Assembly: GCF_009659535.1 (NCBI RefSeq)
Contig: NZ_VJZZ01000002.1
Location: 1 to 64,000, forward strand
Source of the DNA: Aggregicoccus sp. 17bor-14
GTDB lineage: Bacteria > Myxococcota > Myxococcia > Myxococcales > Myxococcaceae
Reading direction: 5' to 3'
Length of the DNA: 64,000 bases
The first letter of the stretch is position 1. Each line of letters begins with the position of its first letter. A program made the position numbers and the translations under genes. The notes under the pieces were generated by a model. The model was not told where the DNA came from, ran no database searches, and saw only the letters and a program-made list of their open reading frames with translations. Below, one piece after another: positions 1 to 64,000 of this stretch.

Positions 1-1
1 C

Positions 2-118
2 CTCGGCGGACACCTCAAGCGCAACGGCCCCCCCGGCTGGCAGACGCTGGCCCGCGGCCACGAAGCCCTCACCGCCGCTCTCGTCGGCTTCCGCGCCGCA
101 ACATGTGATCAATCTTGA
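2..118 (+). CDS. C-terminal end of an IS4-type transposase (partial, cut by window edge)
   Basis: The frame is open from the left edge and stops at TGA 116-118. It encodes about 38 residues beginning LGGHLKRNGPPGW and continuing with an RG-hE-LT pattern. A glycine-rich 'GG-hhxR-PPGW-Lh-RG' tail is what I associate with the C-terminal end of IS4-family DDE transposases. The catalytic part lies outside the window, so I cannot say whether the element is intact. No terminal inverted repeat could be matched because the other end is missing. The 196 bases from 119 to the next start at 315 hold no convincing gene. Confidence 0.5.
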   Translation, partial: LGGHLKRNGPPGWQTLARGHEALTAALVGFRAATCDQS

Positions 119-314
119 GGAACACTTCGTCCAGCAGCTCGCGCGCCCCCGGAGCGACGGCAGGGCGACGCCCCGCCGCGCTCGGCGAGGGCTCCGCGAC
201 CGTCCCTCCTGGACACCCCACGAGCCCGCAGCGTGGCCCCACGTCCTTCCGCCTTGTCGCGCGCGGGAGGAGGCGCAAAGGTGCGCGAGACCGTCCGCCG
301 CAAGGGAGAGACCG

Positions 315-1766
315 ATGCGCAGCAGCAGGGCACTCTGGAGGCTCGCACCCGTCGCGATGCTGGCGCTCGCGTGCGGCACTCCCGAGACCCCGCTTGCGGG
401 CGTCGCGACGGGCAACGGCGGTGGCCGCAGCGATGCGACCTGCGCCTCGGGCGACCTCGTCCACGCGCCCGCGCCCGTGGATGCGTACGGCCGGCACCTC
501 GTCCCCATCGACCTCGAGCGCACCGAGGCCGCCGTCGTATTCGACGCCGCGGCGAAGCGCGCCCAGGCCGAGGTGCGCGTGGACTTCACCATGGGCGTGG
601 AGGATGGGCAGCCCCTCTTCGACCTGCGCCAGCGCGTCTCCGAGGCCTGGCTCGATGGTGCGCCCGTGAACCCCGCGGCCTTCGTGGCGCACGACCTGGG
701 CGGCGGGCGCGGCGCGCAGATGCTGGGCGTGGACGTGACCCTGCGCGCCTGCAGCCGCCACACGCTCGTGCTGCGCTATCCCATCGGGCGTCCGGACTCG
801 CCCCGCGCGCGGCCTCCCGAGTGGAATGCGGAGGGCGGCCGCGTCGCGTGGGACTTCTATTTCACCGACCTCATCCCCGGCCGCTACCTGGAGATGTGGC
901 TGCCCGCGAACCTCCTCTACGACCGCTTCGCGCTCTCGCTGGACCTCGAGCTGCGCAACGTGGAGATCGGCCACACGCTGGTGACCAACGGTCAGGTCGA
1001 GCGGCTCGGCGAGTCGCACTGGCACGTGGACTTCCCGCCCACCTTCACGGCCTTCTCGCCCATGGTGGTGCTCGCGCCCGCGGACTTCCTCGAGGCCTAC
1101 GAGGGGCCGCTCACGCTCGTGCCCGGCCGGCAGGGGCGGCTCGCGCTGTTCCGCGAGCGCACCGTGCACGAGGAGCTGCGCCCCATCGCCAGCGACATCG
1201 CCGAATGGGTGGCGGAGTTCACGCGCTCCACCGGCACCTACGTGCACGACGACGCGCTCAGCGTGTACCTGTGGAGCGAGCCCGACCGCTCGATGGAGTA
1301 CGACGGCGGCACCACCAGCAGCCGCGAGGCGCTCGAGCACGAGCTCTTCCACAGCTGGTACGGCCGCGGCGTGAAGCCCGCGCGCCAGGCGGACGGGTGG
1401 ATCGACGAGGCCTGGAACGTCTACACCACCGACCCGCGGCGCGGCTTCCGGCAGAGCCCGCTGTGCCTCGGCGGAACGCCCGTGGAGCTCTCGCCGCAGA
1501 ACCCGTGGACCCGGGTGACGGCCTACCTCGCCTACACGCGCGGCGCGCAGTTCTTCGGCACGCTCGCGGCGCTGCTCGGCGAGCCGGTGCTGCTCGAGCG
1601 CATGCGCGACTTCTACGCGCAGCACGCAAACCAGCTCGTCACCACGGGGCAGCTCGAGCAGTTCCTCGCAGGCACCGCGGGGGACGCGGAGCTCGCGGCC
1701 GCCTTCCGCCAGCAGGTGTACGGGGGCGCGGCGCCCGCGGACGAGCCCACCGCCTGCCTGCGCTGA
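315..1766 (+). CDS. Gluzincin-type (M1/M61-like) zinc metallopeptidase lipoprotein
   Basis: Predicted lipoprotein of 483 residues. The ATG at 315 is chosen because it gives a charged N-terminus, a hydrophobic stretch and a lipobox LALAC near residue 22; the longer upstream extension has no signal. H342-E-L-F-H346 is followed exactly 19 residues later by E365 in WIDEAW, i.e. the HExxH-x18-E zinc site of gluzincins (M1/M61). The N-terminal 300 residues look like the beta-rich domain that precedes the catalytic domain in those families. It is probably a cell-envelope aminopeptidase or related hydrolase; the substrate is unknown. It stands alone on its strand and converges on the EcsC-like gene 16 bases downstream. 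Confidence 0.7.
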   Translation: MRSSRALWRLAPVAMLALACGTPETPLAGVATGNGGGRSDATCASGDLVHAPAPVDAYGRHLVPIDLERTEAAVVFDAAAKRAQAEVRVDFTMGVEDGQPLFDLRQRVSEAWLDGAPVNPAAFVAHDLGGGRGAQMLGVDVTLRACSRHTLVLRYPIGRPDSPRARPPEWNAEGGRVAWDFYFTDLIPGRYLEMWLPANLLYDRFALSLDLELRNVEIGHTLVTNGQVERLGESHWHVDFPPTFTAFSPMVVLAPADFLEAYEGPLTLVPGRQGRLALFRERTVHEELRPIASDIAEWVAEFTRSTGTYVHDDALSVYLWSEPDRSMEYDGGTTSSREALEHELFHSWYGRGVKPARQADGWIDEAWNVYTTDPRRGFRQSPLCLGGTPVELSPQNPWTRVTAYLAYTRGAQFFGTLAALLGEPVLLERMRDFYAQHANQLVTTGQLEQFLAGTAGDAELAAAFRQQVYGGAAPADEPTACLR

Positions 1767-1782
1767 GGCTCGGAGCGCCGGC

Positions 1783-2400
1783 TCATGTCGCTGCGCGCTT
1801 CGCCTTCTGGCGCGCCTTGCCGAAGCCCTCGTAGTGGCGCACGGCCTGCTCGCCCACGGCCTGCAGGGCCTGGTTGTTGAGGTAGGCGCTCACCGGGGCG
1901 GCCACGAGCGGCAGCGCGCGCCCCAGCGTCTTGAGCCCGCCGCGCGCGAGCACCATGCCCCCGAGCGTGCCCACCACCTTGGGGCCCGAGCGGGTGATGG
2001 GGCCTGCGCCGCTCGCGTAGCCGAACAGGTCCAGCAGCTCGGTGCGGGCGCGCTCGGTCTTGAGGTTCGCCTTGTAGAGCGTGGCCACGTCCACCAGCAG
2101 GGTGATCTGCAGGTAGGCCACCGCCAGCAGGTCCGCGGGCAGGCCGATGAGCCCGAACACGCCGCTCACCCCGCCCAGCATCCCCGCGAGCCCCTTCTTG
2201 TGGTCCACCAGCCGCTGCGCGAGCTCGCGCGTGCCGGCGGAGGGGTAGGAGGCCTCCAGCGCCGCGACCCGTGCGCGCGAGCGCAGGGCCTCGCGCTGCA
2301 CGAGCGCGTGCAGCTGCACGTCGGACAGGCGCTTGAGCTCGCGCGGGTCCAGCAGCTTGAGGAAGGCGAGCCGCTCGGCGACGGGATCGAAGAGGGACAT
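1783..2400 (-). CDS. EcsC-family-like protein
   Basis: Protein of 205 residues starting MSLFDPVAERLAF; upstream in-frame sequence is low-complexity and overlaps panD, so the internal ATG at 2400 is preferred. A glycine-rich amphipathic segment (GMLGGVSGVFGLIGLPAD) leads into a long hydrophobic helix (residues about 70-115). The end has a P-hhxAhhNN-AL-xVG pattern and then a helix ending HYEGF. This layout resembles EcsC proteins, poorly understood membrane-associated proteins originally linked to an ABC transporter in Bacillus. It lies 50 bases downstream of panD on the same strand and probably shares its transcript. Confidence 0.6.
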   Translation of the reverse strand: MSLFDPVAERLAFLKLLDPRELKRLSDVQLHALVQREALRSRARVAALEASYPSAGTRELAQRLVDHKKGLAGMLGGVSGVFGLIGLPADLLAVAYLQITLLVDVATLYKANLKTERARTELLDLFGYASGAGPITRSGPKVVGTLGGMVLARGGLKTLGRALPLVAAPVSAYLNNQALQAVGEQAVRHYEGFGKARQKAKRAAT

Positions 2401-2450
2401 GGGTGTCCTATCTACGCACGCGCCGCACGCCGCATTGCATGCGCGGCGCG

Positions 2451-2846
2451 CTAGGCGATGCGGCGCTGGGGACCGGGCAGCTCCTCGTTGGGCCCGCCCG
2501 GCACGATGCGGTTCTGGCGGTCCACGAACACCACGGTGGGCTTCCAGCCGGGCAGCTCCGCCGCCTCCACCTCCGCGAAGGTGGCGAGGATGACCAGGTC
2601 GCCCGGCTGGTTCAGGTGCGCCGCCGCGCCGTTGATGCACACCACGCCGCTGCCGCTCTCGCCCTCGAGCGCGTAGGTCTCCAGGCGCGTGCCGCGGGTG
2701 ACGTTCCACACCGCGACCTTCTCGTAGGGGAGGATGTCGGCGGCGCGCAGCAGGTCGACGTCGATGGTGACCGAGCCCTCGTAGTCCACGTCTGCGTGGG
2801 TCACGGTGGCGCGGTGGATCTTGGACTTGAAGAGGATGCGTCGCAT
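2451..2846 (-). CDS. panD: Aspartate 1-decarboxylase proenzyme
   Basis: Decarboxylates L-aspartate to beta-alanine for pantothenate and coenzyme A synthesis; cytosolic. The 131-residue length fits the family. The self-cleavage site is visible as YEGS with Gly24-Ser25, where Ser25 becomes the pyruvoyl group. Lys9, Arg54, Tyr58 and Asn72 followed by GAAAH fall at the expected active-site positions. The ATG at 2846 gives the standard N-terminus [16 protein letters not shown]. It is followed on the same strand by the EcsC-like gene. Confidence 0.95.
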
Positions 2847-2977
2847 GGTGGCTTCGGCCTTGGTCCCGGCCCCGGCGGTGGGGTCCGTGCGCCGCGAACC
2901 CTAACGCACCGGCGCCCCGGCTTCACACCCAAAGCAGGCGGGGGCGCCGGCGGCAGCCCGCTTGCTACCGGTATGCG

Positions 2978-4231
2978 TCAGTTGGGGCAGCCCCCGCCCG
3001 CAGGGGTCTGGAAGGCCTCGTCGTAGCTCGCGGCGCACTGCACCTGGCCTGCGCCGTCGTCGGCAATCGTGGTGCGCCCGCCCGCCAGCTGCGAGCCGCC
3101 CACCTGCACGCGCATCAGCGCCGCCGCCATCACCGTGCGCGTGGCCCCGGTGAGCTGGGAGGCGTGCACCTGCACCTGCAGCGTGTGGCCGGCCGGGTTC
3201 TCGCTGCCCAGCCCCACCGAGGACACCCGCTCGCCCTCGCTCGCGAAGCCCTGCAGCACGCTGCTGCGCACCTGCGCGCCCACCGAGTCCAGGTACAGCC
3301 CGGCGGCGTAGTCGCCCACGCTGCCCACCGCCTGCACTCCGTCCAGCGTCACCGCGGGCACGCTGCCCACGCCCGCGCGCCGGTCGATGGCGTACACGCC
3401 GTAGCTGCTGCTGTGCTCGGCCCCGCGCCCCAGCGCCGTCACCTGGCGCAGGGCGAGCATGCCCTCCTCCACGAAGACGGCGCGCACGGGGTGACCGCCC
3501 TGCGCGCTCGCGGTGGAGTCCACCAGCGCCGCGGCGCAGCCCTGGCAGCGCAGCCCCGCCACGTCTCCGGAAGCCGAGCTCGCCTCCAGCGTGAGCCGCG
3601 CGAGCGTGCCCGTGGCCCCGGTGAGCCAGGCGGCCGCGGTGAAGAAGCGGCCGTTGCGCGCGCGCAGCGCCACGTCCGAGAGCAGCAGGTCCGCCGCGCT
3701 CGAGCGCAGCGCGTAGGCCTGGGGCCCTCCGCCCGCGTCGTTCTCCACGGCGAGCGCGCGCAGCCCGGCGCCGGGCCCCTCCACCTGCAGCGCCGCCGCG
3801 TCCGCGCTGCTCGCGCGCAGCAGCGTGCTCGCTGCGCCCGCGCCCTCCAGGTGCACGTGCGCGGGCAGCACCAGCGGCTCGGCCCCCAGCGCGTACACGC
3901 CCGGCTCCAGCTGCACCCGCCAGGTCACGTCCCCTGCCGCGAGCGTGGCCGCCGCGCCGGGGCCACCGAGCTCCGCCAGCACCGTGCGCAGCGCGCGCCC
4001 GCTCTCCTCCGGGCTCGCCGCGGGGCTCACCACGCGGGTGCGCACGTAGGCGACGCCGCTGGGGCCCGGGGGGCCCGGGGGCCCCTGGGGACCGGCCACG
4101 CCCTGAGGTCCCTGCGGCCCGGGGGCTCCGTCATTGCCGGCCACCGAGGTGCGCAGGCCGTCGCCGCTGCTGCAGCCGGCGCCGAGGCCGGCCAGGACGA
4201 CCGTGAGGACGGCGGCGGAGAGGGCGCGCAT
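2978..4231 (-). CDS. Lipoprotein with short collagen-like segment and right-handed beta-helix
   Basis: Protein of 417 residues. The ATG at 4231 is chosen for its GGAG ribosome site (9 bases upstream) and the signal MRALSAAVLTVV ending in lipobox LGAGC. After the lipidated Cys comes a collagen-like Gly-X-Y run of about 11 triplets (GNDGAPGPQGPQ and onward), rich in Pro. The rest (about residues 75-417) is a series of short beta-strand repeats of the LxALxVxN/ALRSSAADLLL type, as in pectate-lyase-like beta-helices. The ending CPN and a scattered pair of cysteines could form disulfides. It is likely exposed on the cell surface. No enzymatic motif was recognised. Confidence 0.6.
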   Translation of the reverse strand: MRALSAAVLTVVLAGLGAGCSSGDGLRTSVAGNDGAPGPQGPQGVAGPQGPPGPPGPSGVAYVRTRVVSPAASPEESGRALRTVLAELGGPGAAATLAAGDVTWRVQLEPGVYALGAEPLVLPAHVHLEGAGAASTLLRASSADAAALQVEGPGAGLRALAVENDAGGGPQAYALRSSAADLLLSDVALRARNGRFFTAAAWLTGATGTLARLTLEASSASGDVAGLRCQGCAAALVDSTASAQGGHPVRAVFVEEGMLALRQVTALGRGAEHSSSYGVYAIDRRAGVGSVPAVTLDGVQAVGSVGDYAAGLYLDSVGAQVRSSVLQGFASEGERVSSVGLGSENPAGHTLQVQVHASQLTGATRTVMAAALMRVQVGGSQLAGGRTTIADDGAGQVQCAASYDEAFQTPAGGGCPN

Positions 4232-4368
4232 GGGCACTCCAGAGGGCTGCGGGTATGCAGCGAGATACGGACACCTTGCCTGCCTGCCAAGCGGGGGACC
4301 TGGATCCCGGCTTTCCCCGAGCTTCAACGTTCAGCAGCGGGCAGCGCAACTGTCCGCCCCCAACGCGC

Positions 4369-5223
4369 CTAGCGGCTGAAGCTCAGGTGCTGGCTGAAGG
4401 CGAGCGGCACGCCGGCGCCGCCCGAGAGCACCTTGCCGTCGAAGGCCACGTCGGCACTGCCGCTGCGCAGGGCCGCGGCGGCGCTCGCGGCGTGCAGGAA
4501 GTTGATCGTCACCGGCAGCATCACCTCGCGCGCCGCGCCCGCGCCGAAGCTGCCCAGGTCCCCGGTGGCCACGTTGCCCACGTTGGCGCCCGCGATGCGC
4601 AGCGCGCCGGTGAGCCCGTTGATGGGCAGCGCGAAGGCGTTGCGGTTGGTGATGGTGAGCGGCAGCTCCACCGTGGCGCTGGTGAGCCCCAGGCTCTTGA
4701 TGCGCGGCGTGGAGAGCGCCACCTGCGGCAGCTTGGGCACCGCGAAGCTGCCCTCGTGCGCGAGCGGGAGGCTGACGATGCCCACCGGCGTCTGCAGGCC
4801 CAGCGAGCCTTCCGCGCGGTAGGCGGCCTGGTCCTTGGTGAAGAAGGTGCTGAGCACCGGCACCACGTCCGCGAACTTCACGCTCGCCGGGAACACCAGC
4901 TCGCTCGAGCCGTTCGCCGCCAGCTTCATCCCGCTGGGCGGGGTGCCGGCCACCATCTGCCGGCCCTCCACGAAGAGCGCGTAGCTCACCTGCGCAAGGT
5001 CCAGCCCCACCGGGTTGGGGTTCTCCACGTCGTACACGAGGTTGAGCGTGGCCCCCGAGAGGCTCACCGCGCCCAGGTCCGCGCGCTTGAAGGTGAGGCG
5101 CGGGCGCTGGAAGGCGCCGGCGAGCACCGAGTTGAGGCCTGCGCAGCCCGCGAGCGTGAGCAGGCAGGTGGCGGCGGTGAGCAGCAGGGCGCGGCGGCGG
5201 AGGGACGGGTTCATGGTCGACAT
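4369..5223 (-). CDS. LEA14-like (LEA_2/WHy domain) lipoprotein, two domains
   Basis: Protein of 284 residues with start MSTMNPSLRRR and lipobox LTLAGC. Two LEA type-2 (WHy) domains are visible. The first (about residues 45-150) contains LNLVYDVENPNPVGLDL, the hallmark hxhxhxhxNPNPhxh strand. The second (about 175-280) contains VELPLTITNRNAFALPI. LEA14-like proteins are linked to desiccation or envelope stress; the biochemical role is unknown. The ATG at 5223 or the one three codons later both work, with no strong ribosome site for either. It is divergent from the S33-type peptidase gene at 5381. Confidence 0.75.
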   Translation of the reverse strand: MSTMNPSLRRRALLLTAATCLLTLAGCAGLNSVLAGAFQRPRLTFKRADLGAVSLSGATLNLVYDVENPNPVGLDLAQVSYALFVEGRQMVAGTPPSGMKLAANGSSELVFPASVKFADVVPVLSTFFTKDQAAYRAEGSLGLQTPVGIVSLPLAHEGSFAVPKLPQVALSTPRIKSLGLTSATVELPLTITNRNAFALPINGLTGALRIAGANVGNVATGDLGSFGAGAAREVMLPVTINFLHAASAAAALRSGSADVAFDGKVLSGGAGVPLAFSQHLSFSR

Positions 5224-5380
5224 GGCGTGGTGTCCCGGACGTGGGCCGGGGCCTCGGGATTCAACCACCCGGCCGCCCCGCGTGCCCGCGCGAATCGCGC
5301 GCGCGCTCCGACCGTGGAATGCTAAGTCGCCTGCTTGCTCACGCGGGCCTACACGCCCCGTGCACGGGAGAGTCTGGTCG

Positions 5381-6859
5381 ATGCCCTCTGGAACGCGCCC
5401 GCTGCACCTCCTCCTGTGCCTGCCACTGCTGCTGCTCGCTGCCTCGTGCACGCGCTCGGCCGAGGCCCCGCGCCGCACGCTCGCGCTCGCCCCCTGCAAG
5501 CTCGAGGGGCTGAACACGCCCGCGCAGTGCGGCACGCTGGAGGTGTGGGAGGACCGCGCGGCGAAGCGCGGGCGCAAGGTGCCCCTGCGCGTCGCGGTGG
5601 TGCCCGCGCTCGCAGCGAGCCCCGAGCCGGACCCGGTGTTCCTGCTCGCCGGCGGCCCCGGCCAGGGCGCGGTGGACCTCGCGGGCACGGTGATGCCCCT
5701 GCTCGAGCGGCTGCGGCGCGAGCGCGACCTCGTCTTCGTGGACCAGCGCGGCACCGGCAAGAGCCGCCCGCTGGACTGCGACACCGACCCGCCGGACGCG
5801 GGCCTCAGCGCGCGCTACGCGGACACCTTCGACCCCGAGCCCCTGCGCCGCTGCCTCGCCGGCTACGACGCGGACCCGCGCCTCTACACCACGCCCCTCG
5901 CCATGGACGACCTGGACGAGGTGCGCGAGGCGCTCGGCTACGCGCGCATCGACCTGTACGGCGTCTCCTACGGCACGCGCGCCGCGCTCGTGTACCTGCG
6001 CCAGCACGGCGAGCACGCGCGCGCCGTGGTGCTCGACGGCGTGGCGCCCATGGGCCTCCTGCTGCCGCTCTACATGGCGCGCGACTCGCAGCGCGCCCTG
6101 GACCTGCTCTTCGCCCACTGCGCGAAGGACGCGCACTGCGCGCGCGCGTATCCCAATCTCAAAGAGCGCTTCGAGGCGCTGCTCGCGGGCCTGCGCCGCA
6201 CCCCTGCGAAGACGCGCGTGGCCCACCCGCTCACCGGCGTGGAGGAGGACGTGACCATCCCCTTCGACGCCTTCGTGGGGGGCCTGCGCGGGCTGCTCTA
6301 CATGTCCGAGGCCACCGCGCTGGTGCCCCTGGTGGTGGACCGCGCGGAGAAGGGGGACTGGGCGCCCTTCGTCGCCGTGACGGCGGGGCTGCAGGACGGC
6401 TTCGCGCAGGGCCTGAGCCTGGGCATGTTCTTCTCCGTCGTCTGCAGCGAGGACGCGCCCTTCATCACCGAAGAGGCCATCGCGCGCGAGGGCCGCGGCA
6501 CCTGGGCGGGCGAGGGCTTCGCGCGCAAGCTCTTGCGCGGCTGCGAGGTGTGGCCGCGCGGGAAGGTGCCCGAGGACTACCTGAAGCCGGTGAGCTCGCC
6601 GGTGCCGGTGCTGCTGCTGAGCGGCGAGCTGGACCCGGTGACCCCGCCCTCCTGGGGCGAGGAGGCCGCGCGCCACCTGCCGCACAGCCTGCACGTGACG
6701 GTGCCCGGCGTGGGCCACAACACCCTGGTCATGGGCTGCGCGCGCAGCCTCATGGCGGACTTCATCGTGAAGGGCAGCGTGGAGGGGCTGCAGCCGCGCT
6801 GCGACCCGTCCCTGGGACGCCCGCCCTTCTTCACCTCCTTTGCCGGTCCCACTCCCTGA
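5381..6859 (+). CDS. Alpha/beta-hydrolase peptidase lipoprotein (S33, tripeptidyl aminopeptidase-like)
   Basis: Protein of 492 residues. The ATG at 5381 gives signal MPSGTRPLHLLLCL with lipobox LAASC; sequence upstream in frame overlaps the divergent gene. The alpha/beta-hydrolase fold shows the oxyanion loop GGPGQG, the elbow GVSYGT with Ser196, Asp418 in SGELDPVTPP, and His446 in GVGHN. The C-terminal TAP-like segment is typical of bacterial tripeptidyl aminopeptidases and prolyl iminopeptidase relatives. It probably releases N-terminal peptides in the envelope. It is 21 bases upstream of the ABC exporter genes on the same strand, suggesting one operon. Confidence 0.85.
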   Translation: MPSGTRPLHLLLCLPLLLLAASCTRSAEAPRRTLALAPCKLEGLNTPAQCGTLEVWEDRAAKRGRKVPLRVAVVPALAASPEPDPVFLLAGGPGQGAVDLAGTVMPLLERLRRERDLVFVDQRGTGKSRPLDCDTDPPDAGLSARYADTFDPEPLRRCLAGYDADPRLYTTPLAMDDLDEVREALGYARIDLYGVSYGTRAALVYLRQHGEHARAVVLDGVAPMGLLLPLYMARDSQRALDLLFAHCAKDAHCARAYPNLKERFEALLAGLRRTPAKTRVAHPLTGVEEDVTIPFDAFVGGLRGLLYMSEATALVPLVVDRAEKGDWAPFVAVTAGLQDGFAQGLSLGMFFSVVCSEDAPFITEEAIAREGRGTWAGEGFARKLLRGCEVWPRGKVPEDYLKPVSSPVPVLLLSGELDPVTPPSWGEEAARHLPHSLHVTVPGVGHNTLVMGCARSLMADFIVKGSVEGLQPRCDPSLGRPPFFTSFAGPTP

Positions 6860-6880
6860 GAGCCTGAGGCGCCCCCCGCG

Positions 6881-7615
6881 ATGATCGACGTGAAGAGGCT
6901 GCACAAGCGCTTCGGCAAGGTGACGGCGGTGGAGGAGGTCTCCTTCCGCGCCGAGGACGGCGTGGTGACGGGGCTGCTGGGCCCCAACGGCGCCGGCAAG
7001 ACGACCACGCTGCGCATGCTCTACACGCTGGTGCGCCCGGACTCGGGCACCGCGAGCGTGGACGGGCACGACGTGGTGCAGGACCCCATGGAGGTGCGCC
7101 GCCGCCTCGGCGTGCTGCCGGATGCGCGCGGCCTCTCGCCGCGCCTCACCCCGCGCGAGCACGCGCGCTACTTCGGGCAACTGCACGGCCTCGAGGGCAA
7201 GGCGCTGGAAGCGCGGGTGGGGGAGCTGGTGGAGCTGCTGGACATGAAGGACATCGCGGACCGGCGCGCCGAGGGCTTCAGCCAGGGCGAGCGCATGAAG
7301 GTGGCGCTCCTGCGCGCGCTGGTGCACGGGCCGCAGAACGTGCTGCTGGACGAGCCCACCAACGGCCTGGACGTGATGAGCACGCGCGCGGTGCGCACGC
7401 TCATCCAGGGGCTCAAGGCGCAGGGGCGCTGCATCGTGTTCAGCAGCCACGTGATGCAGGAGGTGGCGGCGCTGTGCGACCGCATCGTGGTGGTGGCGCG
7501 CGGCCGGGTGGTGGCCGAGGGCAGCCCCGCGGAGCTGCGCGCGCGCACCGGCAAGGACAGCCTGGAGGAGGCCTTCGTGAGCGTCATCGGGACGGACGCG
7601 GGGCTCGCGTCATGA
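6881..7615 (+). CDS. natA: ABC transporter ATP-binding protein, NatA-like
   Basis: ATPase of 244 residues. Walker A is GPNGAGKTT (residues 34-42), the signature is FSQGE, Walker B is VLLDEPTNGLD and the switch is SSHVMQEV. The sequence resembles NatA, the ATPase of sodium-extruding NatAB exporters and related ABC-2 systems. Its stop overlaps the start of the permease gene (ATGA at 7612-7615), implying coupled translation. The gene symbol reflects family resemblance; the transported substrate is not proven. Confidence 0.85.
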   Translation: MIDVKRLHKRFGKVTAVEEVSFRAEDGVVTGLLGPNGAGKTTTLRMLYTLVRPDSGTASVDGHDVVQDPMEVRRRLGVLPDARGLSPRLTPREHARYFGQLHGLEGKALEARVGELVELLDMKDIADRRAEGFSQGERMKVALLRALVHGPQNVLLDEPTNGLDVMSTRAVRTLIQGLKAQGRCIVFSSHVMQEVAALCDRIVVVARGRVVAEGSPAELRARTGKDSLEEAFVSVIGTDAGLAS

Positions 7616-8784
7616 GGCAGCTGCGGGCGGTCCTGGGCAAGGAGCTGAAGGACCACGCGCGCGACCGGCGCTCGCTCACCAGCGCGCTGGTGGTGCCGCT
7701 GTTCGGCCCCTTCGTCTTCGGCGTGCTCTTCACCATGATGGCCGGCTGGTACCGCCAGGACCGGCCGCTGGAGCTGCCGGTGGTGGGCGCCCAGCACGCG
7801 CCCCACGTGGTCGCCGCCCTCAAGCGCGCGGGCGTCACGGTGGTCGACCCGCCGCAGGACTACGAGGCGAAGGTGCAGGACGGCACCCTGGACGCGGTGC
7901 TGGTCATCCCGGAGAAGTTCGCCGAGCGCTTCAGCGCGGGGAAGACCGCGGACCTGCAGCTGGTGGTGGACAACTCGCGCCAGCAGGGGCGTGGGCAGGT
8001 GAAGCGCGTGGAGGCGGCGCTGCAGAACTACGCGAGCGTGCTCGGCGCGCAGCGGCTGTTCGCGCGCGGGGTGAGCCCCACGCTCGCCGCGCCCATCCAC
8101 GTGGAGGAGCTGGACCTCGCGACGCCGGAGAAGACGGCGGCGAGCCTGCTCAACATGATCCCCATCTTCCTCATCATGGCCGCCTTCGTGGGCGGGATGA
8201 ACGTGGCCATCGACGCGACGGCCGGCGAGCGCGAGCGCGGCTCGCTCGAGCCCCTGCTGCTCAACCCCGTGCAGCGCGGCAGCGTGGTGGTGGGCAAGTG
8301 GCTCGCCACCGTGCTGATGGCCTGCGCCGCGGTGGGCGTGTGCCTCACCGCCTTCATGGGGGTGGTGCACCGCGTGCCGCTGCAGGACCTCGGCATCAAG
8401 GCGCACTTCGACGCCGTCACGGCCGCGGGCGTGCTGCTCGCGGTGCTGCCGCTCACGCTCGCCGCGAGCGCGCTGCAGATGACGGTGGCCACCTACGCGC
8501 GCTCGTTCAAGGAAGCGCAGACCTACCTGCAGCTCTTCCTCTTCATCCCCACCGTGCCGGGCTTCGTGCTCGCCTTCAACCCGGTGAAGCCCGCAGGCTG
8601 GATGTACGCGGTGCCCGCGCTCGCGCAGCAGCTGCTGGTGGGGGACGTGATGCGCGGCGAGCCGCCGAGCGCCCTGCGCTTCGGGCTGGGGCTCCTGGGC
8701 TGCCTCGCGCTCGCGGCCGTGGGGCTGCTGCTCACCACCCGGCTGCTCTCCGACGAGCGCATCGTGTTCGGGCGCAGCAGCTAG
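7612..8784 (+). CDS. natB: ABC-2 type permease, NatB-like
   Basis: Permease of 390 residues. One transmembrane helix lies near residues 20-40, followed by a large soluble extracytoplasmic domain (about 45-175). Five or so helices follow from LLNMIPIFLIMAAFVGG onward, the ABC-2/NatB topology. The motif ERERGSLEPLLLNPV after the second helix is the usual cytoplasmic coupling segment of this family. It pairs with the ATPase immediately upstream. Its TAG stop shares the palindrome CTAG (8781-8784) with the stop of the convergent thiD gene. Confidence 0.85.
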   Translation: MRQLRAVLGKELKDHARDRRSLTSALVVPLFGPFVFGVLFTMMAGWYRQDRPLELPVVGAQHAPHVVAALKRAGVTVVDPPQDYEAKVQDGTLDAVLVIPEKFAERFSAGKTADLQLVVDNSRQQGRGQVKRVEAALQNYASVLGAQRLFARGVSPTLAAPIHVEELDLATPEKTAASLLNMIPIFLIMAAFVGGMNVAIDATAGERERGSLEPLLLNPVQRGSVVVGKWLATVLMACAAVGVCLTAFMGVVHRVPLQDLGIKAHFDAVTAAGVLLAVLPLTLAASALQMTVATYARSFKEAQTYLQLFLFIPTVPGFVLAFNPVKPAGWMYAVPALAQQLLVGDVMRGEPPSALRFGLGLLGCLALAAVGLLLTTRLLSDERIVFGRSS

Positions 8785-9593
8785 GGCTGGCACGTCCACA
8801 GGTGCGCGAGCACCGCGGCGTGGCCGAGCCCCGGCCGCGTCGCGTGCACGAGCGCGCCGTGCACGTAGGCGGCCGCCGCCTCGCAGGCCTCGGGCATCGC
8901 GAGGCCGCGGCACAGGTTCGCCGCCACCGCGGAGGCGAGCGTGCAGCCGGTGCCGTGGCCCTCGAGGTCGAGCCGCTCGTGGCGCAGCTCGCGGCGCACC
9001 TGCGCATCTCCGTAGCGGTCCACCATGGGGCCACTGCCCGGCAGGTGGCCGCCCTTGAGCAGCGCCGCGCGCGCGCCGAGCGCCAGCAGCGCCTCGAGCG
9101 CCGCGTCCGCGTCCTCGGCACTCTGGATGCGGCGGCCCAGCAGCCACTCGGCCTCGGGGATGTTCGGGGTGACGAGGCTCGCGCGCGGAAGCAGCCGGGT
9201 GCGCAGCGCCTCGTGCGCCGCGGGCTCCAGCAGCCGCGCGCCCGAGGTGGCCACCATCACGGGATCCACGACGAGCGGCAGGTCGGCGTGGGCCTCCAGC
9301 GCGTCCGCCACGGTGTGGATGACCTCCGCGTTGGCGAGCATGCCCAGCTTCACCGCACCCACGCGGAAGTCCGCGAAGAGCGCGTCCAGCTGCGCGCGCA
9401 GGAAGGCGACCGGCGGCACGTGCACCGCCGTCACCCCGCGGGTGTTCTGCGCGGTGAGCGCGGCGATGGCCGAGAGCCCGTGCACCCCGTGCGCGGCGAA
9501 GGTCTTGAGGTCCGCCTGGATGCCGGCGCCCCCGCCCGAGTCCGAGCCGGCGATGGTGAGGGCCGCGACGGGCCGCGAGTCGGGGGCGTTCAT
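8781..9593 (-). CDS. thiD: Hydroxymethylpyrimidine/phosphomethylpyrimidine kinase
   Basis: Phosphorylates HMP and HMP-phosphate to HMP-diphosphate for thiamine synthesis. The 270-residue length is normal. Visible ribokinase-fold signatures are the N-terminal AGSDSGGGAGIQADLKTF, the QNTRGV segment, VVDPVMVATSG, TPNIPEAE and the anion-hole motif GHGTGCTLAS near the C-terminus. No thiamine neighbours are present, and it converges on the NatB gene with a 4-base overlap. Confidence 0.93.
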   Translation of the reverse strand: MNAPDSRPVAALTIAGSDSGGGAGIQADLKTFAAHGVHGLSAIAALTAQNTRGVTAVHVPPVAFLRAQLDALFADFRVGAVKLGMLANAEVIHTVADALEAHADLPLVVDPVMVATSGARLLEPAAHEALRTRLLPRASLVTPNIPEAEWLLGRRIQSAEDADAALEALLALGARAALLKGGHLPGSGPMVDRYGDAQVRRELRHERLDLEGHGTGCTLASAVAANLCRGLAMPEACEAAAAYVHGALVHATRPGLGHAAVLAHLWTCQP

Positions 9594-9767
9594 GGCGGCG
9601 CAGTGTGCCAGCGCCCTCCCGCTCCGAGGAGCCGCAAAGTGCGGCCTGGGTGCGCGCTCTCCCTACCCGCGCGAGGGCCGCCTGTGGCCGCTCGCCTGCT
9701 CCGGGGGTCTCCGAGGACTCACTTTTTCCCGGGCCCCGCGCTCGGGCACAGTCCCGGTGTCTCCGCC

Positions 9768-10322
9768 ATGCTCGAGCCGCTCGCCGCCCCCCCGCCCTCC
9801 GCCCGCACCAAAGGCTTCGTGCTGGAGAGCCTCTTTCGCGGGCTGCAGGTGCAGGGCGGCTTCCTCGATGACCTGCGCCAGGCGGGCTACGACCCCTTCC
9901 GGCCCGAGGTGAGCTACGGCACCCAGGTGATGCGCCGCTGCCTCGACGTGGCCCACCGCCACCTCTTCCCCACGCTGAGCAAGGAGGAGGGGCGGCGGCA
10001 GCTGGGGCGGCGCTTCGTGCAGGGCTTCGCCGAGACGCAGCTGGGCAAGATGGTGGTGTCCGGCCTGCCGCTCATCGGCCCGGTGCGCTACCTGCGCCGC
10101 TTCCCCGAGCACGTGAAGATGGACGCGCGCGAGGAGGCGCGCGTCACGGCCGTGCAGCTGGGCGAGCGCAGCTTCCGCATGGAGTTCCGCGGCGATGCCT
10201 TCCTCACGCCGGACTTCATGAGCGGCGTGCTCGAGGAGGGGCTGCGCCTCACCCAGGTGGAGCCCACGCTGAGCGCCGAGGCCCGCGGGCGCGGCGACTT
10301 CGACCTGCTGGTGAGCTGGTAG
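9768..10322 (+). CDS. DUF2378 (TIGR02265) family protein
   Basis: Protein of 184 residues of the myxobacterial family TIGR02265/DUF2378. The N-terminal KGFVLESLFRGL, the F-PEVSYG segment and the central RRLGRRFVQGFAET-LGKM pattern are what I recognise. Members form large paralogous sets in Myxococcaceae and have no assigned function. The ATG at 9768 starts MLEPLAAPPPSART. The family is the best taxonomic clue in the window. It stands as a single gene between thiD (divergent) and the DUF2804 gene. Confidence 0.8.
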   Translation: MLEPLAAPPPSARTKGFVLESLFRGLQVQGGFLDDLRQAGYDPFRPEVSYGTQVMRRCLDVAHRHLFPTLSKEEGRRQLGRRFVQGFAETQLGKMVVSGLPLIGPVRYLRRFPEHVKMDAREEARVTAVQLGERSFRMEFRGDAFLTPDFMSGVLEEGLRLTQVEPTLSAEARGRGDFDLLVSW

Positions 10323-10380
10323 CCGAAAGCGGCGTCGGGGCATGGCGCGGGGCGCTCGTGCGGGGCTAGAAGCGCCCCCC

Positions 10381-11466
10381 ATGCTCCTCCTGGACCCCGC
10401 CGCCGCCCCTGCCCCGGAAGTCGTACTGCCCCCCGTGCCCGCCTCCGTCGCGGACGCGAGCGGCACGCCGCGCTTCGGCACCTACGCCGGGGAGCTCGCG
10501 CGCGTGGACCTCGGCGCGCTCTCCGGGCGCTGGGCGCTGCCGCTCGCGCTGCGCCCCTTCAAGCGCAAGCGCTGGCTGTACAGCTTCGTCGCCACGCAGG
10601 AGGTGATTGCCTTGAGCGCCGTGGTGGACCTGGGCTACGGGGCCAACGCCTTCGCCGTCGCGTACGACCTGAAGGCGCGCCGCGCACTCGCGGACCTCTC
10701 CATGCTGGGTGTGCCCGGAGTGCTCTCGGCCGTGGGGGACTGCCCCGCCGAGGGTGCCCACGCGCGCTTCGACACGCTGGGGGCGCGCCTGCGCGTGCGC
10801 CGCGAGGCGGGCGCGAGCGAGTACGGACTGGAGGTGTCGGCGGCCGGTGTGCGCACGGGCTCGGGGCCGCTGCGGCTGAGGGCGCGCCTGCACACGCAGG
10901 ACGCCGCGCCCGCGCTCACCGTGGTGGCGCCGGTGGAGGGCGACGGCCGGGTGAACGTGACGCAGAAGCGCAGCGCGCTGCTCACCTCCGGCACGCTGGA
11001 GGCGGACGGGCGCACCTGGTCGCTCGAGGGCGGGGTGGGCGGCATGGACTACACGCAGGGCTACCTCGCGCGGCACACCGCGTGGCGCTGGGCGTTCGCC
11101 GCCGGAAGGCTTCCGGACGGCACGCCCGTGGGGCTGAACCTGGTGGAGGGCTTCAACGACTCGGCGAGCGAGGCGAACGAGAACGCGCTGTGGGTGGGCG
11201 GGCGGCTCTTCCCGCTGTCCCGCGCGCGCTTCGGCTACACGCGCGGGCAGCTGCTCGAGCCGTGGACCGTGCGCACCGAGGACGGCGCGGTGGACCTGCG
11301 CTTCGAGCCCCTGCACGTGCACCGCGAGGAGAAGAACCTCAAGGTGGTGGTGAGCCACTTCGCCCAGCCGCTGGGGCTCTTCACGGGCACGCTGCGCGTG
11401 GGCGGGCGCACGCTCGAGGTGAGCGCTCTCCCGGGCGTGACGGAAGAGCAGGACATGCGCTGGTAA
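10381..11466 (+). CDS. DUF2804-family protein
   Basis: Protein of 361 residues, no signal peptide. It is rich in beta-strands, with WALPLALRPFKRKRWLYSF near residues 50-65, a G-MDYTQGYLARHTAWRWA segment near 222-240, and GLNLVEGFNDSASEANEN followed by a WVGG turn. These motifs fit DUF2804, a family related to lipocalin-like (AttH/CrtC-type) folds. The catalytic role is unknown. The ATG at 10381 follows a short leader after the DUF2378 gene. A strong hairpin (11471-11491) follows the stop. Confidence 0.65.
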   Translation: MLLLDPAAAPAPEVVLPPVPASVADASGTPRFGTYAGELARVDLGALSGRWALPLALRPFKRKRWLYSFVATQEVIALSAVVDLGYGANAFAVAYDLKARRALADLSMLGVPGVLSAVGDCPAEGAHARFDTLGARLRVRREAGASEYGLEVSAAGVRTGSGPLRLRARLHTQDAAPALTVVAPVEGDGRVNVTQKRSALLTSGTLEADGRTWSLEGGVGGMDYTQGYLARHTAWRWAFAAGRLPDGTPVGLNLVEGFNDSASEANENALWVGGRLFPLSRARFGYTRGQLLEPWTVRTEDGAVDLRFEPLHVHREEKNLKVVVSHFAQPLGLFTGTLRVGGRTLEVSALPGVTEEQDMRW

Positions 11467-11470
11467 GGTC

Positions 11471-11491
11471 CCCTCTCCCTCTGGGAGAGGG
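11471..11491. terminator. Perfect 9-bp hairpin, terminator-like or REP-like
   Basis: CCCTCTCCC (11471-11479), loop TCT, GGGAGAGGG (11483-11491). It begins five bases after the DUF2804 stop and lies upstream of the next gene on the same strand. There is no T-run. The CCCTCTCCC-GGGAGAGGG core resembles a hairpin commonly scattered between genes in high-GC proteobacteria, so it may be an mRNA-stabilising repeat rather than a terminator. Confidence 0.5.
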
Positions 11492-11523
11492 TGAGGGAAG
11501 TGCGCAGTGCTACCGTGCGTCCC

Positions 11524-12198
11524 ATGCTCCCTGTCCTGTTGCTCGTCGCCCTCGCCGCAGAGCCGCGCCCCTTCGAGACCACCGCGCTCTCGGTGGACGT
11601 GGACTTCACCTGCCGCACGCACGTGACGCGCAGCCTCGTGCTCACGCCGGAGACCCAGGCCCTCCTCGAGGTACCCAAGGGCTGCCCCGACGCGGGTCGC
11701 GCGTGGCGCCTCATGCTGCAGTGCCGCGAGGGCCAGTGCACGGGCGCGGTACTCGCGGAGGCGGGAAGCATCGCGCGCGTGCACGGGCCGCAGGGGAGGC
11801 TCTCCGTCACGCCGCTTGCGAAGGAGCACCCGGCCACGCTCGAGCGCCTGCGCGTGCGGGTGACCTCGCAGCAGTCCCTTCACGTGGAGGCAGAGGACCT
11901 GCGTCAGCGCCCACTCGAGCTGCGCTTCCATGCGGCCCCCTACAGCGTCTCGTACACGGTGGACACGGTGATGACGGAGGTGCCCACCCCGAAGCGAGGC
12001 TCGAACGCGCGGCTGGTGGTGCAGGCGGAGCGCGCGGACCTGGACCACGCGCGCGTGCGGGTGTGGAACGAGCGGCAGGAGCTGCTGGTCGAGCGGACGC
12101 TGCGGTTCGAGGAGCCGGTGTCACTCGACTGCGCACGCAGCGCCGGCTGGTGCACGGGGGAGGCGGAGCTCTCGGTGCGTGAGGCACACCCGCGCTGA
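11524..12198 (+). CDS. Putative secreted protein, function unknown
   Basis: Protein of 224 residues starting [16 protein letters not shown], a very short export signal. The remainder is mostly beta and charged, with five cysteines (including [24 protein letters not shown]) that could form disulfides in the periplasm. I do not recognise the family. The genes around it (DUF2804, queD) give no clear context. The ATG at 11524 is used because only this start provides a signal sequence. Confidence 0.55.
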
Positions 12199-12272
12199 AG
12201 ACGGGGAATCCCGGAGAGCAGCCGAGCGCCCGTGCCTTGCGATTGCGGGCAGGCGCTGATACCTGCGGCGCC

Positions 12273-12635
12273 GTGGAGATCTACCGAGAGTTCACCTTCG
12301 AGTCCGCGCACCGGCTGCCCCACGTTCCGGAGGGGCACAAGTGCGCGCGCCTGCACGGCCACAGCTACCGCGTGCAGGTGCACGTGAGCGGGCCGGTGGG
12401 CGAGCAGAGCGGGTGGATCATGGACTTCGCCGAGCTGCGCGAGGCCTTCGCCCCGCTGCTGGCCCAGCTGGACCACTACTACCTCAACGAGATTCCGGGC
12501 CTCGAGAACCCCACCAGCGAGAACCTCGCGCGGTGGATCTGGCGCCGGCTCAAGCCCACGCTGCCGCAGCTCTCCGCCGTGCAGGTCCGCGAGACCTGCC
12601 TCTCCGGCTGCATCTACCGCGGCGAGCACGAGTAG
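12273..12635 (+). CDS. queD: 6-carboxy-5,6,7,8-tetrahydropterin synthase
   Basis: Converts dihydroneopterin triphosphate to 6-carboxytetrahydropterin in queuosine/7-deazaguanine synthesis. The GTG at 12273 gives a 120-residue protein starting with the conserved [15 protein letters not shown]. Zinc ligands are His13, His28 and His30. The QueD-type Cys24-x3-HGH motif (KCARLHGH) separates it from mammalian-type [20 protein letters not shown] and the catalytic Glu near the C-terminus are also present. A putative queuosine-precursor transporter gene lies 4 kb away at 16560, but the two are not in one operon. Confidence 0.92.
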
Positions 12636-12667
12636 CGCGCGCTCAGCCCATCGACATCGACCCTTAT

Positions 12668-12694
12668 CCGCTGCCTTCCTGAAGAAGGCAGCGG
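12668..12694. terminator. Bidirectional hairpin between convergent queD and msrB
   Basis: CCGCTGCCTTC (12668-12678), loop CTGAA, GAAGGCAGCGG (12684-12694): a perfect 11-bp stem. It lies midway in the 71-base gap between the queD and msrB stops. It probably terminates both transcripts. There is no long T-run, as is usual in this GC range. Confidence 0.75.
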
Positions 12695-12706
12695 GAGGAC
12701 GCGGGC

Positions 12707-13129
12707 CTACGCCTTCACGAGCTCGATGGGCTGGCCCTCGGGCACGTGGTCCATCGCCGCGCTGTTCATGCAGTAGCGCAGGCCCGTGGGGGGCGGGCCG
12801 TCCGGGAACACGTGGCCGAGGTGCCCGTCGCAGCGCGCGCAGCGCACCTCGATGCGGATCATCCCGTAGGAGGTGTCGCGGATCTCCGTCACCGAGTCCT
12901 GCGACACCGGCTTCGTGAAGGAGGGCCACCCGGTGCCCGACTCGAACTTCTCGCCGCTCTTGAACAGCGGGTTGTGGCAGCCCGCGCACACGTAGGTGCC
13001 CGGCGTCTTCGTGCCCAGGAAGCAGCCCGTGCCAGGGCGCTCGGTGCCGTGGTGACGCAGCACCTGGTACTGCTCGGGCGTGAGGCGCTGCTTCCACTGC
13101 GCATCCGTCAGGACCAGCTTGTCGGCCAT
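12707..13129 (-). CDS. msrB: Peptide-methionine (R)-S-oxide reductase
   Basis: Reduces the R epimer of methionine sulfoxide in proteins. The 140-residue protein has the zinc site Cys48-x2-Cys51 and Cys97-x2-Cys100, the GTGWPSF motif at 65-71, and the catalytic cysteine Cys120 in RYCMNS. It is therefore an ordinary cysteine MsrB, unlike the neighbouring MsrA. It lies 59 bases downstream of msrA on the same strand and probably shares its transcript. There is no signal peptide, so it acts in the cytosol. Confidence 0.95.
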
Positions 13130-13188
13130 GGTTTCCTCAGGGAAAGGGGGAAGGGGTGTCGGAGCGGTACGCGCGAGCGGCGCGCCGG

Positions 13189-13842
13189 TTACACACTAAG
13201 CCGCCCGTGCCCGCGCAGCAGCCCTTCCAGCTTGCGCCGCGCGCGCTCCGTCAGCCCGTAGCTCGCCCACTCCTCTTCCAGCAGCTCCAAAGTCCCGTGT
13301 CCGCTCACGAAGCCGTTGAGGCGCGCGGCCACCGTGGACTCGCGCAGGGCCTCGTCCGAGTAACCCGCGAGCTCCTGCAGAAGGTCCGCGTGCCGGCGCA
13401 GCGCGTACTTCTGGTGGTAGTCCTCCGCCGGGCAGAAGCGCCCGAGCGGCTCCAGCGCCGTGAGCACCCGCTTGCCCAGCGAGCGCTCGACCTCGTCGCG
13501 CGTGCGACGCGCAGTCGCCTCCTGCTCACTTCCCGCGTACCAGAGCGCCGCGCGGTACTGCTGCGCGTACGCCGGGCGCTGAGGACGGTGCGCCGCCCAG
13601 AAGTGGCCGAGCACTTCCGCGTAGGACATCCGCGAAGGATCGAAGTCCACCTGCAGCGCCTCGGTGTGGTCGCCGAGCGCGTGGTACGTGGGGTCCGCGA
13701 GCGTGCCGCCCGTGTAGCCCACGCGGGTGCGAACGACTCCAGGGAGACACCCGAACCGGGCGTCCGGGGTCCAGAATCACCCGACGGCGAAGGTGGCCGT
13801 CTCCACGCGCGGGGGCTGCTGAAGGTCCAGGGGCCGGGTCAT
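13189..13842 (-). CDS. msrA: Peptide-methionine (S)-S-oxide reductase with in-frame TGA at the catalytic cysteine (predicted selenoprotein)
   Basis: The reading frame runs from ATG 13842 to the stop at 13189 (218 codons) and is interrupted only by TGA at 13777-13779, codon 22. The flanks read [13 protein letters not shown], then [11 protein letters not shown] and [14 protein letters not shown]; in MsrA that position is the catalytic Cys of the G-C-F-W motif. Both sides of the TGA are conserved MsrA sequence in one frame, so no frameshift is needed. The ATG overlaps the upstream glycosyltransferase stop (ATGA, 13839-13842) and has GGAG 8 bases upstream. A SECIS-like hairpin follows the TGA. 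I infer selenocysteine at residue 22. The alternative is a nonsense pseudogene. Starting at the internal GTG 13722 would delete the active site. Downstream features ([35 protein letters not shown]) are normal MsrA. Confidence 0.85.
13746..13764 (-). promoter_or_regulatory. Predicted bacterial SECIS element in msrA
   Basis: On the minus strand, GACGCCC - GGTTC - GGGTGTC folds into a 7-bp stem (one G-U pair) with a 5-base loop. The first loop base is the 20th nucleotide after the TGA. Known bacterial SECIS elements place the apical loop roughly 16-37 bases from UGA and require a G in the first loop positions; the E. coli fdhF loop also begins GGU. The stem uses the Cys codon TGT rather than TGC, unusual at this GC content, and its T pairs with an A. 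This is the expected landing site for SelB. Whether SelB binds it is inference. Confidence 0.7.
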
Positions 13843-15194
13843 GGGCGAAGCTCCGGTGAGGCGAGGTCTGGGGAGAACGCGTCCCACGCCGGGGCTGTTC
13901 CACGGGGCTGCGAAGCATCCACGCCCGCGCGCTCGCGCCGCGCCAGCGCCTCCAGCTCGAGCACCGCGCGGTCGGTCCGCTGCTCCGCGCGCAGGGTCTC
14001 CGCGAAGCGCCGTGCCGCGGCCCGGAACTGCGGCTCGGACAGCAGGCGCTGCAGCTTCCGGCGCAGCCGGGCGGGCGAGCTGCCGGGCGAGGCGGTCAGC
14101 CCTGCGCCCAGGGCCGCGGCACGCGCAGCGTTGTCGAGCTGGTCGCGCCCCAGCGGCACCGAGAGCACGGGCACCCCGTGCGCGAGCGCCTTGATGACGC
14201 TCCCGTGCCCACCGTGGCACGCCATCAGCGCCGCCTGGGGGAGCACCGCGGCGTGGGGCACGGAGCTCACCGTCACCACGTTGGGTGCGGAGGGAAGCTC
14301 GCGGGGTGTGAGCTGGCCTCCCGTGGTGACGAGTGCGCGCACGGGCAGCGGCGCCACGGCCTCGATGAGGCGGGCGGTGGGGCCCTGCTGGTTCTGGAAG
14401 GTGGAGCCGAGCGAGACGAGCACCAGGGGCCGCGCATCCCCGGGCTCCCACGGCGCGCTCGAGCGCTCTGTCCAGGCCGGGTCCTCCAGCTCGGGGCCCA
14501 CGTACACGGCGTTGGGCGGGAGCCGCACCGGGAAGTCGAAGGCGGGGCTGGTCTGCACCAGGAGCCGGGTGGCGGTGAGCCACTGCTCGTAGAAGTGGGC
14601 GAGCGGCCGCAGCCCGAGCGCGCTGCGCTGGGCGTTGAGCCGCGCGAGCCCCCCGCGGTCGAACATGCGGGTGAGCATGCGCCAGAGCAGCCGGTCCCGC
14701 GTGCGCCCCAGCAGGCCCGGATGCGGGCGGAGCCCGAGCCCTATCGGCACCGCGCCTCCGACCGGGAGCTGGAAGGGGGTGTGCACGAGCACGGCGTACG
14801 GAAGGCCGCTGCGCTCGGCGGCCGGAAGCGCGCCCAGCACGAGGAAGTCCACCACCGCGGCATCCGGCCGGAGGTCCGCGAGCTGCTCGGCGGCGTCGCG
14901 CGTGTAGCGCGAGAGCGGGCCGAAGAAGAGGTGCTCGCCGAGGCGCGCGAAGCGCTGGGTGGGGCTGCGGCCCTCCCAGTCCCGCACGAGGTCCCGCTCC
15001 CGGCTGCGCATGTCCTGGTGGGGGGCATGGCGGAAGGGCGCGAAGTCACAGCCTGCGCGCTGCGCGCCCGCGGCGAGCGACGGGTCACCCAGCACCCGCA
15101 CCTCGTGGCCGCGCGCGACGAGCCGCCGCGCCACCGCCAGCTGCGGGGGAACGTTGCCCCCGCCCTCGATCATCACGAACAGGAACCTGCTCAT
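13839..15194 (-). CDS. GT1-type (UDP-glycosyltransferase-like, macrolide-glycosyltransferase class) glycosyltransferase
   Basis: Protein of 451 residues starting MSRFLFVMIEGGGNVPPQL. It has the GT-B layout: the N-terminal acceptor domain with RRLVARGHEVRVLG, and a C-terminal donor domain with VLVSLGSTFQ and the PSPG-like motif CHGGHGSVIKALAHGVPVL followed by GRDQLDNA. Such enzymes glycosylate small hydrophobic molecules, sterols or macrolides from nucleotide sugars. The acceptor here is unknown. Its stop overlaps the msrA start (ATGA), so the two are translationally coupled. Its start lies inside the 3' end of tetR. Confidence 0.85.
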   Translation of the reverse strand: MSRFLFVMIEGGGNVPPQLAVARRLVARGHEVRVLGDPSLAAGAQRAGCDFAPFRHAPHQDMRSRERDLVRDWEGRSPTQRFARLGEHLFFGPLSRYTRDAAEQLADLRPDAAVVDFLVLGALPAAERSGLPYAVLVHTPFQLPVGGAVPIGLGLRPHPGLLGRTRDRLLWRMLTRMFDRGGLARLNAQRSALGLRPLAHFYEQWLTATRLLVQTSPAFDFPVRLPPNAVYVGPELEDPAWTERSSAPWEPGDARPLVLVSLGSTFQNQQGPTARLIEAVAPLPVRALVTTGGQLTPRELPSAPNVVTVSSVPHAAVLPQAALMACHGGHGSVIKALAHGVPVLSVPLGRDQLDNAARAAALGAGLTASPGSSPARLRRKLQRLLSEPQFRAAARRFAETLRAEQRTDRAVLELEALARRERAGVDASQPRGTAPAWDAFSPDLASPELRP

Positions 15195-15816
15195 CGCGTC
15201 CTCCTGGGGCCGGGCGAGCCCCCGTGCCGAACTGCTGCTGCAGCGCGCGCACTGCGTCCCGGATGAGCGACGTGGCCACCGCGCGCGAGTGGCCGAGGTC
15301 CTTGCGGTACAGCTTCCAGAGGTAGAAGTCCGTGGCGCCGAAGAGCAGCGCCAGCCTCCGCGCCCGCTCCGCTGGCGCCACGCCGCCGAGCTCCGCCGCG
15401 AACACGCGGGAGATCCACTCGCGGTGCAGCGCCCGCGCCGCCTCCATGCCTGCCGCCACGGCGGTGAATTGGTCCTCCTGGCACAGCGCCCGCCAGTTGA
15501 AGTCGCAGACGCGCTCGTAGCTCGCCGCGAGCTGCAGCAGCGCTGCGTCCACGCTGGAGGGCAGTGCCTGCGTGCGCTCCGCGCGCACGCGGCGCTCCGC
15601 CTCGCGACCCGCCGCCGCGAAGAGGCCCTCCTTGGAGCCGAACTTGCGCAGCACCGTCTGCAGCGCCACGCCCGCCTCGTCGGCGATCTCCTGGAGCGTG
15701 ATGTCCGCAAAGGGCTCGCGGCTGAAGAGCGCGAGCGCCGCGTCCAGCACCGCGAGCCGCGTGCGCTCGGCCGCCTCGGCCCGGGCCACCATGCGATAGG
15801 CGCGCTCTGCTTTCAT
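15085..15816 (-). CDS. TetR-family transcriptional regulator
   Basis: TetR-type N-terminal helix-turn-helix: LAVLDAALALFSREPFADITLQEIADEAGVALQTVLRKFGSKEGLF is visible in short conserved blocks (IADEAG, FGSKEGLF). The helical ligand domain covers about residues 75-205. The last ~36 residues (GGRDEQ onward) are low-complexity and overlap the first 110 bases of the glycosyltransferase gene, so they are probably dispensable. The ATG at 15816 lies inside a palindrome; the ATG at 15792 (MVARAEAAERTR) would leave the palindrome upstream and is a good alternative start. It likely represses its own operon (tetR, glycosyltransferase, msrA, msrB). Confidence 0.8.
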   Translation of the reverse strand: MKAERAYRMVARAEAAERTRLAVLDAALALFSREPFADITLQEIADEAGVALQTVLRKFGSKEGLFAAAGREAERRVRAERTQALPSSVDAALLQLAASYERVCDFNWRALCQEDQFTAVAAGMEAARALHREWISRVFAAELGGVAPAERARRLALLFGATDFYLWKLYRKDLGHSRAVATSLIRDAVRALQQQFGTGARPAPGGRDEQVPVRDDRGRGQRSPAAGGGAAARRARPRGAGAG

Positions 15817-15837
15817 GTCAGTATCATTGACATGAAA
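15811..15837. promoter_or_regulatory. Perfect palindrome, probable TetR operator
   Basis: TTTCATGTCA (15811-15820), spacer of 7, TGACATGAAA (15828-15837): two perfect 10-base arms. It sits at the 5' end of tetR, between it and the divergent kptA gene, the usual place for an autoregulatory TetR site. The rest of the 190-base gap to kptA (to 16006) shows no gene. Confidence 0.65.
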
Positions 15838-16006
15838 TAGGACGCCCACCACTGCCCTGGCGTCCCATCCCGCGGGACGCGCCGCAGCCGCCCCGTCCGC
15901 CCACCGATGGCGCAGCCGAGCGGCTGGAGGGCCACGCTCCACGCCCCGTGTCCATCGCTGCCGTTCCCGGTTGCTGCGCGCGCCCAGGCCCCGCACAGTC
16001 CGCCCC

Positions 16007-16552
16007 ATGGACCCGAAGGACCGCACGCACGTGAGCAAGTTCCTCAGCCTCGTGCTGCGGCATGACCCTGCGGCGCTCGGCGTCACGCTGGATGCGCAGG
16101 GGTGGACGGACGTCGAGGCGCTGCTCGCGGCACTGCATGCTCAGGGCCGGGTGCTCTCGCGCGAGGCGCTGGAGGAAATCGTCGCGACGAGTCCCAAGCA
16201 GCGCTTCGCCCTCAGCGAGGACGGCAGGCGCATCCGCGCGAACCAGGGCCACTCGGTGGAGGTGGACCTGGGCCTTGCGCCCGCAGAGCCCCCGGAGACG
16301 CTCTTCCACGGCACCGTCGCGGCCGTGCTGGAGGCCATCCGCGCGCAAGGGCTGGTGCGCGGGCAGCGCCACCACGTGCACCTGAGTGCGGACGAGGCCA
16401 CGGCGCGCAGCGTGGGCGCGCGCCGCGGCAGCCCCGTGCTGCTGCGCGTGCGCGCGGGCGAGATGCACCGCGACGGCCACCCCTTCTTCCGCTCGGAGAA
16501 CGGGGTGTGGCTCACCGACGCGGTGCCGCCGCGCTACCTCGACCTCCCCTGA
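16007..16552 (+). CDS. kptA: RNA 2'-phosphotransferase (Tpt1/KptA family)
   Basis: Transfers a 2'-phosphate from RNA to NAD+, giving ADP-ribose 1'',2''-cyclic phosphate. The 181-residue protein starts [21 protein letters not shown]. Family motifs are [21 protein letters not shown] and HVHLS, followed by [15 protein letters not shown] and the GVWLTD-VPPRYL ending. The bacterial role is uncertain, because bacteria lack the fungal tRNA-splicing substrate. It converges with the transporter gene, leaving only 7 bases between stops. Confidence 0.92.
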
Positions 16553-16559
16553 GCGCGCG

Positions 16560-17315
16560 CTACGAGTGCGCCGCGGGCTTCGCCTCCAGCGCCTGCACGC
16601 CGGGCGAGGCCTCCTCGATGGGCTCGCCGTCCGGCCCCAGCACCACGGGCTTCATGCCCAGCTTGCGCTCCACGAGGCTGTGGCCCGCGTACACCAGCGG
16701 CGTCAGCCCGATGGCGACGAGCAGCTTCACCGCGTAGCTGGTGAGCACGATGGAGACGATGGTCTTCGGCGTCAGCACGCCCCACCAGGCCACCACCTGC
16801 ACCACCACGGTGTCGATGAGCTGGGAGATGACGGTGGAGCCGGTGGCGCGCAGCCAGAGGAAGCGGTTCTTGCTCAGGCGCTTGAGCGCGTTGAAGACGG
16901 CGATGTCCGCGAACTGCCCGATGAGGTACGCGAGCATGCTCGCGCCGAGGATGCGCTGCGAGCCGTTGAAGACGTTGTCGAAGCTGCTGCGCACCGTGCC
17001 CGTGTAGTCGGGCGCCTGGGTGAAGGGGGCCCAGGGGAGCGGGAGCGCCGCCTGGATGGTGGCGAAGGCGAACAGCGCCATCCCGAAGCCCACCCAGGTG
17101 ACGAAGCGCGCGCTCTTCTTGCCGTAGAACTCGTTGAGGATGTCCGTGAGCAGGAAGGTGATGGGGAAGGGCAGCATTCCCACGCTCATCACCGCCACCA
17201 CGCTGCCCAGGTGCACCTCCACCAGCTTGGGGCTGATGATGTCGCCCACGCACAGCGCCACGACGAACACGCTGGTGAGCACCACGAAGAGCTGAATCCG
17301 CTTGTCCAGTTGCAT
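16560..17315 (-). CDS. yhhQ: Queuosine precursor transporter (YhhQ/VUT family)
   Basis: Integral membrane protein of 251 residues with about six hydrophobic segments. The family blocks FPITFLLTDILNEFYGKKSAR and the C-terminal ISQLIDTVVVQVVAWWG match COG1738/YhhQ, a transporter of 7-cyano- or 7-aminomethyl-7-deazaguanine. It is last in the minus-strand operon with the pteridine genes, 21 bases after the SDR gene. The soluble tail (about 30 residues) is acidic and unremarkable. Confidence 0.9.
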   Translation of the reverse strand: MQLDKRIQLFVVLTSVFVVALCVGDIISPKLVEVHLGSVVAVMSVGMLPFPITFLLTDILNEFYGKKSARFVTWVGFGMALFAFATIQAALPLPWAPFTQAPDYTGTVRSSFDNVFNGSQRILGASMLAYLIGQFADIAVFNALKRLSKNRFLWLRATGSTVISQLIDTVVVQVVAWWGVLTPKTIVSIVLTSYAVKLLVAIGLTPLVYAGHSLVERKLGMKPVVLGPDGEPIEEASPGVQALEAKPAAHS

Positions 17316-17336
17316 GTCGTCCTCTGCGCGCCCCGG

Positions 17337-18125
17337 CTACTCGCGCAGCATCAGGCCGCCGTCCACCACCAGCTCCGCGCCGGTGGTCCAGGCTGCGCCC
17401 AGCAGGTACTGCACGGCCTCGGCGATCTCCTCTGTACGGCCCACGCGCCCCAACGGATGCAGGTTGGCGAGCCCCGCCAGCTGCGCCACCTCGCGCTCCG
17501 CCCGCGCGGCCCCCTCGGGCGGCGCCTCCCCGGGTGCGAGCCGCAGCGTGCGCACCAGCTCCGTGTTCACCACGCCGGGCAGCACGGCATTGGCCCGCAC
17601 GCCCCGGGGCGCCCCCGCGAGCGCGAGCACCCGCATGGCCTGCAGCAGCCCCGCCTTCGCCGCGCTGTAGGCCGCGCTGGTGAGGATGGGCCGGCGCGCG
17701 AGCGTGGAGGCGATGAACACCATGCCGCCGCCGCGCGGCAGCAGCTCGAGCGCCTCCTCGCCCAGGCGCAGCGGCGCGACCAGGTTCACCTCGAGCTGGG
17801 CGCGCAGGGCGCCGTCGTCGATGTGCCCCGGCGGCTGGTGCACCACCATGCCCGCGCTGTGCACCAGGCCGTCCAGCTCGCCCATCGCCTCGCGCGCGCG
17901 CTGCACCAGGCCCTGGCGCTGCGCCGGGTCCGAGAGGTCGCAGGGCAGGGCGAAGGCGCGGCCCGGGAAGCGCGCGGCCACGGCCTCGAGCGGCGCGGGC
18001 CGCCGCCCCACCAGCGCCACGCGCCCGCCCGCGGCCATGAGGCGCTGGGCCACCGCGAGCCCGATGCCGCTGCCGCCGCCGGTGACGAGCACCGCGCGGC
18101 AGCCGGGAGGGGGCAGCCCGCTCAC
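17337..18125 (-). CDS. Short-chain dehydrogenase/reductase
   Basis: Classical SDR of 262 residues. The cofactor motif TGGGSGIG lies near residue 15, HSAGMVV corresponds to the NNAG position, Ser is in STLARRP, and the YSAAKAG Tyr-Lys pair is present. C-terminal NAVLPGVVNTEL and GAELVVDGGLM are standard. It starts at GTG 18125, which overlaps the FolB-cupin stop (GTGA). The arginine after the cofactor motif suggests NADPH. Its place in a pteridine operon hints at a pterin-related substrate, but this is inference. Confidence 0.82.
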   Translation of the reverse strand: MSGLPPPGCRAVLVTGGGSGIGLAVAQRLMAAGGRVALVGRRPAPLEAVAARFPGRAFALPCDLSDPAQRQGLVQRAREAMGELDGLVHSAGMVVHQPPGHIDDGALRAQLEVNLVAPLRLGEEALELLPRGGGMVFIASTLARRPILTSAAYSAAKAGLLQAMRVLALAGAPRGVRANAVLPGVVNTELVRTLRLAPGEAPPEGAARAEREVAQLAGLANLHPLGRVGRTEEIAEAVQYLLGAAWTTGAELVVDGGLMLRE

Positions 18126-18943
18126 GAGCGGCCCTCCGGACGCGCCGTGTCCTCGTGCACGTAGTAGCTGGTGCTGGGCTGCGGCTGCAGCCCCGCCGCG
18201 GGCGCCTCCACCTCCACCTCGTCGCCGGGGATGAAGGGCGGGCGGTCCACGCAGAGGATGGTCTGCTCGGTGTCGCCCGGGTTGTCGTAGCGGTGCGGCA
18301 GGCCGTGCGGCCAGCGGAAGGCGGAGCCGCGGCGCACCGGGGCGCCCTGCAGCTGCAGGCCCGCGCCCAGCACCAGCTCGCTCTCCTCCATCACCCGGTG
18401 CACGTGCGTGGGGATGGTGCCGCCGGGGCGCACGCGCAACCGGTAGATGCCGTAGCCCGTGCCCTCGTGGATGATGTCCACCTCGCCGAAGCCCTTCGTC
18501 TCCAGCGCGTACTGCATCTCCTCCGCGCGCCGGTGCACCTGCAGGCTGGGCATGGACTGGCCGCCCAGCGCGCGAGGCTTGGACAGGCGCAGGCTGACGG
18601 CCTGCACGCGCGCGCGCGGCGCATCCTGCGTGGGGGGCGCGAGGATGTAGCGGCACAGGGCCTCGGCGGCGCTCTCGAGCAGCTCGAAGCGGCAGGAGTC
18701 CAGGATGAAGCGCAGCTCGCCGGAGAGGCGCGCGTAGTTCACCGTGTCCGTCACCTTGCCGCTGCGCGCGGCCGCGCGCGAGTCGAGGAAGAGCGCGACG
18801 TCCAGCTCGAGGGGCTGCGGCCGCAGGCGCTCGGCGCTGTACATCCCGATGATGCACTCCACCGTCAGGCCGTGCAGCTCGATGACGTCCAGGGGCCGGC
18901 CCTGGGCGTCCAGCACGGGCGGGTGCAGGGCTCGCTCGCTCAC
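18122..18943 (-). CDS. folB: Dihydroneopterin aldolase (FolB) fused to a cupin domain
   Basis: Protein of 273 residues with two modules. Residues about 18-130 are FolB-like: IELHGLTVECIIGMYSAER, the VNYARLSGEL block (Tyr) and LRLSKPRAL with the catalytic Lys. Residues about 150-245 form a cupin: the GG-IPTHVHRVMEESELVLG motif with His/Glu metal ligands, then FRWPHGLPHRYDN. FolB makes 6-hydroxymethyl-dihydropterin and glycolaldehyde for folate. A fused cupin is unusual and may bind metal or an acidic ligand. It starts at GTG, overlapping the upstream reductase stop (GTGA, 18940-18943), and its own stop overlaps the SDR start. Confidence 0.82.
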   Translation of the reverse strand: MSERALHPPVLDAQGRPLDVIELHGLTVECIIGMYSAERLRPQPLELDVALFLDSRAAARSGKVTDTVNYARLSGELRFILDSCRFELLESAAEALCRYILAPPTQDAPRARVQAVSLRLSKPRALGGQSMPSLQVHRRAEEMQYALETKGFGEVDIIHEGTGYGIYRLRVRPGGTIPTHVHRVMEESELVLGAGLQLQGAPVRRGSAFRWPHGLPHRYDNPGDTEQTILCVDRPPFIPGDEVEVEAPAAGLQPQPSTSYYVHEDTARPEGRS

Positions 18944-19665
18944 AGCTGTGCGCTCCTTCCGCCGTCCACCGCGAGCACCTGGCCGGTGATGTACGTGGTG
19001 TCCTTCGCGAGGAACACCACCGTGCGCGCGATGTCCTCCACGCCGCCGGTGCGGCCCATGGGGATGCGCGCGAGCACCTCTTTGCGCTGGGCCTCGTCGA
19101 AGTCCTCGGGGAAGAGCACGGTGCCGGGGCTGATGCCGTTCACCCGCACGTGCGGGGCGAGCTCCGCGGCGAGCGCGCGGGTGAGCATGAGCAGCGCCGC
19201 CTTGCTCACGGAGTAGTGCGCGTACTGCGGCACGGGGCGCTCGCCGCCGATGTCCGTGAGGTGCACCACCAGCGGCGCGGGCGCGGCCTTCAGCGCGGGC
19301 AAGAGGCCCTGGGTGAGGAAGAAGGGGGCCTCCACGTTCACCGCCTGCATGTGGCGGTACTGCGCGCGGGTGACGGTGGCGAAGGGGGCGCGCTCGAAGA
19401 GGCCGGCATTGTGCACGAGCACGTCCAGCGCGGGGTAGCGCGCGAGCAGCTCCCGGGCGAGCGCGTCCACCGCGTCCGGGCTGCTGAGGTCCGCGGTGTG
19501 GAGGCTGACGCGGGTGCCCGCGGCGCGCAGCTCCTCGGCGAGCGCCTCGAGCGGGGCGACGGAGCGGTTCGCGTGCAGCGCGAGGTCGTAGCCGGCGCGG
19601 GCGAGGGCGCGCGCGATGGCGGTGCCGATGCGCACGCCGGCGCCGGTGACGAAGGCGGTGGCCAT
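18940..19665 (-). CDS. Pteridine reductase-like SDR (FolM/PTR1 type)
   Basis: SDR of 241 residues. The cofactor motif is TGAGVRIG (residues 7-14), i.e. TGx3RxG, the variant that distinguishes pteridine reductases (PTR1, FolM) from ordinary SDRs. HANRS after the second strand fits NADPH 2'-phosphate binding. HNAGLF and YSVSKAA supply the catalytic frame. It probably reduces dihydropterins (dihydromonapterin or dihydrobiopterin type). It is the first gene of a minus-strand operon that continues with folB-cupin, SDR and a queuosine-precursor transporter. Confidence 0.8.
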   Translation of the reverse strand: MATAFVTGAGVRIGTAIARALARAGYDLALHANRSVAPLEALAEELRAAGTRVSLHTADLSSPDAVDALARELLARYPALDVLVHNAGLFERAPFATVTRAQYRHMQAVNVEAPFFLTQGLLPALKAAPAPLVVHLTDIGGERPVPQYAHYSVSKAALLMLTRALAAELAPHVRVNGISPGTVLFPEDFDEAQRKEVLARIPMGRTGGVEDIARTVVFLAKDTTYITGQVLAVDGGRSAQL

Positions 19666-19774
19666 GGGCCCCTCCCTTAACAGGCCCGCCCCAGCGCGGC
19701 TAGGTGGCCCGCCGGCCCGGCCGGGCCGGCAGAGGGGAGTGGCGGGCGCCCGCGGACCTGTGACACTGGCAGTC

Positions 19775-20158
19775 ATGCCCACCCTCACCCTCACGCTCTC
19801 CTCCCACCCGCTGGCCGTCTGCCGCCTGGAGCCCGGGGCGCCGGTCCCCGCCTGGGCGACGCAGGGGCCGCTCTTCAGCGTGACGCGCACGCCCGAGGAG
19901 CTCTCGGTGGTGTGCATCTACGGGGACGTGCCGGAGGGGGTGAAGCGGGAGGGCCCCTGGGCGGCGTTCAAGGTGGAGGGGCCGCTGGACTTCGGGCTCA
20001 CCGGCATCCTCGCGTCCCTCACCGCGCCGCTCGCGAGGGACGGCATCCCGGTGTTCGCGCTCTCCACCTACGACACGGACTACCTGCTGGTGAAGGAGGA
20101 GCGGCGCGAGGCGGCCGCGGCGTCCCTGCGCGGCGCGGGCTTCAGCGTGAAGACGTGA
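19775..20158 (+). CDS. ACT-domain protein (CASTOR/aspartokinase-ACT-like)
   Basis: Protein of 127 residues starting MPTLTLTLSSHPLAVCRLEP. Two short alpha/beta repeats are visible. The end has the pattern GLTGILASLTAPLA-IPVFALSTYDTDYLLV, characteristic of tandem ACT domains related to CASTOR and aspartokinase regulators. It is probably an amino-acid sensing protein. It stands alone, divergent from the pteridine operon, and converges on the esterase-like gene. Confidence 0.75.
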   Translation: MPTLTLTLSSHPLAVCRLEPGAPVPAWATQGPLFSVTRTPEELSVVCIYGDVPEGVKREGPWAAFKVEGPLDFGLTGILASLTAPLARDGIPVFALSTYDTDYLLVKEERREAAAASLRGAGFSVKT

Positions 20159-20206
20159 GGCGAAGCGCGTGCAGGAGACCCAGAGGGGAACCTGGCGGAG
20201 GTGTGC

Positions 20207-21538
20207 TCAGGGGCCGCTCACCGCCTGCGCGGCGTGGCTGGTGTGCACGAAGAGCAGTCCGTCATACGCGGCGGCCGGCCGCACCGACTGGAGCGGAAGC
20301 AGCTCGGAGAACACCGCGCCCACCTCGCGGGTGTACAGCGTGTCGTAGAAGAAGTCGTGCACGGGTCCCTCTGACGGGAGCGCGCGCAGATTCAGCGCGA
20401 AGAGGGGCACGCCTGCGCTGGCGAGCTTCGCGTCCAGCGTGGCGGAGGGCGTGGCCGCTACGGTGTGGACGGCGAGGGCACTGCCCTGCTCAGCGGGGAG
20501 CCGGGCACGGAAGCTGCCCTCGCTGAAGGCAAAGCCGTAGACGGAGAGCTGCTCGCCCAGCGCGTCATCCAGGTACCAGCCCATGGGGTGGTAGCCGCGG
20601 GAACCGCGGCTCACGTGGAAGTTGTGCGCCCACAGGACCATGCGTCCCTGGGGACCCTCCTGCTCCAGCAGCCACAGGGCATTCTCCGCCATCGCCTGGT
20701 CACGCAGGACAACGGCCTCCGCGTCGTCTCGCCGCGTCAGCGCCAGGAACTGCGCGAGCACGCGGGCGTGCCGCGTGGCCCACAGGTACGCTTGCTCTCC
20801 CGCAGTGGCCACGTACGAAGCCCGCCGCTCCACCAGCCGCTGCTCCAGCGCATCCACCGGCGCCACGAGCGCCGCGGCCTCGGCCTGGCGCCCCGAGGCA
20901 TCGACACTCACCCAGGGATACTGGCGCTCCAGCGGTGTGAGCCACCCACGCACCTCCTCGAGCGCGTCCGGATCCACCTGCTCGAGGTAGGCCTGCAGCG
21001 CGCTCGCCGAGGCCGCGCTGTACTGCATGTCCACCCCGTAGAAGTGCAGCTTGCGCGCGTGCGCCGGGTCCTGGTTGTAGGCGCGCATCCACTCGATGAG
21101 CGCGAGCACCTCCTCGGTGTTCCACGTCCAGAAGTAGAGCCCGGCGAGCGCCGCCGCGGCGCTGCCCTTGCCGTGCACCACGTAGTCGTCCACCGCGAGT
21201 GCCTCGCCGAAGTTCGCCTCGATGGCGAAGGCCGTGAAGCCCTGCTCCAGGACGAGGTACTCCAGCAGCCGGTGCTTGAGCTGGAAGAACTCGCGCGTGC
21301 CGTGGGTGGCCTCGCCCAGCGCCACCACGCGCGCGCCCGAGAGCTGCGGCGCCAGAGGGGCGAGGTCCGCGAAGCCCTGTCCTGCCTCCACGCCGCTGAG
21401 CGGCAGCGCCGTCTCCCGCACCCAGGCCGAGACCGGGTCGGGGCCCGCGTCCGGCTGTTCCTGCGGTGAGGGCGGCGTGCTGCAGGCGCTTGCGGCGAGC
21501 AGGAGAAGGAGACGACACCAGCGGAGGGCGTGGCGCAT
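20207..21538 (-). CDS. Erythromycin-esterase-family lipoprotein
   Basis: Protein of 443 residues with lipobox ASACS. Family motifs are LGEATHGTREFFQLKHRL, IEANFGEA, RDQAMAENALWLL and WAHNFHVSR, which supply the His and Glu residues used by erythromycin esterases (EreA/B and succinoglycan-biosynthesis relatives). Members hydrolyse ester bonds, but most chromosomal homologues have unknown substrates. The lipid anchor suggests action outside the inner membrane. It is divergent from the MocR-type regulator. Confidence 0.85.
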   Translation of the reverse strand: MRHALRWCRLLLLLAASACSTPPSPQEQPDAGPDPVSAWVRETALPLSGVEAGQGFADLAPLAPQLSGARVVALGEATHGTREFFQLKHRLLEYLVLEQGFTAFAIEANFGEALAVDDYVVHGKGSAAAALAGLYFWTWNTEEVLALIEWMRAYNQDPAHARKLHFYGVDMQYSAASASALQAYLEQVDPDALEEVRGWLTPLERQYPWVSVDASGRQAEAAALVAPVDALEQRLVERRASYVATAGEQAYLWATRHARVLAQFLALTRRDDAEAVVLRDQAMAENALWLLEQEGPQGRMVLWAHNFHVSRGSRGYHPMGWYLDDALGEQLSVYGFAFSEGSFRARLPAEQGSALAVHTVAATPSATLDAKLASAGVPLFALNLRALPSEGPVHDFFYDTLYTREVGAVFSELLPLQSVRPAAAYDGLLFVHTSHAAQAVSGP

Positions 21539-21678
21539 GGAGGCCTTCCTGGAGAGGGCGGACAGCGCGGGCTTCCTTGAAGTCCTCCCTCAATGCGGCA
21601 GGGCCCCCGCGCATATCGCACCCGGACCGGGCGGGCCTGGTGTGGCTCGTCCAGACGACAGAGCGCCGCGCCGACGCC

Positions 21679-21734
21679 TTGACGCGCCCTCCGCACCGCA
21701 TTAGGACATACTCAAGATTGTTCTAGAACAATCT
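21679..21734 (+). promoter_or_regulatory. Promoter region with 20-base palindrome before the MocR gene
   Basis: The palindrome AGATTGTTCT / AGAACAATCT (21715-21734) is perfect over 20 bases and lies 20 bases before the start codon. Upstream, TTGACG (21679-21684) and TAGGAC (21702-21707) with 17 bases between could be -35 and -10 elements. The layout suggests that the MocR protein represses its own gene. The promoter elements are weak calls; the palindrome is certain. Confidence 0.6.
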
Positions 21735-21754
21735 GGACTGCCCCGGGAGGCCCG

Positions 21755-23146
21755 ATGCCCTCAGCGACGTGGAAGCCGCGGCTGCGCCGGGGCGATGCGC
21801 CCGTGTACGTGGCGCTGGTGGAGGCGCTCGCGGCAGACATCGGCAGCGGCAAGCTGCGCTCCGGGGACCGGCTCCCCACCCAGCGCGAGCTCTCCCGCGC
21901 GGTCGGCGCCTCGCTGGGCACCGTGACGCGGGCCTACGCGGAGGCGGAGCGGCGCGGGCTCATCCGCAGCCAGGTGGGCAACGGCACCTTCGTGCGCGAC
22001 CTCACCGACCCGAGCGCCTACTCGCCGATGCTCGACTCCGGCCGCCTCGAGCTCGGGCCCATCGCGGCCCCCATCGTCCAGGGAGACGTGGGGCACCTGG
22101 CGCTCGCGGCGTCGCTGCAGGAGCTCGGCGCGCGCGCGGACCTCGCGGCCCTCAGCGGCTACCAGTCGCACGGCGGCACGCCCGCGCAGCGCGAGGCCGG
22201 AGTGCGCTGGCTCGAGGGCGAGGGCGTCCCCGCCACGGTGGAGGAGGTCACCGTGACCAGCGGCGCGCAGCACGCCACGTCGCTGCTGCTCGCCGCGCTG
22301 CCCACGCAGGCGGGCCTGCTCGTGGAGGAGCTCACCTACCCGGGGCTGCTCGGTGCCGCGCAGCTGCTGCGCATCCCGATGCACCCGGTGGCCATGGATG
22401 AGGACGGCCTCGTCCCCGAGGCGCTCGAGCGCGCGGCGCGCGAGAGCGGCGCGCGCGTCCTCTACTGCAACCCCACGCACCACAACCCCACCACCACGGT
22501 CACCTCCCGGGCACGTCGAGAGTTGCTGGTGGCGGTGTGCCGCGCGCAGGGGCTCACGGTCATCGAGAACGGAGCGCTCGCGCCGCTCGTGCCGGACGCG
22601 CCCCCGCCGCTCGCGGCGCTCGCGCCCGAGCGCACCTTCCACATCTCGAGCCTCTCCAAGGCGACGGTGCCGGCGCTGCGCACGGGCTTCATCCGCTCGC
22701 CCGCGGCGCACCAGCCCGCCATCGAGACCGCCGCAGCGGCGACCCTGTGGAGCACCTCGCCGCTGCTCGCGGAGGTCGCCCGGCAGTGGATCGCCGACGG
22801 CACGGCGCGCACCGTGCGCGACGCGCGGCGCACCGAGGCCGCTGCCCGCCAGGCGCTCGCAGCGCGCGCGCTCGAGGGCTTCCGGTACCGCGCGCACGCC
22901 ACCGCCTCCTTCCTCTGGCTGGCTCTCCCCGAGGAGCGCCGCGCGCTGGAGCTCGTGGAGCAGGGGCTCGCGCGCCACCTCACGCTGGGGCCCGCGCACC
23001 TCTTCACGCCGCGCCCGGGCAGCGCCCCCAACGCCCTGCGGGTCTCGCTCACCGCGGCCCGCTCGCGCGACGAGCTCTCGCGCGGCCTCGCGCTCCTCAC
23101 CGAGCTGCTGCGCTCGCCCGTGCGGCCGCTCGTCCCCGTCCTCTGA
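21755..23146 (+). CDS. MocR-type regulator (GntR helix-turn-helix plus aminotransferase domain)
   Basis: Protein of 463 residues. The N-terminal winged helix-turn-helix (about residues 10-78) contains LRSGDRLPTQRELSRAVGAS and GTVTRAYAEAERRGLI. The rest is a fold-type I aminotransferase domain with YCNPTHHNPT and the PLP-binding Lys302 in SLSKATVPALRTGF. MocR regulators sense PLP or an amine and usually control neighbouring genes. The next gene, an S9 peptidase, starts 15 bases downstream and is probably cotranscribed. Confidence 0.88.
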   Translation: MPSATWKPRLRRGDAPVYVALVEALAADIGSGKLRSGDRLPTQRELSRAVGASLGTVTRAYAEAERRGLIRSQVGNGTFVRDLTDPSAYSPMLDSGRLELGPIAAPIVQGDVGHLALAASLQELGARADLAALSGYQSHGGTPAQREAGVRWLEGEGVPATVEEVTVTSGAQHATSLLLAALPTQAGLLVEELTYPGLLGAAQLLRIPMHPVAMDEDGLVPEALERAARESGARVLYCNPTHHNPTTTVTSRARRELLVAVCRAQGLTVIENGALAPLVPDAPPPLAALAPERTFHISSLSKATVPALRTGFIRSPAAHQPAIETAAAATLWSTSPLLAEVARQWIADGTARTVRDARRTEAAARQALAARALEGFRYRAHATASFLWLALPEERRALELVEQGLARHLTLGPAHLFTPRPGSAPNALRVSLTAARSRDELSRGLALLTELLRSPVRPLVPVL

Positions 23147-23161
23147 CCCGGGAGTTCCGCC

Positions 23162-25420
23162 ATGCCATCCTCTCTGCCCACCCGCTCACTGCTGCTGATG
23201 CTGATGCTGCTGCTCGCACCGCTCGCCCGCGCGGCCGAGCCGGCGGACCCGCTGCAGGCGCGCCTCGACTTCGCGGAGAAGGTCTTCCGCAGCGCCCAGC
23301 TCGTGAAGGACACGGTCATCCCGCCGCAGTGGCTCGGAGACACCGACCGCTTCGTCTACTGGTCCGCCGTGGGCGAGCACGCGGGTAGCTGGGTGCTGGT
23401 GGATGCACGCGCGCGCACGGCGCGCCCCGTCCTCACGCACGAGGCGCTCGCGGCGCAGCTGAAGGCGCTCGGCCAGGACCTGCCGCTCGCCGTCCCCTTC
23501 GTGCCCTTCACGGTCACGCCGGATGGCAAGCGCCTCGTCTTCTCGCTGCAGGGGCGCCCCTTCGCGCTCGGGCTCGAAGGCGCCGCGAAGGTGACGGCGC
23601 TCGCACCGACGGACGCGGCCGGGCTCGCCCTGAGGGACGGCGTGGCCGCTCCGGCCGGGGGCGCGGTGGCGCACCCGCGCGAGGAGGGCTTCGAGGTGCT
23701 CGACGCCACCGGGCGCAGCCTCGTCGCGCGGCCCGGCGAGAAGGACTACGCCTGGCAGGTGCCGGAGCGCGGCTGGTCTCCCGACGGCCGCTTCCTCCTC
23801 GTCGCGCGCAGCGACGCGCGCAAGGTGCACAAGCTGCCCATCGTGGACTACTCGAGTCCGCTCGAGCAGGTGGAGTGGGTGCCCTACTCGAAGACGGGCA
23901 CGCCGCTCGCGCGCACCGAGCTGCACGTGGTGGAGCCCGCGACGGGCCGCGTGACGCAGGTCGCTGCGCACCCCGAGGAGACCTACGACTGGGTCGCGGG
24001 GTGGCGGCCGGACGGGAAGGAGGCGCTCGTCCTGCAGCTCTCGCGCGACGGCAAGCGGCTGGACCTGGTGGCGGTGGACCCCGCCACGGGCAAGTCCCGC
24101 CTCGTGCTGCGCGAGGAGCGCCCCCAGTCCTTCGTCGCGGCGCTCGAGTTCGCCGGTGACAGCCCGGGCGCCCGCGCGGGCTGGGCCACGCAGGTGACGC
24201 CGCTGCCGGACAACCGCCACTTCCTCTGGATGTCCGAGCGCGACGGCTGGCGCCACGTGTACCTCTACGACTACGCGGGCAAGCTCGAGCGCCAGGTGAC
24301 GCGCGGCGCCTTCCCCGTCCACGAGGTGCTGGGCGTGGGCGCCGGAGGCCAGGAGCTGCTGGTGCTCGCGTCCGCCGAGGCCGGTGCGCCCTACGATCGC
24401 ATCCCGTACCGCGTCCGGCTCGCCGGCGGCGCCCTCGAGCGCGTGGCGCCCGAGCCCGGCGTGCACCGCCTCTTCCCCTCGCCCACGGGGCGCTTCTTCG
24501 TGGACGGCCACTCGACCCGCACCGTCCCGCGCGCGTGGGACCTGCGCGCGGGTGACGGCCGCTCGGTGCTGCGCCTCGCGCAGGCGGACGTGAGCGGGTT
24601 CACCCAGCTCGGGCTGCAGCCGCTCGAGGGCTTCACGGCGAAGGCGGCAGACGGCGCGACGCCCCTCTACGGCGTGCTCTACAAGCCGCGCGACTTCGAC
24701 CCCACGAAGCGCTACCCGGTCATCGACTACATCTACGCGGGCCCCTTCCTCTCCATCGTGCCGTGGAGCTACGTGAACAACGGCATGGCCACGGAGGCGC
24801 ACGCGCTCGCGCAGCTGGGCTTCGTGGTCGCGGTGATCGACGCGCGCGGGACGCCCGGCCGCAGCAAGGCCTTCCAGGATGCGAACTACGGCCGGGTGGG
24901 GCAGACGGAGATTCCGGACCACGTCGCCGCCCTGCAGCAGGCGGCTGCATCCCGGCCCTACATGGACCTCGCGCGCGCCGGCATCTACGGCCACTCGTGG
25001 GGCGGCTACTTCGCGCTGCGCGGCATGCTCACCGCGCCCGAGTTCTTCAAGGCGGGCTACGCCGGGGCGCCCGGGGCGCTGGAGGAGGAGGCGCTCATCA
25101 ACGAGCCGAACCTCGGCCTGCCGTCGGTGAACCCGAAGGCCTACGAGCTGGGCTCGAACCTGCGCGTGGCCGGCCAGCTGCGCGGCGCGCTGAAGCTGAT
25201 GCACGGCACGAGCGACGTGAACGCCTCGCTCTCCACCACGATGCGCATGGCGCAGGCGCTCATCGCGGCGGGCAAGCGCTTCGACCTGCTCGTGATGCCC
25301 GGCGAGGGCCACAGCCCCCAGGGCCCCGCGGGCCGCTACTACCGCGACGACGTGCGCCGCTACTTCGTCGAGAAGCTCGGCCCGCCCCAGGCGGCCGCGG
25401 CCTCTGCGCAGGGCCAGTGA
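23162..25420 (+). CDS. S9 family peptidase (dipeptidyl peptidase IV/prolyl oligopeptidase type)
   Basis: Secreted protein of 752 residues with signal MPSSLPTRSLLLMLML ending LARAAEP. An N-terminal beta-propeller (about 60-490) contains repeats such as PDGKRLVFS and SPDGRFLLVARSD. The C-terminal alpha/beta-hydrolase domain has Ser612 in GHSWGGYFALRG, Asp685 in HGTSDVN and His717 in PGEGHSP, with DPP-IV-like spacing. It probably cleaves dipeptides after proline or alanine in the periplasm or outside the cell. It is coupled to the MocR gene upstream. Confidence 0.9.
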   Translation: MPSSLPTRSLLLMLMLLLAPLARAAEPADPLQARLDFAEKVFRSAQLVKDTVIPPQWLGDTDRFVYWSAVGEHAGSWVLVDARARTARPVLTHEALAAQLKALGQDLPLAVPFVPFTVTPDGKRLVFSLQGRPFALGLEGAAKVTALAPTDAAGLALRDGVAAPAGGAVAHPREEGFEVLDATGRSLVARPGEKDYAWQVPERGWSPDGRFLLVARSDARKVHKLPIVDYSSPLEQVEWVPYSKTGTPLARTELHVVEPATGRVTQVAAHPEETYDWVAGWRPDGKEALVLQLSRDGKRLDLVAVDPATGKSRLVLREERPQSFVAALEFAGDSPGARAGWATQVTPLPDNRHFLWMSERDGWRHVYLYDYAGKLERQVTRGAFPVHEVLGVGAGGQELLVLASAEAGAPYDRIPYRVRLAGGALERVAPEPGVHRLFPSPTGRFFVDGHSTRTVPRAWDLRAGDGRSVLRLAQADVSGFTQLGLQPLEGFTAKAADGATPLYGVLYKPRDFDPTKRYPVIDYIYAGPFLSIVPWSYVNNGMATEAHALAQLGFVVAVIDARGTPGRSKAFQDANYGRVGQTEIPDHVAALQQAAASRPYMDLARAGIYGHSWGGYFALRGMLTAPEFFKAGYAGAPGALEEEALINEPNLGLPSVNPKAYELGSNLRVAGQLRGALKLMHGTSDVNASLSTTMRMAQALIAAGKRFDLLVMPGEGHSPQGPAGRYYRDDVRRYFVEKLGPPQAAAASAQGQ

Positions 25421-25474
25421 CGGCCGTGCGGCCCCCCGGATGCAATGGCCTGCGGGGGCCGCCGTAGTGCGGGC

Positions 25475-26365
25475 ATGACACCTGCGATCCTCCCGCTGCT
25501 GCGCCGCCACCGCTGGGCCACGCTCCTCCTTCAGCAGGCCGCCGTGTTCGGCCTCAGCTTCGGCTTCATGGCGGGGGTGCACGCGCTCACCGGCAAGTCG
25601 CTGCACGGGGGCCGCGAGGCGATGGGGCCGCTCGAGTACGCGGGCCTGATGGCGCTCTTCGCGGGCCTCGTCCTCTTCACCCGCTGGCTCTACCACCGGG
25701 TGGAGGGCAAGACCGCCCCGGCGCTCGGGATGGCGCTCTCGTGGCCCGCCTTCGGGCACCTCGTCGCGGGCACGCTCGGTGGCTTCGTGCTGCTGGGCTG
25801 GCCGCAGCTGGTGGGGCTCGACACGGGGAGCCTGCAGGTGAAGGCCACCGTCTTCCAGCAGGGCGGCCCGCTGGCGGTGGCGCTGCTGATGGCGGCGGGC
25901 GCCCTCTCGCTCACGGCCAACAGCGTGATGGAGGAGGTGTGCAGCCGCGCCTTCCCGCTCATGCTCTGGCGCGAGAAGAGCCTCGCCTTCCGCCTCCTCG
26001 TCCCCGCGCTGCTCTTCGCCGCGCTGCACCTGGCCGTGGAGCCCTTCCGCGCGGGGGCCTTCGCACAGCGCACGGTGGCGGGGCTCGCGTTCTCCGCGCT
26101 CTACCTCCTCACGCGCAACGTGTGGCTCGCGGCCGGCGTGCACACCGGCACGAACGAGGCCGTGCTCTTCACCACCTCGCGCTGGCAGATGGGCGGGCTC
26201 TTCGCCACCGAGGGCGCGGCGTGGGGCCCGGAGTGGCTGCCGCTCGCGCTGTGGACGCTGCTCTTCGTGGGCGTGCTCGCGGTGCTGGTGCAGCGCGAGC
26301 GGGCGGCGGTCCAGACGGGCGGCACCGGACGGGAGACGGGCCTGGCTCCGGCGCTCGCGCGCTGA
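25475..26365 (+). CDS. CPBP (CAAX/Abi-type) intramembrane metalloprotease
   Basis: Membrane protein of 296 residues with about seven hydrophobic segments. The Abi/CPBP motifs are EEVCSRAFPL (EExxxR), FAALHLAV (FxxxH) and AGVHTGTN (HxxxN), in the correct order and in membrane helices. Members process prenylated or bacteriocin-type peptides; the bacterial substrate here is unknown. It starts at ATG 25475 and follows the S9 peptidase by 54 bases. Confidence 0.82.
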   Translation: MTPAILPLLRRHRWATLLLQQAAVFGLSFGFMAGVHALTGKSLHGGREAMGPLEYAGLMALFAGLVLFTRWLYHRVEGKTAPALGMALSWPAFGHLVAGTLGGFVLLGWPQLVGLDTGSLQVKATVFQQGGPLAVALLMAAGALSLTANSVMEEVCSRAFPLMLWREKSLAFRLLVPALLFAALHLAVEPFRAGAFAQRTVAGLAFSALYLLTRNVWLAAGVHTGTNEAVLFTTSRWQMGGLFATEGAAWGPEWLPLALWTLLFVGVLAVLVQRERAAVQTGGTGRETGLAPALAR

Positions 26366-26418
26366 CCAGGCAGGCAGGTCGGCTCCGCGTGTCGGTAACA
26401 GGTGCTAAGGGTCTCTGG

Positions 26419-26889
26419 ATGAGCACCGAAGCGACCGAGATCATGGAGCCGACGCTGTGGAGCAAGAACGGGTGGACCGCGCGCGTCATCAAGAACGAGG
26501 ACGATGACGGCTGGGCGGTGGAGATCCGCAAGACGGGCATCCCCGAGCCCGTGCTCATCAGCCCCTGGGTGATGGGGCGCGACAAGAAGACCCCGAAGCC
26601 CTTCGACGCCTCCGCCTTCGCCACCTTCGTGAAGACGGCCTCCGAGGTGCTCGACCGCTCGGAGCGCCAGCGCGACGCGGCGCTCACCAAGCGGCTCTCC
26701 ATCGCCTGGGAGGGCAAGTGGTACGAGGTGAAGCTCGAGCTGGTGCCCGACGAGCACGACCCGCACGCGCTGCTCTCGGCCGTGGATGACGCGCGCGAGC
26801 GCGTGGCCAGCTACCGCGTGGCGCCGAACTTCAAGTTCACCCGCGACACGATGAACGACTGGGCGCGCGCGGGCTTCCCGCAGCCGTAG
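26419..26889 (+). CDS. Conserved-looking hypothetical protein
   Basis: Soluble acidic protein of 156 residues starting MSTEATEIMEPTLWSKNGW. The first half reads W-ARVIKNEDDDGWAVEIRKTG and VLISPWVMGRDKKTPKP; the second half is charged and helical, ending in FTRDTMNDWARAGFPQP. I do not recognise a family. The start has a weak upstream purine tract. It converges on the DksA-like gene. Confidence 0.6.
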   Translation: MSTEATEIMEPTLWSKNGWTARVIKNEDDDGWAVEIRKTGIPEPVLISPWVMGRDKKTPKPFDASAFATFVKTASEVLDRSERQRDAALTKRLSIAWEGKWYEVKLELVPDEHDPHALLSAVDDARERVASYRVAPNFKFTRDTMNDWARAGFPQP

Positions 26890-26898
26890 CGCGGGGCC

Positions 26899-27276
26899 CT
26901 AGACGTCGCGCACGCCCGCGGGTGCGCCGTCCTCGAGCTCGTCCACGTTCGCGGTGGCCCAGGGGATGGCCTCCAGGCGCGCGAGCGGGATGGGCTCGTC
27001 GGTGAGGTCGCTCACGCCGTAGGTCCCCTCCGCGAGCTTGTCCAGCGCGCGCCGCACCTGGGCGAGCTCGCGGTCGTCCACGTCCGTGTGCGAGACCGAG
27101 ACCGTGTCGCGCCGCTGGTCCTCGGCGAGGTCCGCGTCGTCCCCGGGGTCTGCCTGGGCGGGGTCCGGGTCGGGACGGGAGTCGGCGTGCATCGCGGTGA
27201 GCCGGTCGTACTCGGCGCGCAAGCGTGCGGTGAGGCGCTCCACGTCCTCGCGGGTGAGCTGGGTGGCCTGTCCCAT
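26899..27276 (-). CDS. TraR/DksA-like protein lacking the zinc-finger cysteines
   Basis: Protein of 125 residues starting MGQATQLTREDVERL, with GGAG upstream of ATG 27276. The central coiled-coil and the segment RALDKLAEGTYGVSDLT followed by DEPIPLARLEAIPWA match the TraR/DksA/YocK C-terminal block. In DksA this block carries the zinc-binding cysteines. Here they are replaced by Val/Ser and the protein contains no cysteine at all. DksA-like proteins enter the RNA polymerase secondary channel; zinc-free versions exist. Function is inferred only from this similarity. Confidence 0.75.
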   Translation of the reverse strand: MGQATQLTREDVERLTARLRAEYDRLTAMHADSRPDPDPAQADPGDDADLAEDQRRDTVSVSHTDVDDRELAQVRRALDKLAEGTYGVSDLTDEPIPLARLEAIPWATANVDELEDGAPAGVRDV

Positions 27277-27658
27277 GGTCGGTCTCCTGCGGCTCCGCGA
27301 AGGGTGTGGACCGGAGCCCTGGGGCACCCTAACGACGCTGGCCCGCGGCGGCACCCCGTGCGCTGCGCCTCACGCCCCGTCAGCAGCCCCCGGGCGGCAG
27401 GGTGCGCGGCCTTCCCGCAGCCGGGGCACGGGCCGCCCGCCCGGGCGCTGGTCCCCGGCTCGGGAGCAGGGGCCCGGGTGAGGTCCTGTGCAGCCGCCTG
27501 CACACGGGCCTGTGCAGGCCGGTGCACGTGGCCGGGACGGCGCGGCGCGGCATGCCACGGAAGCGGGGCTGGCCGCGGCGTTGCACGGGGCCCAGCTGTG
27601 TCGGGCCTCTGCGCTCGGGCATACTGCCGCACCCCCTCCCGTCTGGAGTCCCCCCGCG
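27277..27658. other. Non-coding gap with short inverted/direct repeats
   Basis: The 382 bases between the DksA-like gene and the exonuclease-like lipoprotein show no convincing gene. Between 27486 and 27528 there is a cluster of related 8-base words: CTGTGCAG (27486 and 27510), CTGCACAC (27498) and GGTGCACG (27521). The first pair forms TGTGCAG-CCGC-CTGCACA, and 27508-27521 reads GGCCTG-TG-CAGGCC. They may be hairpins or a regulator site for the divergent genes. Confidence 0.35.
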
Positions 27659-28786
27659 ATGCCGCGCCCGCTGCCGCTCGTGCTGCTGTTGCTGTTGCCC
27701 CTCGCCGCCTGCGAGCCGCCCGCGCAGCGCTGGGACGTGCGCGAGCCCGTGCCGGTCATCCAGCGCGCGGGCGCGTGGACGCCGCCGCCCGCGCCCAGCC
27801 CGCTGCGGCTCAAGGTGATGACCTGGAACATCAAGTACGGGGCGGGCCGCATCGACTTCTGGTTCGACTTCTGGGGCGACCGGGTGGAGATGACGCGCGG
27901 CGAGGTGGAGGAGAACCTCGCGCGCGCCTACGCGCTGATCAACGAGGTGCGCCCGGACGTCCTGCTGGTGCAGGAGATCGAGGTGAACAGCCGCCGCTCC
28001 GCCTACGTGGACATGGTGCGCGGCCTGCTCGAGCACACCCACCTCAACTCGGCCGCCTACGTGGCCACCTGGGACAGCCGCTACATCCCCAGCGAGGGCG
28101 TGGGCCGGATGAACCTGGGCAACGCCATCCTCTCCACCTATCCCATCGTCTTCGCCGAGCGCATCCCGCAGGAGGACCGCTCGGACCAGGACCCGCTCAC
28201 CCGCACCTTCTACATCCACCGCGCCGTGGCGCGCGCCGTGCTGCAGGTGGGAGAGCGCCAGGTGGCGGCGCTCACGGTGCACACCGAGGCCTACGACACC
28301 GACGGCACGAAGCAGAAGCACCTGAAGCAGATTGCAACCCTGTTGCAGGAGGAGAAGCTGCCCTTCGTCATCGGCGGGGACTTCAACTCCCTGCCGCCCG
28401 TCGCGGTGCGCACGAGCCACTTCAACGACGAGCACCCCTCGTCGCTGGGCACCGAGTTCGAGCAGCCGCCGTACCCGCTGGAGGACATGGTGCCCTTCTT
28501 CCGCGACTACGTGCCGGCCATCCCGCTCGAGCGCATGGGCAGCACCGAGAGCACGCAGCGCCGCTACTTCACCCACAGCGTCATCGGCCCGGACACGGTG
28601 GGAAGCCTCGGGGAGCCCGGCTTCTGGAACCGCACGCTGGACTACCTCTTCGTGCGCGCGCCGGACGCGTGGGTGCCGGGCACCACGGACGTGCTGCAGC
28701 AGGCGGGGGACTCCGGCATCCAGTCCAACCCGCTCTACCTCAGCGACCACTGCCCCACGGTGGGCACCTGGGAGGTGGAGCCGTGA
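27659..28786 (+). CDS. Endonuclease/exonuclease/phosphatase-family lipoprotein
   Basis: Protein of 375 residues with lipobox LPLAAC. EEP-fold motifs in order: LKVMTWNIKYG (Asn metal ligand), VQEIEVNS (Glu), VGGRMNLGNAIL-type strand, HTEAYDTDGTKQKHLKQI, IGGDFNSLP (Asp/Asn) and YLSDHCPTVG (SDH). The catalytic residues are intact, so it is probably an active phosphodiesterase or nuclease in the envelope. It is first in a set of three lipoprotein/envelope genes (27659-31027). Confidence 0.82.
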   Translation: MPRPLPLVLLLLLPLAACEPPAQRWDVREPVPVIQRAGAWTPPPAPSPLRLKVMTWNIKYGAGRIDFWFDFWGDRVEMTRGEVEENLARAYALINEVRPDVLLVQEIEVNSRRSAYVDMVRGLLEHTHLNSAAYVATWDSRYIPSEGVGRMNLGNAILSTYPIVFAERIPQEDRSDQDPLTRTFYIHRAVARAVLQVGERQVAALTVHTEAYDTDGTKQKHLKQIATLLQEEKLPFVIGGDFNSLPPVAVRTSHFNDEHPSSLGTEFEQPPYPLEDMVPFFRDYVPAIPLERMGSTESTQRRYFTHSVIGPDTVGSLGEPGFWNRTLDYLFVRAPDAWVPGTTDVLQQAGDSGIQSNPLYLSDHCPTVGTWEVEP

Positions 28787-29565
28787 GGCGCGCGCTCGTG
28801 CTCGGCCTGCTGCTCGCGGCGGGCGCTGCTGCGGCCGCGCCGCCGCTCGCGCCGCGCGACAGCGCCCTGCTCGCGCCGCGGGGCTCCTGGTCCGTGGGCG
28901 TGCTCGAGCCCCTGCGCTACGCCGTGAGCGACCGCGTGACGCTGAGCGCGCACCCGCTGCTCTGCGCGCTCGCGCCCAACGCGGGGGCCGAGGTGGCGCT
29001 GGGCCGCGTGGGCGGCGTCGTGCTCGCGGGCGAGGCGGGCGCGAGCGTCCCCACGCTCGCGCTGCGGGTGCTGCAGGGGCACCTGCTGCCGGAGTGGAAG
29101 ACCTCGGGCCGCACGGTGGGGCTCTCGCTGGTGCCCCACGCCGGCGTGCGCGCGAGCCGCGCGCTGGGTGAGCCCGGGCTGCTCACCGTCTCGGCGGACG
29201 TGGCGGTGGGGCTGACCCGGCCGCTGGGCGAGACCCAGGGCCTCGGCGCCCCGGCGCCGCTCGAGCTGCTGCTCGCCCCCGCGCTGGGCGGCGTGCGCAC
29301 CCGCGCGGGCGTGCTCGGCGAGTGGGCGCTGCGGCCGCGGCTGCGGCTGCGGCTTCAGGGGGACCTGTTCCACTACGACGCCGGGGGCTCGCCGTGGAGC
29401 ACGCGGGTCGGGGCCGGGGTGGACGTGGGCGTGGGCGTGCACGGGCGGCTCGCCCTGGGGGCGCAGTGGTGGAGCTCGGACCAGCACGCCTACGACTTCG
29501 CCTCCGGAGAGCACCACCGCTCCCACGACTTCCTGCCCACGCTCGACTTCATCTGGGCGGGGTAA
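28783..29565 (+). CDS. Predicted outer-membrane beta-barrel-like secreted protein
   Basis: Protein of 260 residues starting at GTG 28783, overlapping the upstream stop (GTGA). The signal is VRRALVLGLLLAAGAAAAAPP. The mature part has about ten alternating beta-strand stretches (RVTLSAHPLL, GLSLVPHAGVR, LRLRLQGDLFHYDAG, GRLALGAQWWSSDQ) and ends with a short aromatic strand (DFIWAG), as outer-membrane barrels often do. It has no cysteine lipobox. Family not recognised. Confidence 0.55.
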   Translation: MRRALVLGLLLAAGAAAAAPPLAPRDSALLAPRGSWSVGVLEPLRYAVSDRVTLSAHPLLCALAPNAGAEVALGRVGGVVLAGEAGASVPTLALRVLQGHLLPEWKTSGRTVGLSLVPHAGVRASRALGEPGLLTVSADVAVGLTRPLGETQGLGAPAPLELLLAPALGGVRTRAGVLGEWALRPRLRLRLQGDLFHYDAGGSPWSTRVGAGVDVGVGVHGRLALGAQWWSSDQHAYDFASGEHHRSHDFLPTLDFIWAG

Positions 29566-29575
29566 GGTCAGCCGC

Positions 29576-31027
29576 ATGCGCACCCGGACGCCGCTGTGCC
29601 TGCTGCTGCTGCTGAGCGTGCTCGCGGCCTGTGGCGATGGCGTCCCTCCGGCCCACTACGACGCCTTCACGCTCGAGCTCGTCGACCTGGCCGAGGGCGC
29701 GCGCGTGGTGCCCGGCACGCCGCTCAAGTACCGCGTCCACTACGTGGGGGACCTCGCCCGCGACCTGCGCATCACCGCGGTGTTCACGCACGAGGCCACG
29801 GGGGAGAGCGCGTCCTTCTCGTGGTCCGGTCCCATCGAGGACACCTTCCGGATCGACGAGGGCGGCTTCTGGGTCATGCGCCACGCCTTCCTCGAGCGCG
29901 CGGGGCGCATCCGCGTGCAGCTGCAGGCCTCGCTCACCGCCACCCGCACGGGCAGCAAGCCGTGGGTGACGCAGGGCCCGAGCGTGTACGTGGAGCTGTA
30001 CCCGAGCCTGGACCGCGTGGAGGTGGTGCTCCCGGCGGCGGGTGAGCCGGTGCCCTACGGCGCGCCGCTCGAGGTGCGGGTGAGCGGCAAGGACCTCTAC
30101 GACGGCGTGCACCTCGCGGTGGTGGACGAGGAGGCGGGCGGGGCGGTGGAGGAGCTCGCGCGGGTGCTGCCCTTCGACGGGAGCCAGACCTCCATCGTGC
30201 AGACCTGGCCGCTGCGCGCGCGCGTCCTCGAGCGCGTGGGCACGCACCCGCTGCACCTCGTGGCGCGCTACGGCGAGCTGGAGCGCGCGTCCGGGCCGCT
30301 CGCCGTGCGCGTCACCCACACGGTGGACGAGGTGCGCGTGGTCGTGCGCGACCGGGCGGGAGCGGTAGGCCCCGCCCCGCTGGCCGTGCCGCGCCTGGGC
30401 GACGTGCTGGAGCTGGGCGTGCGCCTCTCGGGGACGCAGCTCGCGGGGCACACGCTCACCGTCAACGACGGCGCGCCCGTCACCGCTGCGGCGGACCAGG
30501 TGGAGCTGATGCTCCTCACCCCGAGCACCCGCGACTTCGACGACGGTGAGGGCCGCGAGACCTACACCTTCACCGTGCGCTCCGGCGGCATCGAGCGCAG
30601 CGCGAGCCTCACCCTGCAGCGCTGGGGCATCGAGCGCTGCGGCTGGCGGGCGAGCGACGGGCGCCCCTACGCCGGGGACGAGGCCGTGAACCGCGGCACC
30701 GACGTGGTGATGCGCGCCGAGCTCTGGGGCTTCCCCGACACCTCGGGCTGGCTCATCTTCCGCCACCCGCGGGCCACGTTCACGGTGTGGGAGCGCGACC
30801 CGGGCGGGAGGCCCACGCCCGGGGAGATCGACTCGCTGAAGAACAACGACGACGAGGGGGACTCCGTCGACGCGGACGTGAAGGCCGGCGCCTCCGAGGC
30901 GCACTGGACCACCGAGTACGACGACGAGTTCGACCTGCTGGACCTGCACGTGAACGCGGCCGAGTACTACTTCGAAGTGCACGTGGAGGACCAGGTGTGC
31001 ACCTCCGATGAAGTGCTCGTGTACTGA
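29576..31027 (+). CDS. Lipoprotein of unknown function
   Basis: Protein of 483 residues with signal MRTRTPLCLLLLLSVLA and lipobox LAACG. The mature part is built of several beta-sandwich-like blocks (VPGTPLKYRVHYVGDLARD, PVPYGAPLEVRVSGKDLY, RLGDVLELGVRLSGTQL), suggesting Ig-like domains. The acidic C-terminus (NNDDEGDSVDADVKAG) could bind calcium. It starts 10 bases after the barrel-like gene and probably forms an operon with it and the phosphodiesterase. No family recognised. Confidence 0.6.
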   Translation: MRTRTPLCLLLLLSVLAACGDGVPPAHYDAFTLELVDLAEGARVVPGTPLKYRVHYVGDLARDLRITAVFTHEATGESASFSWSGPIEDTFRIDEGGFWVMRHAFLERAGRIRVQLQASLTATRTGSKPWVTQGPSVYVELYPSLDRVEVVLPAAGEPVPYGAPLEVRVSGKDLYDGVHLAVVDEEAGGAVEELARVLPFDGSQTSIVQTWPLRARVLERVGTHPLHLVARYGELERASGPLAVRVTHTVDEVRVVVRDRAGAVGPAPLAVPRLGDVLELGVRLSGTQLAGHTLTVNDGAPVTAAADQVELMLLTPSTRDFDDGEGRETYTFTVRSGGIERSASLTLQRWGIERCGWRASDGRPYAGDEAVNRGTDVVMRAELWGFPDTSGWLIFRHPRATFTVWERDPGGRPTPGEIDSLKNNDDEGDSVDADVKAGASEAHWTTEYDDEFDLLDLHVNAAEYYFEVHVEDQVCTSDEVLVY

Positions 31028-31063
31028 GAGGGCGAGCGGGCCGCGAGAGCTCGCGAAAAGGCC

Positions 31064-31090
31064 TGTCGAAATTCCCCGGCGCCGTTCGAC
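31064..31090 (+). promoter_or_regulatory. Predicted ECF42-type autoregulated promoter
   Basis: TGTCGA (31064-31069), 17 bases, CGAC (31087-31090). Published work on ECF42 sigma factors describes a -35 TGTCGA and a -10 CGA/TC, and both appear here at normal spacing, 43 bases before the start of the DGPF gene. It would drive the DGPF (YCII) gene and the sigma gene that overlaps it. Confidence 0.65.
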
Positions 31091-31133
31091 CTCCTGTCAG
31101 CACCCCCGAAAACCACGGAGTCGGAGACACCCC

Positions 31134-31496
31134 ATGCGCTACCTGCTGAGCATCTACGAGAACGAGAAGAGGATGGAGACGATGCCGTCCGGCGAGGGCC
31201 GGCAGATGATGTCCGCGTACCGGGACTTCACCGAGTCCATCAAGAAGAGCGGCAACTACACGGCGGGCGAGGCCCTGCAGCCCACCGCCACGGCCACCAC
31301 CGTGCGCATCCGCGACGGCAAGCGCTTGGTCACGGACGGCCCCTTCGCCGAGACGAAGGAGCAGCTGGGCGGCTTCTACCTCATCGAGGCGCAGAACCTC
31401 GACGAGGCGGTGGCCATCGCCTCGCGCATCCCGGGCGCCCTCACCGGCTGCATCGAGATCCGCCCCGTGGTCGTGTTCGCCCCGCCCCAGAGCTGA
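31134..31496 (+). CDS. YCII-related (DGPF domain) protein
   Basis: Protein of 120 residues with the YCII/DGPF fold. The signature LVTDGPFAETKEQLGGFYLIEA and the C-terminal GCIEIRPVV are typical. DGPF proteins are coupled to ECF42 sigma factors, and exactly this arrangement is present: the sigma gene starts at the last base of the DGPF stop (TGATG). The role is thought to be accessory to the sigma factor regulon; the biochemistry is unknown. Confidence 0.88.
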   Translation: MRYLLSIYENEKRMETMPSGEGRQMMSAYRDFTESIKKSGNYTAGEALQPTATATTVRIRDGKRLVTDGPFAETKEQLGGFYLIEAQNLDEAVAIASRIPGALTGCIEIRPVVVFAPPQS

Positions 31497-32767
31497 TGAC
31501 CTCCATCGCCCACACGCTCGAGCGCGTGCACCACGAGGACTACGGGCGCCTCGTGGCCACGCTCATCCGCGTGCTGGGCGGTGACTTCGCCGCCGCGGAG
31601 GAGGTGGTGCAGGAGGCCTTCGCGGACGCGCTCGCGCAGTGGCCGGCGAGCGGCGTGCCCCGCGAGCCGCGCGCCTGGCTCGTGCGCGCCGCGCGCAACC
31701 GGGCGGTGGACCGGGTGCGCCGCGGCGTGCGGCTGGGCGCGCGGGTGGACGCGCTCGAGCAGGTGGCGCGCATCGAGCAGGCGCTCGCCGCGCCGCCGCA
31801 GGGCACGGGCTCGGGTGACTGGGAGGGCCCCGCGGACGACACGCTGCGGCTGCTCTTCACCTGCTGCCACCCGGCACTCTCGGAGGAGGCCCAGGTGGCG
31901 CTCGCGCTGCGCACGCTGTGCGGCCTCACCACGGAGGAGGTGGCGCACGCCTTCCTGGTGCCGGTGGCGACCCTGGCCCAGCGCCTGGTGCGCGCGCAGC
32001 GAAAGATCCGCGACGCGGCCATCCCCTACGCGGTGCCCGAGTCCGAGGCGCTGCACGAGCGCACCGGCGGCGTGCTGCACACGCTCTACCTCGTCTTCTC
32101 CGAGGGCTACGCGGCGAGCGCGGGCCCCGAGCTGCTGCGCGTGGACCTGTGCGCCGAGGCCCTGCGCCTGGCCCGGCTCGCGCGCACGCTGCTGCCACGC
32201 GACCCCGAGGTGGCGTCGCTCCTCGCCCTGATGCTGCTGCACCACGCGCGCGCCCGCGCCCGGGTGGCCGGGGACGGCGGGCTGGTGCTGCTGGACCACC
32301 AGGACCGAGCGCTGTGGGACCGCGCGCTGATGGCCGAGGGCGCGGCGCAGCTGGAGGCCGCGCTCGCGCTGGGCGGCCACGGGCCCTACACCGTGCAGGC
32401 CTCCATCGCCGCGCTGCACGCCCAGGCGCAGCGCCCCGAGGACACCGACTGGCCGCAGATCGCCGCCCTCTACGCGCACCTGTGCACGCTCGCGCCCGGC
32501 CCCGTGGTGCAGCTCAACCACGCGGCCGCCGTGGCCATGGCCGAGGGACCCGCGCGCGGGCTCGCGCTCGTGGACGACCTGGAGTCCTCCGGCCCGCTGC
32601 GCGACTACCACCTGCTGTGGGCCGCGCGCGCGGACCTGCTGCGGCGGCTGGGGCGCCGCGAGGAGGCCGCGCGCGCGTACACCCGGGCGCTGGGGCTCGT
32701 GCGCACGGAGCCCGAGCGGCGCTTCCTCGAGCAGCGGCTCGAGGAGCTGCGACCAGCGCTGCGCTGA
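31496..32767 (+). CDS. ECF42-type RNA polymerase sigma factor
   Basis: Protein of 423 residues. Sigma region 2 (about residues 10-75) contains YGRLVATLIRVLGGDFAAAEEVVQEAF and AWLVRAARNRAVD. Region 4 (about 110-175) contains LTTEEVAHAFLVPVATLAQRLVRAQRKI. A long C-terminal helical extension (about 185-423) has TPR-like repeats, as in the ECF42 group (DUF6596/COG4941). That extension is required for activity in characterised members, and no anti-sigma factor gene is nearby. It overlaps the DGPF gene upstream and probably drives its own promoter. Confidence 0.9.
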   Translation: MTSIAHTLERVHHEDYGRLVATLIRVLGGDFAAAEEVVQEAFADALAQWPASGVPREPRAWLVRAARNRAVDRVRRGVRLGARVDALEQVARIEQALAAPPQGTGSGDWEGPADDTLRLLFTCCHPALSEEAQVALALRTLCGLTTEEVAHAFLVPVATLAQRLVRAQRKIRDAAIPYAVPESEALHERTGGVLHTLYLVFSEGYAASAGPELLRVDLCAEALRLARLARTLLPRDPEVASLLALMLLHHARARARVAGDGGLVLLDHQDRALWDRALMAEGAAQLEAALALGGHGPYTVQASIAALHAQAQRPEDTDWPQIAALYAHLCTLAPGPVVQLNHAAAVAMAEGPARGLALVDDLESSGPLRDYHLLWAARADLLRRLGRREEAARAYTRALGLVRTEPERRFLEQRLEELRPALR

Positions 32768-32815
32768 GGCGCTGCGCCAGGCGCAACGCCCCGGCGCCTC
32801 GCGCATCCCGCCCGC

Positions 32816-33268
32816 ATGCCTCCCATCGACCCGCTGCTCGTGCTGCTCGCGCACGCCGCCGCCACCCTCTACCTCGTGGGGCTCATCTGGGTGGTGCAGG
32901 GGGTGCACTACCCGCTCTTTGCCCGGGTGGGGCCCGAGCAGGCGCAGGCCTACGCGCGCGAGCACGTGGTGCGCATCACCCGGGTGGTGGGGGTGCCCAT
33001 GCTGGTGGAGCTCGCCACGGGGCTGTGGCTCGCGCTGCGCCCGCCGCCCGGGCTCCCCCGGGAGCTGCTGTGGACGGGGCTCCTCCTGCTCGCGCTCATC
33101 TGGGGGTCCACCGCGCTCCTTCAGGTGCCCGAGCACCGGCGGCTCGAGCAGGGGCCGGACCTGGCGGCGGTGCGCAGGCTCGTGCGCGGCAACTGGCTGC
33201 GCACGCTGCTGTGGACCGTGCGCGGGGCGCTCGTGCTCCTGCTCCTCGCCCGGCTGCTGCGGCGCTGA
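32816..33268 (+). CDS. Small membrane protein, four predicted helices
   Basis: Protein of 150 residues with four hydrophobic segments. The first, LLAHAAATLYLVGLIWVVQ, is followed by GVHYPLFARVG. The second contains VELATGLWLAL and the third ends in LLLLALIWGST. A basic loop (PEHRRLEQGPD) precedes the fourth. The H-x-PLF-RV-G motif recalls small DUF-type integral membrane proteins found near sigma or regulator genes. Function unknown. It lies 48 bases after the sigma gene on the same strand. Confidence 0.6.
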   Translation: MPPIDPLLVLLAHAAATLYLVGLIWVVQGVHYPLFARVGPEQAQAYAREHVVRITRVVGVPMLVELATGLWLALRPPPGLPRELLWTGLLLLALIWGSTALLQVPEHRRLEQGPDLAAVRRLVRGNWLRTLLWTVRGALVLLLLARLLRR

Positions 33269-33339
33269 GTTCCTGGCGAGCACGGTGCGCTGCGTCCCGC
33301 TTGCCCCGGACGCGCAGCCGGGTCAGAACCGGAGACGTC

Positions 33340-34224
33340 ATGTCCACTCCTCCCTACCAGCCCGGCATCCTCGAGCCTCACGCCCCCGTGGGCCGCACCG
33401 TCACCCTCCGCATCGCTCCCGGCGCCGACGTGGTCGCCGCCCTGAAGCGCCTGCGCGACGAGTTCCCGCCCGAGCTGGGCGTGGTGGGCATCGGCCTGCC
33501 CACGGTGCTCGCGCTGGGCCGGAGCATCCCGGGCCTGCGCGTGTTCCCGGCGCTGGCGGGTCCGTCCATCAGCATCCCCTCCACGCAGCAGGCGCTCTGG
33601 TTCATGCTGCGCGGCAAGGACCGCGGCATCGTGTTCGACGCCTCGCGCCAGCTGCGCAAGCTGCTGGGCGCGGCCCTCCTCACCGTGGACGTGATGGACA
33701 CCTTCGTCTACCACGGCGGGCGGGACCTCACGCGCTTCGAGGACGGCACCGAGAACCCCAAGGACGAGGCCGCGGTGGAGGCGGCGCTCGCGCAGGGGGG
33801 AGAGGGCCTGCGCGGCTCCTCCTTCGTGGCGGTGCAGCGCTGGGTGCACGAGCTCCCGCGCTTCGAGGCGATGAGCGAGCGCGAGCGCAACGACGTCATC
33901 GGCCGCGACGTGGACACCAACGAGGAGCTGGAGGACGCGCCCGACACGGCGCACGTGAAGCGCACGGCGCAGGAGAGCTTCGAGCCCCCGGCCTTCATGG
34001 TGCGCCGCTCCATGCCGTGGGCGAGCGCGGACCGCGAGGGCCTGGAGTTCATCGCCTACGTGGCGGGCCTGGACGGCTTCGAGCAGATGCTGGGCCGCAT
34101 GGTGGGCGCGGAGGACGGGCGCCCCGACGGCCTCTTCCGCTTCTCCTTCCCCGTCACCGGCGGCTACTACTGGTGCCCGCCCCTCGCGGGCGGGCGATTG
34201 GACCTGCGCGCCCTGGGGCTCTAG
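33340..34224 (+). CDS. Dyp-type peroxidase
   Basis: Heme peroxidase of 294 residues, class B-like by length. The proximal heme ligand is His205 in DTAHVKRT, the distal Arg is in MVRRSMPW, and the acid is Asp135 in FEDGTENP. The usual GxxDG motif is changed: residue 132 is Arg instead of Gly (LTRFEDGTENP). There is no signal peptide. Dyp enzymes oxidise dyes, phenolics or heme; encapsulin cargo is another known role, but no C-terminal targeting peptide was recognised. Confidence 0.87.
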   Translation: MSTPPYQPGILEPHAPVGRTVTLRIAPGADVVAALKRLRDEFPPELGVVGIGLPTVLALGRSIPGLRVFPALAGPSISIPSTQQALWFMLRGKDRGIVFDASRQLRKLLGAALLTVDVMDTFVYHGGRDLTRFEDGTENPKDEAAVEAALAQGGEGLRGSSFVAVQRWVHELPRFEAMSERERNDVIGRDVDTNEELEDAPDTAHVKRTAQESFEPPAFMVRRSMPWASADREGLEFIAYVAGLDGFEQMLGRMVGAEDGRPDGLFRFSFPVTGGYYWCPPLAGGRLDLRALGL

Positions 34225-34254
34225 GGTCGGGCTTCCCCCCCGCCTGGAGCCCCC

Positions 34255-34815
34255 ATGCTCAAGAAGATCCTGCTCGTCGTGGCCGCTGCGCTCGTCGCCT
34301 TCGTCGGCTTCGTCTTCACCCGCCCGGACACCTACGAGGTCTCCCGCTCGGCGCTCGTCGCCGCGCCCGCCGAGGTCGCGTACGCGCAGGTGGCGGACTT
34401 CCACCACTGGAAGGCCTGGTCGCCGTGGGAGAAGCTGGACCCGGCGATGAAGACCACCCACAGCGGCACGCCCGGTGCGGTGGGCTCGAGCTACGCGTGG
34501 ACCGGCAACAAGGACGTGGGCAGCGGGAAGATGACGCTGCTCGAGGCCAGGCCCGGCGAGCGCGTGCGCATCCAGCTCGAGTTCATCGAGCCCTTCGCCG
34601 CCGTGAGCGACACCACCTTCCGCTTCCAGCCCGAGGGCGCGGGCACGCGCGTGCAGTGGTCGATGGTGGGCCAGAGCGGCTTCGTCACCAAGGCGATGGG
34701 CGTGTTCATGAACATGGACGCGATGATCGGGAAGGACTTCGAGAAGGGGCTCGCGCAGCTGGACGCGGCCTCGCGCGCCGAGGCCGCGCGGCTCGCCACC
34801 GCTCCGAAGCCCTGA
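34255..34815 (+). CDS. SRPBCC-family (polyketide-cyclase-like) protein with N-terminal anchor
   Basis: Protein of 186 residues. An N-terminal hydrophobic segment (MLKKILLVVAAALVAFVGFV) is followed by a START-like domain with SRSALVAAPAEVAYAQVADFHHWKAWSPWEK and VGSSYAWTG, the usual SRPBCC blocks. It probably binds a hydrophobic ligand in the periplasm or at the membrane. It follows the Dyp peroxidase by 30 bases. Confidence 0.85.
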   Translation: MLKKILLVVAAALVAFVGFVFTRPDTYEVSRSALVAAPAEVAYAQVADFHHWKAWSPWEKLDPAMKTTHSGTPGAVGSSYAWTGNKDVGSGKMTLLEARPGERVRIQLEFIEPFAAVSDTTFRFQPEGAGTRVQWSMVGQSGFVTKAMGVFMNMDAMIGKDFEKGLAQLDAASRAEAARLATAPKP

Positions 34816-34902
34816 GCGGGGCCTGAGCCGGCGCCCGCCTGACGGGCGAGCGAGCGCGCTGCGGGTACTCGGCGCGGCCCGGACCTGCTACTCCCTCGCC
34901 GC

Positions 34903-36651
34903 ATGTCCGAGCGTCGCGCCCTCACTCCCGTCCTCCTCGTCGGTGCCGGCACCGGCGAGGCGACCTGCGGCATCCTCTACCTCGCGAGCTACCTGCGGCG
35001 CGCGGGCGTGGAGGCCTACGTCCGGCTCTACGACGGGGACGAGACGGAGGAGGAGCTGACGCGCTCGCTCGAGGCGCTGGTCGCGCGCGTGCGCCCGCGC
35101 CTGGTGGGCATCAGCCTCAAGTGGTTCCACCACGTGCACCGCGCGCTGCAGGTGGCGCGCGTGCTGCGCCGGCTGGACCCGGGCATCCGCGTGGTGGTGG
35201 GCGGCAACACGGCCTCCTACTGGTGGCGCGAGCTGAGCAGCTACGACTGCATCGACCACATCGTGCTGGGCGACGGCGAGCGGCCCCTGCTCGCGCTCTG
35301 CGAGGGAGACCCCGCGCCGCCCAACTGCGTCACCCGCGGCCCGAGCGGCGCGCCGCGCCGGCTGCCGCTCGCGTACGTGCAGGGCGCCACCAACAGCGAG
35401 GACATCCACTACTCGCACTTCGACGACATCTTCCTCAGCCAGGCGGACCGCCACGCCTTCTCCGGCTGGGTGGCGCCCGGCAAGGGCTGCGGCGAGAACT
35501 GCCTGTACTGCGGCGGCGCGCGCGGGAACCAGAAGGCGGCCTTCGGGCGCGCGAAGCCCTTCCTGCGCTCGGAGGCGAGCGTGCGCCGCGACCACGAGGA
35601 GGTGGCGCCGCGCTGCTGGCAGCTGCGCTACGACTTCTCGGGCAGCACCGCGGAGTTCCTCTCCAGCACCTGGGCCGGCGTGGACCTCTCGCGCCACGCC
35701 TGCACCTACTTCCTGTGGGGCGTGGCGCGCATGGAGCTCATCGACGCGCTCGCGCGCACCTTCGAGCGCGTGCACATGGTGCTCGACATCGGCTGCTTCA
35801 GCGAGCAGCAGCGCCAGGAGCAGATGCGGCGCGGCCTGCTCAAGCCCTGCGCCTCGGACAGCGAGCTGCTGCGCCTCATCGACGGCTGCCGCCGCCACGC
35901 GAACCTGGACGTGGAGATCTCCGGCATCGCGGGCCTGCCCTTCGCGAGCGCCGCCACCCTGAAGCAGGAGCGGGCGCTGGTGGAGCGGGTCATCGACCTG
36001 GACTGCGTGGTGGGCTACCAGCGGCTGGAGGCGCAGCCCGGCGCGCTCGTCACCGAGCACCCCGCGCGCTTCGAGATGCGCACCGAGGCGCGGACCTTCA
36101 CCGAGTTCCTCGACTCCTTCGAGCAGCGCGAGCCCGGCGACGTGACGGTGCCCATGCTGCGCTTCCTCGACCCCGCGCTCGAGGACGCCGTGGAGGAGAC
36201 GTCGCAGTACGTGGACGGGCTCGCGGCGGACCACAAGGAGGCGCGGCGCCAGGTGCCGCTCGACGGGCGCACGCGCCTGGTGAACACCGCGCCCTCCACG
36301 CAGCAGTTCCCGCTCGGCGACTGGCTCGGCGCGCACCGCGTGCCGGCGCGCGTGGCCGGGGAGCCGGTGACGGTGGTGCGCTCGGTGGAGGGCTTCGGGC
36401 TCGCGTGCGCGCCGTCCTTGAGCCCGCGCCGCTTCAGCGACCCCACGCTGGACCAGGGCGAGGACGGGAAGGTGCTGCTCGCGGCGCTCGCCGCCTTCGA
36501 GCGCCCCGCCACCGTGGCGAGCGCGGTGGCGGCGCTGGGCGCGAAGGCGAAGCTGCACCCGGCCGCCGCGCGCGAGGTCATCGAGCACCTGGTGGCCGGG
36601 CGCTTCCTGCAGCCGGCGGGTGCCGCGCGGCAGGCGCGCTCGGGCAGCTGA
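34903..36651 (+). CDS. B12-binding-domain radical SAM protein
   Basis: Protein of 582 residues. An N-terminal Rossmann/B12-binding domain (about 8-140) has TGEATCGILYLASYLRRAG, RPRLVGISLKWFHH, VVVGGNTAS and IDHIVLGDGERPLLAL. The radical SAM cluster motif is Cys196-x3-Cys200-x2-Cys203 in KGCGENCLYCGG. The middle continues as a TIM-barrel-like segment, and about 200 C-terminal residues have no recognised domain. The substrate is unknown. It stands alone, with no precursor peptide or biosynthetic neighbours, so a pathway cannot be assigned. Confidence 0.8.
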   Translation: MSERRALTPVLLVGAGTGEATCGILYLASYLRRAGVEAYVRLYDGDETEEELTRSLEALVARVRPRLVGISLKWFHHVHRALQVARVLRRLDPGIRVVVGGNTASYWWRELSSYDCIDHIVLGDGERPLLALCEGDPAPPNCVTRGPSGAPRRLPLAYVQGATNSEDIHYSHFDDIFLSQADRHAFSGWVAPGKGCGENCLYCGGARGNQKAAFGRAKPFLRSEASVRRDHEEVAPRCWQLRYDFSGSTAEFLSSTWAGVDLSRHACTYFLWGVARMELIDALARTFERVHMVLDIGCFSEQQRQEQMRRGLLKPCASDSELLRLIDGCRRHANLDVEISGIAGLPFASAATLKQERALVERVIDLDCVVGYQRLEAQPGALVTEHPARFEMRTEARTFTEFLDSFEQREPGDVTVPMLRFLDPALEDAVEETSQYVDGLAADHKEARRQVPLDGRTRLVNTAPSTQQFPLGDWLGAHRVPARVAGEPVTVVRSVEGFGLACAPSLSPRRFSDPTLDQGEDGKVLLAALAAFERPATVASAVAALGAKAKLHPAAAREVIEHLVAGRFLQPAGAARQARSGS

Positions 36652-36654
36652 GGC

Positions 36655-37140
36655 CTAGCGCCTGCGGCCGTAGACGGTCTCCACCGCCTTCTGCGGCTCG
36701 CCGCCCGGCTCGATGTTGTAGGCCGTGATGACCAGCTGGTCCGGCGCGCGCAGCTCGTGCTCGGTGCGCCAGCCCCAGCGCGGGCCGCCCTTGCCGTCGC
36801 CGTAGCTGCCCTGCACGTAGAAGCCCGCGGGGGTGAGGCCGCCGGTGGCGAACATGATGGACGAGCTCATGTGGAAGCTGTGCACCCACGAGCTCTCGAA
36901 CTGCTGCGACTCGTCGTTGAAGGCGTAGATGGCGAGTGAGCGGTGCTGCTTGCCGTCGAAGGCCTCCTCGTACTCGTGCGCGACGAAGTTCCCCTCGCCC
37001 ATCTTCCGGATGCGGCCGCGGGTGGTGAACTCCGCGAAGGGCGCCTGGGCCGGGTCGAACCAGATCTTCGAGCGGCCCACCCACTCGTCACAGAGGGAGA
37101 GCAGCAGCTCGCGCGGCGAGGGGGGCAGGGGAGGGGTCAT
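36655..37140 (-). CDS. DUF1579-like protein
   Basis: Soluble protein of 161 residues starting MTPPLPPSPRELLLSLC. The beta-rich core has W-G-S-KIWFDP, FTTRGRIRKMGEGNFVAHEYE, SLAIYAFNDESQQFESSWVHSFHMS and WGWRTEHELRAPDQLVI, resembling DUF1579/lipocalin-like proteins. The ATG at 37140 is the last that keeps a compact N-terminus. It converges with the radical SAM gene (3 bases between stops) and is divergent from the DUF11 operon. Confidence 0.6.
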   Translation of the reverse strand: MTPPLPPSPRELLLSLCDEWVGRSKIWFDPAQAPFAEFTTRGRIRKMGEGNFVAHEYEEAFDGKQHRSLAIYAFNDESQQFESSWVHSFHMSSSIMFATGGLTPAGFYVQGSYGDGKGGPRWGWRTEHELRAPDQLVITAYNIEPGGEPQKAVETVYGRRR

Positions 37141-37450
37141 GGGGCATTCATAGGCGAGGGGCCCCACCCCAGGTCCATACCCACCCTCCCGAGGTCGTAC
37201 GCGACCCCGCTTCGTTGCGCAGCTGACAATTTTGGGCGCCCCGCGGGTGACGCTTTTCGTCATCCGACCCAGCCCTTTGCGGCACTCCCGGCTCGCATCC
37301 CCCAGAACCGTCAGGACTGTTCGGGAACAGTCACACTGGCCCTCTACGTGCAACCGCTGTCCACGCTGCGTTCAGGGGAATCCCCTGGCAGCGCTCCCAC
37401 ATCCGGCGCGGATGTCGGAGCCCAACGCTGGACGTCTGCCGAGGAGAGTC
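37141..37450. other. Leader region of the DUF11 operon (no gene)
   Basis: The 310 bases between the DUF1579-like gene and the DUF11 operon contain no convincing gene. They hold a palindrome (37315-37332, listed separately) and the most AT-leaning stretch nearby (GCTGACAATTTT around 37220-37231). Promoters for both divergent genes presumably lie here, but I could not assign clear -35/-10 pairs. Confidence 0.5.
37315..37332. promoter_or_regulatory. Palindrome upstream of the DUF11 operon
   Basis: GACTGTTC - GG - GAACAGTC, two perfect 8-base arms, centred about 127 bases before the first gene of the operon. It has the same layout as the MocR-associated palindrome at 21715-21734 (GATTGTTC - TA - GAACAATC). 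It is probably an operator; the cognate protein is not known. Confidence 0.55.
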
Positions 37451-37957
37451 ATGACGGTGCGGTCGGGTGGAGTGAAGACGCAGGCGCGGCTGGCGCTCCT
37501 GTCGGTGCTGGTGGCGACGGCGGCCTTCGCGGGCCCCCACATCGAGCTGGACATCAAGCCGTTCAAGCAGGTGGTGCAGACCAAGGGCGGCGTGAAGACG
37601 ACGACCCGCGTGTCCGCGGACTCGGCCGCACCGGGCGAGACCATCGACTACGAGGTCCACTACAAGAACGCCGGCGACGCGCCCGCGGTGAACGCGGTGG
37701 TGGACGATCCCGTCCCCGCGGGCACGAGCTACGTGGCGGGGAGCGCCGCGGGCCCCGGCTCCGACATCACCTTCTCCATCGACGGCGGCAAGACCTTCGC
37801 GCCCGCGGCCCAGCTCTTCCGCACCGCGCGCGGCGCGAGCGGCAAGACCGAGCGTCAGCCCGCGAGCCCCGCCGAGTACACCCACGTCCGCTGGACCCTG
37901 AAGCGGGTCGAGGCGGGCGCCGCCGGCACCCTGACCTTCCAGGTGCGCGTGAAGTGA
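37451..37957 (+). CDS. Small secreted DUF11-domain protein
   Basis: Secreted protein of 168 residues. The ATG at 37451 has a GAGGAG site 5 bases upstream and gives signal MTVRSGGVKTQARLALLSVL-AAFA. The mature part is essentially one DUF11 domain (TIGR01451): APGETIDYEVHYKNAGDAPAVN, VDDPVPAGTSYV, then GTLTFQVRVK at the very C-terminus. DUF11 domains are Ig-like and common in surface proteins. It is first of four genes encoding such proteins, followed by a hairpin. Confidence 0.8.
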   Translation: MTVRSGGVKTQARLALLSVLVATAAFAGPHIELDIKPFKQVVQTKGGVKTTTRVSADSAAPGETIDYEVHYKNAGDAPAVNAVVDDPVPAGTSYVAGSAAGPGSDITFSIDGGKTFAPAAQLFRTARGASGKTERQPASPAEYTHVRWTLKRVEAGAAGTLTFQVRVK

Positions 37958-37967
37958 GCAGAGCCCC

Positions 37968-37989
37968 GCCCGCGGCCGTCCGCGCGGGC
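37968..37989 (+). terminator. Intergenic hairpin in the DUF11 operon
   Basis: GCCCGCG (37968-37974), 8-base loop, CGCGGGC (37983-37989), 11 bases after the stop of the first DUF11 gene. There is no T-run. It could attenuate transcription or stabilise the upstream mRNA segment. Confidence 0.45.
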
Positions 37990-38045
37990 CCCCTTGTCGC
38001 TGTGCAGTCCCTCTCCCCCAACGTCGTCCCGTCCGAGGTGCAGTC

Positions 38046-39185
38046 TTGAGTCCCTCCCCGTCCCTCCCCCTTCCGCGCTCGCTCCGCGCGCTGCTCTTCG
38101 GTGCCGTCGTGGCCGTGGTGCTGCCGGCGAGCGCCTACGCGTCCACCGCTGCCAACACCAAGATCTCCAACGTCGCGAAGGTGAACTACAAGGACGCTGG
38201 TAACAACGACCAGCCCGAGGTCGTCAGCGCTCCGGCGGACGTCACCGTCCAGCTCGTGGCCTCGGCCCCGAACCTCAGCTCGCCGGCCAACCAGACCATC
38301 CAGCAGGGCACCTCGGCGACGCTCTCGTACACCATCACCGGTACGGCGAACGGCCTGGACACGTACACCCTCGGCTCCGGCGCGACGCCCAGCAACGTCA
38401 CCGGCGTCACGCCCGCCTTCCCGGCCAGCGTCCAGCTCGGCGGTACCACGCTGTCCGCGGATGCGACGGTCGGCGCCACCACCATCCAGGTGCCGTTCGA
38501 CGGCAACAGCGACGGCTCGGTCAACGGCATCGCCGTGAGCGACAAGATCGTCATCGGCGGCGTCACGTACACGGTGGCGGCGATCTCCGAGAACCCGGGG
38601 ACCAACCGCGCGACCATCACGCTGAGCTCCGCCATCACCGTCCTGGCGAGCGTGGGCCAGATCGTCGGCGAGACCCAGACCTTCACCGTCACCGTGGCCT
38701 CGGGCAACGTGACCGGCACCAACACCAGCGGCACGCAGACCGTGGTCTCCACGGCCACCTCGACGACCACCGCCACGGCGACGACGACCCAGACCACCCC
38801 CACGGTCATCACCGTCAACCGCTCGGTGCTCACCATCAGCAAGCTGGTCTCCATCGACGGCGGCGCGACCTTCGCGGCCACGGCGAACGCCGCGCCGGGC
38901 ACCAGCCTGGTGTACAAGATCGTCGTGTCGAACGCGGGCGCCTCGGCCGCCAGCGCGGTCGTCATCACGGACGTGATTCCGGAGTACCTCTCGTACGTCG
39001 CGGGCTCCGCGCGCACGGCCCCCACCGCTGGCACCGCCTACACCTCGGCGACCGCCATCACCGACCCGGTGGACTCGGACAGCTACAGCTTCGACAGCGT
39101 GGCGCGCAAGGCGACCCTCGCGCCGAGCGGCACGCTGGCTGCCAATAGCGACATCGTCCTGTTCTTCACCGCGAAGATCGACTGA
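38046..39185 (+). CDS. Secreted DUF11-domain protein, Thr-rich
   Basis: Protein of 379 residues starting at TTG 38046 with GAGG 7 bases upstream. The signal is LLFGAVVAVVLPASAYA. After it, STAANTKISNVAKVNYKDAGNN resembles the N-terminus of bacterial 'isopeptide/DUF11' surface proteins. Middle segments are Thr/Ser/Val-rich beta repeats (TATSTTTATATTTQTTPT). The last 110 residues form a DUF11 domain (APGTSLVYKIVVSNAGASAASAV, VITDVIPEYLSYV) ending exactly at the C-terminus with NSDIVLFFTAKID. It is probably exported and assembled with its neighbours. Confidence 0.8.
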   Translation: MSPSPSLPLPRSLRALLFGAVVAVVLPASAYASTAANTKISNVAKVNYKDAGNNDQPEVVSAPADVTVQLVASAPNLSSPANQTIQQGTSATLSYTITGTANGLDTYTLGSGATPSNVTGVTPAFPASVQLGGTTLSADATVGATTIQVPFDGNSDGSVNGIAVSDKIVIGGVTYTVAAISENPGTNRATITLSSAITVLASVGQIVGETQTFTVTVASGNVTGTNTSGTQTVVSTATSTTTATATTTQTTPTVITVNRSVLTISKLVSIDGGATFAATANAAPGTSLVYKIVVSNAGASAASAVVITDVIPEYLSYVAGSARTAPTAGTAYTSATAITDPVDSDSYSFDSVARKATLAPSGTLAANSDIVLFFTAKID

Positions 39186-39210
39186 CGTCTCCCCGGTAGT
39201 CCCACCACGG

Positions 39211-39249
39211 CCCCGCGTGCAGCGCCGCCCTCCGGCGCCGCATGCGGGG
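39211..39249 (+). terminator. Long imperfect hairpin between DUF11 genes 2 and 3
   Basis: CCCCGC-G-TGC-A-GCGCCG (39211-39226), loop CCCTC, CGGCGC-C-GCA-T-GCGGGG (39232-39249 region): 15 paired positions plus one G-U pair and one mismatch. It would bury the ATG at 39242, which favours a start further downstream for the giant barrel gene. It may reduce expression of that gene relative to the two before it. Confidence 0.55.
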
Positions 39250-39277
39250 TCCGCGAGTTCCGAGCCCCTCCTCCCCG

Positions 39278-42200
39278 ATGCCTCTCGTCCCCCACGTGAA
39301 GCGCGCTGGCCGTGTGCCCGCAGCTCCGCTCCGGCCGTCCGGTCGGGGGGGCACGTCCGGGCGCGCGGCGAGGTGGGTGCTCGGGGTGCTCGCGCTCGTG
39401 CTGTCCGGGGCCGCGCAGGCGGCCTCCGCGCCGCACGGCACCCTCATCGTCAACACCGCGTCGGCGACCTCGACCGAGGACACCACGCCCGTCACGGCCA
39501 GCGCCACGACGCGGGTGATCGTCCCCACGCCGGCCCTCATCGACTTCCTGCTGTACGCCCCCAACGTCCCGGGCGCGGCCCCCCTGCCGGTGGAGCCGAG
39601 CGTCTACCTGGACGGCCCGCAGGGCAGCCCCGCGCCCCTGTCCGCGCCCCAGTCGCTGGGCTTCTACGGCCCCATCCCGCTGGGCAGCGCCGTGCCCCTG
39701 CTGAGCACCCTGCGGGCGCACCAGGGTGAGCCGCTCTTCCTGAAGCTCACCGACCTCGACGAGAACAAGGACCCGGCCGTGCGCGAGACCGTGCTCGTCA
39801 CGGTGAGCGACGCGGGCACCGGGGACACCGAGATCGTGCGCCTGGTGGAGACCGGCGTGTCCACGGGCATCTTCGCCGGCTACCTGCCCACGGTGGGCTC
39901 CGCGGCCACCCAGCAGGGCGGCGCACCCGCCGCCGCCACCGCCACCCCCTATGACGGCGTGCTGCGCGTCGCCATCGGCGACACCCTCCGCTGCCGCTAC
40001 GTGGACGTGGACGACGCGCAGGACGTGACCACCGACGCGGTGCTCGTGGACCCCACGGGCGTCGTCTTCGACAGCCGCACCGGCAAGCCGGTGGACGGCG
40101 CCAGCCTCACCCTGGTGGACGTGGCCACCGGGCAGCCCGCCCAGGTCGTCGGCGACGACGGCGTGAGCCGCTTCCCCTCCACCGTGACCAGCGGCGCCGC
40201 GGTCTCGGATGCGAGCGGCCGCCGCTACACCCCGGCGCCCGGCGGCTTCCGCTTCCCGCTCGTGGCTCCCGGCCGCTACCGCCTCGACGTGAAGCCCCCC
40301 GCGGGCTACCTCGCTCCCTCGAGCGTGCCGGACGCGGAGCTCGCCGCGGGCCCGGCCGGCCCCTACGCCGTGAGCCCGGCCTCGCGCGGCGAGGCCTTCC
40401 AGGTGCTCGCGGGGCCGCCCGTCCAGACCGACGTCCCCGTGGACCCCGCGAGCACCACGCTCTGGGTGCAGAAGGTCGCGCGCAAGGCCAGCGCCAGCGT
40501 GGGCGACTTCGTCCCCTACGAGCTCACGGTGAGCAACCTGAGCGCCGCGGCGGCCGCGCGCGACGTGAGCCTCACGGACACGCTGCCCGCGGGCCTGCGC
40601 TACGTGCCGGGCTCGGCCACCCGCGACGGCGCCCCGGTGGCGGACCCCGCGGCGAGCGCGGACGGCCGCACCCTCACCTTCGCCCTGGGCGAGCTCGCCG
40701 CGGGCGGCGCGACCACCGTGCGGCTCGTGGTGCAGGTGGTGCCCGGCGCGCGCGCGGGCGGCCAGCTGGTGAACGAGGCGAGCGCGGTCTCCGGGACCAC
40801 CGGCCTCGTCTCCAACCGCGCCACCGCGCCCCTGCGCATCACCGAGGCCTTCCTCACCTCGCGCGCGCTCATCATGGGCCGCGTGGTGGTGGGCGAGTGC
40901 GGCGCCACGGGGCCCCAAGACGCCCCGGGCCTCGAGGGCGCGCACGTCTTCCTCGAGGACGGCACCTGGGTCGCGAGCGACGTGCAGGGCCTCTTCCACT
41001 TCGAGGGCGTGCGCTCCGGTACGCACGTGGTGCAGCTGGACCTGGACTCGCTGCCGGAAGGCTACGAGCCGGTGCTCTGCCCCAAGAACAGCCGCTCCGC
41101 GGGCCGCGCCTTCTCGCAGTTCGTGGACCTGCAGGGCGGCACCCAGTGGCGCGTGGACTTCCACGTCCACCCGCGGCCCGCGCCCGCGGCCGTGGCCCCC
41201 GCGCCCGCGGCCGACCCGGCCCCGGCTCCCGCGAGCGAGCCCGCGCCGCTCGCGGTCGAGCAGCGCCAGCACCTGGAGGGCGGCGTGCTCCACCACGAGG
41301 TGGACGTGACCGTGCGCAGCGCCCCCTTCAAGGACGTGCGCGTGCACGTGAACCTGCCCCCGGGCGTGCGCTTCGAGGAGGGCAGTGGCAGCGTGAACGG
41401 CGCGCCCGTCGCGGACCCCGAGCGAGAGCCGGGCAGCGGGGAGCTGGTCTTCGACCTGGGCAACTCGGACGGCGAGTGGAAGCGCACCCTGCGCTACCGG
41501 GCCGCGGTGGCCCCGGACGCTCCGGCCGGCGAGCTCGCGCTGCGCGCCCACGTCACCGCGCGCGACCTGCCGGGCCGCGAGGTGGCGAGCCCTCGCAACG
41601 AGGTGATCGTGCGCGTGCGCCGCGCGCGGCTGCTGCCGGCGATCAACCTCACGCTGCGCCCGCACTTCGCGAGCTTCGGCGCGGAGCTCACGGCGGACGA
41701 CCAGCGCGTCCTCGACGAGGCGGCCGAGCAGCTCTCGGGGCTCGTCATCGACCGCCTCACCGTCACCGGCCACACCGACAACCAGCCCATCTCCCCGCGC
41801 TCGCGCCACATCCACGCGGACAACCGCGCGCTCTCGCTCGCGCGCGCCGGCGTGGTGGGGCACTACCTCGCCGAGAAGCTGGGCCTCTCCCAGGACGCGG
41901 TGGTGCTGGACGGGCAGGGCGAGCTCTCGCCAATCGCGAGCAACCGCAGCGCCGTGGGCCGCGCGCGCAACCGCCGCGTCGAGGTGGAGGTCATCGGCGT
42001 GCGCCTCGGCGTGCCCGAGGTGGAGTCCATCGAGGCCGAGCCCCTCGCCGCCGAGTCCAAGGCCTCCGTCGCGCAGGCGAGCAGCACGCTGCCCGTGACG
42101 CCCGCGCCGCAGGCCGCTACGGCCGGGTCCTCCGGCGCGCAGGTCTCCGCCGGCGCCCCCGCGCTCTCCACCCCCGCGCAGGCCGGGGCGCCCTCTGCCG

Positions 42201-45200
42201 CCGCCGCCCCGTCCGCGGTCCCCGCCCCGGGCGCGGCGCAGGCCAGCAGCCCCGCCACCGCGCCCACCGTCCAGGCCGCGCCGGGCACCGCCGTCAGCTC
42301 CGGCAGCGCCGGCGCGCCGGGCGCGAGCAGCTCCGCCAGCGCGGGCGCGGCGCAGGCCACCCCCGGCGCCGCGGCGGCCGCGGCCGCTGCGCCCCGCCAG
42401 GGCCTGCTCAGCCCGATGGACGGCGACGTCCTGGTGGACCGCATCAACGCGGTGCAGGTGCGCGTGCGCAGCTACCTCACCGTGGAGCTGCTGCTGGACG
42501 GCAAGCCGGTGCCGCAGGAGCGCATCGGCTTCCGCGCCGCGGAGCCCGACACGCGCACCACGCTGCTCACCTACGTGGGCGTGGACTTCGGGGACGTGGG
42601 CGAGCACACGCTGCAGCTCAAGGGCACCGACCCCTTCGGCAACGTGCGCGTGAACGAGACCGCGCACCTGCGCCGCTCCAGCGAGGTCGCCGCCCTCCGC
42701 TTCGTGTCCGCCGAGGGCAACGTCGCGGACGGCCGCACGCCGGTGCGCATGCGCTTCGAGCTGCTCGATGCCACGGGCACCGTGCTGCACGCCGCCACGC
42801 GCCTGGACCTGCGCGACAGCTCGCTGCGCCCGCTGCGCCGCCCCGAGGACAGCCTCTCGCTCGAGGACGCGGCGGGCCGGCGCTGGGTGCAGATGGACCG
42901 GGACGGCTGGGTGAGCTTCGATCCCGTGCAGGCCACCGGCACCCAGCACGCCGTGGTCGCGCTCGGCGGCCTCACGGCCCGCGGCGAGACCTACGTGGCG
43001 CCCAAGCTGCGCGACTGGATCCTGGTGGGCCTCGCCGAGGGCGGCGTCGGCTACAACGCCGTCTCCAAGCACCTCGAGACCCTGCCCGCCGGGGCCCCCA
43101 CCGAGGACTTCTACGCCGACGGGCGCCTCGCCTTCTACGCGAAGGGCCGCGTGAAGGGCGAGTGGCTGCTCACGCTCGCCTACGACAACACGAAGTCGCG
43201 CGCCGAGGTGGGCAACAGCCTCTTCCAGACCATCGACCCGAACACGTACTACACGCTGTACGGGGACGGGACGCTGCAGCAGTACGACGCGCCGAGCGCG
43301 CGCAAGCTGTACGTGAAGATCGAGCGCGAGCAGTACTACGCGCTGTTCGGCGACTTCGACACCGGCCTGGGCGCCACCGACCTGTCGCGCTACAGCCGCC
43401 GCCTCAACGGCGTGAAGACCGAGCTGCGCCTGAAGCACCTGGACGTCAACGCCTTCGGCACCCAGACCGACCTGGCCTACGCGCGCGAGGAGCTGCAGGG
43501 CGACGGCACCTCGGGCCTGTACCGGCTCGCGCGCGGCGGCCTCACGGCCAACGGCGAGAAGGTGACCATCGAGGTGCGCGACCGCTTCCGCACCGAGGTC
43601 GTCCTCTCCACGCGCACCCTCACGCGCTTCATCGACTACTCCATCGACTACGACACGGGGACGCTCTTCTTCCGCGAGCCCATCCCCAGCCGGGACCTGG
43701 CCTTCAACCCGGTGTTCATCGTGGTGGAGTACGAGACGCGCTCGCTGGACGGGCAGCACCTCACCGCGGGCGGCCGCGCGGGCCTCAAGCTGCTGGACAA
43801 CCGCCTGAAGCTGGGCACCACCGTGGTGCACGAGGACCGGGGCGAGCGCGCGGGCACCCTCTACGGCGCGGACTTCGAGGCGGACCTGACGCCCACCGTC
43901 AAGGTGCGCGCCGAGCTCGCGCACACCGAGGGGCAGCGCGCGGACGGCACCGAGGGCGACGGCACCGCCTACCTCGCCGAGGTCTCGCACCGCAGCCACG
44001 ACTGGGACGCGCGCGCCTACGCGCGCCTGCTGCCCGGCGACTTCGGCCTGGGCCAGCAGGCGCTCACCGAGACCGGCACCCGCAAGCTCGGGGTGGACGC
44101 GGCCTACCGCTTCACGGACCACCTGCAGCTGGGCGGCACCGGCTACCGCCAGCACGTGTTCAGCACGGACGCCACGCGCGACGTGGCCGAGGCGCGCTTC
44201 GGCTACACGCAGGGCCTGTCGGGCGCGAGCGTGGGGCTGCGCTACGCGGAGGACCGGCTCGCGGACGGCAGCGAGCACCTGTCCACGCAGGCCATGGCGG
44301 GCACGAAGCTCGCGCTGCTCGAGGACCGGCTGGTGCTCTCGGTGGAGCACGCCCAGTCGCTCGTGAACGACGAGAACGTGGACTACCCCACCCGCACCCT
44401 CTTCGGGGCCGAGTACAAGCTCACCCGCAAGGTGACGCTGCTGGGCGCCGAGGAGCTGACGTGGAAGGACGGCGTGGCCACCGCCGCCACCCGCCTGGGC
44501 GTGCGCTCCACGCCGTGGACGGGCGCCACCGTGAGCTCCTCCATGGAGAGCCAGCTGCGCGAGAACAGCGAGCGCCTCTTCGGCACCCTCGGCCTGCGCC
44601 AGACCCTGCAGCTGAGCGAGGCGTGGCGCGCGGACTTCGGGCTCGAGCGCACCCAGACCTTCAGCCGCGAGGGCACCTACCTCTTCAACCCCGCCGTGCC
44701 CCTGACCTCGGGCGCGAGCGAGGACTTCACCGCGGCCTCCACCGGCGCGACCTACCAGGTGCGCCGCTTCCTCTGGGACTCGCGCGCCGAGCTGCGCCTG
44801 GGCGAGCTGAGCCGCCGCTGGAACCTGCTCAGCGGCCTGGTGACCGAGACGGGCGCGGCCTGGGGCTGGACGGGCCGCCTGCAGCTGCTGGACGAGCACC
44901 AGCACGCGACGGGGCAGGGCACGCGCACCGCCGCGCTGCGCCTGGGCCTCGTCTACCGCCCGCCGGAGACGAGGTGGATCGTGCTCGACCGCCTGGACCT
45001 CATCCACGAGCGGCGCACGGGCAGCACCGACCCGGGCACCGGCACGCGCCTGGTGAACAACCTCAGCCTCAACGCGCGCCCCGGCGAGAAGCTGCAGGTG
45101 TCCGTGTTCGCGGGCGCGAAGTACACGCGCGAGCAGCTGCTCGGCACGGTGCAGGCCGGCTACACGGACGAGCTCGGGCTCGAGGGCCGCTACGATCTCA

Positions 45201-45460
45201 CCGAGCGCCTGGACGTGGGGCTGCGCGCGAGCGCCCTGCACGCCTGGCGCGGGGGCCAGCTCGCCTACAGCGGCGGTCCCTCGGTGGGCTACAACGTGGT
45301 GGAGAACATGTGGCTGAGCGCCGGCTACAACGTCTGGGGCTACGAGGACCGTGACTTCGTGGCCTCCAATTACGCCGTGCAGGGCCCCTACGTGCGCCTG
45401 CGCGTGAAGCTGGACCAGCAGACGGTGCACGACGCCGCCCGCTGGCTCTTCGGACAGTGA
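39278..45460 (+). CDS. Giant surface protein: DUF11 and carboxypeptidase-regulatory-like domains, OmpA-like domain and C-terminal beta-barrel
   Basis: About 2060 residues. The start at 39278 is chosen because the ATG at 39242 lies in a hairpin; the signal is WVLGVLALVLSGAAQA. Visible modules: a carboxypeptidase-regulatory-like domain (about 256-348, VFDSRTGKPVDGASLTLVD); a DUF11 domain (about 398-505, DFVPYELTVSNLSAAAAA); an SdrD-B/Cna-B-like domain (about 531-610); a second Ig-like region; an OmpA-like peptidoglycan-binding domain (about 810-915, LTVTGHTDNQ, NRALSLARA, GRARNRRVEV); an Ala/Pro/Ser/Gly linker (about 928-1043); then about 800 residues of amphipathic strands typical of a large outer-membrane barrel, to the end. 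It may anchor or export the neighbouring DUF11 proteins; this is inference. Confidence 0.85.
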   Translation: MPLVPHVKRAGRVPAAPLRPSGRGGTSGRAARWVLGVLALVLSGAAQAASAPHGTLIVNTASATSTEDTTPVTASATTRVIVPTPALIDFLLYAPNVPGAAPLPVEPSVYLDGPQGSPAPLSAPQSLGFYGPIPLGSAVPLLSTLRAHQGEPLFLKLTDLDENKDPAVRETVLVTVSDAGTGDTEIVRLVETGVSTGIFAGYLPTVGSAATQQGGAPAAATATPYDGVLRVAIGDTLRCRYVDVDDAQDVTTDAVLVDPTGVVFDSRTGKPVDGASLTLVDVATGQPAQVVGDDGVSRFPSTVTSGAAVSDASGRRYTPAPGGFRFPLVAPGRYRLDVKPPAGYLAPSSVPDAELAAGPAGPYAVSPASRGEAFQVLAGPPVQTDVPVDPASTTLWVQKVARKASASVGDFVPYELTVSNLSAAAAARDVSLTDTLPAGLRYVPGSATRDGAPVADPAASADGRTLTFALGELAAGGATTVRLVVQVVPGARAGGQLVNEASAVSGTTGLVSNRATAPLRITEAFLTSRALIMGRVVVGECGATGPQDAPGLEGAHVFLEDGTWVASDVQGLFHFEGVRSGTHVVQLDLDSLPEGYEPVLCPKNSRSAGRAFSQFVDLQGGTQWRVDFHVHPRPAPAAVAPAPAADPAPAPASEPAPLAVEQRQHLEGGVLHHEVDVTVRSAPFKDVRVHVNLPPGVRFEEGSGSVNGAPVADPEREPGSGELVFDLGNSDGEWKRTLRYRAAVAPDAPAGELALRAHVTARDLPGREVASPRNEVIVRVRRARLLPAINLTLRPHFASFGAELTADDQRVLDEAAEQLSGLVIDRLTVTGHTDNQPISPRSRHIHADNRALSLARAGVVGHYLAEKLGLSQDAVVLDGQGELSPIASNRSAVGRARNRRVEVEVIGVRLGVPEVESIEAEPLAAESKASVAQASSTLPVTPAPQAATAGSSGAQVSAGAPALSTPAQAGAPSAAAAPSAVPAPGAAQASSPATAPTVQAAPGTAVSSGSAGAPGASSSASAGAAQATPGAAAAAAAAPRQGLLSPMDGDVLVDRINAVQVRVRSYLTVELLLDGKPVPQERIGFRAAEPDTRTTLLTYVGVDFGDVGEHTLQLKGTDPFGNVRVNETAHLRRSSEVAALRFVSAEGNVADGRTPVRMRFELLDATGTVLHAATRLDLRDSSLRPLRRPEDSLSLEDAAGRRWVQMDRDGWVSFDPVQATGTQHAVVALGGLTARGETYVAPKLRDWILVGLAEGGVGYNAVSKHLETLPAGAPTEDFYADGRLAFYAKGRVKGEWLLTLAYDNTKSRAEVGNSLFQTIDPNTYYTLYGDGTLQQYDAPSARKLYVKIEREQYYALFGDFDTGLGATDLSRYSRRLNGVKTELRLKHLDVNAFGTQTDLAYAREELQGDGTSGLYRLARGGLTANGEKVTIEVRDRFRTEVVLSTRTLTRFIDYSIDYDTGTLFFREPIPSRDLAFNPVFIVVEYETRSLDGQHLTAGGRAGLKLLDNRLKLGTTVVHEDRGERAGTLYGADFEADLTPTVKVRAELAHTEGQRADGTEGDGTAYLAEVSHRSHDWDARAYARLLPGDFGLGQQALTETGTRKLGVDAAYRFTDHLQLGGTGYRQHVFSTDATRDVAEARFGYTQGLSGASVGLRYAEDRLADGSEHLSTQAMAGTKLALLEDRLVLSVEHAQSLVNDENVDYPTRTLFGAEYKLTRKVTLLGAEELTWKDGVATAATRLGVRSTPWTGATVSSSMESQLRENSERLFGTLGLRQTLQLSEAWRADFGLERTQTFSREGTYLFNPAVPLTSGASEDFTAASTGATYQVRRFLWDSRAELRLGELSRRWNLLSGLVTETGAAWGWTGRLQLLDEHQHATGQGTRTAALRLGLVYRPPETRWIVLDRLDLIHERRTGSTDPGTGTRLVNNLSLNARPGEKLQVSVFAGAKYTREQLLGTVQAGYTDELGLEGRYDLTERLDVGLRASALHAWRGGQLAYSGGPSVGYNVVENMWLSAGYNVWGYEDRDFVASNYAVQGPYVRLRVKLDQQTVHDAARWLFGQ

Positions 45461-47604
45461 CCATGGCTGCCCCCTCCTCCTCGCTCGCGAAGGCCGCGCT
45501 GCTCCTGTGCCTCGCGGTGGCGCTCGCCCCGTCGCTGGGCCGCGCGCAGACCTTCCCCGTCACCCAGTGCGCTGCGGATCGCTTCCGCTCCGACCTGGGC
45601 TGCACCGCGGGCGACGTGTCCATCACCGGCATCAAGCTCGCGCCTGGCGGCCCCACCTCCTGCGTGGGCGGCACCAGCGTGACGGCGGACCTGGACATCA
45701 CGGTGAACTTCTCCACGCCGGACCGCTGGGACATCGGCATCTTCCTGGTCAACGACGGCAAGCCGCCCATGGCGATGTCCAGCAACGGCGGCGCCGCCGT
45801 CTGCTCCGTGGGCGTGCTCCCCACCACCGCGCCCTTCCTGGACCTGGACGGCGCGTCCATCGGCATCCCGGCGGACACCTGCGGCGACGGCAACGGCCGC
45901 ATCAACGGCAACACCGGCTCGGGCGTGTTCCGCATGACCGGCGTACCCGTGCGCTGCCAGGCCATCAACCTGAGCGGCGGCAACCTCTACATCCCCTTCG
46001 TGGTGTCCTGGGACAACCAGTCGAGCCCCTCGGGCTCCACCTGCCGCTCGAACGCGGACCCCGTCCCCAACACCAAGTCCAAGTGCAACTCGCCCAACAC
46101 GACCGTGGCCACTGAGGTGGCCTACGGCACGGTGCCGGTGGTGGTGCTGCCGCAGATCACCAAGACGAACAACACCCCCAACGCGACCATGGGAGGCACC
46201 AGCGTCTATACGGTCGTCATCACCAACACGACCGGCGTGTCGCTCTCGGGCGCGAGCTTCGCGGACCCGGCCATCACCGGTCTCAACGTCACGGGCGTGA
46301 GCTGCGCGGCGGGCGGCGGCGCGACCTGCCCCGCGGGCCTCACCGTGGCGGGCGTGCAGGGCGCGGGCGTCACGCTGGCGACCATGCCGGTCAACAGCAC
46401 GCTGACCTTCACCCTCACCGGCACCGTGACGGCCGCCGCCGGCGCGACGCTGACCAACACCGCCTCGGTGAGCGTGGCGGGACAGAGCAACACCGCGAGC
46501 GACACGGACCAGGTGCTGCCGCGCATCACCGTGCGCGCGCAGACCACCGGCGGCACCGCAGCCTTCAACTACACGGGCACCAACGGCGTGGGCACCTTCT
46601 CGCTCAACACGGCGACGGCGAACCCGCAGACCTCCACCACCTTCAACGCCACGGCGCTGAACACCGCGACGACCATCACCCAGACCCCGCCCGCGCTCTG
46701 GACGGTGGGCTCGGCGAGCTGCACCGACGGCAGCTCCAGCTTCGGCAGTCTCTCCGGCAACGTCCTCACGCTCGCTGCCTCGGACCTGACGGCCGGCCGC
46801 AACATCGTCTGCACCTTCAACAACCGCCCGCTCGGCGCGGACCTCGCCGTCACCGCCGCGGTGAACACGCCGGTGCCGACCGCCGGCAACACCGTCACCT
46901 TCACGCTGACGGTGACGAACCTCGGGCCGGACCCCACCACGGGCGCGGTGCTCACCGGCGCGTCGCTGCCCGCGGGCTACACGCTGCTCTCGAGCACCGC
47001 GAGCCAGGGCACCTACAGCGCGGGCACCTGGACCATCGGCGCGCTCCCGGTGGGCGGCACGGTCACCCTCACGATCACGGCGCGGGTGAATGATCGGGAC
47101 GTGGCGCCAGCCGCCAGCGCCTACAGCTTCACGACCACCGCGAGCAGCAACCTGGCGGACACCGTCACCGCCAACAACAGCGCGACCGCCAGCGTCACCC
47201 CGCCCGTGCCCCGCCTCAGCTTCGTGAAGGTGGCGGACCGCACGACCGCTCGCCCCGGCGACGTCATCACCTACACCATCACTGTCACCAACACGGGAAC
47301 GGGCAGCGCCAGGAGCGTGATCATGCTCGACCCGCTGGACGAGTACGTGGCCATGGGGCTCAACGCCTACGGCACGAACGTGGCCTTCAGCTCCACCGAC
47401 AGCACCCCGGCCTCCGGCCTCACCATGCCCGCGCCCGCCTACTCGAACAGCAGCACCACGTGGACGGCGTACACCGCCACCTCCGGCGGAGGCGGCGCGC
47501 CGGCGGGCTACGACAACAACGTGCGCCAGTGGCGCCTCCCGATGAACGGCACGCTGCGCCCCGGCGGCAGCCTCACGGTGCGCTTCCAGACGCGCATCAA
47601 GTAG
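45457..47604 (+). CDS. Secreted DUF11-repeat protein
   Basis: Protein of 715 residues starting at GTG 45457, overlapping the barrel gene stop (GTGA). The signal is AKAALLLCLAVALAPSLGRAQ. An N-terminal cysteine-containing domain (about 30-230, TSCVGGTSVTADLDITVNF and NPVPNTKSKCNSPN-type segments) is followed by at least three DUF11-like repeats. Examples are GTSVYTVVITNTTGV, AGNTVTFTLTVTNLGPDP and PGDVITYTITVTNTGTG. The C-terminus ends with LRPGGSLTVRFQTRIK, like the other two DUF11 proteins of the operon. It is probably a surface fibre or adhesin component. Confidence 0.82.
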   Translation: MTMAAPSSSLAKAALLLCLAVALAPSLGRAQTFPVTQCAADRFRSDLGCTAGDVSITGIKLAPGGPTSCVGGTSVTADLDITVNFSTPDRWDIGIFLVNDGKPPMAMSSNGGAAVCSVGVLPTTAPFLDLDGASIGIPADTCGDGNGRINGNTGSGVFRMTGVPVRCQAINLSGGNLYIPFVVSWDNQSSPSGSTCRSNADPVPNTKSKCNSPNTTVATEVAYGTVPVVVLPQITKTNNTPNATMGGTSVYTVVITNTTGVSLSGASFADPAITGLNVTGVSCAAGGGATCPAGLTVAGVQGAGVTLATMPVNSTLTFTLTGTVTAAAGATLTNTASVSVAGQSNTASDTDQVLPRITVRAQTTGGTAAFNYTGTNGVGTFSLNTATANPQTSTTFNATALNTATTITQTPPALWTVGSASCTDGSSSFGSLSGNVLTLAASDLTAGRNIVCTFNNRPLGADLAVTAAVNTPVPTAGNTVTFTLTVTNLGPDPTTGAVLTGASLPAGYTLLSSTASQGTYSAGTWTIGALPVGGTVTLTITARVNDRDVAPAASAYSFTTTASSNLADTVTANNSATASVTPPVPRLSFVKVADRTTARPGDVITYTITVTNTGTGSARSVIMLDPLDEYVAMGLNAYGTNVAFSSTDSTPASGLTMPAPAYSNSSTTWTAYTATSGGGGAPAGYDNNVRQWRLPMNGTLRPGGSLTVRFQTRIK

Positions 47605-49066
47605 GTGCGTGCGGCGGGGCTACCGGCCCGCAGGCCCAACCGGTCTCGCCCGTCCAGTCCCCACTGGAGACCCACCACTTCGAGAGGTCGGGCATCCACG
47701 TCAGCTCCGGCGCGGAGGAGGCAGCGAGGTCCAGCGGCTGCCCGCGCACCTGATTGTCCGGAGAGACGAGGTGGAGGATGAGGCGAGGGCGTCCGTCCAC
47801 CAGGGAGCCGGTGAGTGCAAGCGCCAGGTCGCCTGCCGTACCGAACGCGGTCACGAGCCGAGGCGTTCCCATGGCGCGTCCTTCGAAGACGCGCAGCGGC
47901 AGAGTGGGCGAGAGGGGCCGCACGAGGTCGACGGCGAGGTGATCTCCATCGGGTGCGCTGAAGGTGGTCAGCCAGCTCATCACGGGCGAGCCCGCAGCTG
48001 TGCTCGTCACCCCCAGCTCTGTCATGCCCGGAGCGCCCTCGTAGGCCGTGAGGGCGGAGCGCGACGCGAGCGCGCCGGACACCGTGCGAAAGAGGACCCT
48101 GCGGGCGCCGGAGGCCTCAGTGCTCAGCGCCGCCACCCCGAACTCCGCCGTGCCCACCGCCGTCACCCCTCCGAGACTCAGCCAGCTGCCGGTGCTCACG
48201 CCGGGCGCCGTCGCGCCGAGCTCCGCCTCCTCGAGGAGGGGGGCCCGCGCAAGCGACGCGAGCTCGGGCGAGAGGAGCTGGCCCTGGACCTGCCCCGCCT
48301 CCAGCCACGCCACGAGGAGGCGCTGGCGGGTGCCATCCAGCGCCAGGTGGGGCGTGGCCCCGCTCAGCCCCTCGAGCGTCTCGGGCCCCGCGGCGAGCGA
48401 AACGTCGCCCCACTTCTCACCGTGCGCGATGCGCACGATGCGCGAGCGCTGCGAGCCCGAGGACGACTCTGCGCCGCTCCACAGCACGATGGCCCCGTCC
48501 CCGAGCGGGATGGCGCGCACCGTCTGACTCAGGAGGGCAGGGAAGGCCGCAGCCTCGAGGCGGAGGCGGGGGCCCGCAGGCTCGAGCTGCGGAGTGAGCA
48601 ACTGGTAGGACACCTGGGTGTTCCAGTCGTAGTCACTGCTCCAGGTGACGAGCGCGTAGCCACGGGGAAAGACGAGCAGCTTGCCGGGCAGCCCGACCGG
48701 GAGCGCCCCCGTGTCGACGCGGCCGTCGCAGTCGTTGTCCAGCCCGTCGCAGCGCGTCTCCAGCGCCTCGTAGGTGGGCCCGTAGGAGGCAGCGGTGCAG
48801 GTCTGCTCGAAGGCTCCGTCCACGCAGCCGCGACGGACGCGCGCGCAGACGCCGGCGCTCAGCTCACACGGCTGCACGCGCACGCGCTCCTGGCAGACGG
48901 TGCCCGGGAGCGCGACACATTGCTTGTCGACGCAGTCGAAGCCCGTGGCGCAGTGCTCCCGCACCTGGCACGTGTCCGCATAGCCGCCCAGTTGCTGCGG
49001 GTCGGGAACCGCACAAGCAGCCACGGCCAGGAGGGAGAGGGCGGTAGGAAGCGCGAGCGCCTTCAT
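47597..49066 (-). CDS. Lipoprotein with MopE-type putative metal-binding motif
   Basis: Protein of 489 residues with lipobox VAACA (ATG 49066). The N-terminus is cysteine-rich (CQVREHCATGFDCVDKQC), followed by ETRCDGLDNDCDGRVD, the MopE/'putative metal-binding motif' common in myxobacterial surface lipoproteins. The remaining 350 residues are beta-rich, propeller-like blocks. It converges with the DUF11 operon, overlapping its last gene by 8 bases. Role unknown; surface calcium or metal binding is the usual suggestion. Confidence 0.75.
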   Translation of the reverse strand: MKALALPTALSLLAVAACAVPDPQQLGGYADTCQVREHCATGFDCVDKQCVALPGTVCQERVRVQPCELSAGVCARVRRGCVDGAFEQTCTAASYGPTYEALETRCDGLDNDCDGRVDTGALPVGLPGKLLVFPRGYALVTWSSDYDWNTQVSYQLLTPQLEPAGPRLRLEAAAFPALLSQTVRAIPLGDGAIVLWSGAESSSGSQRSRIVRIAHGEKWGDVSLAAGPETLEGLSGATPHLALDGTRQRLLVAWLEAGQVQGQLLSPELASLARAPLLEEAELGATAPGVSTGSWLSLGGVTAVGTAEFGVAALSTEASGARRVLFRTVSGALASRSALTAYEGAPGMTELGVTSTAAGSPVMSWLTTFSAPDGDHLAVDLVRPLSPTLPLRVFEGRAMGTPRLVTAFGTAGDLALALTGSLVDGRPRLILHLVSPDNQVRGQPLDLAASSAPELTWMPDLSKWWVSSGDWTGETGWACGPVAPPHAPT

Positions 49067-49148
49067 TCCCGGCAAGCTAGCGGATGCGGTAGCAGCGTGC
49101 GGAGGGGACCGGGCGTGCGTCTCAATCTGGACGCCCTGCCGACACCGA

Positions 49149-50024
49149 TCAGCGCCGCGCCCGCGAGCCACGCGCCGGCCGCCGCGGCTGCTCGCAGCGG
49201 CGGATGCAGCGCACCACCTCTGCCGGGTCGTCGGTGACGGTGAGCAGCTCGAGGTCCGACGGCGCGATGCAGCCGCTCGCCAGCGGTGCGTCCCGCAGCC
49301 AGCGCAGCAGTCCCTCCCAGTAGCGCCGGCCGACGAGCACCACCGGGAAGCGGTAGATCTTCCCCGTCTGGATGAGCACCAGCGCCTCGAACAGCTCGTC
49401 GAGCGTGCCGAAGCCGCCGGGGAAGATGACGAAGGCGCTCGAGTACTTCACGAACATCGTCTTGCGCATGAAGAAGTAGCGGAAGGTCACCAGGGTGCTG
49501 ACGTATGGGTTCGCGGCCTGCTCGAAGGGCAGCTCGATGTTGCACCCGATGGAGCGCCCGCCGCCCTCGCGCGCGCCGCGGTTGGCCGCCTCCATGATGC
49601 CGGGGCCGCCGCCGGTGATGACGCTGTAGCCAGCCCGGGCGAGCCGGCGGCCCACCTCCACCGCCGCGGCGTACTCGGGCGCCTCCGGGGCGGTGCGCGC
49701 GGAGCCGAACACCGAGACGCCCTTCTCCACGCCCGCGAGCGCGTCGATGCCCTCCACCAGCTCGGCCGTCATCCGCATCACCCGCCACGGGTCGGTGTGG
49801 GTGAAGGCGTCCGCGGGCTGGGAGGCCTGGAGGAAGTGCTCGTCCGCGGTGGTGCCGTCGTCGTCGCGCAGGCTGTGGTCCACCTTGGCCGGGCGTGCGG
49901 GGCCTTCCGGGCGCAGGGCCTTCTGGAAGTGGAAGCGCAGCTGCTCGAGCGCGTCCGCCTCGGCGGGGAGGCGGCGGTTGGCGGGCAGCGAGCGGGGGCG
50001 AACACGGGACGGGCGGCGCTTCAT
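49149..50024 (-). CDS. LOG-family cytokinin riboside phosphoribohydrolase-like protein
   Basis: Protein of about 291 residues. LOG motifs are ITGGGPGIMEAANRGA and PGGFGTLDELFEAL. Related 'TIGR00730 Rossmann-fold' enzymes remove the nucleobase from AMP or cytokinin nucleotides. The ATG at 50024 is chosen because GGAG lies 6 bases upstream; an ATG at 50087 would add 21 residues but its ribosome site is only 3 bases away and its start codon would overlap that of the divergent RNase gene. The first ~90 residues are a low-complexity extension. Confidence 0.85.
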   Translation of the reverse strand: MKRRPSRVRPRSLPANRRLPAEADALEQLRFHFQKALRPEGPARPAKVDHSLRDDDGTTADEHFLQASQPADAFTHTDPWRVMRMTAELVEGIDALAGVEKGVSVFGSARTAPEAPEYAAAVEVGRRLARAGYSVITGGGPGIMEAANRGAREGGGRSIGCNIELPFEQAANPYVSTLVTFRYFFMRKTMFVKYSSAFVIFPGGFGTLDELFEALVLIQTGKIYRFPVVLVGRRYWEGLLRWLRDAPLASGCIAPSDLELLTVTDDPAEVVRCIRRCEQPRRPARGSRARR

Positions 50025-50085
50025 CCACGACTCCAGGGTGACGAAGGGGTTGAATCCGGGGCGCGGCTGGACCACGAAGGGAGGC

Positions 50086-51576
50086 ATGGGCTCCCCCACG
50101 GACACTCGCACGCCGGCCGCGGCCGCTGGCACCTTCGACCTGCTCGCTGCCGCCCGGCAGACGGTTGCCGCCGCCGGCTTCGAGGTGGACCTCTCCCCCG
50201 AGGCGCTCGCCGAGGTGGCGCGGCTGCCCGCAGGGAGTCCCACGCTGCAGCCCCGCGTGAGGGATCTGCGCGAGGCGCTGTGGAGCTCCATCGACAACGA
50301 GGACTCGCGCGACCTCGACCAGATCGAGGTGGCCGAGGCCCTGCCGGGCGGAGACGTGCGGGTGTGGGTGGGAATCGCGGACGTGGACGCGCTCGTGCCC
50401 CGGGGCAGCGCGCTGGATGCGCGGGCCGCGCACAACACCACGTCCGTGTACACCGGCCCCGCGGTGTTCCCCATGCTGCCCGAGCGGCTCTCGTGTGACC
50501 TGAGCTCGCTCAACCCCGGCGTGGACCGGCTCGCGATGGTGATGGAGCTGGTGGTGCGCCCGGACGGCACGCTGGTGAGCAGCGACGTGTTCCGCGCGCT
50601 CGTGCGCAACCACGCGAAGCTGTCCTACGACGCCGTGGGTCCCTGGCTCGAGGGGCGCGCCGAGCTGCCCGCGGAAGTCGCGCGGGTGGCGGGGCTCGAG
50701 GCGCAGCTGCGGCTGCAGGACGAGGCCTCGCGCCGGCTCAAGCGCTGGCGGCTGGAGCACGGCGCGCTCGAGTTCGAGACCGTGGAGGCGCGTCCCGTGA
50801 TGGAGGGCGAGAAGGTGGTGGACGTGAAGCTCACGCCCAAGAGCCGCTCGCGCGAGCTGATCGAGGACCTGATGGTGGCGGCCAACGGCGCGATGTCGCG
50901 CTGCCTGGATGCGTACAAGCGCTCGGCGATCGCCCGGGTGGTGCACACGCCCCGGCGCTGGGACCGCATCGTCGAGCTCGCGCGCGGGGCCGGCACCGAG
51001 CTGCCCGCCACGCCGGACGCGGTGGCGCTCGCGGGCTTCCTGCGGGCGCGCCGCGCGGCGGACCCGGCGCACTTCGCCGAGCTGTCGCTCTCGGTGGTGA
51101 AGCTGATGGGCGCGGGCGAGTACGCGCTCGAGCCGGCGGGCGCGCCCAACCTCGGCCACTTCGCGCTCGCGATGGCGGACTACACGCACGGCACCGCGCC
51201 CAACCGGCGCTACGCGGACCTGGTGACGCAGCGGCTGCTCAAGGCCGCGCTCGCGGGCCAGCCCGCGCCGTACTCCGACGAGGAGCTCGCGGCGATCGCC
51301 CAGCGCTGCACCCAGATGGACACCGCGGAGCGCAGGGTGGAGCGGCAGCTGCGCAAGGTGGCCGCGGCGCTGCTGCTGCGCAGCCGCATCGGCGACACCT
51401 TCGACGCCATCGTCACCGGGGCCGCGGACAAGGGCGTCTTCGTGCGCCTGCTCGCCCCGCCCGCGGAGGGGAGGGTGGTGCGCGGCGAGGCAGGGCTCGA
51501 CGTGGGAGACGCCGTGCGGGTGAAGCTGCTCGCGACCGAGCCCGCCAAGGGCTTCATCGACTTCGCGAGGGCGTGA
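50086..51576 (+). CDS. RNase II/RNR-type exoribonuclease (RNB domain)
   Basis: Protein of 496 residues. The RNB catalytic core shows SIDNEDSRDLDQIEVAE and GIADVDALVPRGS, with the acidic metal ligands, then ELIEDLMVAANG and YTHGTAPNRRYADLVTQRLL. The order fits the RNase II family. The N-terminal cold-shock domains of full RNase II/R are not visible, and only a short C-terminal S1-like part (about 455-496) remains, so it is shorter than RNase R. It degrades RNA 3' to 5'. The start GGC-ATG-GGC has a poor ribosome spacing, so translation may begin slightly downstream. Confidence 0.8.
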   Translation: MGSPTDTRTPAAAAGTFDLLAAARQTVAAAGFEVDLSPEALAEVARLPAGSPTLQPRVRDLREALWSSIDNEDSRDLDQIEVAEALPGGDVRVWVGIADVDALVPRGSALDARAAHNTTSVYTGPAVFPMLPERLSCDLSSLNPGVDRLAMVMELVVRPDGTLVSSDVFRALVRNHAKLSYDAVGPWLEGRAELPAEVARVAGLEAQLRLQDEASRRLKRWRLEHGALEFETVEARPVMEGEKVVDVKLTPKSRSRELIEDLMVAANGAMSRCLDAYKRSAIARVVHTPRRWDRIVELARGAGTELPATPDAVALAGFLRARRAADPAHFAELSLSVVKLMGAGEYALEPAGAPNLGHFALAMADYTHGTAPNRRYADLVTQRLLKAALAGQPAPYSDEELAAIAQRCTQMDTAERRVERQLRKVAAALLLRSRIGDTFDAIVTGAADKGVFVRLLAPPAEGRVVRGEAGLDVGDAVRVKLLATEPAKGFIDFARA

Positions 51577-51660
51577 CGAGGCAGCCGCGTCGTTCGCGAC
51601 GCGCTTCGAGAGAAGGCCGCGTTCGTGTCAGCAGCCGTCCCCGGCTTAGGCTCGGAGGCC

Positions 51661-52032
51661 ATGGTGACGAGACTGGTGATCGTGGCCGTCGTTGCGTTGT
51701 CCTGTCTGTGCGCCCAGCCCTCCCAGGCCTGCAGTTGCAGGAGGGAGGGCAAGCAGGATCTCGCCACCGAGCTTCGAGAGGCTCGCAAGTCCGCGAGCCA
51801 CATCTACTTCGCACGGGTCCAGTCGACGGACGGTAGGAGCTTCGGGGGAACGGCGACGGTGCAGGTGCTGGAGAGCTTCAAGGGAGCGCTCGCGCTGGGC
51901 ACCCGGCTCGAGCTGCCCTCGGGTGGCGGAGGAGACGGCACAATCGGGTTCGAGCCGGGTGAGAGCTACCTCGTCTACGCGTATGGGACGCCGGCCTGGG
52001 CTCGAAGGCGGCCGAGGCCACCGAGGCGCTGA
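51661..52032 (+). pseudogene. CSC-type (TIMP/netrin-like) secreted protein, C-terminus frameshifted
   Basis: Signal MVTRLVIVAVVALSCLCAQPSQA is followed by CSCRREGK, then FARVQSTDGR, VQVLESFKGALALG and GESYLVYAYG, the layout of small NTR/TIMP-like bacterial proteins. In this frame the protein then becomes basic nonsense (AWARRRPRPPRR) and stops. In another frame from about 51995, sensible sequence continues: LGSKAAEATEALKAQ, then FWTGGYYDEKEPDRLVALG. I therefore suspect a frameshift near 51990, in life or in the assembly. Confidence 0.5.
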
Positions 52033-52334
52033 AGGCACAGCGACCCTTCTGGACAGGCGGCTACTACGACGAGAAGGAACCGGACCGCCTGGTCGCCCTC
52101 GGGCTCTCCAAGGACCTGCGCGCCTTCGAGCTCATCCAGACTCCCAGCTCCGCGACACCGGAGATGTGCCGCCAGCAAGTGGCGCGGCGTGAGCCCGAAG
52201 TAGGCCAGCGCGGCCCGCGCCTCGGCCTGCACGTCCGTGGCGTCTGCCTCTTGGGAGTCGCCCTGGTAGGAGCCGCTCAGCAGGGGGCTTTCCTGCGCCG
52301 GTTCCCGTGATGGCAAAGAGCAGACTGCTCGCCA
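52033..52334. other. Decayed coding patch between NTR-like and HipA-like genes
   Basis: To about 52165 the plus strand continues the shifted NTR-like frame (SKDLRAFELIQTPSSATPEMC). Beyond that, the minus strand reads more like protein (DATDVQAEARAALAYFGLTP) between about 52290 and 52160, but no full gene can be built. I read this as two gene remnants in opposite orientation. The family of the minus-strand piece was not recognised. Confidence 0.35.
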
Positions 52335-52433
52335 TATCTGTTCAAGTTCCCTGCAATGGATCTAAAAAAGGCCAATTAAATTTAGGGCTTGATTGAATTG
52401 ATTGTTGCCCATATCTGTTCAAGTATCTGTTCA
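52335..52433 (+). repeat. Three direct TATCTGTTCA repeats in an AT-rich leader
   Basis: TATCTGTTCA occurs at 52335-52344, 52412-52421 and 52424-52433. The first two copies are part of a 16-base repeat CCATATCTGTTCAAGT, and the last overlaps the start codon of the HipA-like gene. The 60 bases between copies one and two are the most AT-rich in the window (AAAAAAGGCCAATTAAATTTA). This looks like the operator of the HipA-like gene. Two copies 12 bases apart fit cooperative binding. Confidence 0.6.
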
Positions 52434-53731
52434 TGCTTGCTGCCGAAGACGTGCTTTCCACGCTTGCCAGGATGCAACCCGTCGGAGCGAGCGAGCTGGC
52501 CGCTGCGCTCGGGACCTCCCGACCGACGGTCTCTCGCTTCCTCCAGGGACTCGGCGATCGGGTCTGTCAGATGGGGCGTACGCGGGGCACGCGCTACGTG
52601 CTCACGCGTGCGCTCGAGGGACTGGGCAGCCGGCTCCCGCTCTGGCGCATCACGGAGGCGGGCCGCGCCGAGAGCCTCGGGGAGCTGCATCTCCTGGCCA
52701 CCGGAGACCACTGGCTGCAGCGCGAGCACGCGCCCGCAATCCTCTTCGAGGGCATCCCGCCCTTCGTCGTGGACATGAGTCCCCAGGGCTACCTGGGACG
52801 CACTTTCGCGCTCCGTCACCCGGAGCTCTCGCTGCCCGAGCACCTGCAGCGGTGGACCGACGATCAACGTCTGCTCGCGCTGGCTCGCCGCGGAGAGGAT
52901 TGCGTCGGCAATCTGGTGCTCGGGCGTGAATCATTGGATCGCTGGCTTCAGGACGAGGTGCGACCTGTGCAGCGGGAGTCCTATCCGAAGCTGGCCACCG
53001 GCTCGGCGCAGAACCCCGAGGGCTCCTCGGCAGGAGGTGAGCAGCCGAAGTTCCTGGCCTTCGTCGAGGGCAGGCACGTCTTGGTGAAGTTCGTGGGTGG
53101 AGATGGCGCGGCAGCGGATCGGCGCCGCGACCTCCTTGTCTGCGAGCACCTCGCGCTCGAGCACCTCCGGGAGGCAGGAGTCGACGCCGCGCGCTCGCGC
53201 TGGTTCGACCTCGGCGGCTTTCGCTTCCTGGAGGTGGAGCGCTTCGATCGCGTCGGGCTGCGGGGGCGGCGCGGACTCCTGTCGCTCGCCGCGCTCGATG
53301 CGTACGTAGGGGCGGGGCGGGGCTGGCGGGCTGTCGCGCGCGGCCTGCGAGAGCAGGGGTGGCTGGATGCAGGCCAGGAGCAGCGCGTGCGCTGGCTGGA
53401 CGTCTTCGGCCAGCTCACCGGCAACACCGACCGCCACCTGGGCAACCTCTCGCTCTTCGCCGAGGTCGACGCGACGCCCCTGCAGGTAGCCCCCTGCTAC
53501 GACATGCTGCCGATGCTCTTTGCCCCCCACGACCTCCAGGTCGTGGAGCGGGACTTCAAGCCCGAGCCGCCTACCTCGGAGACGCTCGACGTCTGGAGCA
53601 CCGCTGCAGCGCAGGCCAGCGCGTACTGGGAGCGCCTCGCTGCGAGCCCGCACCTCGGTGACGCGCTGCGCGCGCGCGCCGAGCACTGCGGCGCCCAGCT
53701 CGCGCAGCTGCGCGCGCGCGTCGCGCTCTAG
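52433..53731 (+). CDS. HipA-like kinase with N-terminal winged helix (YjjJ-like)
   Basis: Protein of 432 residues. An N-terminal winged helix-turn-helix (about 5-60) contains PVGASELAAALGTSRPTVSRFLQ. The HipA-like kinase domain has GGEQPKFLA with VLVKF (Gly-rich/ATP segment), DLLVCEHLALEHLREAGV, FLEVERFDR, the catalytic loop GNTDRHLGN (Asp333, His335, Asn338) and CYDMLPMLF. HipA kinases phosphorylate glutamyl-tRNA synthetase; E. coli YjjJ has the same fused arrangement. No separate HipB gene lies beside it, so the fused HTH may act as antitoxin-like repressor on the TATCTGTTCA repeats. Probably horizontally acquired, given the AT-rich leader. Confidence 0.85.
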   Translation: MLAAEDVLSTLARMQPVGASELAAALGTSRPTVSRFLQGLGDRVCQMGRTRGTRYVLTRALEGLGSRLPLWRITEAGRAESLGELHLLATGDHWLQREHAPAILFEGIPPFVVDMSPQGYLGRTFALRHPELSLPEHLQRWTDDQRLLALARRGEDCVGNLVLGRESLDRWLQDEVRPVQRESYPKLATGSAQNPEGSSAGGEQPKFLAFVEGRHVLVKFVGGDGAAADRRRDLLVCEHLALEHLREAGVDAARSRWFDLGGFRFLEVERFDRVGLRGRRGLLSLAALDAYVGAGRGWRAVARGLREQGWLDAGQEQRVRWLDVFGQLTGNTDRHLGNLSLFAEVDATPLQVAPCYDMLPMLFAPHDLQVVERDFKPEPPTSETLDVWSTAAAQASAYWERLAASPHLGDALRARAEHCGAQLAQLRARVAL

Positions 53732-53833
53732 GCGGCACCCGCCGCGGTGACGGAGGGCGTGCGCACCCGCCAGCACACCCGCACACGCGGGCCTACGACT
53801 TACGTCGCCACGGGAAAATGCCGTAGTCTTCGA

Positions 53834-54298
53834 ATGCGGGTCGCTTCTGCCCCGCCCTTCCGAAAGGCGCCCTTGAGCCCCGCTCCCGCCGCCTCACCGT
53901 CGTCCGCGACCGCCGCGCTGCGCACCGCGCACGGCACGCTCCGTCACTCCCTCATCGCGCTGGAGCGCTGCGAGGACGCCGGGCTCGTCTCCGCGCTGCG
54001 CGCGCTCAAGCCCGCGCTGGAGCAGAACCTGGCCGCGAAGGACCAGCTGTACCAGGACTCGGCGAAGGCGTTCGAGCGCGCGGGGCAGCCCGGGCCGGCG
54101 CAGATCCTCCGCATCTTCGAGCAGAACATGGGGCTGGTCTCGAGCAGCGTGCGCGGGTTCCTCGCGAGCATCGACTCGGCCAAGGACCCGCGCAGCCTGC
54201 GAGACCGGCTGCCCACCGTGGTGCGCGTGCTGCGCGAGCGCATGGACAGCGAGGAGCGGGCGGTCTTCCCGCTCTTCGACCGCAGCGCCACCCTCTGA
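53834..54298 (+). CDS. Hemerythrin-like four-helix protein
   Basis: Protein of about 154 residues (ATG 53834; a TTG at 53873 with AAAGG upstream is an alternative). The core is an all-helical bundle: LRTAHGTLRHSLIALERCED, LKPALEQNLAAKDQLYQD, LRIFEQNMGLVSSSVRGFL and VVRVLRERMDSEERAVFPLFDR. The His and terminal EER-hFP pattern resemble hemerythrin/HHE domains. Full iron-ligand assignment was not possible. It lies 29 bases before the V4R gene and may be cotranscribed. Confidence 0.55.
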   Translation: MRVASAPPFRKAPLSPAPAASPSSATAALRTAHGTLRHSLIALERCEDAGLVSALRALKPALEQNLAAKDQLYQDSAKAFERAGQPGPAQILRIFEQNMGLVSSSVRGFLASIDSAKDPRSLRDRLPTVVRVLRERMDSEERAVFPLFDRSATL

Positions 54299-54327
54299 AC
54301 CCTTCCCGCCGCCTGCCGGAGCCCTCC

Positions 54328-55533
54328 GTGACTGCACCGTCCGTCGAACTGCTGCCCCACCATGGCCTCGCGGCGCTGGGAGGCGAGCCTCACGTCTTCC
54401 ACTGCCACCACTACAACTGCTTCCTGCAGAAGGCGGTGCTCGACCAGGGCGCGCTGGTGGATGCGCCGGAGCTGCTCACCGCGCCCGCCGCCGAGGTCGC
54501 GCTCACGCAGCTGCGCACGCTCGGTGCGACGCGGCAGCAGGCCGAGGAGCTGTTCCGGGTGCTCGGCTTCGGCCGGGTGGACCTCTCGGGCGTGGGGCGC
54601 GGGGGCGGCACCGCGCGCCTCTCGGGCTCGCACTACGCGCTGGGCTGGCTCTCCAAGTTCGGGCGCGCCTCGCAGCCCGTGTGCTTCATGCCCGCGGGGT
54701 GGGTGGAGGGCGTTGCGCGCCACCTGCACGGCGCGGCCTTCACGGCCCGCGAGGTGGAGTGCGTGGCGGCCGGCGGCAAGGAGTGCCGCATCGAGGTGAC
54801 GCCCGGCGGCCCCGAGCGCGCTGCGTCGCCCGGGCTCGGCACCCTCTCGAAATTCGGCGCGAGGCCTCCCGCGGCCCTGGCGACTTCGGTGGACGAGGCC
54901 AGCATCATCGCCGCGTGCGCGGGTCTGCCGCTGGGCGGCGACGCGGAGGGCACGGTGCACGCCTTCGGCGTGAGCCTCACGCGCCACTACGCGAACTACT
55001 ACAACCTGCTGAGCTACCGCTTCGACGCAGCCATGGCCTCAGCGGCCGGCGAGGCGGCGCAGACCGCCGCGCGCATGCTGCTGGTGGAGGCGGGCCGCGT
55101 CTGCGCCTTCCACACCTTCGGCGGCATCATGGAGAGCGCGGAGTGGGAGGCGCTGGTCAAGCCGCAGTGCCGCACGCGCGAGGACTGGCTCTACGGCATG
55201 GTCGCGGCGGTGAACGCGCTGGGCTGGGGCCGCTGGTCGGTGGCGCAGGTGAGGCCGGGGCAGCGCATCGAGATGGTGGTGGATGGCAGCTACGAGTCCA
55301 ACGGCCACCTCGCCGCCTTCGGGAAGTCGGACGGGCCGCGCTGCTTCCTGGTCACCGGCGGCGTGGCCGGCCTGGCCAACCTGCTCTACAACGCGGACAT
55401 CACCGAGAGGCCGGACCTCACGCCCGCCTTCTACGCGCAGACCTTCCAGCGCCCGGGCTTCTTCGTGGCGCGCGAGGTGGAGTGCCGCTCCCAGGGGGCG
55501 GCCGCCTGCCGCGTGGTGGCGGAGCGGCTGTGA
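54328..55533 (+). CDS. Tandem V4R (4-vinyl reductase-like) domain protein
   Basis: Protein of 401 residues starting at GTG 54328 with GGAG 8 bases upstream. Two V4R-like halves are visible. The first (about 10-165) ends FTAREVECVAAGGKECRIEV; the second (about 205-401) ends FFVAREVECRSQGAAACRVV. Both carry the AREVEC-G-x-C-R motif of the small-molecule/metal-binding V4R domain, found in bacteriochlorophyll enzymes, XylR-type sensors and related regulators. No output domain is present. It overlaps the following gene (GTGA). Confidence 0.8.
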   Translation: MTAPSVELLPHHGLAALGGEPHVFHCHHYNCFLQKAVLDQGALVDAPELLTAPAAEVALTQLRTLGATRQQAEELFRVLGFGRVDLSGVGRGGGTARLSGSHYALGWLSKFGRASQPVCFMPAGWVEGVARHLHGAAFTAREVECVAAGGKECRIEVTPGGPERAASPGLGTLSKFGARPPAALATSVDEASIIAACAGLPLGGDAEGTVHAFGVSLTRHYANYYNLLSYRFDAAMASAAGEAAQTAARMLLVEAGRVCAFHTFGGIMESAEWEALVKPQCRTREDWLYGMVAAVNALGWGRWSVAQVRPGQRIEMVVDGSYESNGHLAAFGKSDGPRCFLVTGGVAGLANLLYNADITERPDLTPAFYAQTFQRPGFFVAREVECRSQGAAACRVVAERL

Positions 55534-55868
55534 GCGCGCGGCGCGACCGGCTGCGCGGCGCCCGCTTCCCGGTGGGCGCGGGCGTCACCGCCGAGGTGCG
55601 CCGCAGCTGCCGCAACGAGCTCAAGGTGCTCTACGAGGCCGAGTCCTTCCCGGGCGCCACCTGGGAGGCGCTCGCGGCGCTGGGCAGCGCGAGCTACCTG
55701 CGCGCGAGCCAGCTCAACCCCGCGATGAGCGACCTGTGCCGGGTGACGCTCGCGGGCGGCGCGCTGCTGGAGGGGGCCGTGGGCGGCCGCCTGCTCGTGG
55801 CGCTCTACCGCGGGCGCGGCCGCCTGCGGCAGCGCCACCACGTGGAGCGGCTGCTCGGCAGGGGCTGA
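55530..55868 (+). CDS. Small protein coupled to the V4R gene, unknown function
   Basis: Protein of 112 residues starting at GTG 55530, overlapping the V4R stop (GTGA). It is basic, with RFPVGAGVTAEVRRSCRNELKVLYEAESFPG and ALLEGAVGGRLLVALYRGRGR. No family recognised. Translational coupling with the V4R protein suggests a joint role. The stop is followed by a short gap and the convergent propeller lipoprotein. Confidence 0.5.
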   Translation: MSARRDRLRGARFPVGAGVTAEVRRSCRNELKVLYEAESFPGATWEALAALGSASYLRASQLNPAMSDLCRVTLAGGALLEGAVGGRLLVALYRGRGRLRQRHHVERLLGRG

Positions 55869-55926
55869 GGTCCTCGCGTCCCCCGGGCGTGCGTGCGCGC
55901 CTCGACGGGCGCGCCCTCACCACCGC

Positions 55927-58758
55927 TCAGGGCAGCAGCTGCAGGTAGAGCAGGTCGCTGCGGTCCTCCGGGAGGATGCGCTCACCGTCGAGCTCCACCT
56001 CGGCGTCCACCGAGCCTGCGACCACGAGGCGCCCCCGGGGCTGCAGCGCGAGCCCGCTCAGCTGGATGTGTCGATCGAGGGTGCGCGTCCACGTGGGCGT
56101 ACCGTCCGCCGCGTAGCGCGCGACGAAGGGCCCGGGCTGCAGCGTGCCCAGCCCCAGGTCCCCCGCCGCGAGCAGCAGCCCGCGCACGGTGAGCCGGTCC
56201 TCCCCGTCGAGCGCGAGCTGCTCCACGAAGCCCTCGCCGGCCTCCGGCAGCTCCCGCGCCCACCGCTCGGCGCCGTCCGGAGCGAGCGCACCCAGCAGCA
56301 CGTCCGGCACGCTGCCCGCGCCCTTGCTCTCCAAGGTCTGCGAGGCAAAGCGCAGCGTGCCGCGCAGCTCGCCGCCGAAGTACACCGTCCCCTCCGCGCC
56401 CGCCGCGAGCGCTCTCACGCTGGCGAGGCGCGTGGCCTCGAGGCGGCGCACCCACACGGGCTCCCCCTGCGCGCCGAGGCGCACGATGAAGCCGGTGCCC
56501 ACGTCCTCCTCGGCCTCCCGGGCCATGCCCGCGACGAAGGCCTCCCCCGCGGGGCCCAGCGCCACGGCGGTGCCCGCGCCGCGCTGGGCGCCAGCCGTCA
56601 GCGCGGCGAGTGCCGTGCTCCAGCGGGTGCGGCCCGCGGAGTCGAAGCGCGCGACGATGAGGCTGCTCGCAGCGCCCGCCTCCGCGCTCCCCAGCGGCCC
56701 CGCGCCGAGGTCGACGCGCCCCTCCACCGCGCCCGTGAGCAGCGCGTCGCCCTCGGGCCCCGCCGCGAGCCCGCCGACCGAGACGTTCCCCTCTTCGGCC
56801 CCGCGCACGGTGGGCACGAAGCCCCGGCTCCACAGGTGCCGGCCGCGCGCCCCGAAGCGCGCGAGGAAGAGGGCGCCGGAGCCCTCTGCCCGAGGCAGCG
56901 CTCCGCCGCCCAGGTCCGGCGCGCCCGAGTAGGTGCCGGCCACCAGCAGCTCCCCGGTGGGCGTGGCGGCGAGGGCGAGCCCCACGGCGCCGTCGCCCGT
57001 GCGGCTGCGGCGGAAGGAGCGCGTCCACTGCAGCGCGCCTTGCGCGTCGTAGCGCGCGAGGACGAGGTCTCGCTCGCCCACGAGGCTGGGGCCTCCGAAG
57101 GTGCCGGAGTCGCTGCGCCCCAGCGCGGCGAAGCCTCCGTCCGGAAGCCCCGCGAGGGCCCGCACGTCCATCGAGCCCGAGAGGGCGTGGCCCGCCACGC
57201 TGATGCGCTGGTGCCAGCCGAGAGCCCCACCGTCACCGAGCGCCGCCGGGGGCAGCGCAGGCGCGCGCTCGGGAAGTCCCGCGGTGTCGAGCTGCACCAG
57301 CACCACGTCCTGCCTCGCCACCGGGACGAGGGTGCGCCCGTCCAGCTGTGCGGGCGTGAAGAGCACCGCGGCGAGTAAGGTGCGTCCCCCGGGCTGCGGC
57401 GCCTGGGCGGCGACCTGCAGGCGCGGGTCGAGCGTGAGCGCGGCACGCGTCGCACCGTCCGCGGAGAGGCGCGCGAGAATGGGCCCGGGCAGCAGCGGAC
57501 CGGTGCCCAGGTCCGCCACGCTGAGCAGCTCCCCGCGCAGCAGCAAGCCGCCGTCCGGCTCCACGAAGAGCTGGGAGGCCGTGCCCTCGCCGAGGCCCGG
57601 CAGCGCGCGCGCCCAGCGCGGCGTGCCTGCGGAGTCGAAGGCGCCCAGCAGCAGGTCCGGCCCGGCGCCGCTGTCGAAGCGGTGGGGGCGACGGCTCTCG
57701 AGCTCCTTTCCGGCGAAGCGGAAGGTGCCCGAGAAGTCGCCCGCGAAGTACACGCTGCCCTCCGGCCCCACCGCGAGCGAGCGCACCCGCTGCCCGGTGT
57801 CGCCCGCCACCGCCTCGCCCTCGAGGCGGTGCAGCCACTGCCGCCGGCCATCCGGGGTGAAGCGCGCGACGAAGGCGGTGCCGCTCACCTCCTCGCCCGG
57901 GCTCGCGGCGCCCGCCACGAGCACGTGGCCGGTGGTGGGGTCCGCCGCCACCGCCGTGCCGTAGGAGAGGTCCGCGCCCGCGACCGCCTCCTCGAAGGCG
58001 GTGGCCCACAGGGCCGTGCCGTCGGCAGAGAGCTTGGCGAGGAAGAAGTGGCCCTGCGTCTCGCGCGCCTCGCTGCCCAGGCGCCCCGTGCCGAAGTCCA
58101 CCGCGCCCTGGAAGCTGCCCGTGACGAGCAGGTTGCCCTGCGCATCCAGCGCGAGGTCGCGCAGCACCATGAACCCCGTGCGGCGCACCCCGTTCACGCG
58201 AACGTGGGAGGCGAAGGCGCGGCTCCACAGCGTGCGCCCGTCGGGGGCGAAGCGCGCGAGGAAGGCGGACGCACCGAAGCCCGCCTCCGGCAGCGCGCCG
58301 GCGCCCAGGTCCGGCGCGCCCGTGTAGTTGCCGCCGACGAAGCTGTCGCCCGCGGGCGCCACCGCGACCGCCGCGGCGGAGGGCCCCGCGAAGCCCGCGT
58401 CGAGGGGGAAGTTGCGCACCCACGCCGGCGCGCCCTCGGGGGTGTAGCGCGCGAGGGCGAAGGCCGTGGTGCCGGCGAGCGGGCCGCTGCCCAGCTCGAG
58501 GTTCGCGCCGCTCGCGAGCAGCACCAGGTTCCCGGCGCGGTCACTCCCCAGCTCCTGCACCTGGGCGTAGCCCTCGGCCGTGCCGTACTGGCGCACCCAC
58601 CCGACGAGAGACGCGGCGGGCTCGGCGGGAGCCTGGGCCGGCGCGAGGGGCCCGGCTTCGAGCGGCGGCGGCGGCGCGGCGTCCTCCGGCGGCGGGCCCT
58701 CCGCACACGCTCCACAGACGAGCAGCAACCCCAGCGCCCAGCCCCGTCGCCCGCCCAT
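55927..58758 (-). CDS. Beta-propeller-like lipoprotein with internal duplication
   Basis: Lipoprotein of 943 residues (lipobox VCGAC). After a Pro-rich linker (about 25-50), two homologous halves follow (about 52-510 and 528-940). Each contains repeats like GNLVLLASGANLELGSGPL, FLARFAPDGRTLWSRAF, VRSLAVGPEGSVYFAGDFSG and LLGAFDSAGTPRWARALPG, the SBBP-like beta-propeller pattern of myxobacterial surface lipoproteins. The second half repeats nearly the same order (VRALAAGAEGTVYFGGELRG, LLGALAPDGAERWARELP). Probably surface-exposed; no enzymatic motif seen. Confidence 0.75.
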   Translation of the reverse strand: MGGRRGWALGLLLVCGACAEGPPPEDAAPPPPLEAGPLAPAQAPAEPAASLVGWVRQYGTAEGYAQVQELGSDRAGNLVLLASGANLELGSGPLAGTTAFALARYTPEGAPAWVRNFPLDAGFAGPSAAAVAVAPAGDSFVGGNYTGAPDLGAGALPEAGFGASAFLARFAPDGRTLWSRAFASHVRVNGVRRTGFMVLRDLALDAQGNLLVTGSFQGAVDFGTGRLGSEARETQGHFFLAKLSADGTALWATAFEEAVAGADLSYGTAVAADPTTGHVLVAGAASPGEEVSGTAFVARFTPDGRRQWLHRLEGEAVAGDTGQRVRSLAVGPEGSVYFAGDFSGTFRFAGKELESRRPHRFDSGAGPDLLLGAFDSAGTPRWARALPGLGEGTASQLFVEPDGGLLLRGELLSVADLGTGPLLPGPILARLSADGATRAALTLDPRLQVAAQAPQPGGRTLLAAVLFTPAQLDGRTLVPVARQDVVLVQLDTAGLPERAPALPPAALGDGGALGWHQRISVAGHALSGSMDVRALAGLPDGGFAALGRSDSGTFGGPSLVGERDLVLARYDAQGALQWTRSFRRSRTGDGAVGLALAATPTGELLVAGTYSGAPDLGGGALPRAEGSGALFLARFGARGRHLWSRGFVPTVRGAEEGNVSVGGLAAGPEGDALLTGAVEGRVDLGAGPLGSAEAGAASSLIVARFDSAGRTRWSTALAALTAGAQRGAGTAVALGPAGEAFVAGMAREAEEDVGTGFIVRLGAQGEPVWVRRLEATRLASVRALAAGAEGTVYFGGELRGTLRFASQTLESKGAGSVPDVLLGALAPDGAERWARELPEAGEGFVEQLALDGEDRLTVRGLLLAAGDLGLGTLQPGPFVARYAADGTPTWTRTLDRHIQLSGLALQPRGRLVVAGSVDAEVELDGERILPEDRSDLLYLQLLP

Positions 58759-58876
58759 GCCCGCCCCCCTCCGCCCACGGGGAAAGGTGGCACCGCAGGG
58801 GACGCGCGAAATCGTCCCGGCCCTTCGGGAGCCGAGGCCCGGCGGTGGAGCAGACGGGCAGGCGCGCTGCGGCGCC

Positions 58877-59557
58877 TCAGTGCACCGTCGCGTGCGTCGC
58901 GGGGCTGATGGCGTGCACCTCGCCCGTGTCCAGGTCGTACACCTCGCGCACCAGGGTCACGCGGCCCTCCTGGACTGCGCGGCGCAGCAGCTCGCTCTTC
59001 GCGAGCAGCCGGTCCGCCTGGAGGTTCACGTTCGCCTCCACGCCGTGGATGCCGGCGCGCTCGGACTCCGGCAGCGGCGCGAGCGCGGGCGCGATGTCGT
59101 CCACGAGGCTCGCGAGGTTCGGGCTCTCGGGCTCCTCGCGCGAGGCGGCGGCGGCCACCGCGCCGCAGCGCTCGTGGCCGAGCACCACGATGAGCCGCGT
59201 GCCCAGGTGCGCCACCGCGTACTCGAGGCTCGCGATGGCCGCCGTGTCCGCCACCTCTCCCGCGGCGCGCACGACGAAGAGGTCGCCCACGCCCTGGTCG
59301 AAGATCTGCTCCGGTGGCACGCGGCTGTCCGAGCAGCTGAGCACCGCGGCCTTCGGGTGCTGCGCCTGCGCGGTCTCGGCGCGGCGGGCCGCGCTGTCGC
59401 GCCTCTCGGGCGCTTCGTGGAGGTAGCGCTGGTTGCCCTGCTGCAGCTCCCTCCACGAGGTCGCGCCGTCGGGGCCCGCGTCGGGGCTGGCGTGGGGGAC
59501 GGGAGCCTGGGCGAGGGCCGCACTGGCGACGAGGGGGACGAGCAGGGCGCGAGACAT
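58877..59557 (-). CDS. Beta-class carbonic anhydrase, exported
   Basis: Interconverts CO2 and bicarbonate. The protein has 226 residues; the ATG at 59557 follows a GGGAG site and gives signal MSRALLVPLVASAALAQAP, so it acts in the periplasm. Zinc ligands are in CSDSR (Cys and Asp) and in GHERCGA (His and Cys). DLFVVRAAGEVAD is the usual conserved block. It is divergent from the ABC ATPase gene. Confidence 0.9.
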   Translation of the reverse strand: MSRALLVPLVASAALAQAPVPHASPDAGPDGATSWRELQQGNQRYLHEAPERRDSAARRAETAQAQHPKAAVLSCSDSRVPPEQIFDQGVGDLFVVRAAGEVADTAAIASLEYAVAHLGTRLIVVLGHERCGAVAAAASREEPESPNLASLVDDIAPALAPLPESERAGIHGVEANVNLQADRLLAKSELLRRAVQEGRVTLVREVYDLDTGEVHAISPATHATVH

Positions 59558-59709
59558 GAGGGCTCCCGGTTGCGAGAGGACGGGCTCTTGGGAAACCCGC
59601 GGTCTCAGGGCGGCCATACCGCCCGCGTGGGTGTCCTGCGGGGAGGGGGGACGCAATCGGGAAACACCCCGAGGCGTAGGGCCTCTGACCGCCCCGCCCG
59701 AGGTGTCCC

Positions 59710-60585
59710 TTGCTCCGCATCACCGGCCTGTCGAAGACCTACCCCCACGGCGTCCAGGCGCTGAAAGGGGTGAACCTCTCCATCGGCCGGGGGCTCTTCG
59801 GCCTGCTCGGCCCCAACGGCGCGGGCAAGAGCACGCTGATGCAGACGCTCGCGACCCTGCAGACGCCGGACGAGGGGAGGGTCACCTTCGACGGCCTGGA
59901 CATCCTGAAGGACCCCCAGGCCCACCGCCGCCACCTCGGCTACCTGCCGCAGGACTTCGGCGTGTACCCGGGGGTGAGCGCGCGCGAGCTGCTCGAGCAC
60001 CTGGCCGTGCTCAAGGGGCTCACCGACCGCAAGGCGCGCCGCGAGCAGGTGGACGCGCTGCTGCAGCAGACCAACCTGTACGCGCAGCGCAAGCAGGCGG
60101 TGAGCAGCTTCTCGGGCGGCATGCGCCAGCGCTTCGGCATCGCGCAGGCGCTGCTGGGCAGCCCGCGCCTCGTCATCGCGGACGAGCCCACCGCAGGGCT
60201 GGACCCCGAGGAGCGCAACCGCTTCCACAACCTGCTCGGGGAGATCAGCGAGAGCGTGGTGGTCATCCTCTCCACGCACATCGTGGAGGACGTGCGCCAG
60301 CTGTGCCCGCGCATGGCCATCCTCGCGGGCGGCCAGGTGCTGCGCGAGGGCGCGCCCGAGGAGCTGGTGCGCGAGCTGGAGGGGCGCGTGTGGCGCAAGA
60401 CGGTGGGCAAGGGCACGCTCGAGGCGTACCGCAGCGCACTCCCCGTGCTCAGCACGCAGCGGGCCGCGGGCCGCACGCAGGTGCACGTGCTCGCGGACGC
60501 GCCGCCGGAGGAGGGCTTCGAGCCCGCGCGGCCCGACCTCGAGGACGCCTACTTCTCGGCGCTGCTCTCGCGGCGGGCGGCGTGA
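59710..60585 (+). CDS. ABC transporter ATP-binding protein
   Basis: ATPase of 291 residues starting at TTG 59710 with GAGG 8 bases upstream. Walker A is GPNGAGKST (residues about 35-43), the signature SFSGGMRQR, Walker B LVIADEPTAGLD and the His switch STHIVED. The C-terminal ~70 residues are an accessory segment. It overlaps the next gene by one base (TGATG), so the pair forms one transporter. Confidence 0.88.
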   Translation: MLRITGLSKTYPHGVQALKGVNLSIGRGLFGLLGPNGAGKSTLMQTLATLQTPDEGRVTFDGLDILKDPQAHRRHLGYLPQDFGVYPGVSARELLEHLAVLKGLTDRKARREQVDALLQQTNLYAQRKQAVSSFSGGMRQRFGIAQALLGSPRLVIADEPTAGLDPEERNRFHNLLGEISESVVVILSTHIVEDVRQLCPRMAILAGGQVLREGAPEELVRELEGRVWRKTVGKGTLEAYRSALPVLSTQRAAGRTQVHVLADAPPEEGFEPARPDLEDAYFSALLSRRAA

Positions 60586-63500
60586 TGCGCGAGCTGCTCG
60601 GGTTCGAGTGGCGCTACCACACGCGCCGCGTCAGCTTCCTCGCCGCATCCCTGCTCTTCCTCGGCGCGGGGCTGGTGCTGCCCAGGACGGGCTACGGGCC
60701 GGACAAGGTCCTGCTCAACGCGCCCACCGTCATCATGCAGTCGGTGGGGCTGCTCTCCCTGCTCTCCATCTTCGCGCTCACGGTGTTCGGCGCGGACGCG
60801 GCACTGCGCGACGGCGAGCACCGCATGGCGCCGCTGGTCTTCGCCTCGCCCGTCACGAAGCCGCGGCTCTTCGGCGCGCGCTTCCTCGGGGCCCTGCTCG
60901 CGAGCAGCGCGGCCTTCGCGTTCACGCTGGTGGGGCTGCTCGCGGGCGTGCTGTGGCTCGCGCCGGACCCCTCGCGCGTGGGGGCGGTGCACCTGGGGGA
61001 CTACCTCTGGGCCTTCCTGCTGCTCGCGCTGCCCAACATGCTCTTCGCCGGCGCGCTGCTCTTCGGCGTGGCGCTCGTCACCCGCAGCGCCGCGGCGAGC
61101 TACGTCGCGGGCGTGCTCGCGTACGTGCTGTACTTCATCGGCGCCTTCTTCTCGGGCTCGCCCATCATGGCGCAGACCGCGCCGCTCACGCCCTCCGGCA
61201 TGGCGCTCGCCGCGGTGCTGGACCCCTTCGGCCTCGCCGCACTCTTCGAGCAGACGCACCTGTGGACACCGCAGGAGCACGACGTGCGGAGCGTAGCGCT
61301 CGCGGGCCACATGCTGCTCAACCGCGCGGTGTGGACGGCGGTGAGTCTCGGGCTGCTGGCGGGCGCGTACGGGCTGTTCCGACGGAGGCTGCCGCGGGGG
61401 ACGAAGCGCGCGCGGGTGCAGGCCGTGGAGGCCGCGCATCCGACGGTGGCCTACCGGCCGCTGCCCACGCAGGCGGGGCCGCGGGCGCAGGGGGCCGCGC
61501 TCCTCTCCACCACCTGGCGCGAGCTGCGCGCGGCGCTCTTCGGCTGGCCCTTCCTCACCCTGATGGCGCTGTGGGCGGGCAGCGCGACGATGGAGCTGGT
61601 GCAGGGGGCGCTGAAGGGCGAGCTGGGCACGCCGAGCTACCCGACCACGGCCCTGCTGCTCGAGCTCATCCAGCAGCCACTCATGCTCTTCGGCACGGTG
61701 CTGCTCGTGTACTACAGCGCCGAGATCGTCTGGCGCGAGCGCCTGGTCCACGTGGCCGACCTGCTGGACGCGACGCCGGTGACGAGCAGCGTGCTCTTCC
61801 TCGCCAAGGCCGCCGCGCTGTGGGGTGTGCTGGGCGTGATGGTGCTGCTCACCGTGGTGCCGGCGGTGGCCTTCCAGCTCGCGAGCGGCCTGCCGCACCT
61901 CGCGCTCGCGCCCTACCTCTCGCTCGGGCTCTTCGTGCTGCTGCCGCTGGGGCTCTTCGCCATTGCGGCGCTCTTCGTGCAGACGCTGAGCCCGCACCGG
62001 CACGTGGGCATGCTGCTCAACCTGGTGCTCGCGGTGGCGGTGCTCGGCGGCGAGGGGCTCGGGCTCGAGCACCCGCTGCTGCGCTACGCCGGCGCGCCGC
62101 GCGTCTCCTACGGGGAGATGAGCGGCTACGGGCCCGAGCTCGGCTCCTTCCTGCTCTTCATGGCCTACTGGTCCGCCTTCGCCGCGCTGCTCGCGCTCGT
62201 CACGGCGGGGCTGTGGCGCCGCGGCCGCGTCACGGCCCTGCGCACGCGGCTGCGGCGCCTGCCGGGGCAGTGGGGGCGCCCGGGAGCCATCGCCGCGGGG
62301 GTGTGCGCGCTGCTGCTGGTGACGACCGGCGCGCTCGCGTTCCGCGGGGGCAACGTGCGCCACACCTGGGAGTCCTCCGAGGCGCGCGTGCAGTGGCGCG
62401 TGGACTACGAGCGGCGCTACGGGCAGCTGCAGCACGTGCCGCAGCCGCAGGTGGTGGGCGTGCGCGCGGACGTGGACCTCTTCCCCGCGCAGGGGCGCTA
62501 CGCCGCACGCGGCACGCTGCGGCTGCGCAACGAGACGCAGGCCCCCATCGACACGGTGTGGGTGACGCTGGACCGGGAGCTGCAGGGCGTGCAGCTCACG
62601 CTCTCGGGCGCGCACGAGCGCGAGCACGACGCGCGCTTCGGCACCTGGGCCTTCGCGCTGCTGCGGCCGCTGCCGCCGGGTGGGGAGGCGGAGCTCGCCT
62701 TCGCGCTCGCCACCGAGGCGCCCGGCATCCGCGCTGCGGACTTCGACCCCTCGGTGGTGGAGAACGGCAGCTACCTCACGGGTGGGCAGGCCTTCCCGCA
62801 GGTGGGCTTTCGCCAGAGCTTCCTGCTGCGGGACCCGGACGAGCGCCGGCTGCGCGGCCTGCCCCCGCTCGCGCCCGTGCCCGGGCCCGAAGAGGCGGAC
62901 GCACCGCAGACCCGCGACCCGTGGATGACGTTCGAGACCACCGTCTCCACCTCCGCGGACCAGGTGGCAGTGTCACCCGGGCGGCGGGTGAAGCAGTGGG
63001 AGTCGGGCGGCCGGCGCTACTTCCAGTACGCGAGCGATGGGCCGATGAGCCCCAACGTCTCGTACGCCTCGGCGCGCTACGAGGTGCGGCGCGTGCAGCA
63101 CCGCGGCGTGGACGTGGAGGTGTACTTCCACCCCGCGCACCGCATGAACGTGCCGCGCATCCTCGAGGCCGCCACGCACTCGCTGGACCTCTTCTCCGAG
63201 GCCTTCGGCCCCTATCCGCACGGCTCGCTGCGCATCGTGGAGGTGCCCAGCACCTGGGGCTTCGGCGCCTACGCGCAGCCGGGCATCGTGTGGTTCACCG
63301 AGGACCGCGGCTTCCTCACCGACCTGCGCCGCCCCGGCACCCTGGACCTGGTGACGAAGAGGGTGGCGCACGAGGTGGCGCACCAGTGGTGGGGGCACCT
63401 CGTGGACCCGCCGCAGGTGCAGGGACGCCTCGCCATCGTGGAGACGCTCGCCAAGTACGGAGAGATGCGGGTGCTGGGGGAGCTGTACGGCGAGCCCGCG

Positions 63501-64000
63501 CTGCGCGAGCTGCGCGCCTTCGAGCTGCAGCGCTACCTCTCGGGCCGCGCGGCGCTGGGCAAGGAGGAGCCGGCGCTGGACCGCGTCCTGGACGAGGCGC
63601 ACGTCTACTACTCGAAGGGCGCGCTCGTGATGGCGGGCGCGCAGGAGGTGCTGGGCACGGCGGCGGTGGACCGTGCGCTCAGGCGCCTCGTGGAGACGCA
63701 GGCCTATCCGCACCGGCCCACCTCTCGAGACCTGCTCGCCTTGCTGGAGGAGGGGACGACGCCCGAGCAGCGCGCGCTGCTCGAGTCCTGGATGAAGGAG
63801 CGCATCCTCTACGACCTGCAGGTGCGCGAGGCGAGCTGCGCGCGCGTGGCCGGAGGCTTCCGGGTGACGGCGGTGGTGGCGGCCCGGCGCACCGCGCTGC
63901 GCGAGGGGCAGGAGGTGGAGCTGCCGATGGATGAGCCGGTGGAAGTAGCGCTGCTGAGTGAGGACCCGGAGCGCGACTTCTCCGCGCAGACGGTGCTCCG
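60585..64000 (+). CDS. ABC permease fused to an M1-type aminopeptidase domain (3' end missing)
   Basis: The frame is open from ATG 60585 to the window edge (1138 codons). Residues about 15-540 hold about twelve hydrophobic segments of two ABC-2-like permease halves (MRELLGFEWRYHTRRV; later WRELRAALFGWPFLTLM). From about 590 a periplasmic M1-like part begins, with the zinc site H929-E-V-A-H933 QWWG and a Glu at 953 (x19 spacing), in the form known from permease-M1 fusions. The family is found in Bacteroidetes and myxobacteria and its transported or cleaved substrate is unknown. The protein continues past the window, so the true length is unseen. Confidence 0.85.
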   Translation, partial: MRELLGFEWRYHTRRVSFLAASLLFLGAGLVLPRTGYGPDKVLLNAPTVIMQSVGLLSLLSIFALTVFGADAALRDGEHRMAPLVFASPVTKPRLFGARFLGALLASSAAFAFTLVGLLAGVLWLAPDPSRVGAVHLGDYLWAFLLLALPNMLFAGALLFGVALVTRSAAASYVAGVLAYVLYFIGAFFSGSPIMAQTAPLTPSGMALAAVLDPFGLAALFEQTHLWTPQEHDVRSVALAGHMLLNRAVWTAVSLGLLAGAYGLFRRRLPRGTKRARVQAVEAAHPTVAYRPLPTQAGPRAQGAALLSTTWRELRAALFGWPFLTLMALWAGSATMELVQGALKGELGTPSYPTTALLLELIQQPLMLFGTVLLVYYSAEIVWRERLVHVADLLDATPVTSSVLFLAKAAALWGVLGVMVLLTVVPAVAFQLASGLPHLALAPYLSLGLFVLLPLGLFAIAALFVQTLSPHRHVGMLLNLVLAVAVLGGEGLGLEHPLLRYAGAPRVSYGEMSGYGPELGSFLLFMAYWSAFAALLALVTAGLWRRGRVTALRTRLRRLPGQWGRPGAIAAGVCALLLVTTGALAFRGGNVRHTWESSEARVQWRVDYERRYGQLQHVPQPQVVGVRADVDLFPAQGRYAARGTLRLRNETQAPIDTVWVTLDRELQGVQLTLSGAHEREHDARFGTWAFALLRPLPPGGEAELAFALATEAPGIRAADFDPSVVENGSYLTGGQAFPQVGFRQSFLLRDPDERRLRGLPPLAPVPGPEEADAPQTRDPWMTFETTVSTSADQVAVSPGRRVKQWESGGRRYFQYASDGPMSPNVSYASARYEVRRVQHRGVDVEVYFHPAHRMNVPRILEAATHSLDLFSEAFGPYPHGSLRIVEVPSTWGFGAYAQPGIVWFTEDRGFLTDLRRPGTLDLVTKRVAHEVAHQWWGHLVDPPQVQGRLAIVETLAKYGEMRVLGELYGEPALRELRAFELQRYLSGRAALGKEEPALDRVLDEAHVYYSKGALVMAGAQEVLGTAAVDRALRRLVETQAYPHRPTSRDLLALLEEGTTPEQRALLESWMKERILYDLQVREASCARVAGGFRVTAVVAARRTALREGQEVELPMDEPVEVALLSEDPERDFSAQTVL

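Follow-up and report, generated by a model that had tools for sequence, protein, structure and literature searches.

Background

Several described systems come close to the locus analysed here. Chaperone-usher pili (type 1, P and archaic) are built from Ig-like subunits that lack a strand and take up an N-terminal donor strand from the next subunit, with a donor-less adhesin at the tip and an outer-membrane barrel at the base. Type V pili of Bacteroidales (FimA/Mfa1) and TasA fibres (PMC9674648) also polymerise by strand donation, in their case without an usher, and the thread of the archaeon Sulfolobus acidocaldarius is a donor-strand fibre for which an intermolecular isopeptide bond has been proposed (PMC9715654). 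Among DUF11 (CLIPPER) proteins, the adhesin B9T28_05395 of Acinetobacter silvestris (PDB 9IFR; PMC12617251) carries a Lys-Asp-Asn triad in its DUF11 domains together with an OmpA anchor, and DUF11 has been reported in a spore-fibre anchor, in a paper that does not concern strand exchange (PMC11952670). The type IX secretion system (T9SS) translocon SprA/Sov (PDB 6H3I; PMC10994853) has a large barrel: SprA is a 36-strand pore that moves cargo with Ig-like C-terminal domains, which are 7-stranded sandwiches (PMC10994853).

The operon described here shares features with each of these systems and differs from all of them. Its subunits are DUF11 rather than pilin domains, in which missing strands and N-terminal donor strands are recognised by sequence only; its candidate base barrel is fused to a donor strand and an OmpA domain; it has Lys, Asp and Asn residues positioned for covalent joints; and no operon protein matched an usher barrel or a PapD-like chaperone in Pfam or NCBIfam. 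The A. silvestris adhesin is a single chain with intramolecular bonds, whereas the operon encodes separate subunits with a divided triad and a dedicated barrel. The archaeal thread has another subunit fold, an Asp24-Asn57 bond from subunit n to n+2 and no outer membrane. Type V and TasA fibres have other subunits and no barrel/OmpA base, and type V pili are made from protease-activated lipoprotein precursors. Compared with SprA/Sov, the operon barrel is much shorter, and the other T9SS genes are absent from the operon. By the tests made, the operon falls outside the chaperone-usher pili, the T9SS and the autotransporters, although it would work like a donor-strand pilus, possibly with a covalent lock. 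The first-pass annotation recognised no described system of this composition, and none emerged from open-access papers that link DUF11 to OmpA, to barrels, to donor strands or to isopeptide bonds. New relative to that annotation, and most informative, are the complementary termini, the division of the isopeptide residues between subunits, and the occurrence of the system in split and fused formats.

Organization of the operon

The window, a 64,000-nucleotide stretch of the Aggregicoccus sp. 17bor-14 genome, contains four open reading frames in one orientation, g1 to g4 (table 1), bounded by opposite-strand genes at 36655-37353 and 47597-49171. The four frames and the GTGA overlap between g3 and g4 were already present in the first-pass annotation. 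All four proteins look exported, with Sec-type leaders as judged by eye, and DUF11 was detected in each of them by both Pfam and NCBIfam. The earlier description of three DUF11 proteins around a giant one therefore holds for g1, g2 and g4, but the giant itself (g3) has a DUF11 domain, which brings the total to four; its reported combination of Ig-like domains, an OmpA domain and a C-terminal barrel region was recovered. The flanking genes (34903-36651, 36655-37353 and 47597-49171) encode a radical-SAM-like protein with a B12-binding domain, a DUF1579 protein and a protein with a weak MopE metal-binding motif, none with an obvious tie to the operon.

Table 1. Features of the operon (positions in the window) and of two related loci.
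Feature	Position	Strand	Description	Basis
Operon	37451-47604	+	four ORFs, one orientation	coordinates as in first-pass annotation
g1	37451-37957	+	168 aa, exported; single DUF11 behind signal peptide; acceptor-only	Pfam, NCBIfam
g2	38046-39185	+	379 aa, TTG start; N-terminal donor strand, C-terminal acceptor DUF11	ORF, Pfam, DUF11 model, tail-HMM
g2 donor segment	38148-38261	+	aa 35-72 (AANTKISNVAKVNYKD...SAPADVTVQLVA); candidate isopeptide Asn42	tail-HMM 10.8 bits
g2 acceptor DUF11	38829-39182	+	aa 262-379; Lys266 and Asp309; ends ...IVLFFTAKID-COOH	
g3	39242-45460	+	2072 aa; base protein candidate, donor strand to barrel region	Pfam, NCBIfam, DUF11 model
g3 donor segment	39428-39517	+	aa 63-92 (APHGTLIVNTASATSTEDTTPVTASATTRV); candidate isopeptide Asn71	tail-HMM 22.6 bits, highest of all
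g3 internal DUF11	40463-40795	+	aa 408-518; last strand present	Pfam E 4.3e-14; DUF11 model 17-116
g3 SdrD/prealbumin-like domain	40865-41176	+	aa 542-645; common to other formats	
g3 second DUF11-like Ig domain	41318-41575	+	aa 693-778	DUF11 model; predicted strands, intermediate confidence
g3 OmpA-type peptidoglycan-binding domain (predicted)	41666-41974	+	aa 809-911	Pfam OmpA E 2.5e-13; NCBIfam
g3 Ig-like domain before barrel	42482-43006	+	aa 1081-1255	conserved in L055, L056 and cyanobacterial L017
g3 C-terminal barrel region	43013-45457	+	aa 1258-2072 (~815 residues)	profile alignments A1, A3; amphipathic strands
g4	45457-47604	+	715 aa, GTG start; tip candidate, ending in acceptor DUF11	ORF, Pfam, DUF11 model
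g4 acceptor DUF11	47209-47601	+	aa 585-715; Lys591 and Asp625; ends ...LTVRFQTRIK-COOH	
L055 (G083) proteins			167, 407, 2031 and 2000 aa	
L056 (G082) g1	G082 C277:2704-3192			

The smallest protein, g1, has the motif SIDGGKTF...PAxYTHVRW...FQVRVK-COOH and a cyanobacterial homologue at E 6e-20. From its N-terminus, g3 consists of a leader, a short segment rich in Thr and Val, a stretch that resembles a carboxypeptidase regulatory domain (under Pfam's cut-off), DUF11, an SdrD-like domain, a DUF11-like domain, an OmpA C-terminal domain for which peptidoglycan binding is predicted, a Pro/Ala linker, an Ig-like domain and the barrel-like region. Modelling of its N-terminal part with AF2 without an alignment yielded DUF11/Ig fragments only. 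In g4, a Cys-containing N-terminal domain (aa 31-230) with no Pfam match is followed by DUF11, SpaA_4, a further DUF11 and the C-terminal acceptor DUF11. This N-terminal region is unrelated to its counterparts in two other Myxococcota loci (L055 and L056) whose g3 N-termini are like that of the window (1e-85 among all three), and a domain that varies in this way fits a tip adhesin.

Complementary donor and acceptor termini

A DUF11 model of 139 positions was trained only on tandem DUF11 copies of other formats; its tail (positions 101-139) holds a conserved GTVVTNQATV strand. The C-terminal DUF11 domains of g1, g2 and g4 end before this last strand, and the model breaks off at position 95-101 exactly on the C-terminus of operon proteins: in g2 of the window it covers positions 4-95 and ends at residue 378 of 379, and the corresponding end points are 333/333 in Novosphingobium, 2000/2000 in g4 of L055 and 881/881 in Thermus brockianus. 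Across loci, 24 of 27 C-terminal DUF11s were tail-less (five of the 24 added by inspection, where the model had lost the last strand). The corresponding figures were 3 of 49 for internal copies (Fisher 2e-13) and 1 of 145 for tandem copies (5e-25). Matches of a single DUF11 domain in the PDB to designed armadillo repeats were discarded as spurious.

The missing strand is found directly behind the leader at the mature N-termini of g2 (AANTKISNVAKVNY) and g3 (APHGTLIVNTASAT), and at the N-termini of relatives in Thermus (PAGTAIQNQASASY) and Deinococcus (LAGTEITNQAQATF). An HMM of the tail alone scored a median of 10.8 bits at 23 such N-termini; the median was -2.6 for 155 other genes (p 3e-13) and 1.8 for shuffled sequences (p 4e-8), the p-values being descriptive for a donor set chosen by eye before the test. 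The same HMM gave at most 3.9 bits on 20 other operon proteins, while Thr/Val/Ala-rich N-termini score above zero even after shuffling. A motif [ILV]xNx[AG] lies near the N-terminus in 25 of 50 operon proteins versus 19 of 184 others.

The two kinds of terminus are divided among the proteins: g3 carries only a donor, g2 carries both, and g4 and g1 carry only an acceptor, a pattern repeated in L055. Acceptor-type domains occur nowhere else in the Aggregicoccus genome, so the system seems dedicated. The N-terminal hairpin could instead be a remnant or an independently folding element.

Isopeptide residues

In the DUF11 domain of 9IFR, Lys715 is bonded to Asn806 with Asp748 as the catalyst (PMC12617251). 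The Lys, Asp and Asn are invariant in complete DUF11s; the conserved Lys and Asp of the DUF11 copies align with those of 9IFR, and the conserved tail Asn can be equated with the bond Asn because the spacing to it is 95 in a related locus, L020 (hand count), against 91 in 9IFR. The C-terminal DUF11s of the operon do not hold the triad within a single domain, the internal copies retaining the strand. Each of the 18 fibre and tip acceptors retains the catalytic Lys and Asp and lacks the Asn strand; the Asn of the triad sits on the donor strand. Among g1 proteins the Asp is present in 3 of 10 (p 1e-4), and Lys and Asp occur together in none, as read by eye. Since the acceptors hold Lys and Asp and the donor holds Asn, g2 and g4 could form covalent joints with a donor, while g1 mostly could not.

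The barrel region

Neither Pfam nor NCBIfam has a family for the barrel region. Profile searches place it in a family that spans many phyla, with matches in 120 of 195 Myxococcota genomes, and a profile of 36 members is broad. The barrel of g3 contains 38 amphipathic strand-like segments, as against 21.3 +/- 3.6 in shuffles. This excess is a rough sign of a large barrel and runs against one refuting result named in the first-pass annotation, a barrel prediction with no membrane strands. The barrels of relatives end in aromatic C-terminal beta-signals (for example ...GKF and ...GQY). AF2 without an alignment gave a mean pLDDT of 31 and no usable model of the barrel.

When the profile was compared with the PDB, the only barrel proteins matched, weakly, were SprA (hmmsearch E 0.18) and designed barrels. 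Short colinear matches to the profile were present in Flavobacterium johnsoniae SprA. SprA scored 11.9 bits, compared with 2.2 bits or less for shuffled SprA (only shuffles giving any match were scored). The sole NCBIfam match of the window barrel was TIGR04189 (E 0.27; about 8 bits, where the curated cut-off is 200 bits), which 6 of the 36 profile members touched, with a best E of 0.026. A shallow profile-profile comparison (hhalign) of the barrel with two SprA sequences gave 85%, with an E of 6e-6 that applies to a single comparison. The Aggregicoccus genome has no TIGR04189 match, in a weak test where the controls were silent too. Overall, the profile similarity to SprA/Sov is weak, mostly colinear and of marginal significance, with the shared motifs DYxIDYxxGxI, GN...LyGxK and KGKI...DT. 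Homology of the barrel to SprA is likely but unproven, and by analogy we infer that the barrel may have a similar role in export.

A query with a single sequence returned almost no matches in Myxococcaceae, which made the barrel seem absent from the family; this was rejected, as the profile detects a paralogous family in most of its members. The paralogue is an SdrD/Ig/barrel protein, usually of ~1230 aa (L049-L051, L057 and L062). In the Aggregicoccus genome it is represented by a barrel-profile match at G000:C8:358119-358964 (-), in an 1838-aa ORF, and in L062 its gene overlaps that of an Invasin_D3 plus Big_1 Ig-domain protein. A scan of viral contigs found one contig with a barrel relative and none with SprA. 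A 388 kb Parabacteroides distasonis record filed as a plasmid (NZ_OY725768.1, L066) carries sprA, dxs and ruvA and is probably a piece of chromosome.

Conservation and alternative formats

The first-pass annotation proposed a search for the same gene order in other genomes. We found this order in two further Myxococcota (L055 and L056) and in Novosphingobium (L004, whose record contains frameshifts), with the 4-base g3/g4 overlap kept as ATGA in all three. In Acinetobacter haemolyticus, g1, g2 and g3 are followed by an independent OmpA gene and then by g4, and additional small genes lie close to the start of the set. Homologues were syntenic, not scattered. Related sets occur in Thermus thermophilus HB8, T. 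brockianus, Deinococcus aetherius and D. radiodurans (barrel profile E 4e-28 to 9e-7). Those of T. thermophilus HB8 (pTT27, L073) and D. radiodurans MP1 (L019) lie on megaplasmids and are annotated as hypothetical or DUF11; a frameshift split is apparent in the latter copy. A tblastn search of plasmids returned sequences from several phyla that are distantly related to g3 over most of its length. Clear g2 or g4 genes are missing at some loci, and g1 proper (E < 1e-30) was present in 4 of 193 Myxococcota genomes, in line with sporadic presence.

Other families of Myxococcota encode the system as a single chain of 5100-5350 aa (L059-L061), in which a variable N-terminus is followed by ~15 DUF11 copies, SdrD, OmpA (in two stretches), Ig and the barrel. 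A chain divided in two right in front of the Ig-barrel part, often with the genes overlapping at ATGA, is seen in Alphaproteobacteria, in Vibrio and on a contig labelled as viral; on that contig (L022, IMGVR_UViG_2684623061_000001) a giant DUF11-repeat/OmpA gene overlaps a barrel gene of the same family. In cyanobacteria two genes take the place of g3, one for DUF11/SdrD and one for the barrel; the OmpA-like part of Synechococcus NIES-970, read by eye, comes after the barrel. The OmpA domain thus stands before the barrel, after it or in a gene of its own, a freedom that is expected if only its periplasmic location matters. Because fused and split genes keep one order of parts, there is good evidence that the DUF11 stalk, the OmpA domain and the barrel act together.

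A model for assembly and its alternatives

We consider that the operon encodes a donor-strand-assembled DUF11 fibre, with g4 at the tip, g2 as linker and g3 at the base, and with joints that are possibly locked by isopeptide bonds; we put the probability of this reading at about 0.6. The fibre would be put together on the outer side of the outer membrane, its DUF11 Ig domains being joined through donated strands. On the basis of their termini, donor-only g3 would be the base, g2 with both ends the repeating or linking subunit, and acceptor-only g4, with its variable N-terminal domain, the tip adhesin. Barrel proteins have both ends on the periplasmic side, and an OmpA domain placed before the barrel can consequently reach the peptidoglycan, so g3 would have two anchors, its barrel in the outer membrane and its OmpA domain on the peptidoglycan. 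Since the OmpA domain separates the barrel from the domains at the N-terminus, the N-terminal half of g3 would have to be threaded outward, through the barrel or via a second route. The single-chain format also argues for export of the DUF11 part, since the periplasm could not accommodate the length of its 15 Ig domains. The joints may turn covalent through the donor Asn and the acceptor Lys and Asp, much like a natural split-domain ligation. As its Lys/Asp dyad is mostly lost, g1 may be a reversible, non-covalent cap or chaperone-like protein that covers or protects a free donor, though this is a guess. The first-pass annotation had envisaged an assembled structure anchored in the outer membrane; synteny and the barrel strands support this, while physical assembly is something we infer.

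It is also conceivable that the proteins are separate DUF11 stalk adhesins sharing one outer-membrane anchor, without polymerisation, and that the short C-terminal DUF11s are a sorting signal recognised by the barrel, much as SprA recognises the Ig-like C-terminal domains of T9SS cargo. The conserved C-terminal beta-sandwich at the terminus of every subunit would suit such a signal, as would the weak relationship of the barrel to SprA, whose cargo domains are 7-stranded sandwiches (PMC10994853). This explanation is unlikely on its own, as it leaves the matching strand at the N-termini of g2 and g3, and the split of Lys/Asp versus Asn, unexplained; a sorting role can, however, coexist with the fibre. 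The N-terminal strand might alternatively complete the C-terminal DUF11 of its own chain to give closed monomers. This could happen in g2, which has both ends, but g1 and g4 are acceptor-only and g3 is donor-only in the window and in L055, so these must pair between chains, making self-complementation very unlikely as a general account. Annotations of relatives as 'TonB-dependent receptor' or 'outer membrane protein transport protein' raise the question of whether the barrel is an ordinary receptor or porin with the DUF11 genes as mere neighbours. No TonB-dependent plug or receptor domain, TonB box or porin family was found in the barrel, and the fused and split formats link it to DUF11 and OmpA in many phyla; we regard this reading as extremely improbable. 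The barrel also lacks a Pfam autotransporter beta-domain of the kind expected for type Va secretion.

Implications

Taking the donor-strand fibre as the preferred reading, we tentatively suggest, at somewhat less than an even chance, that it represents a new fibre type, present in Deinococcus radiodurans, Thermus thermophilus and other members of at least five phyla, which combines donor-strand DUF11 subunits, Lys-Asn locks that form spontaneously between subunits, and a SprA-related barrel that is fused to a peptidoglycan-binding domain and serves for both export and anchoring. If so, it would be a covalent pilus made by natural split-domain ligation without sortase, chaperone or usher, giving Gram-negative bacteria and Deinococcota a sortase-free covalent fibre; should the joints prove real, the system would merit a type of its own. 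DUF11, a widespread uncharacterized domain, would gain a mechanism in multi-gene operons, namely polymerisation via strand donation, and the recurrent 'DUF11 plus OmpA plus TonB-dependent receptor' annotations would be parts of one machine. The T9SS translocon would have a possible relative, the barrel, beyond the Bacteroidota. D. radiodurans and T. thermophilus HB8 would offer tractable models, and the divided domains could provide new peptide/protein ligation pairs.
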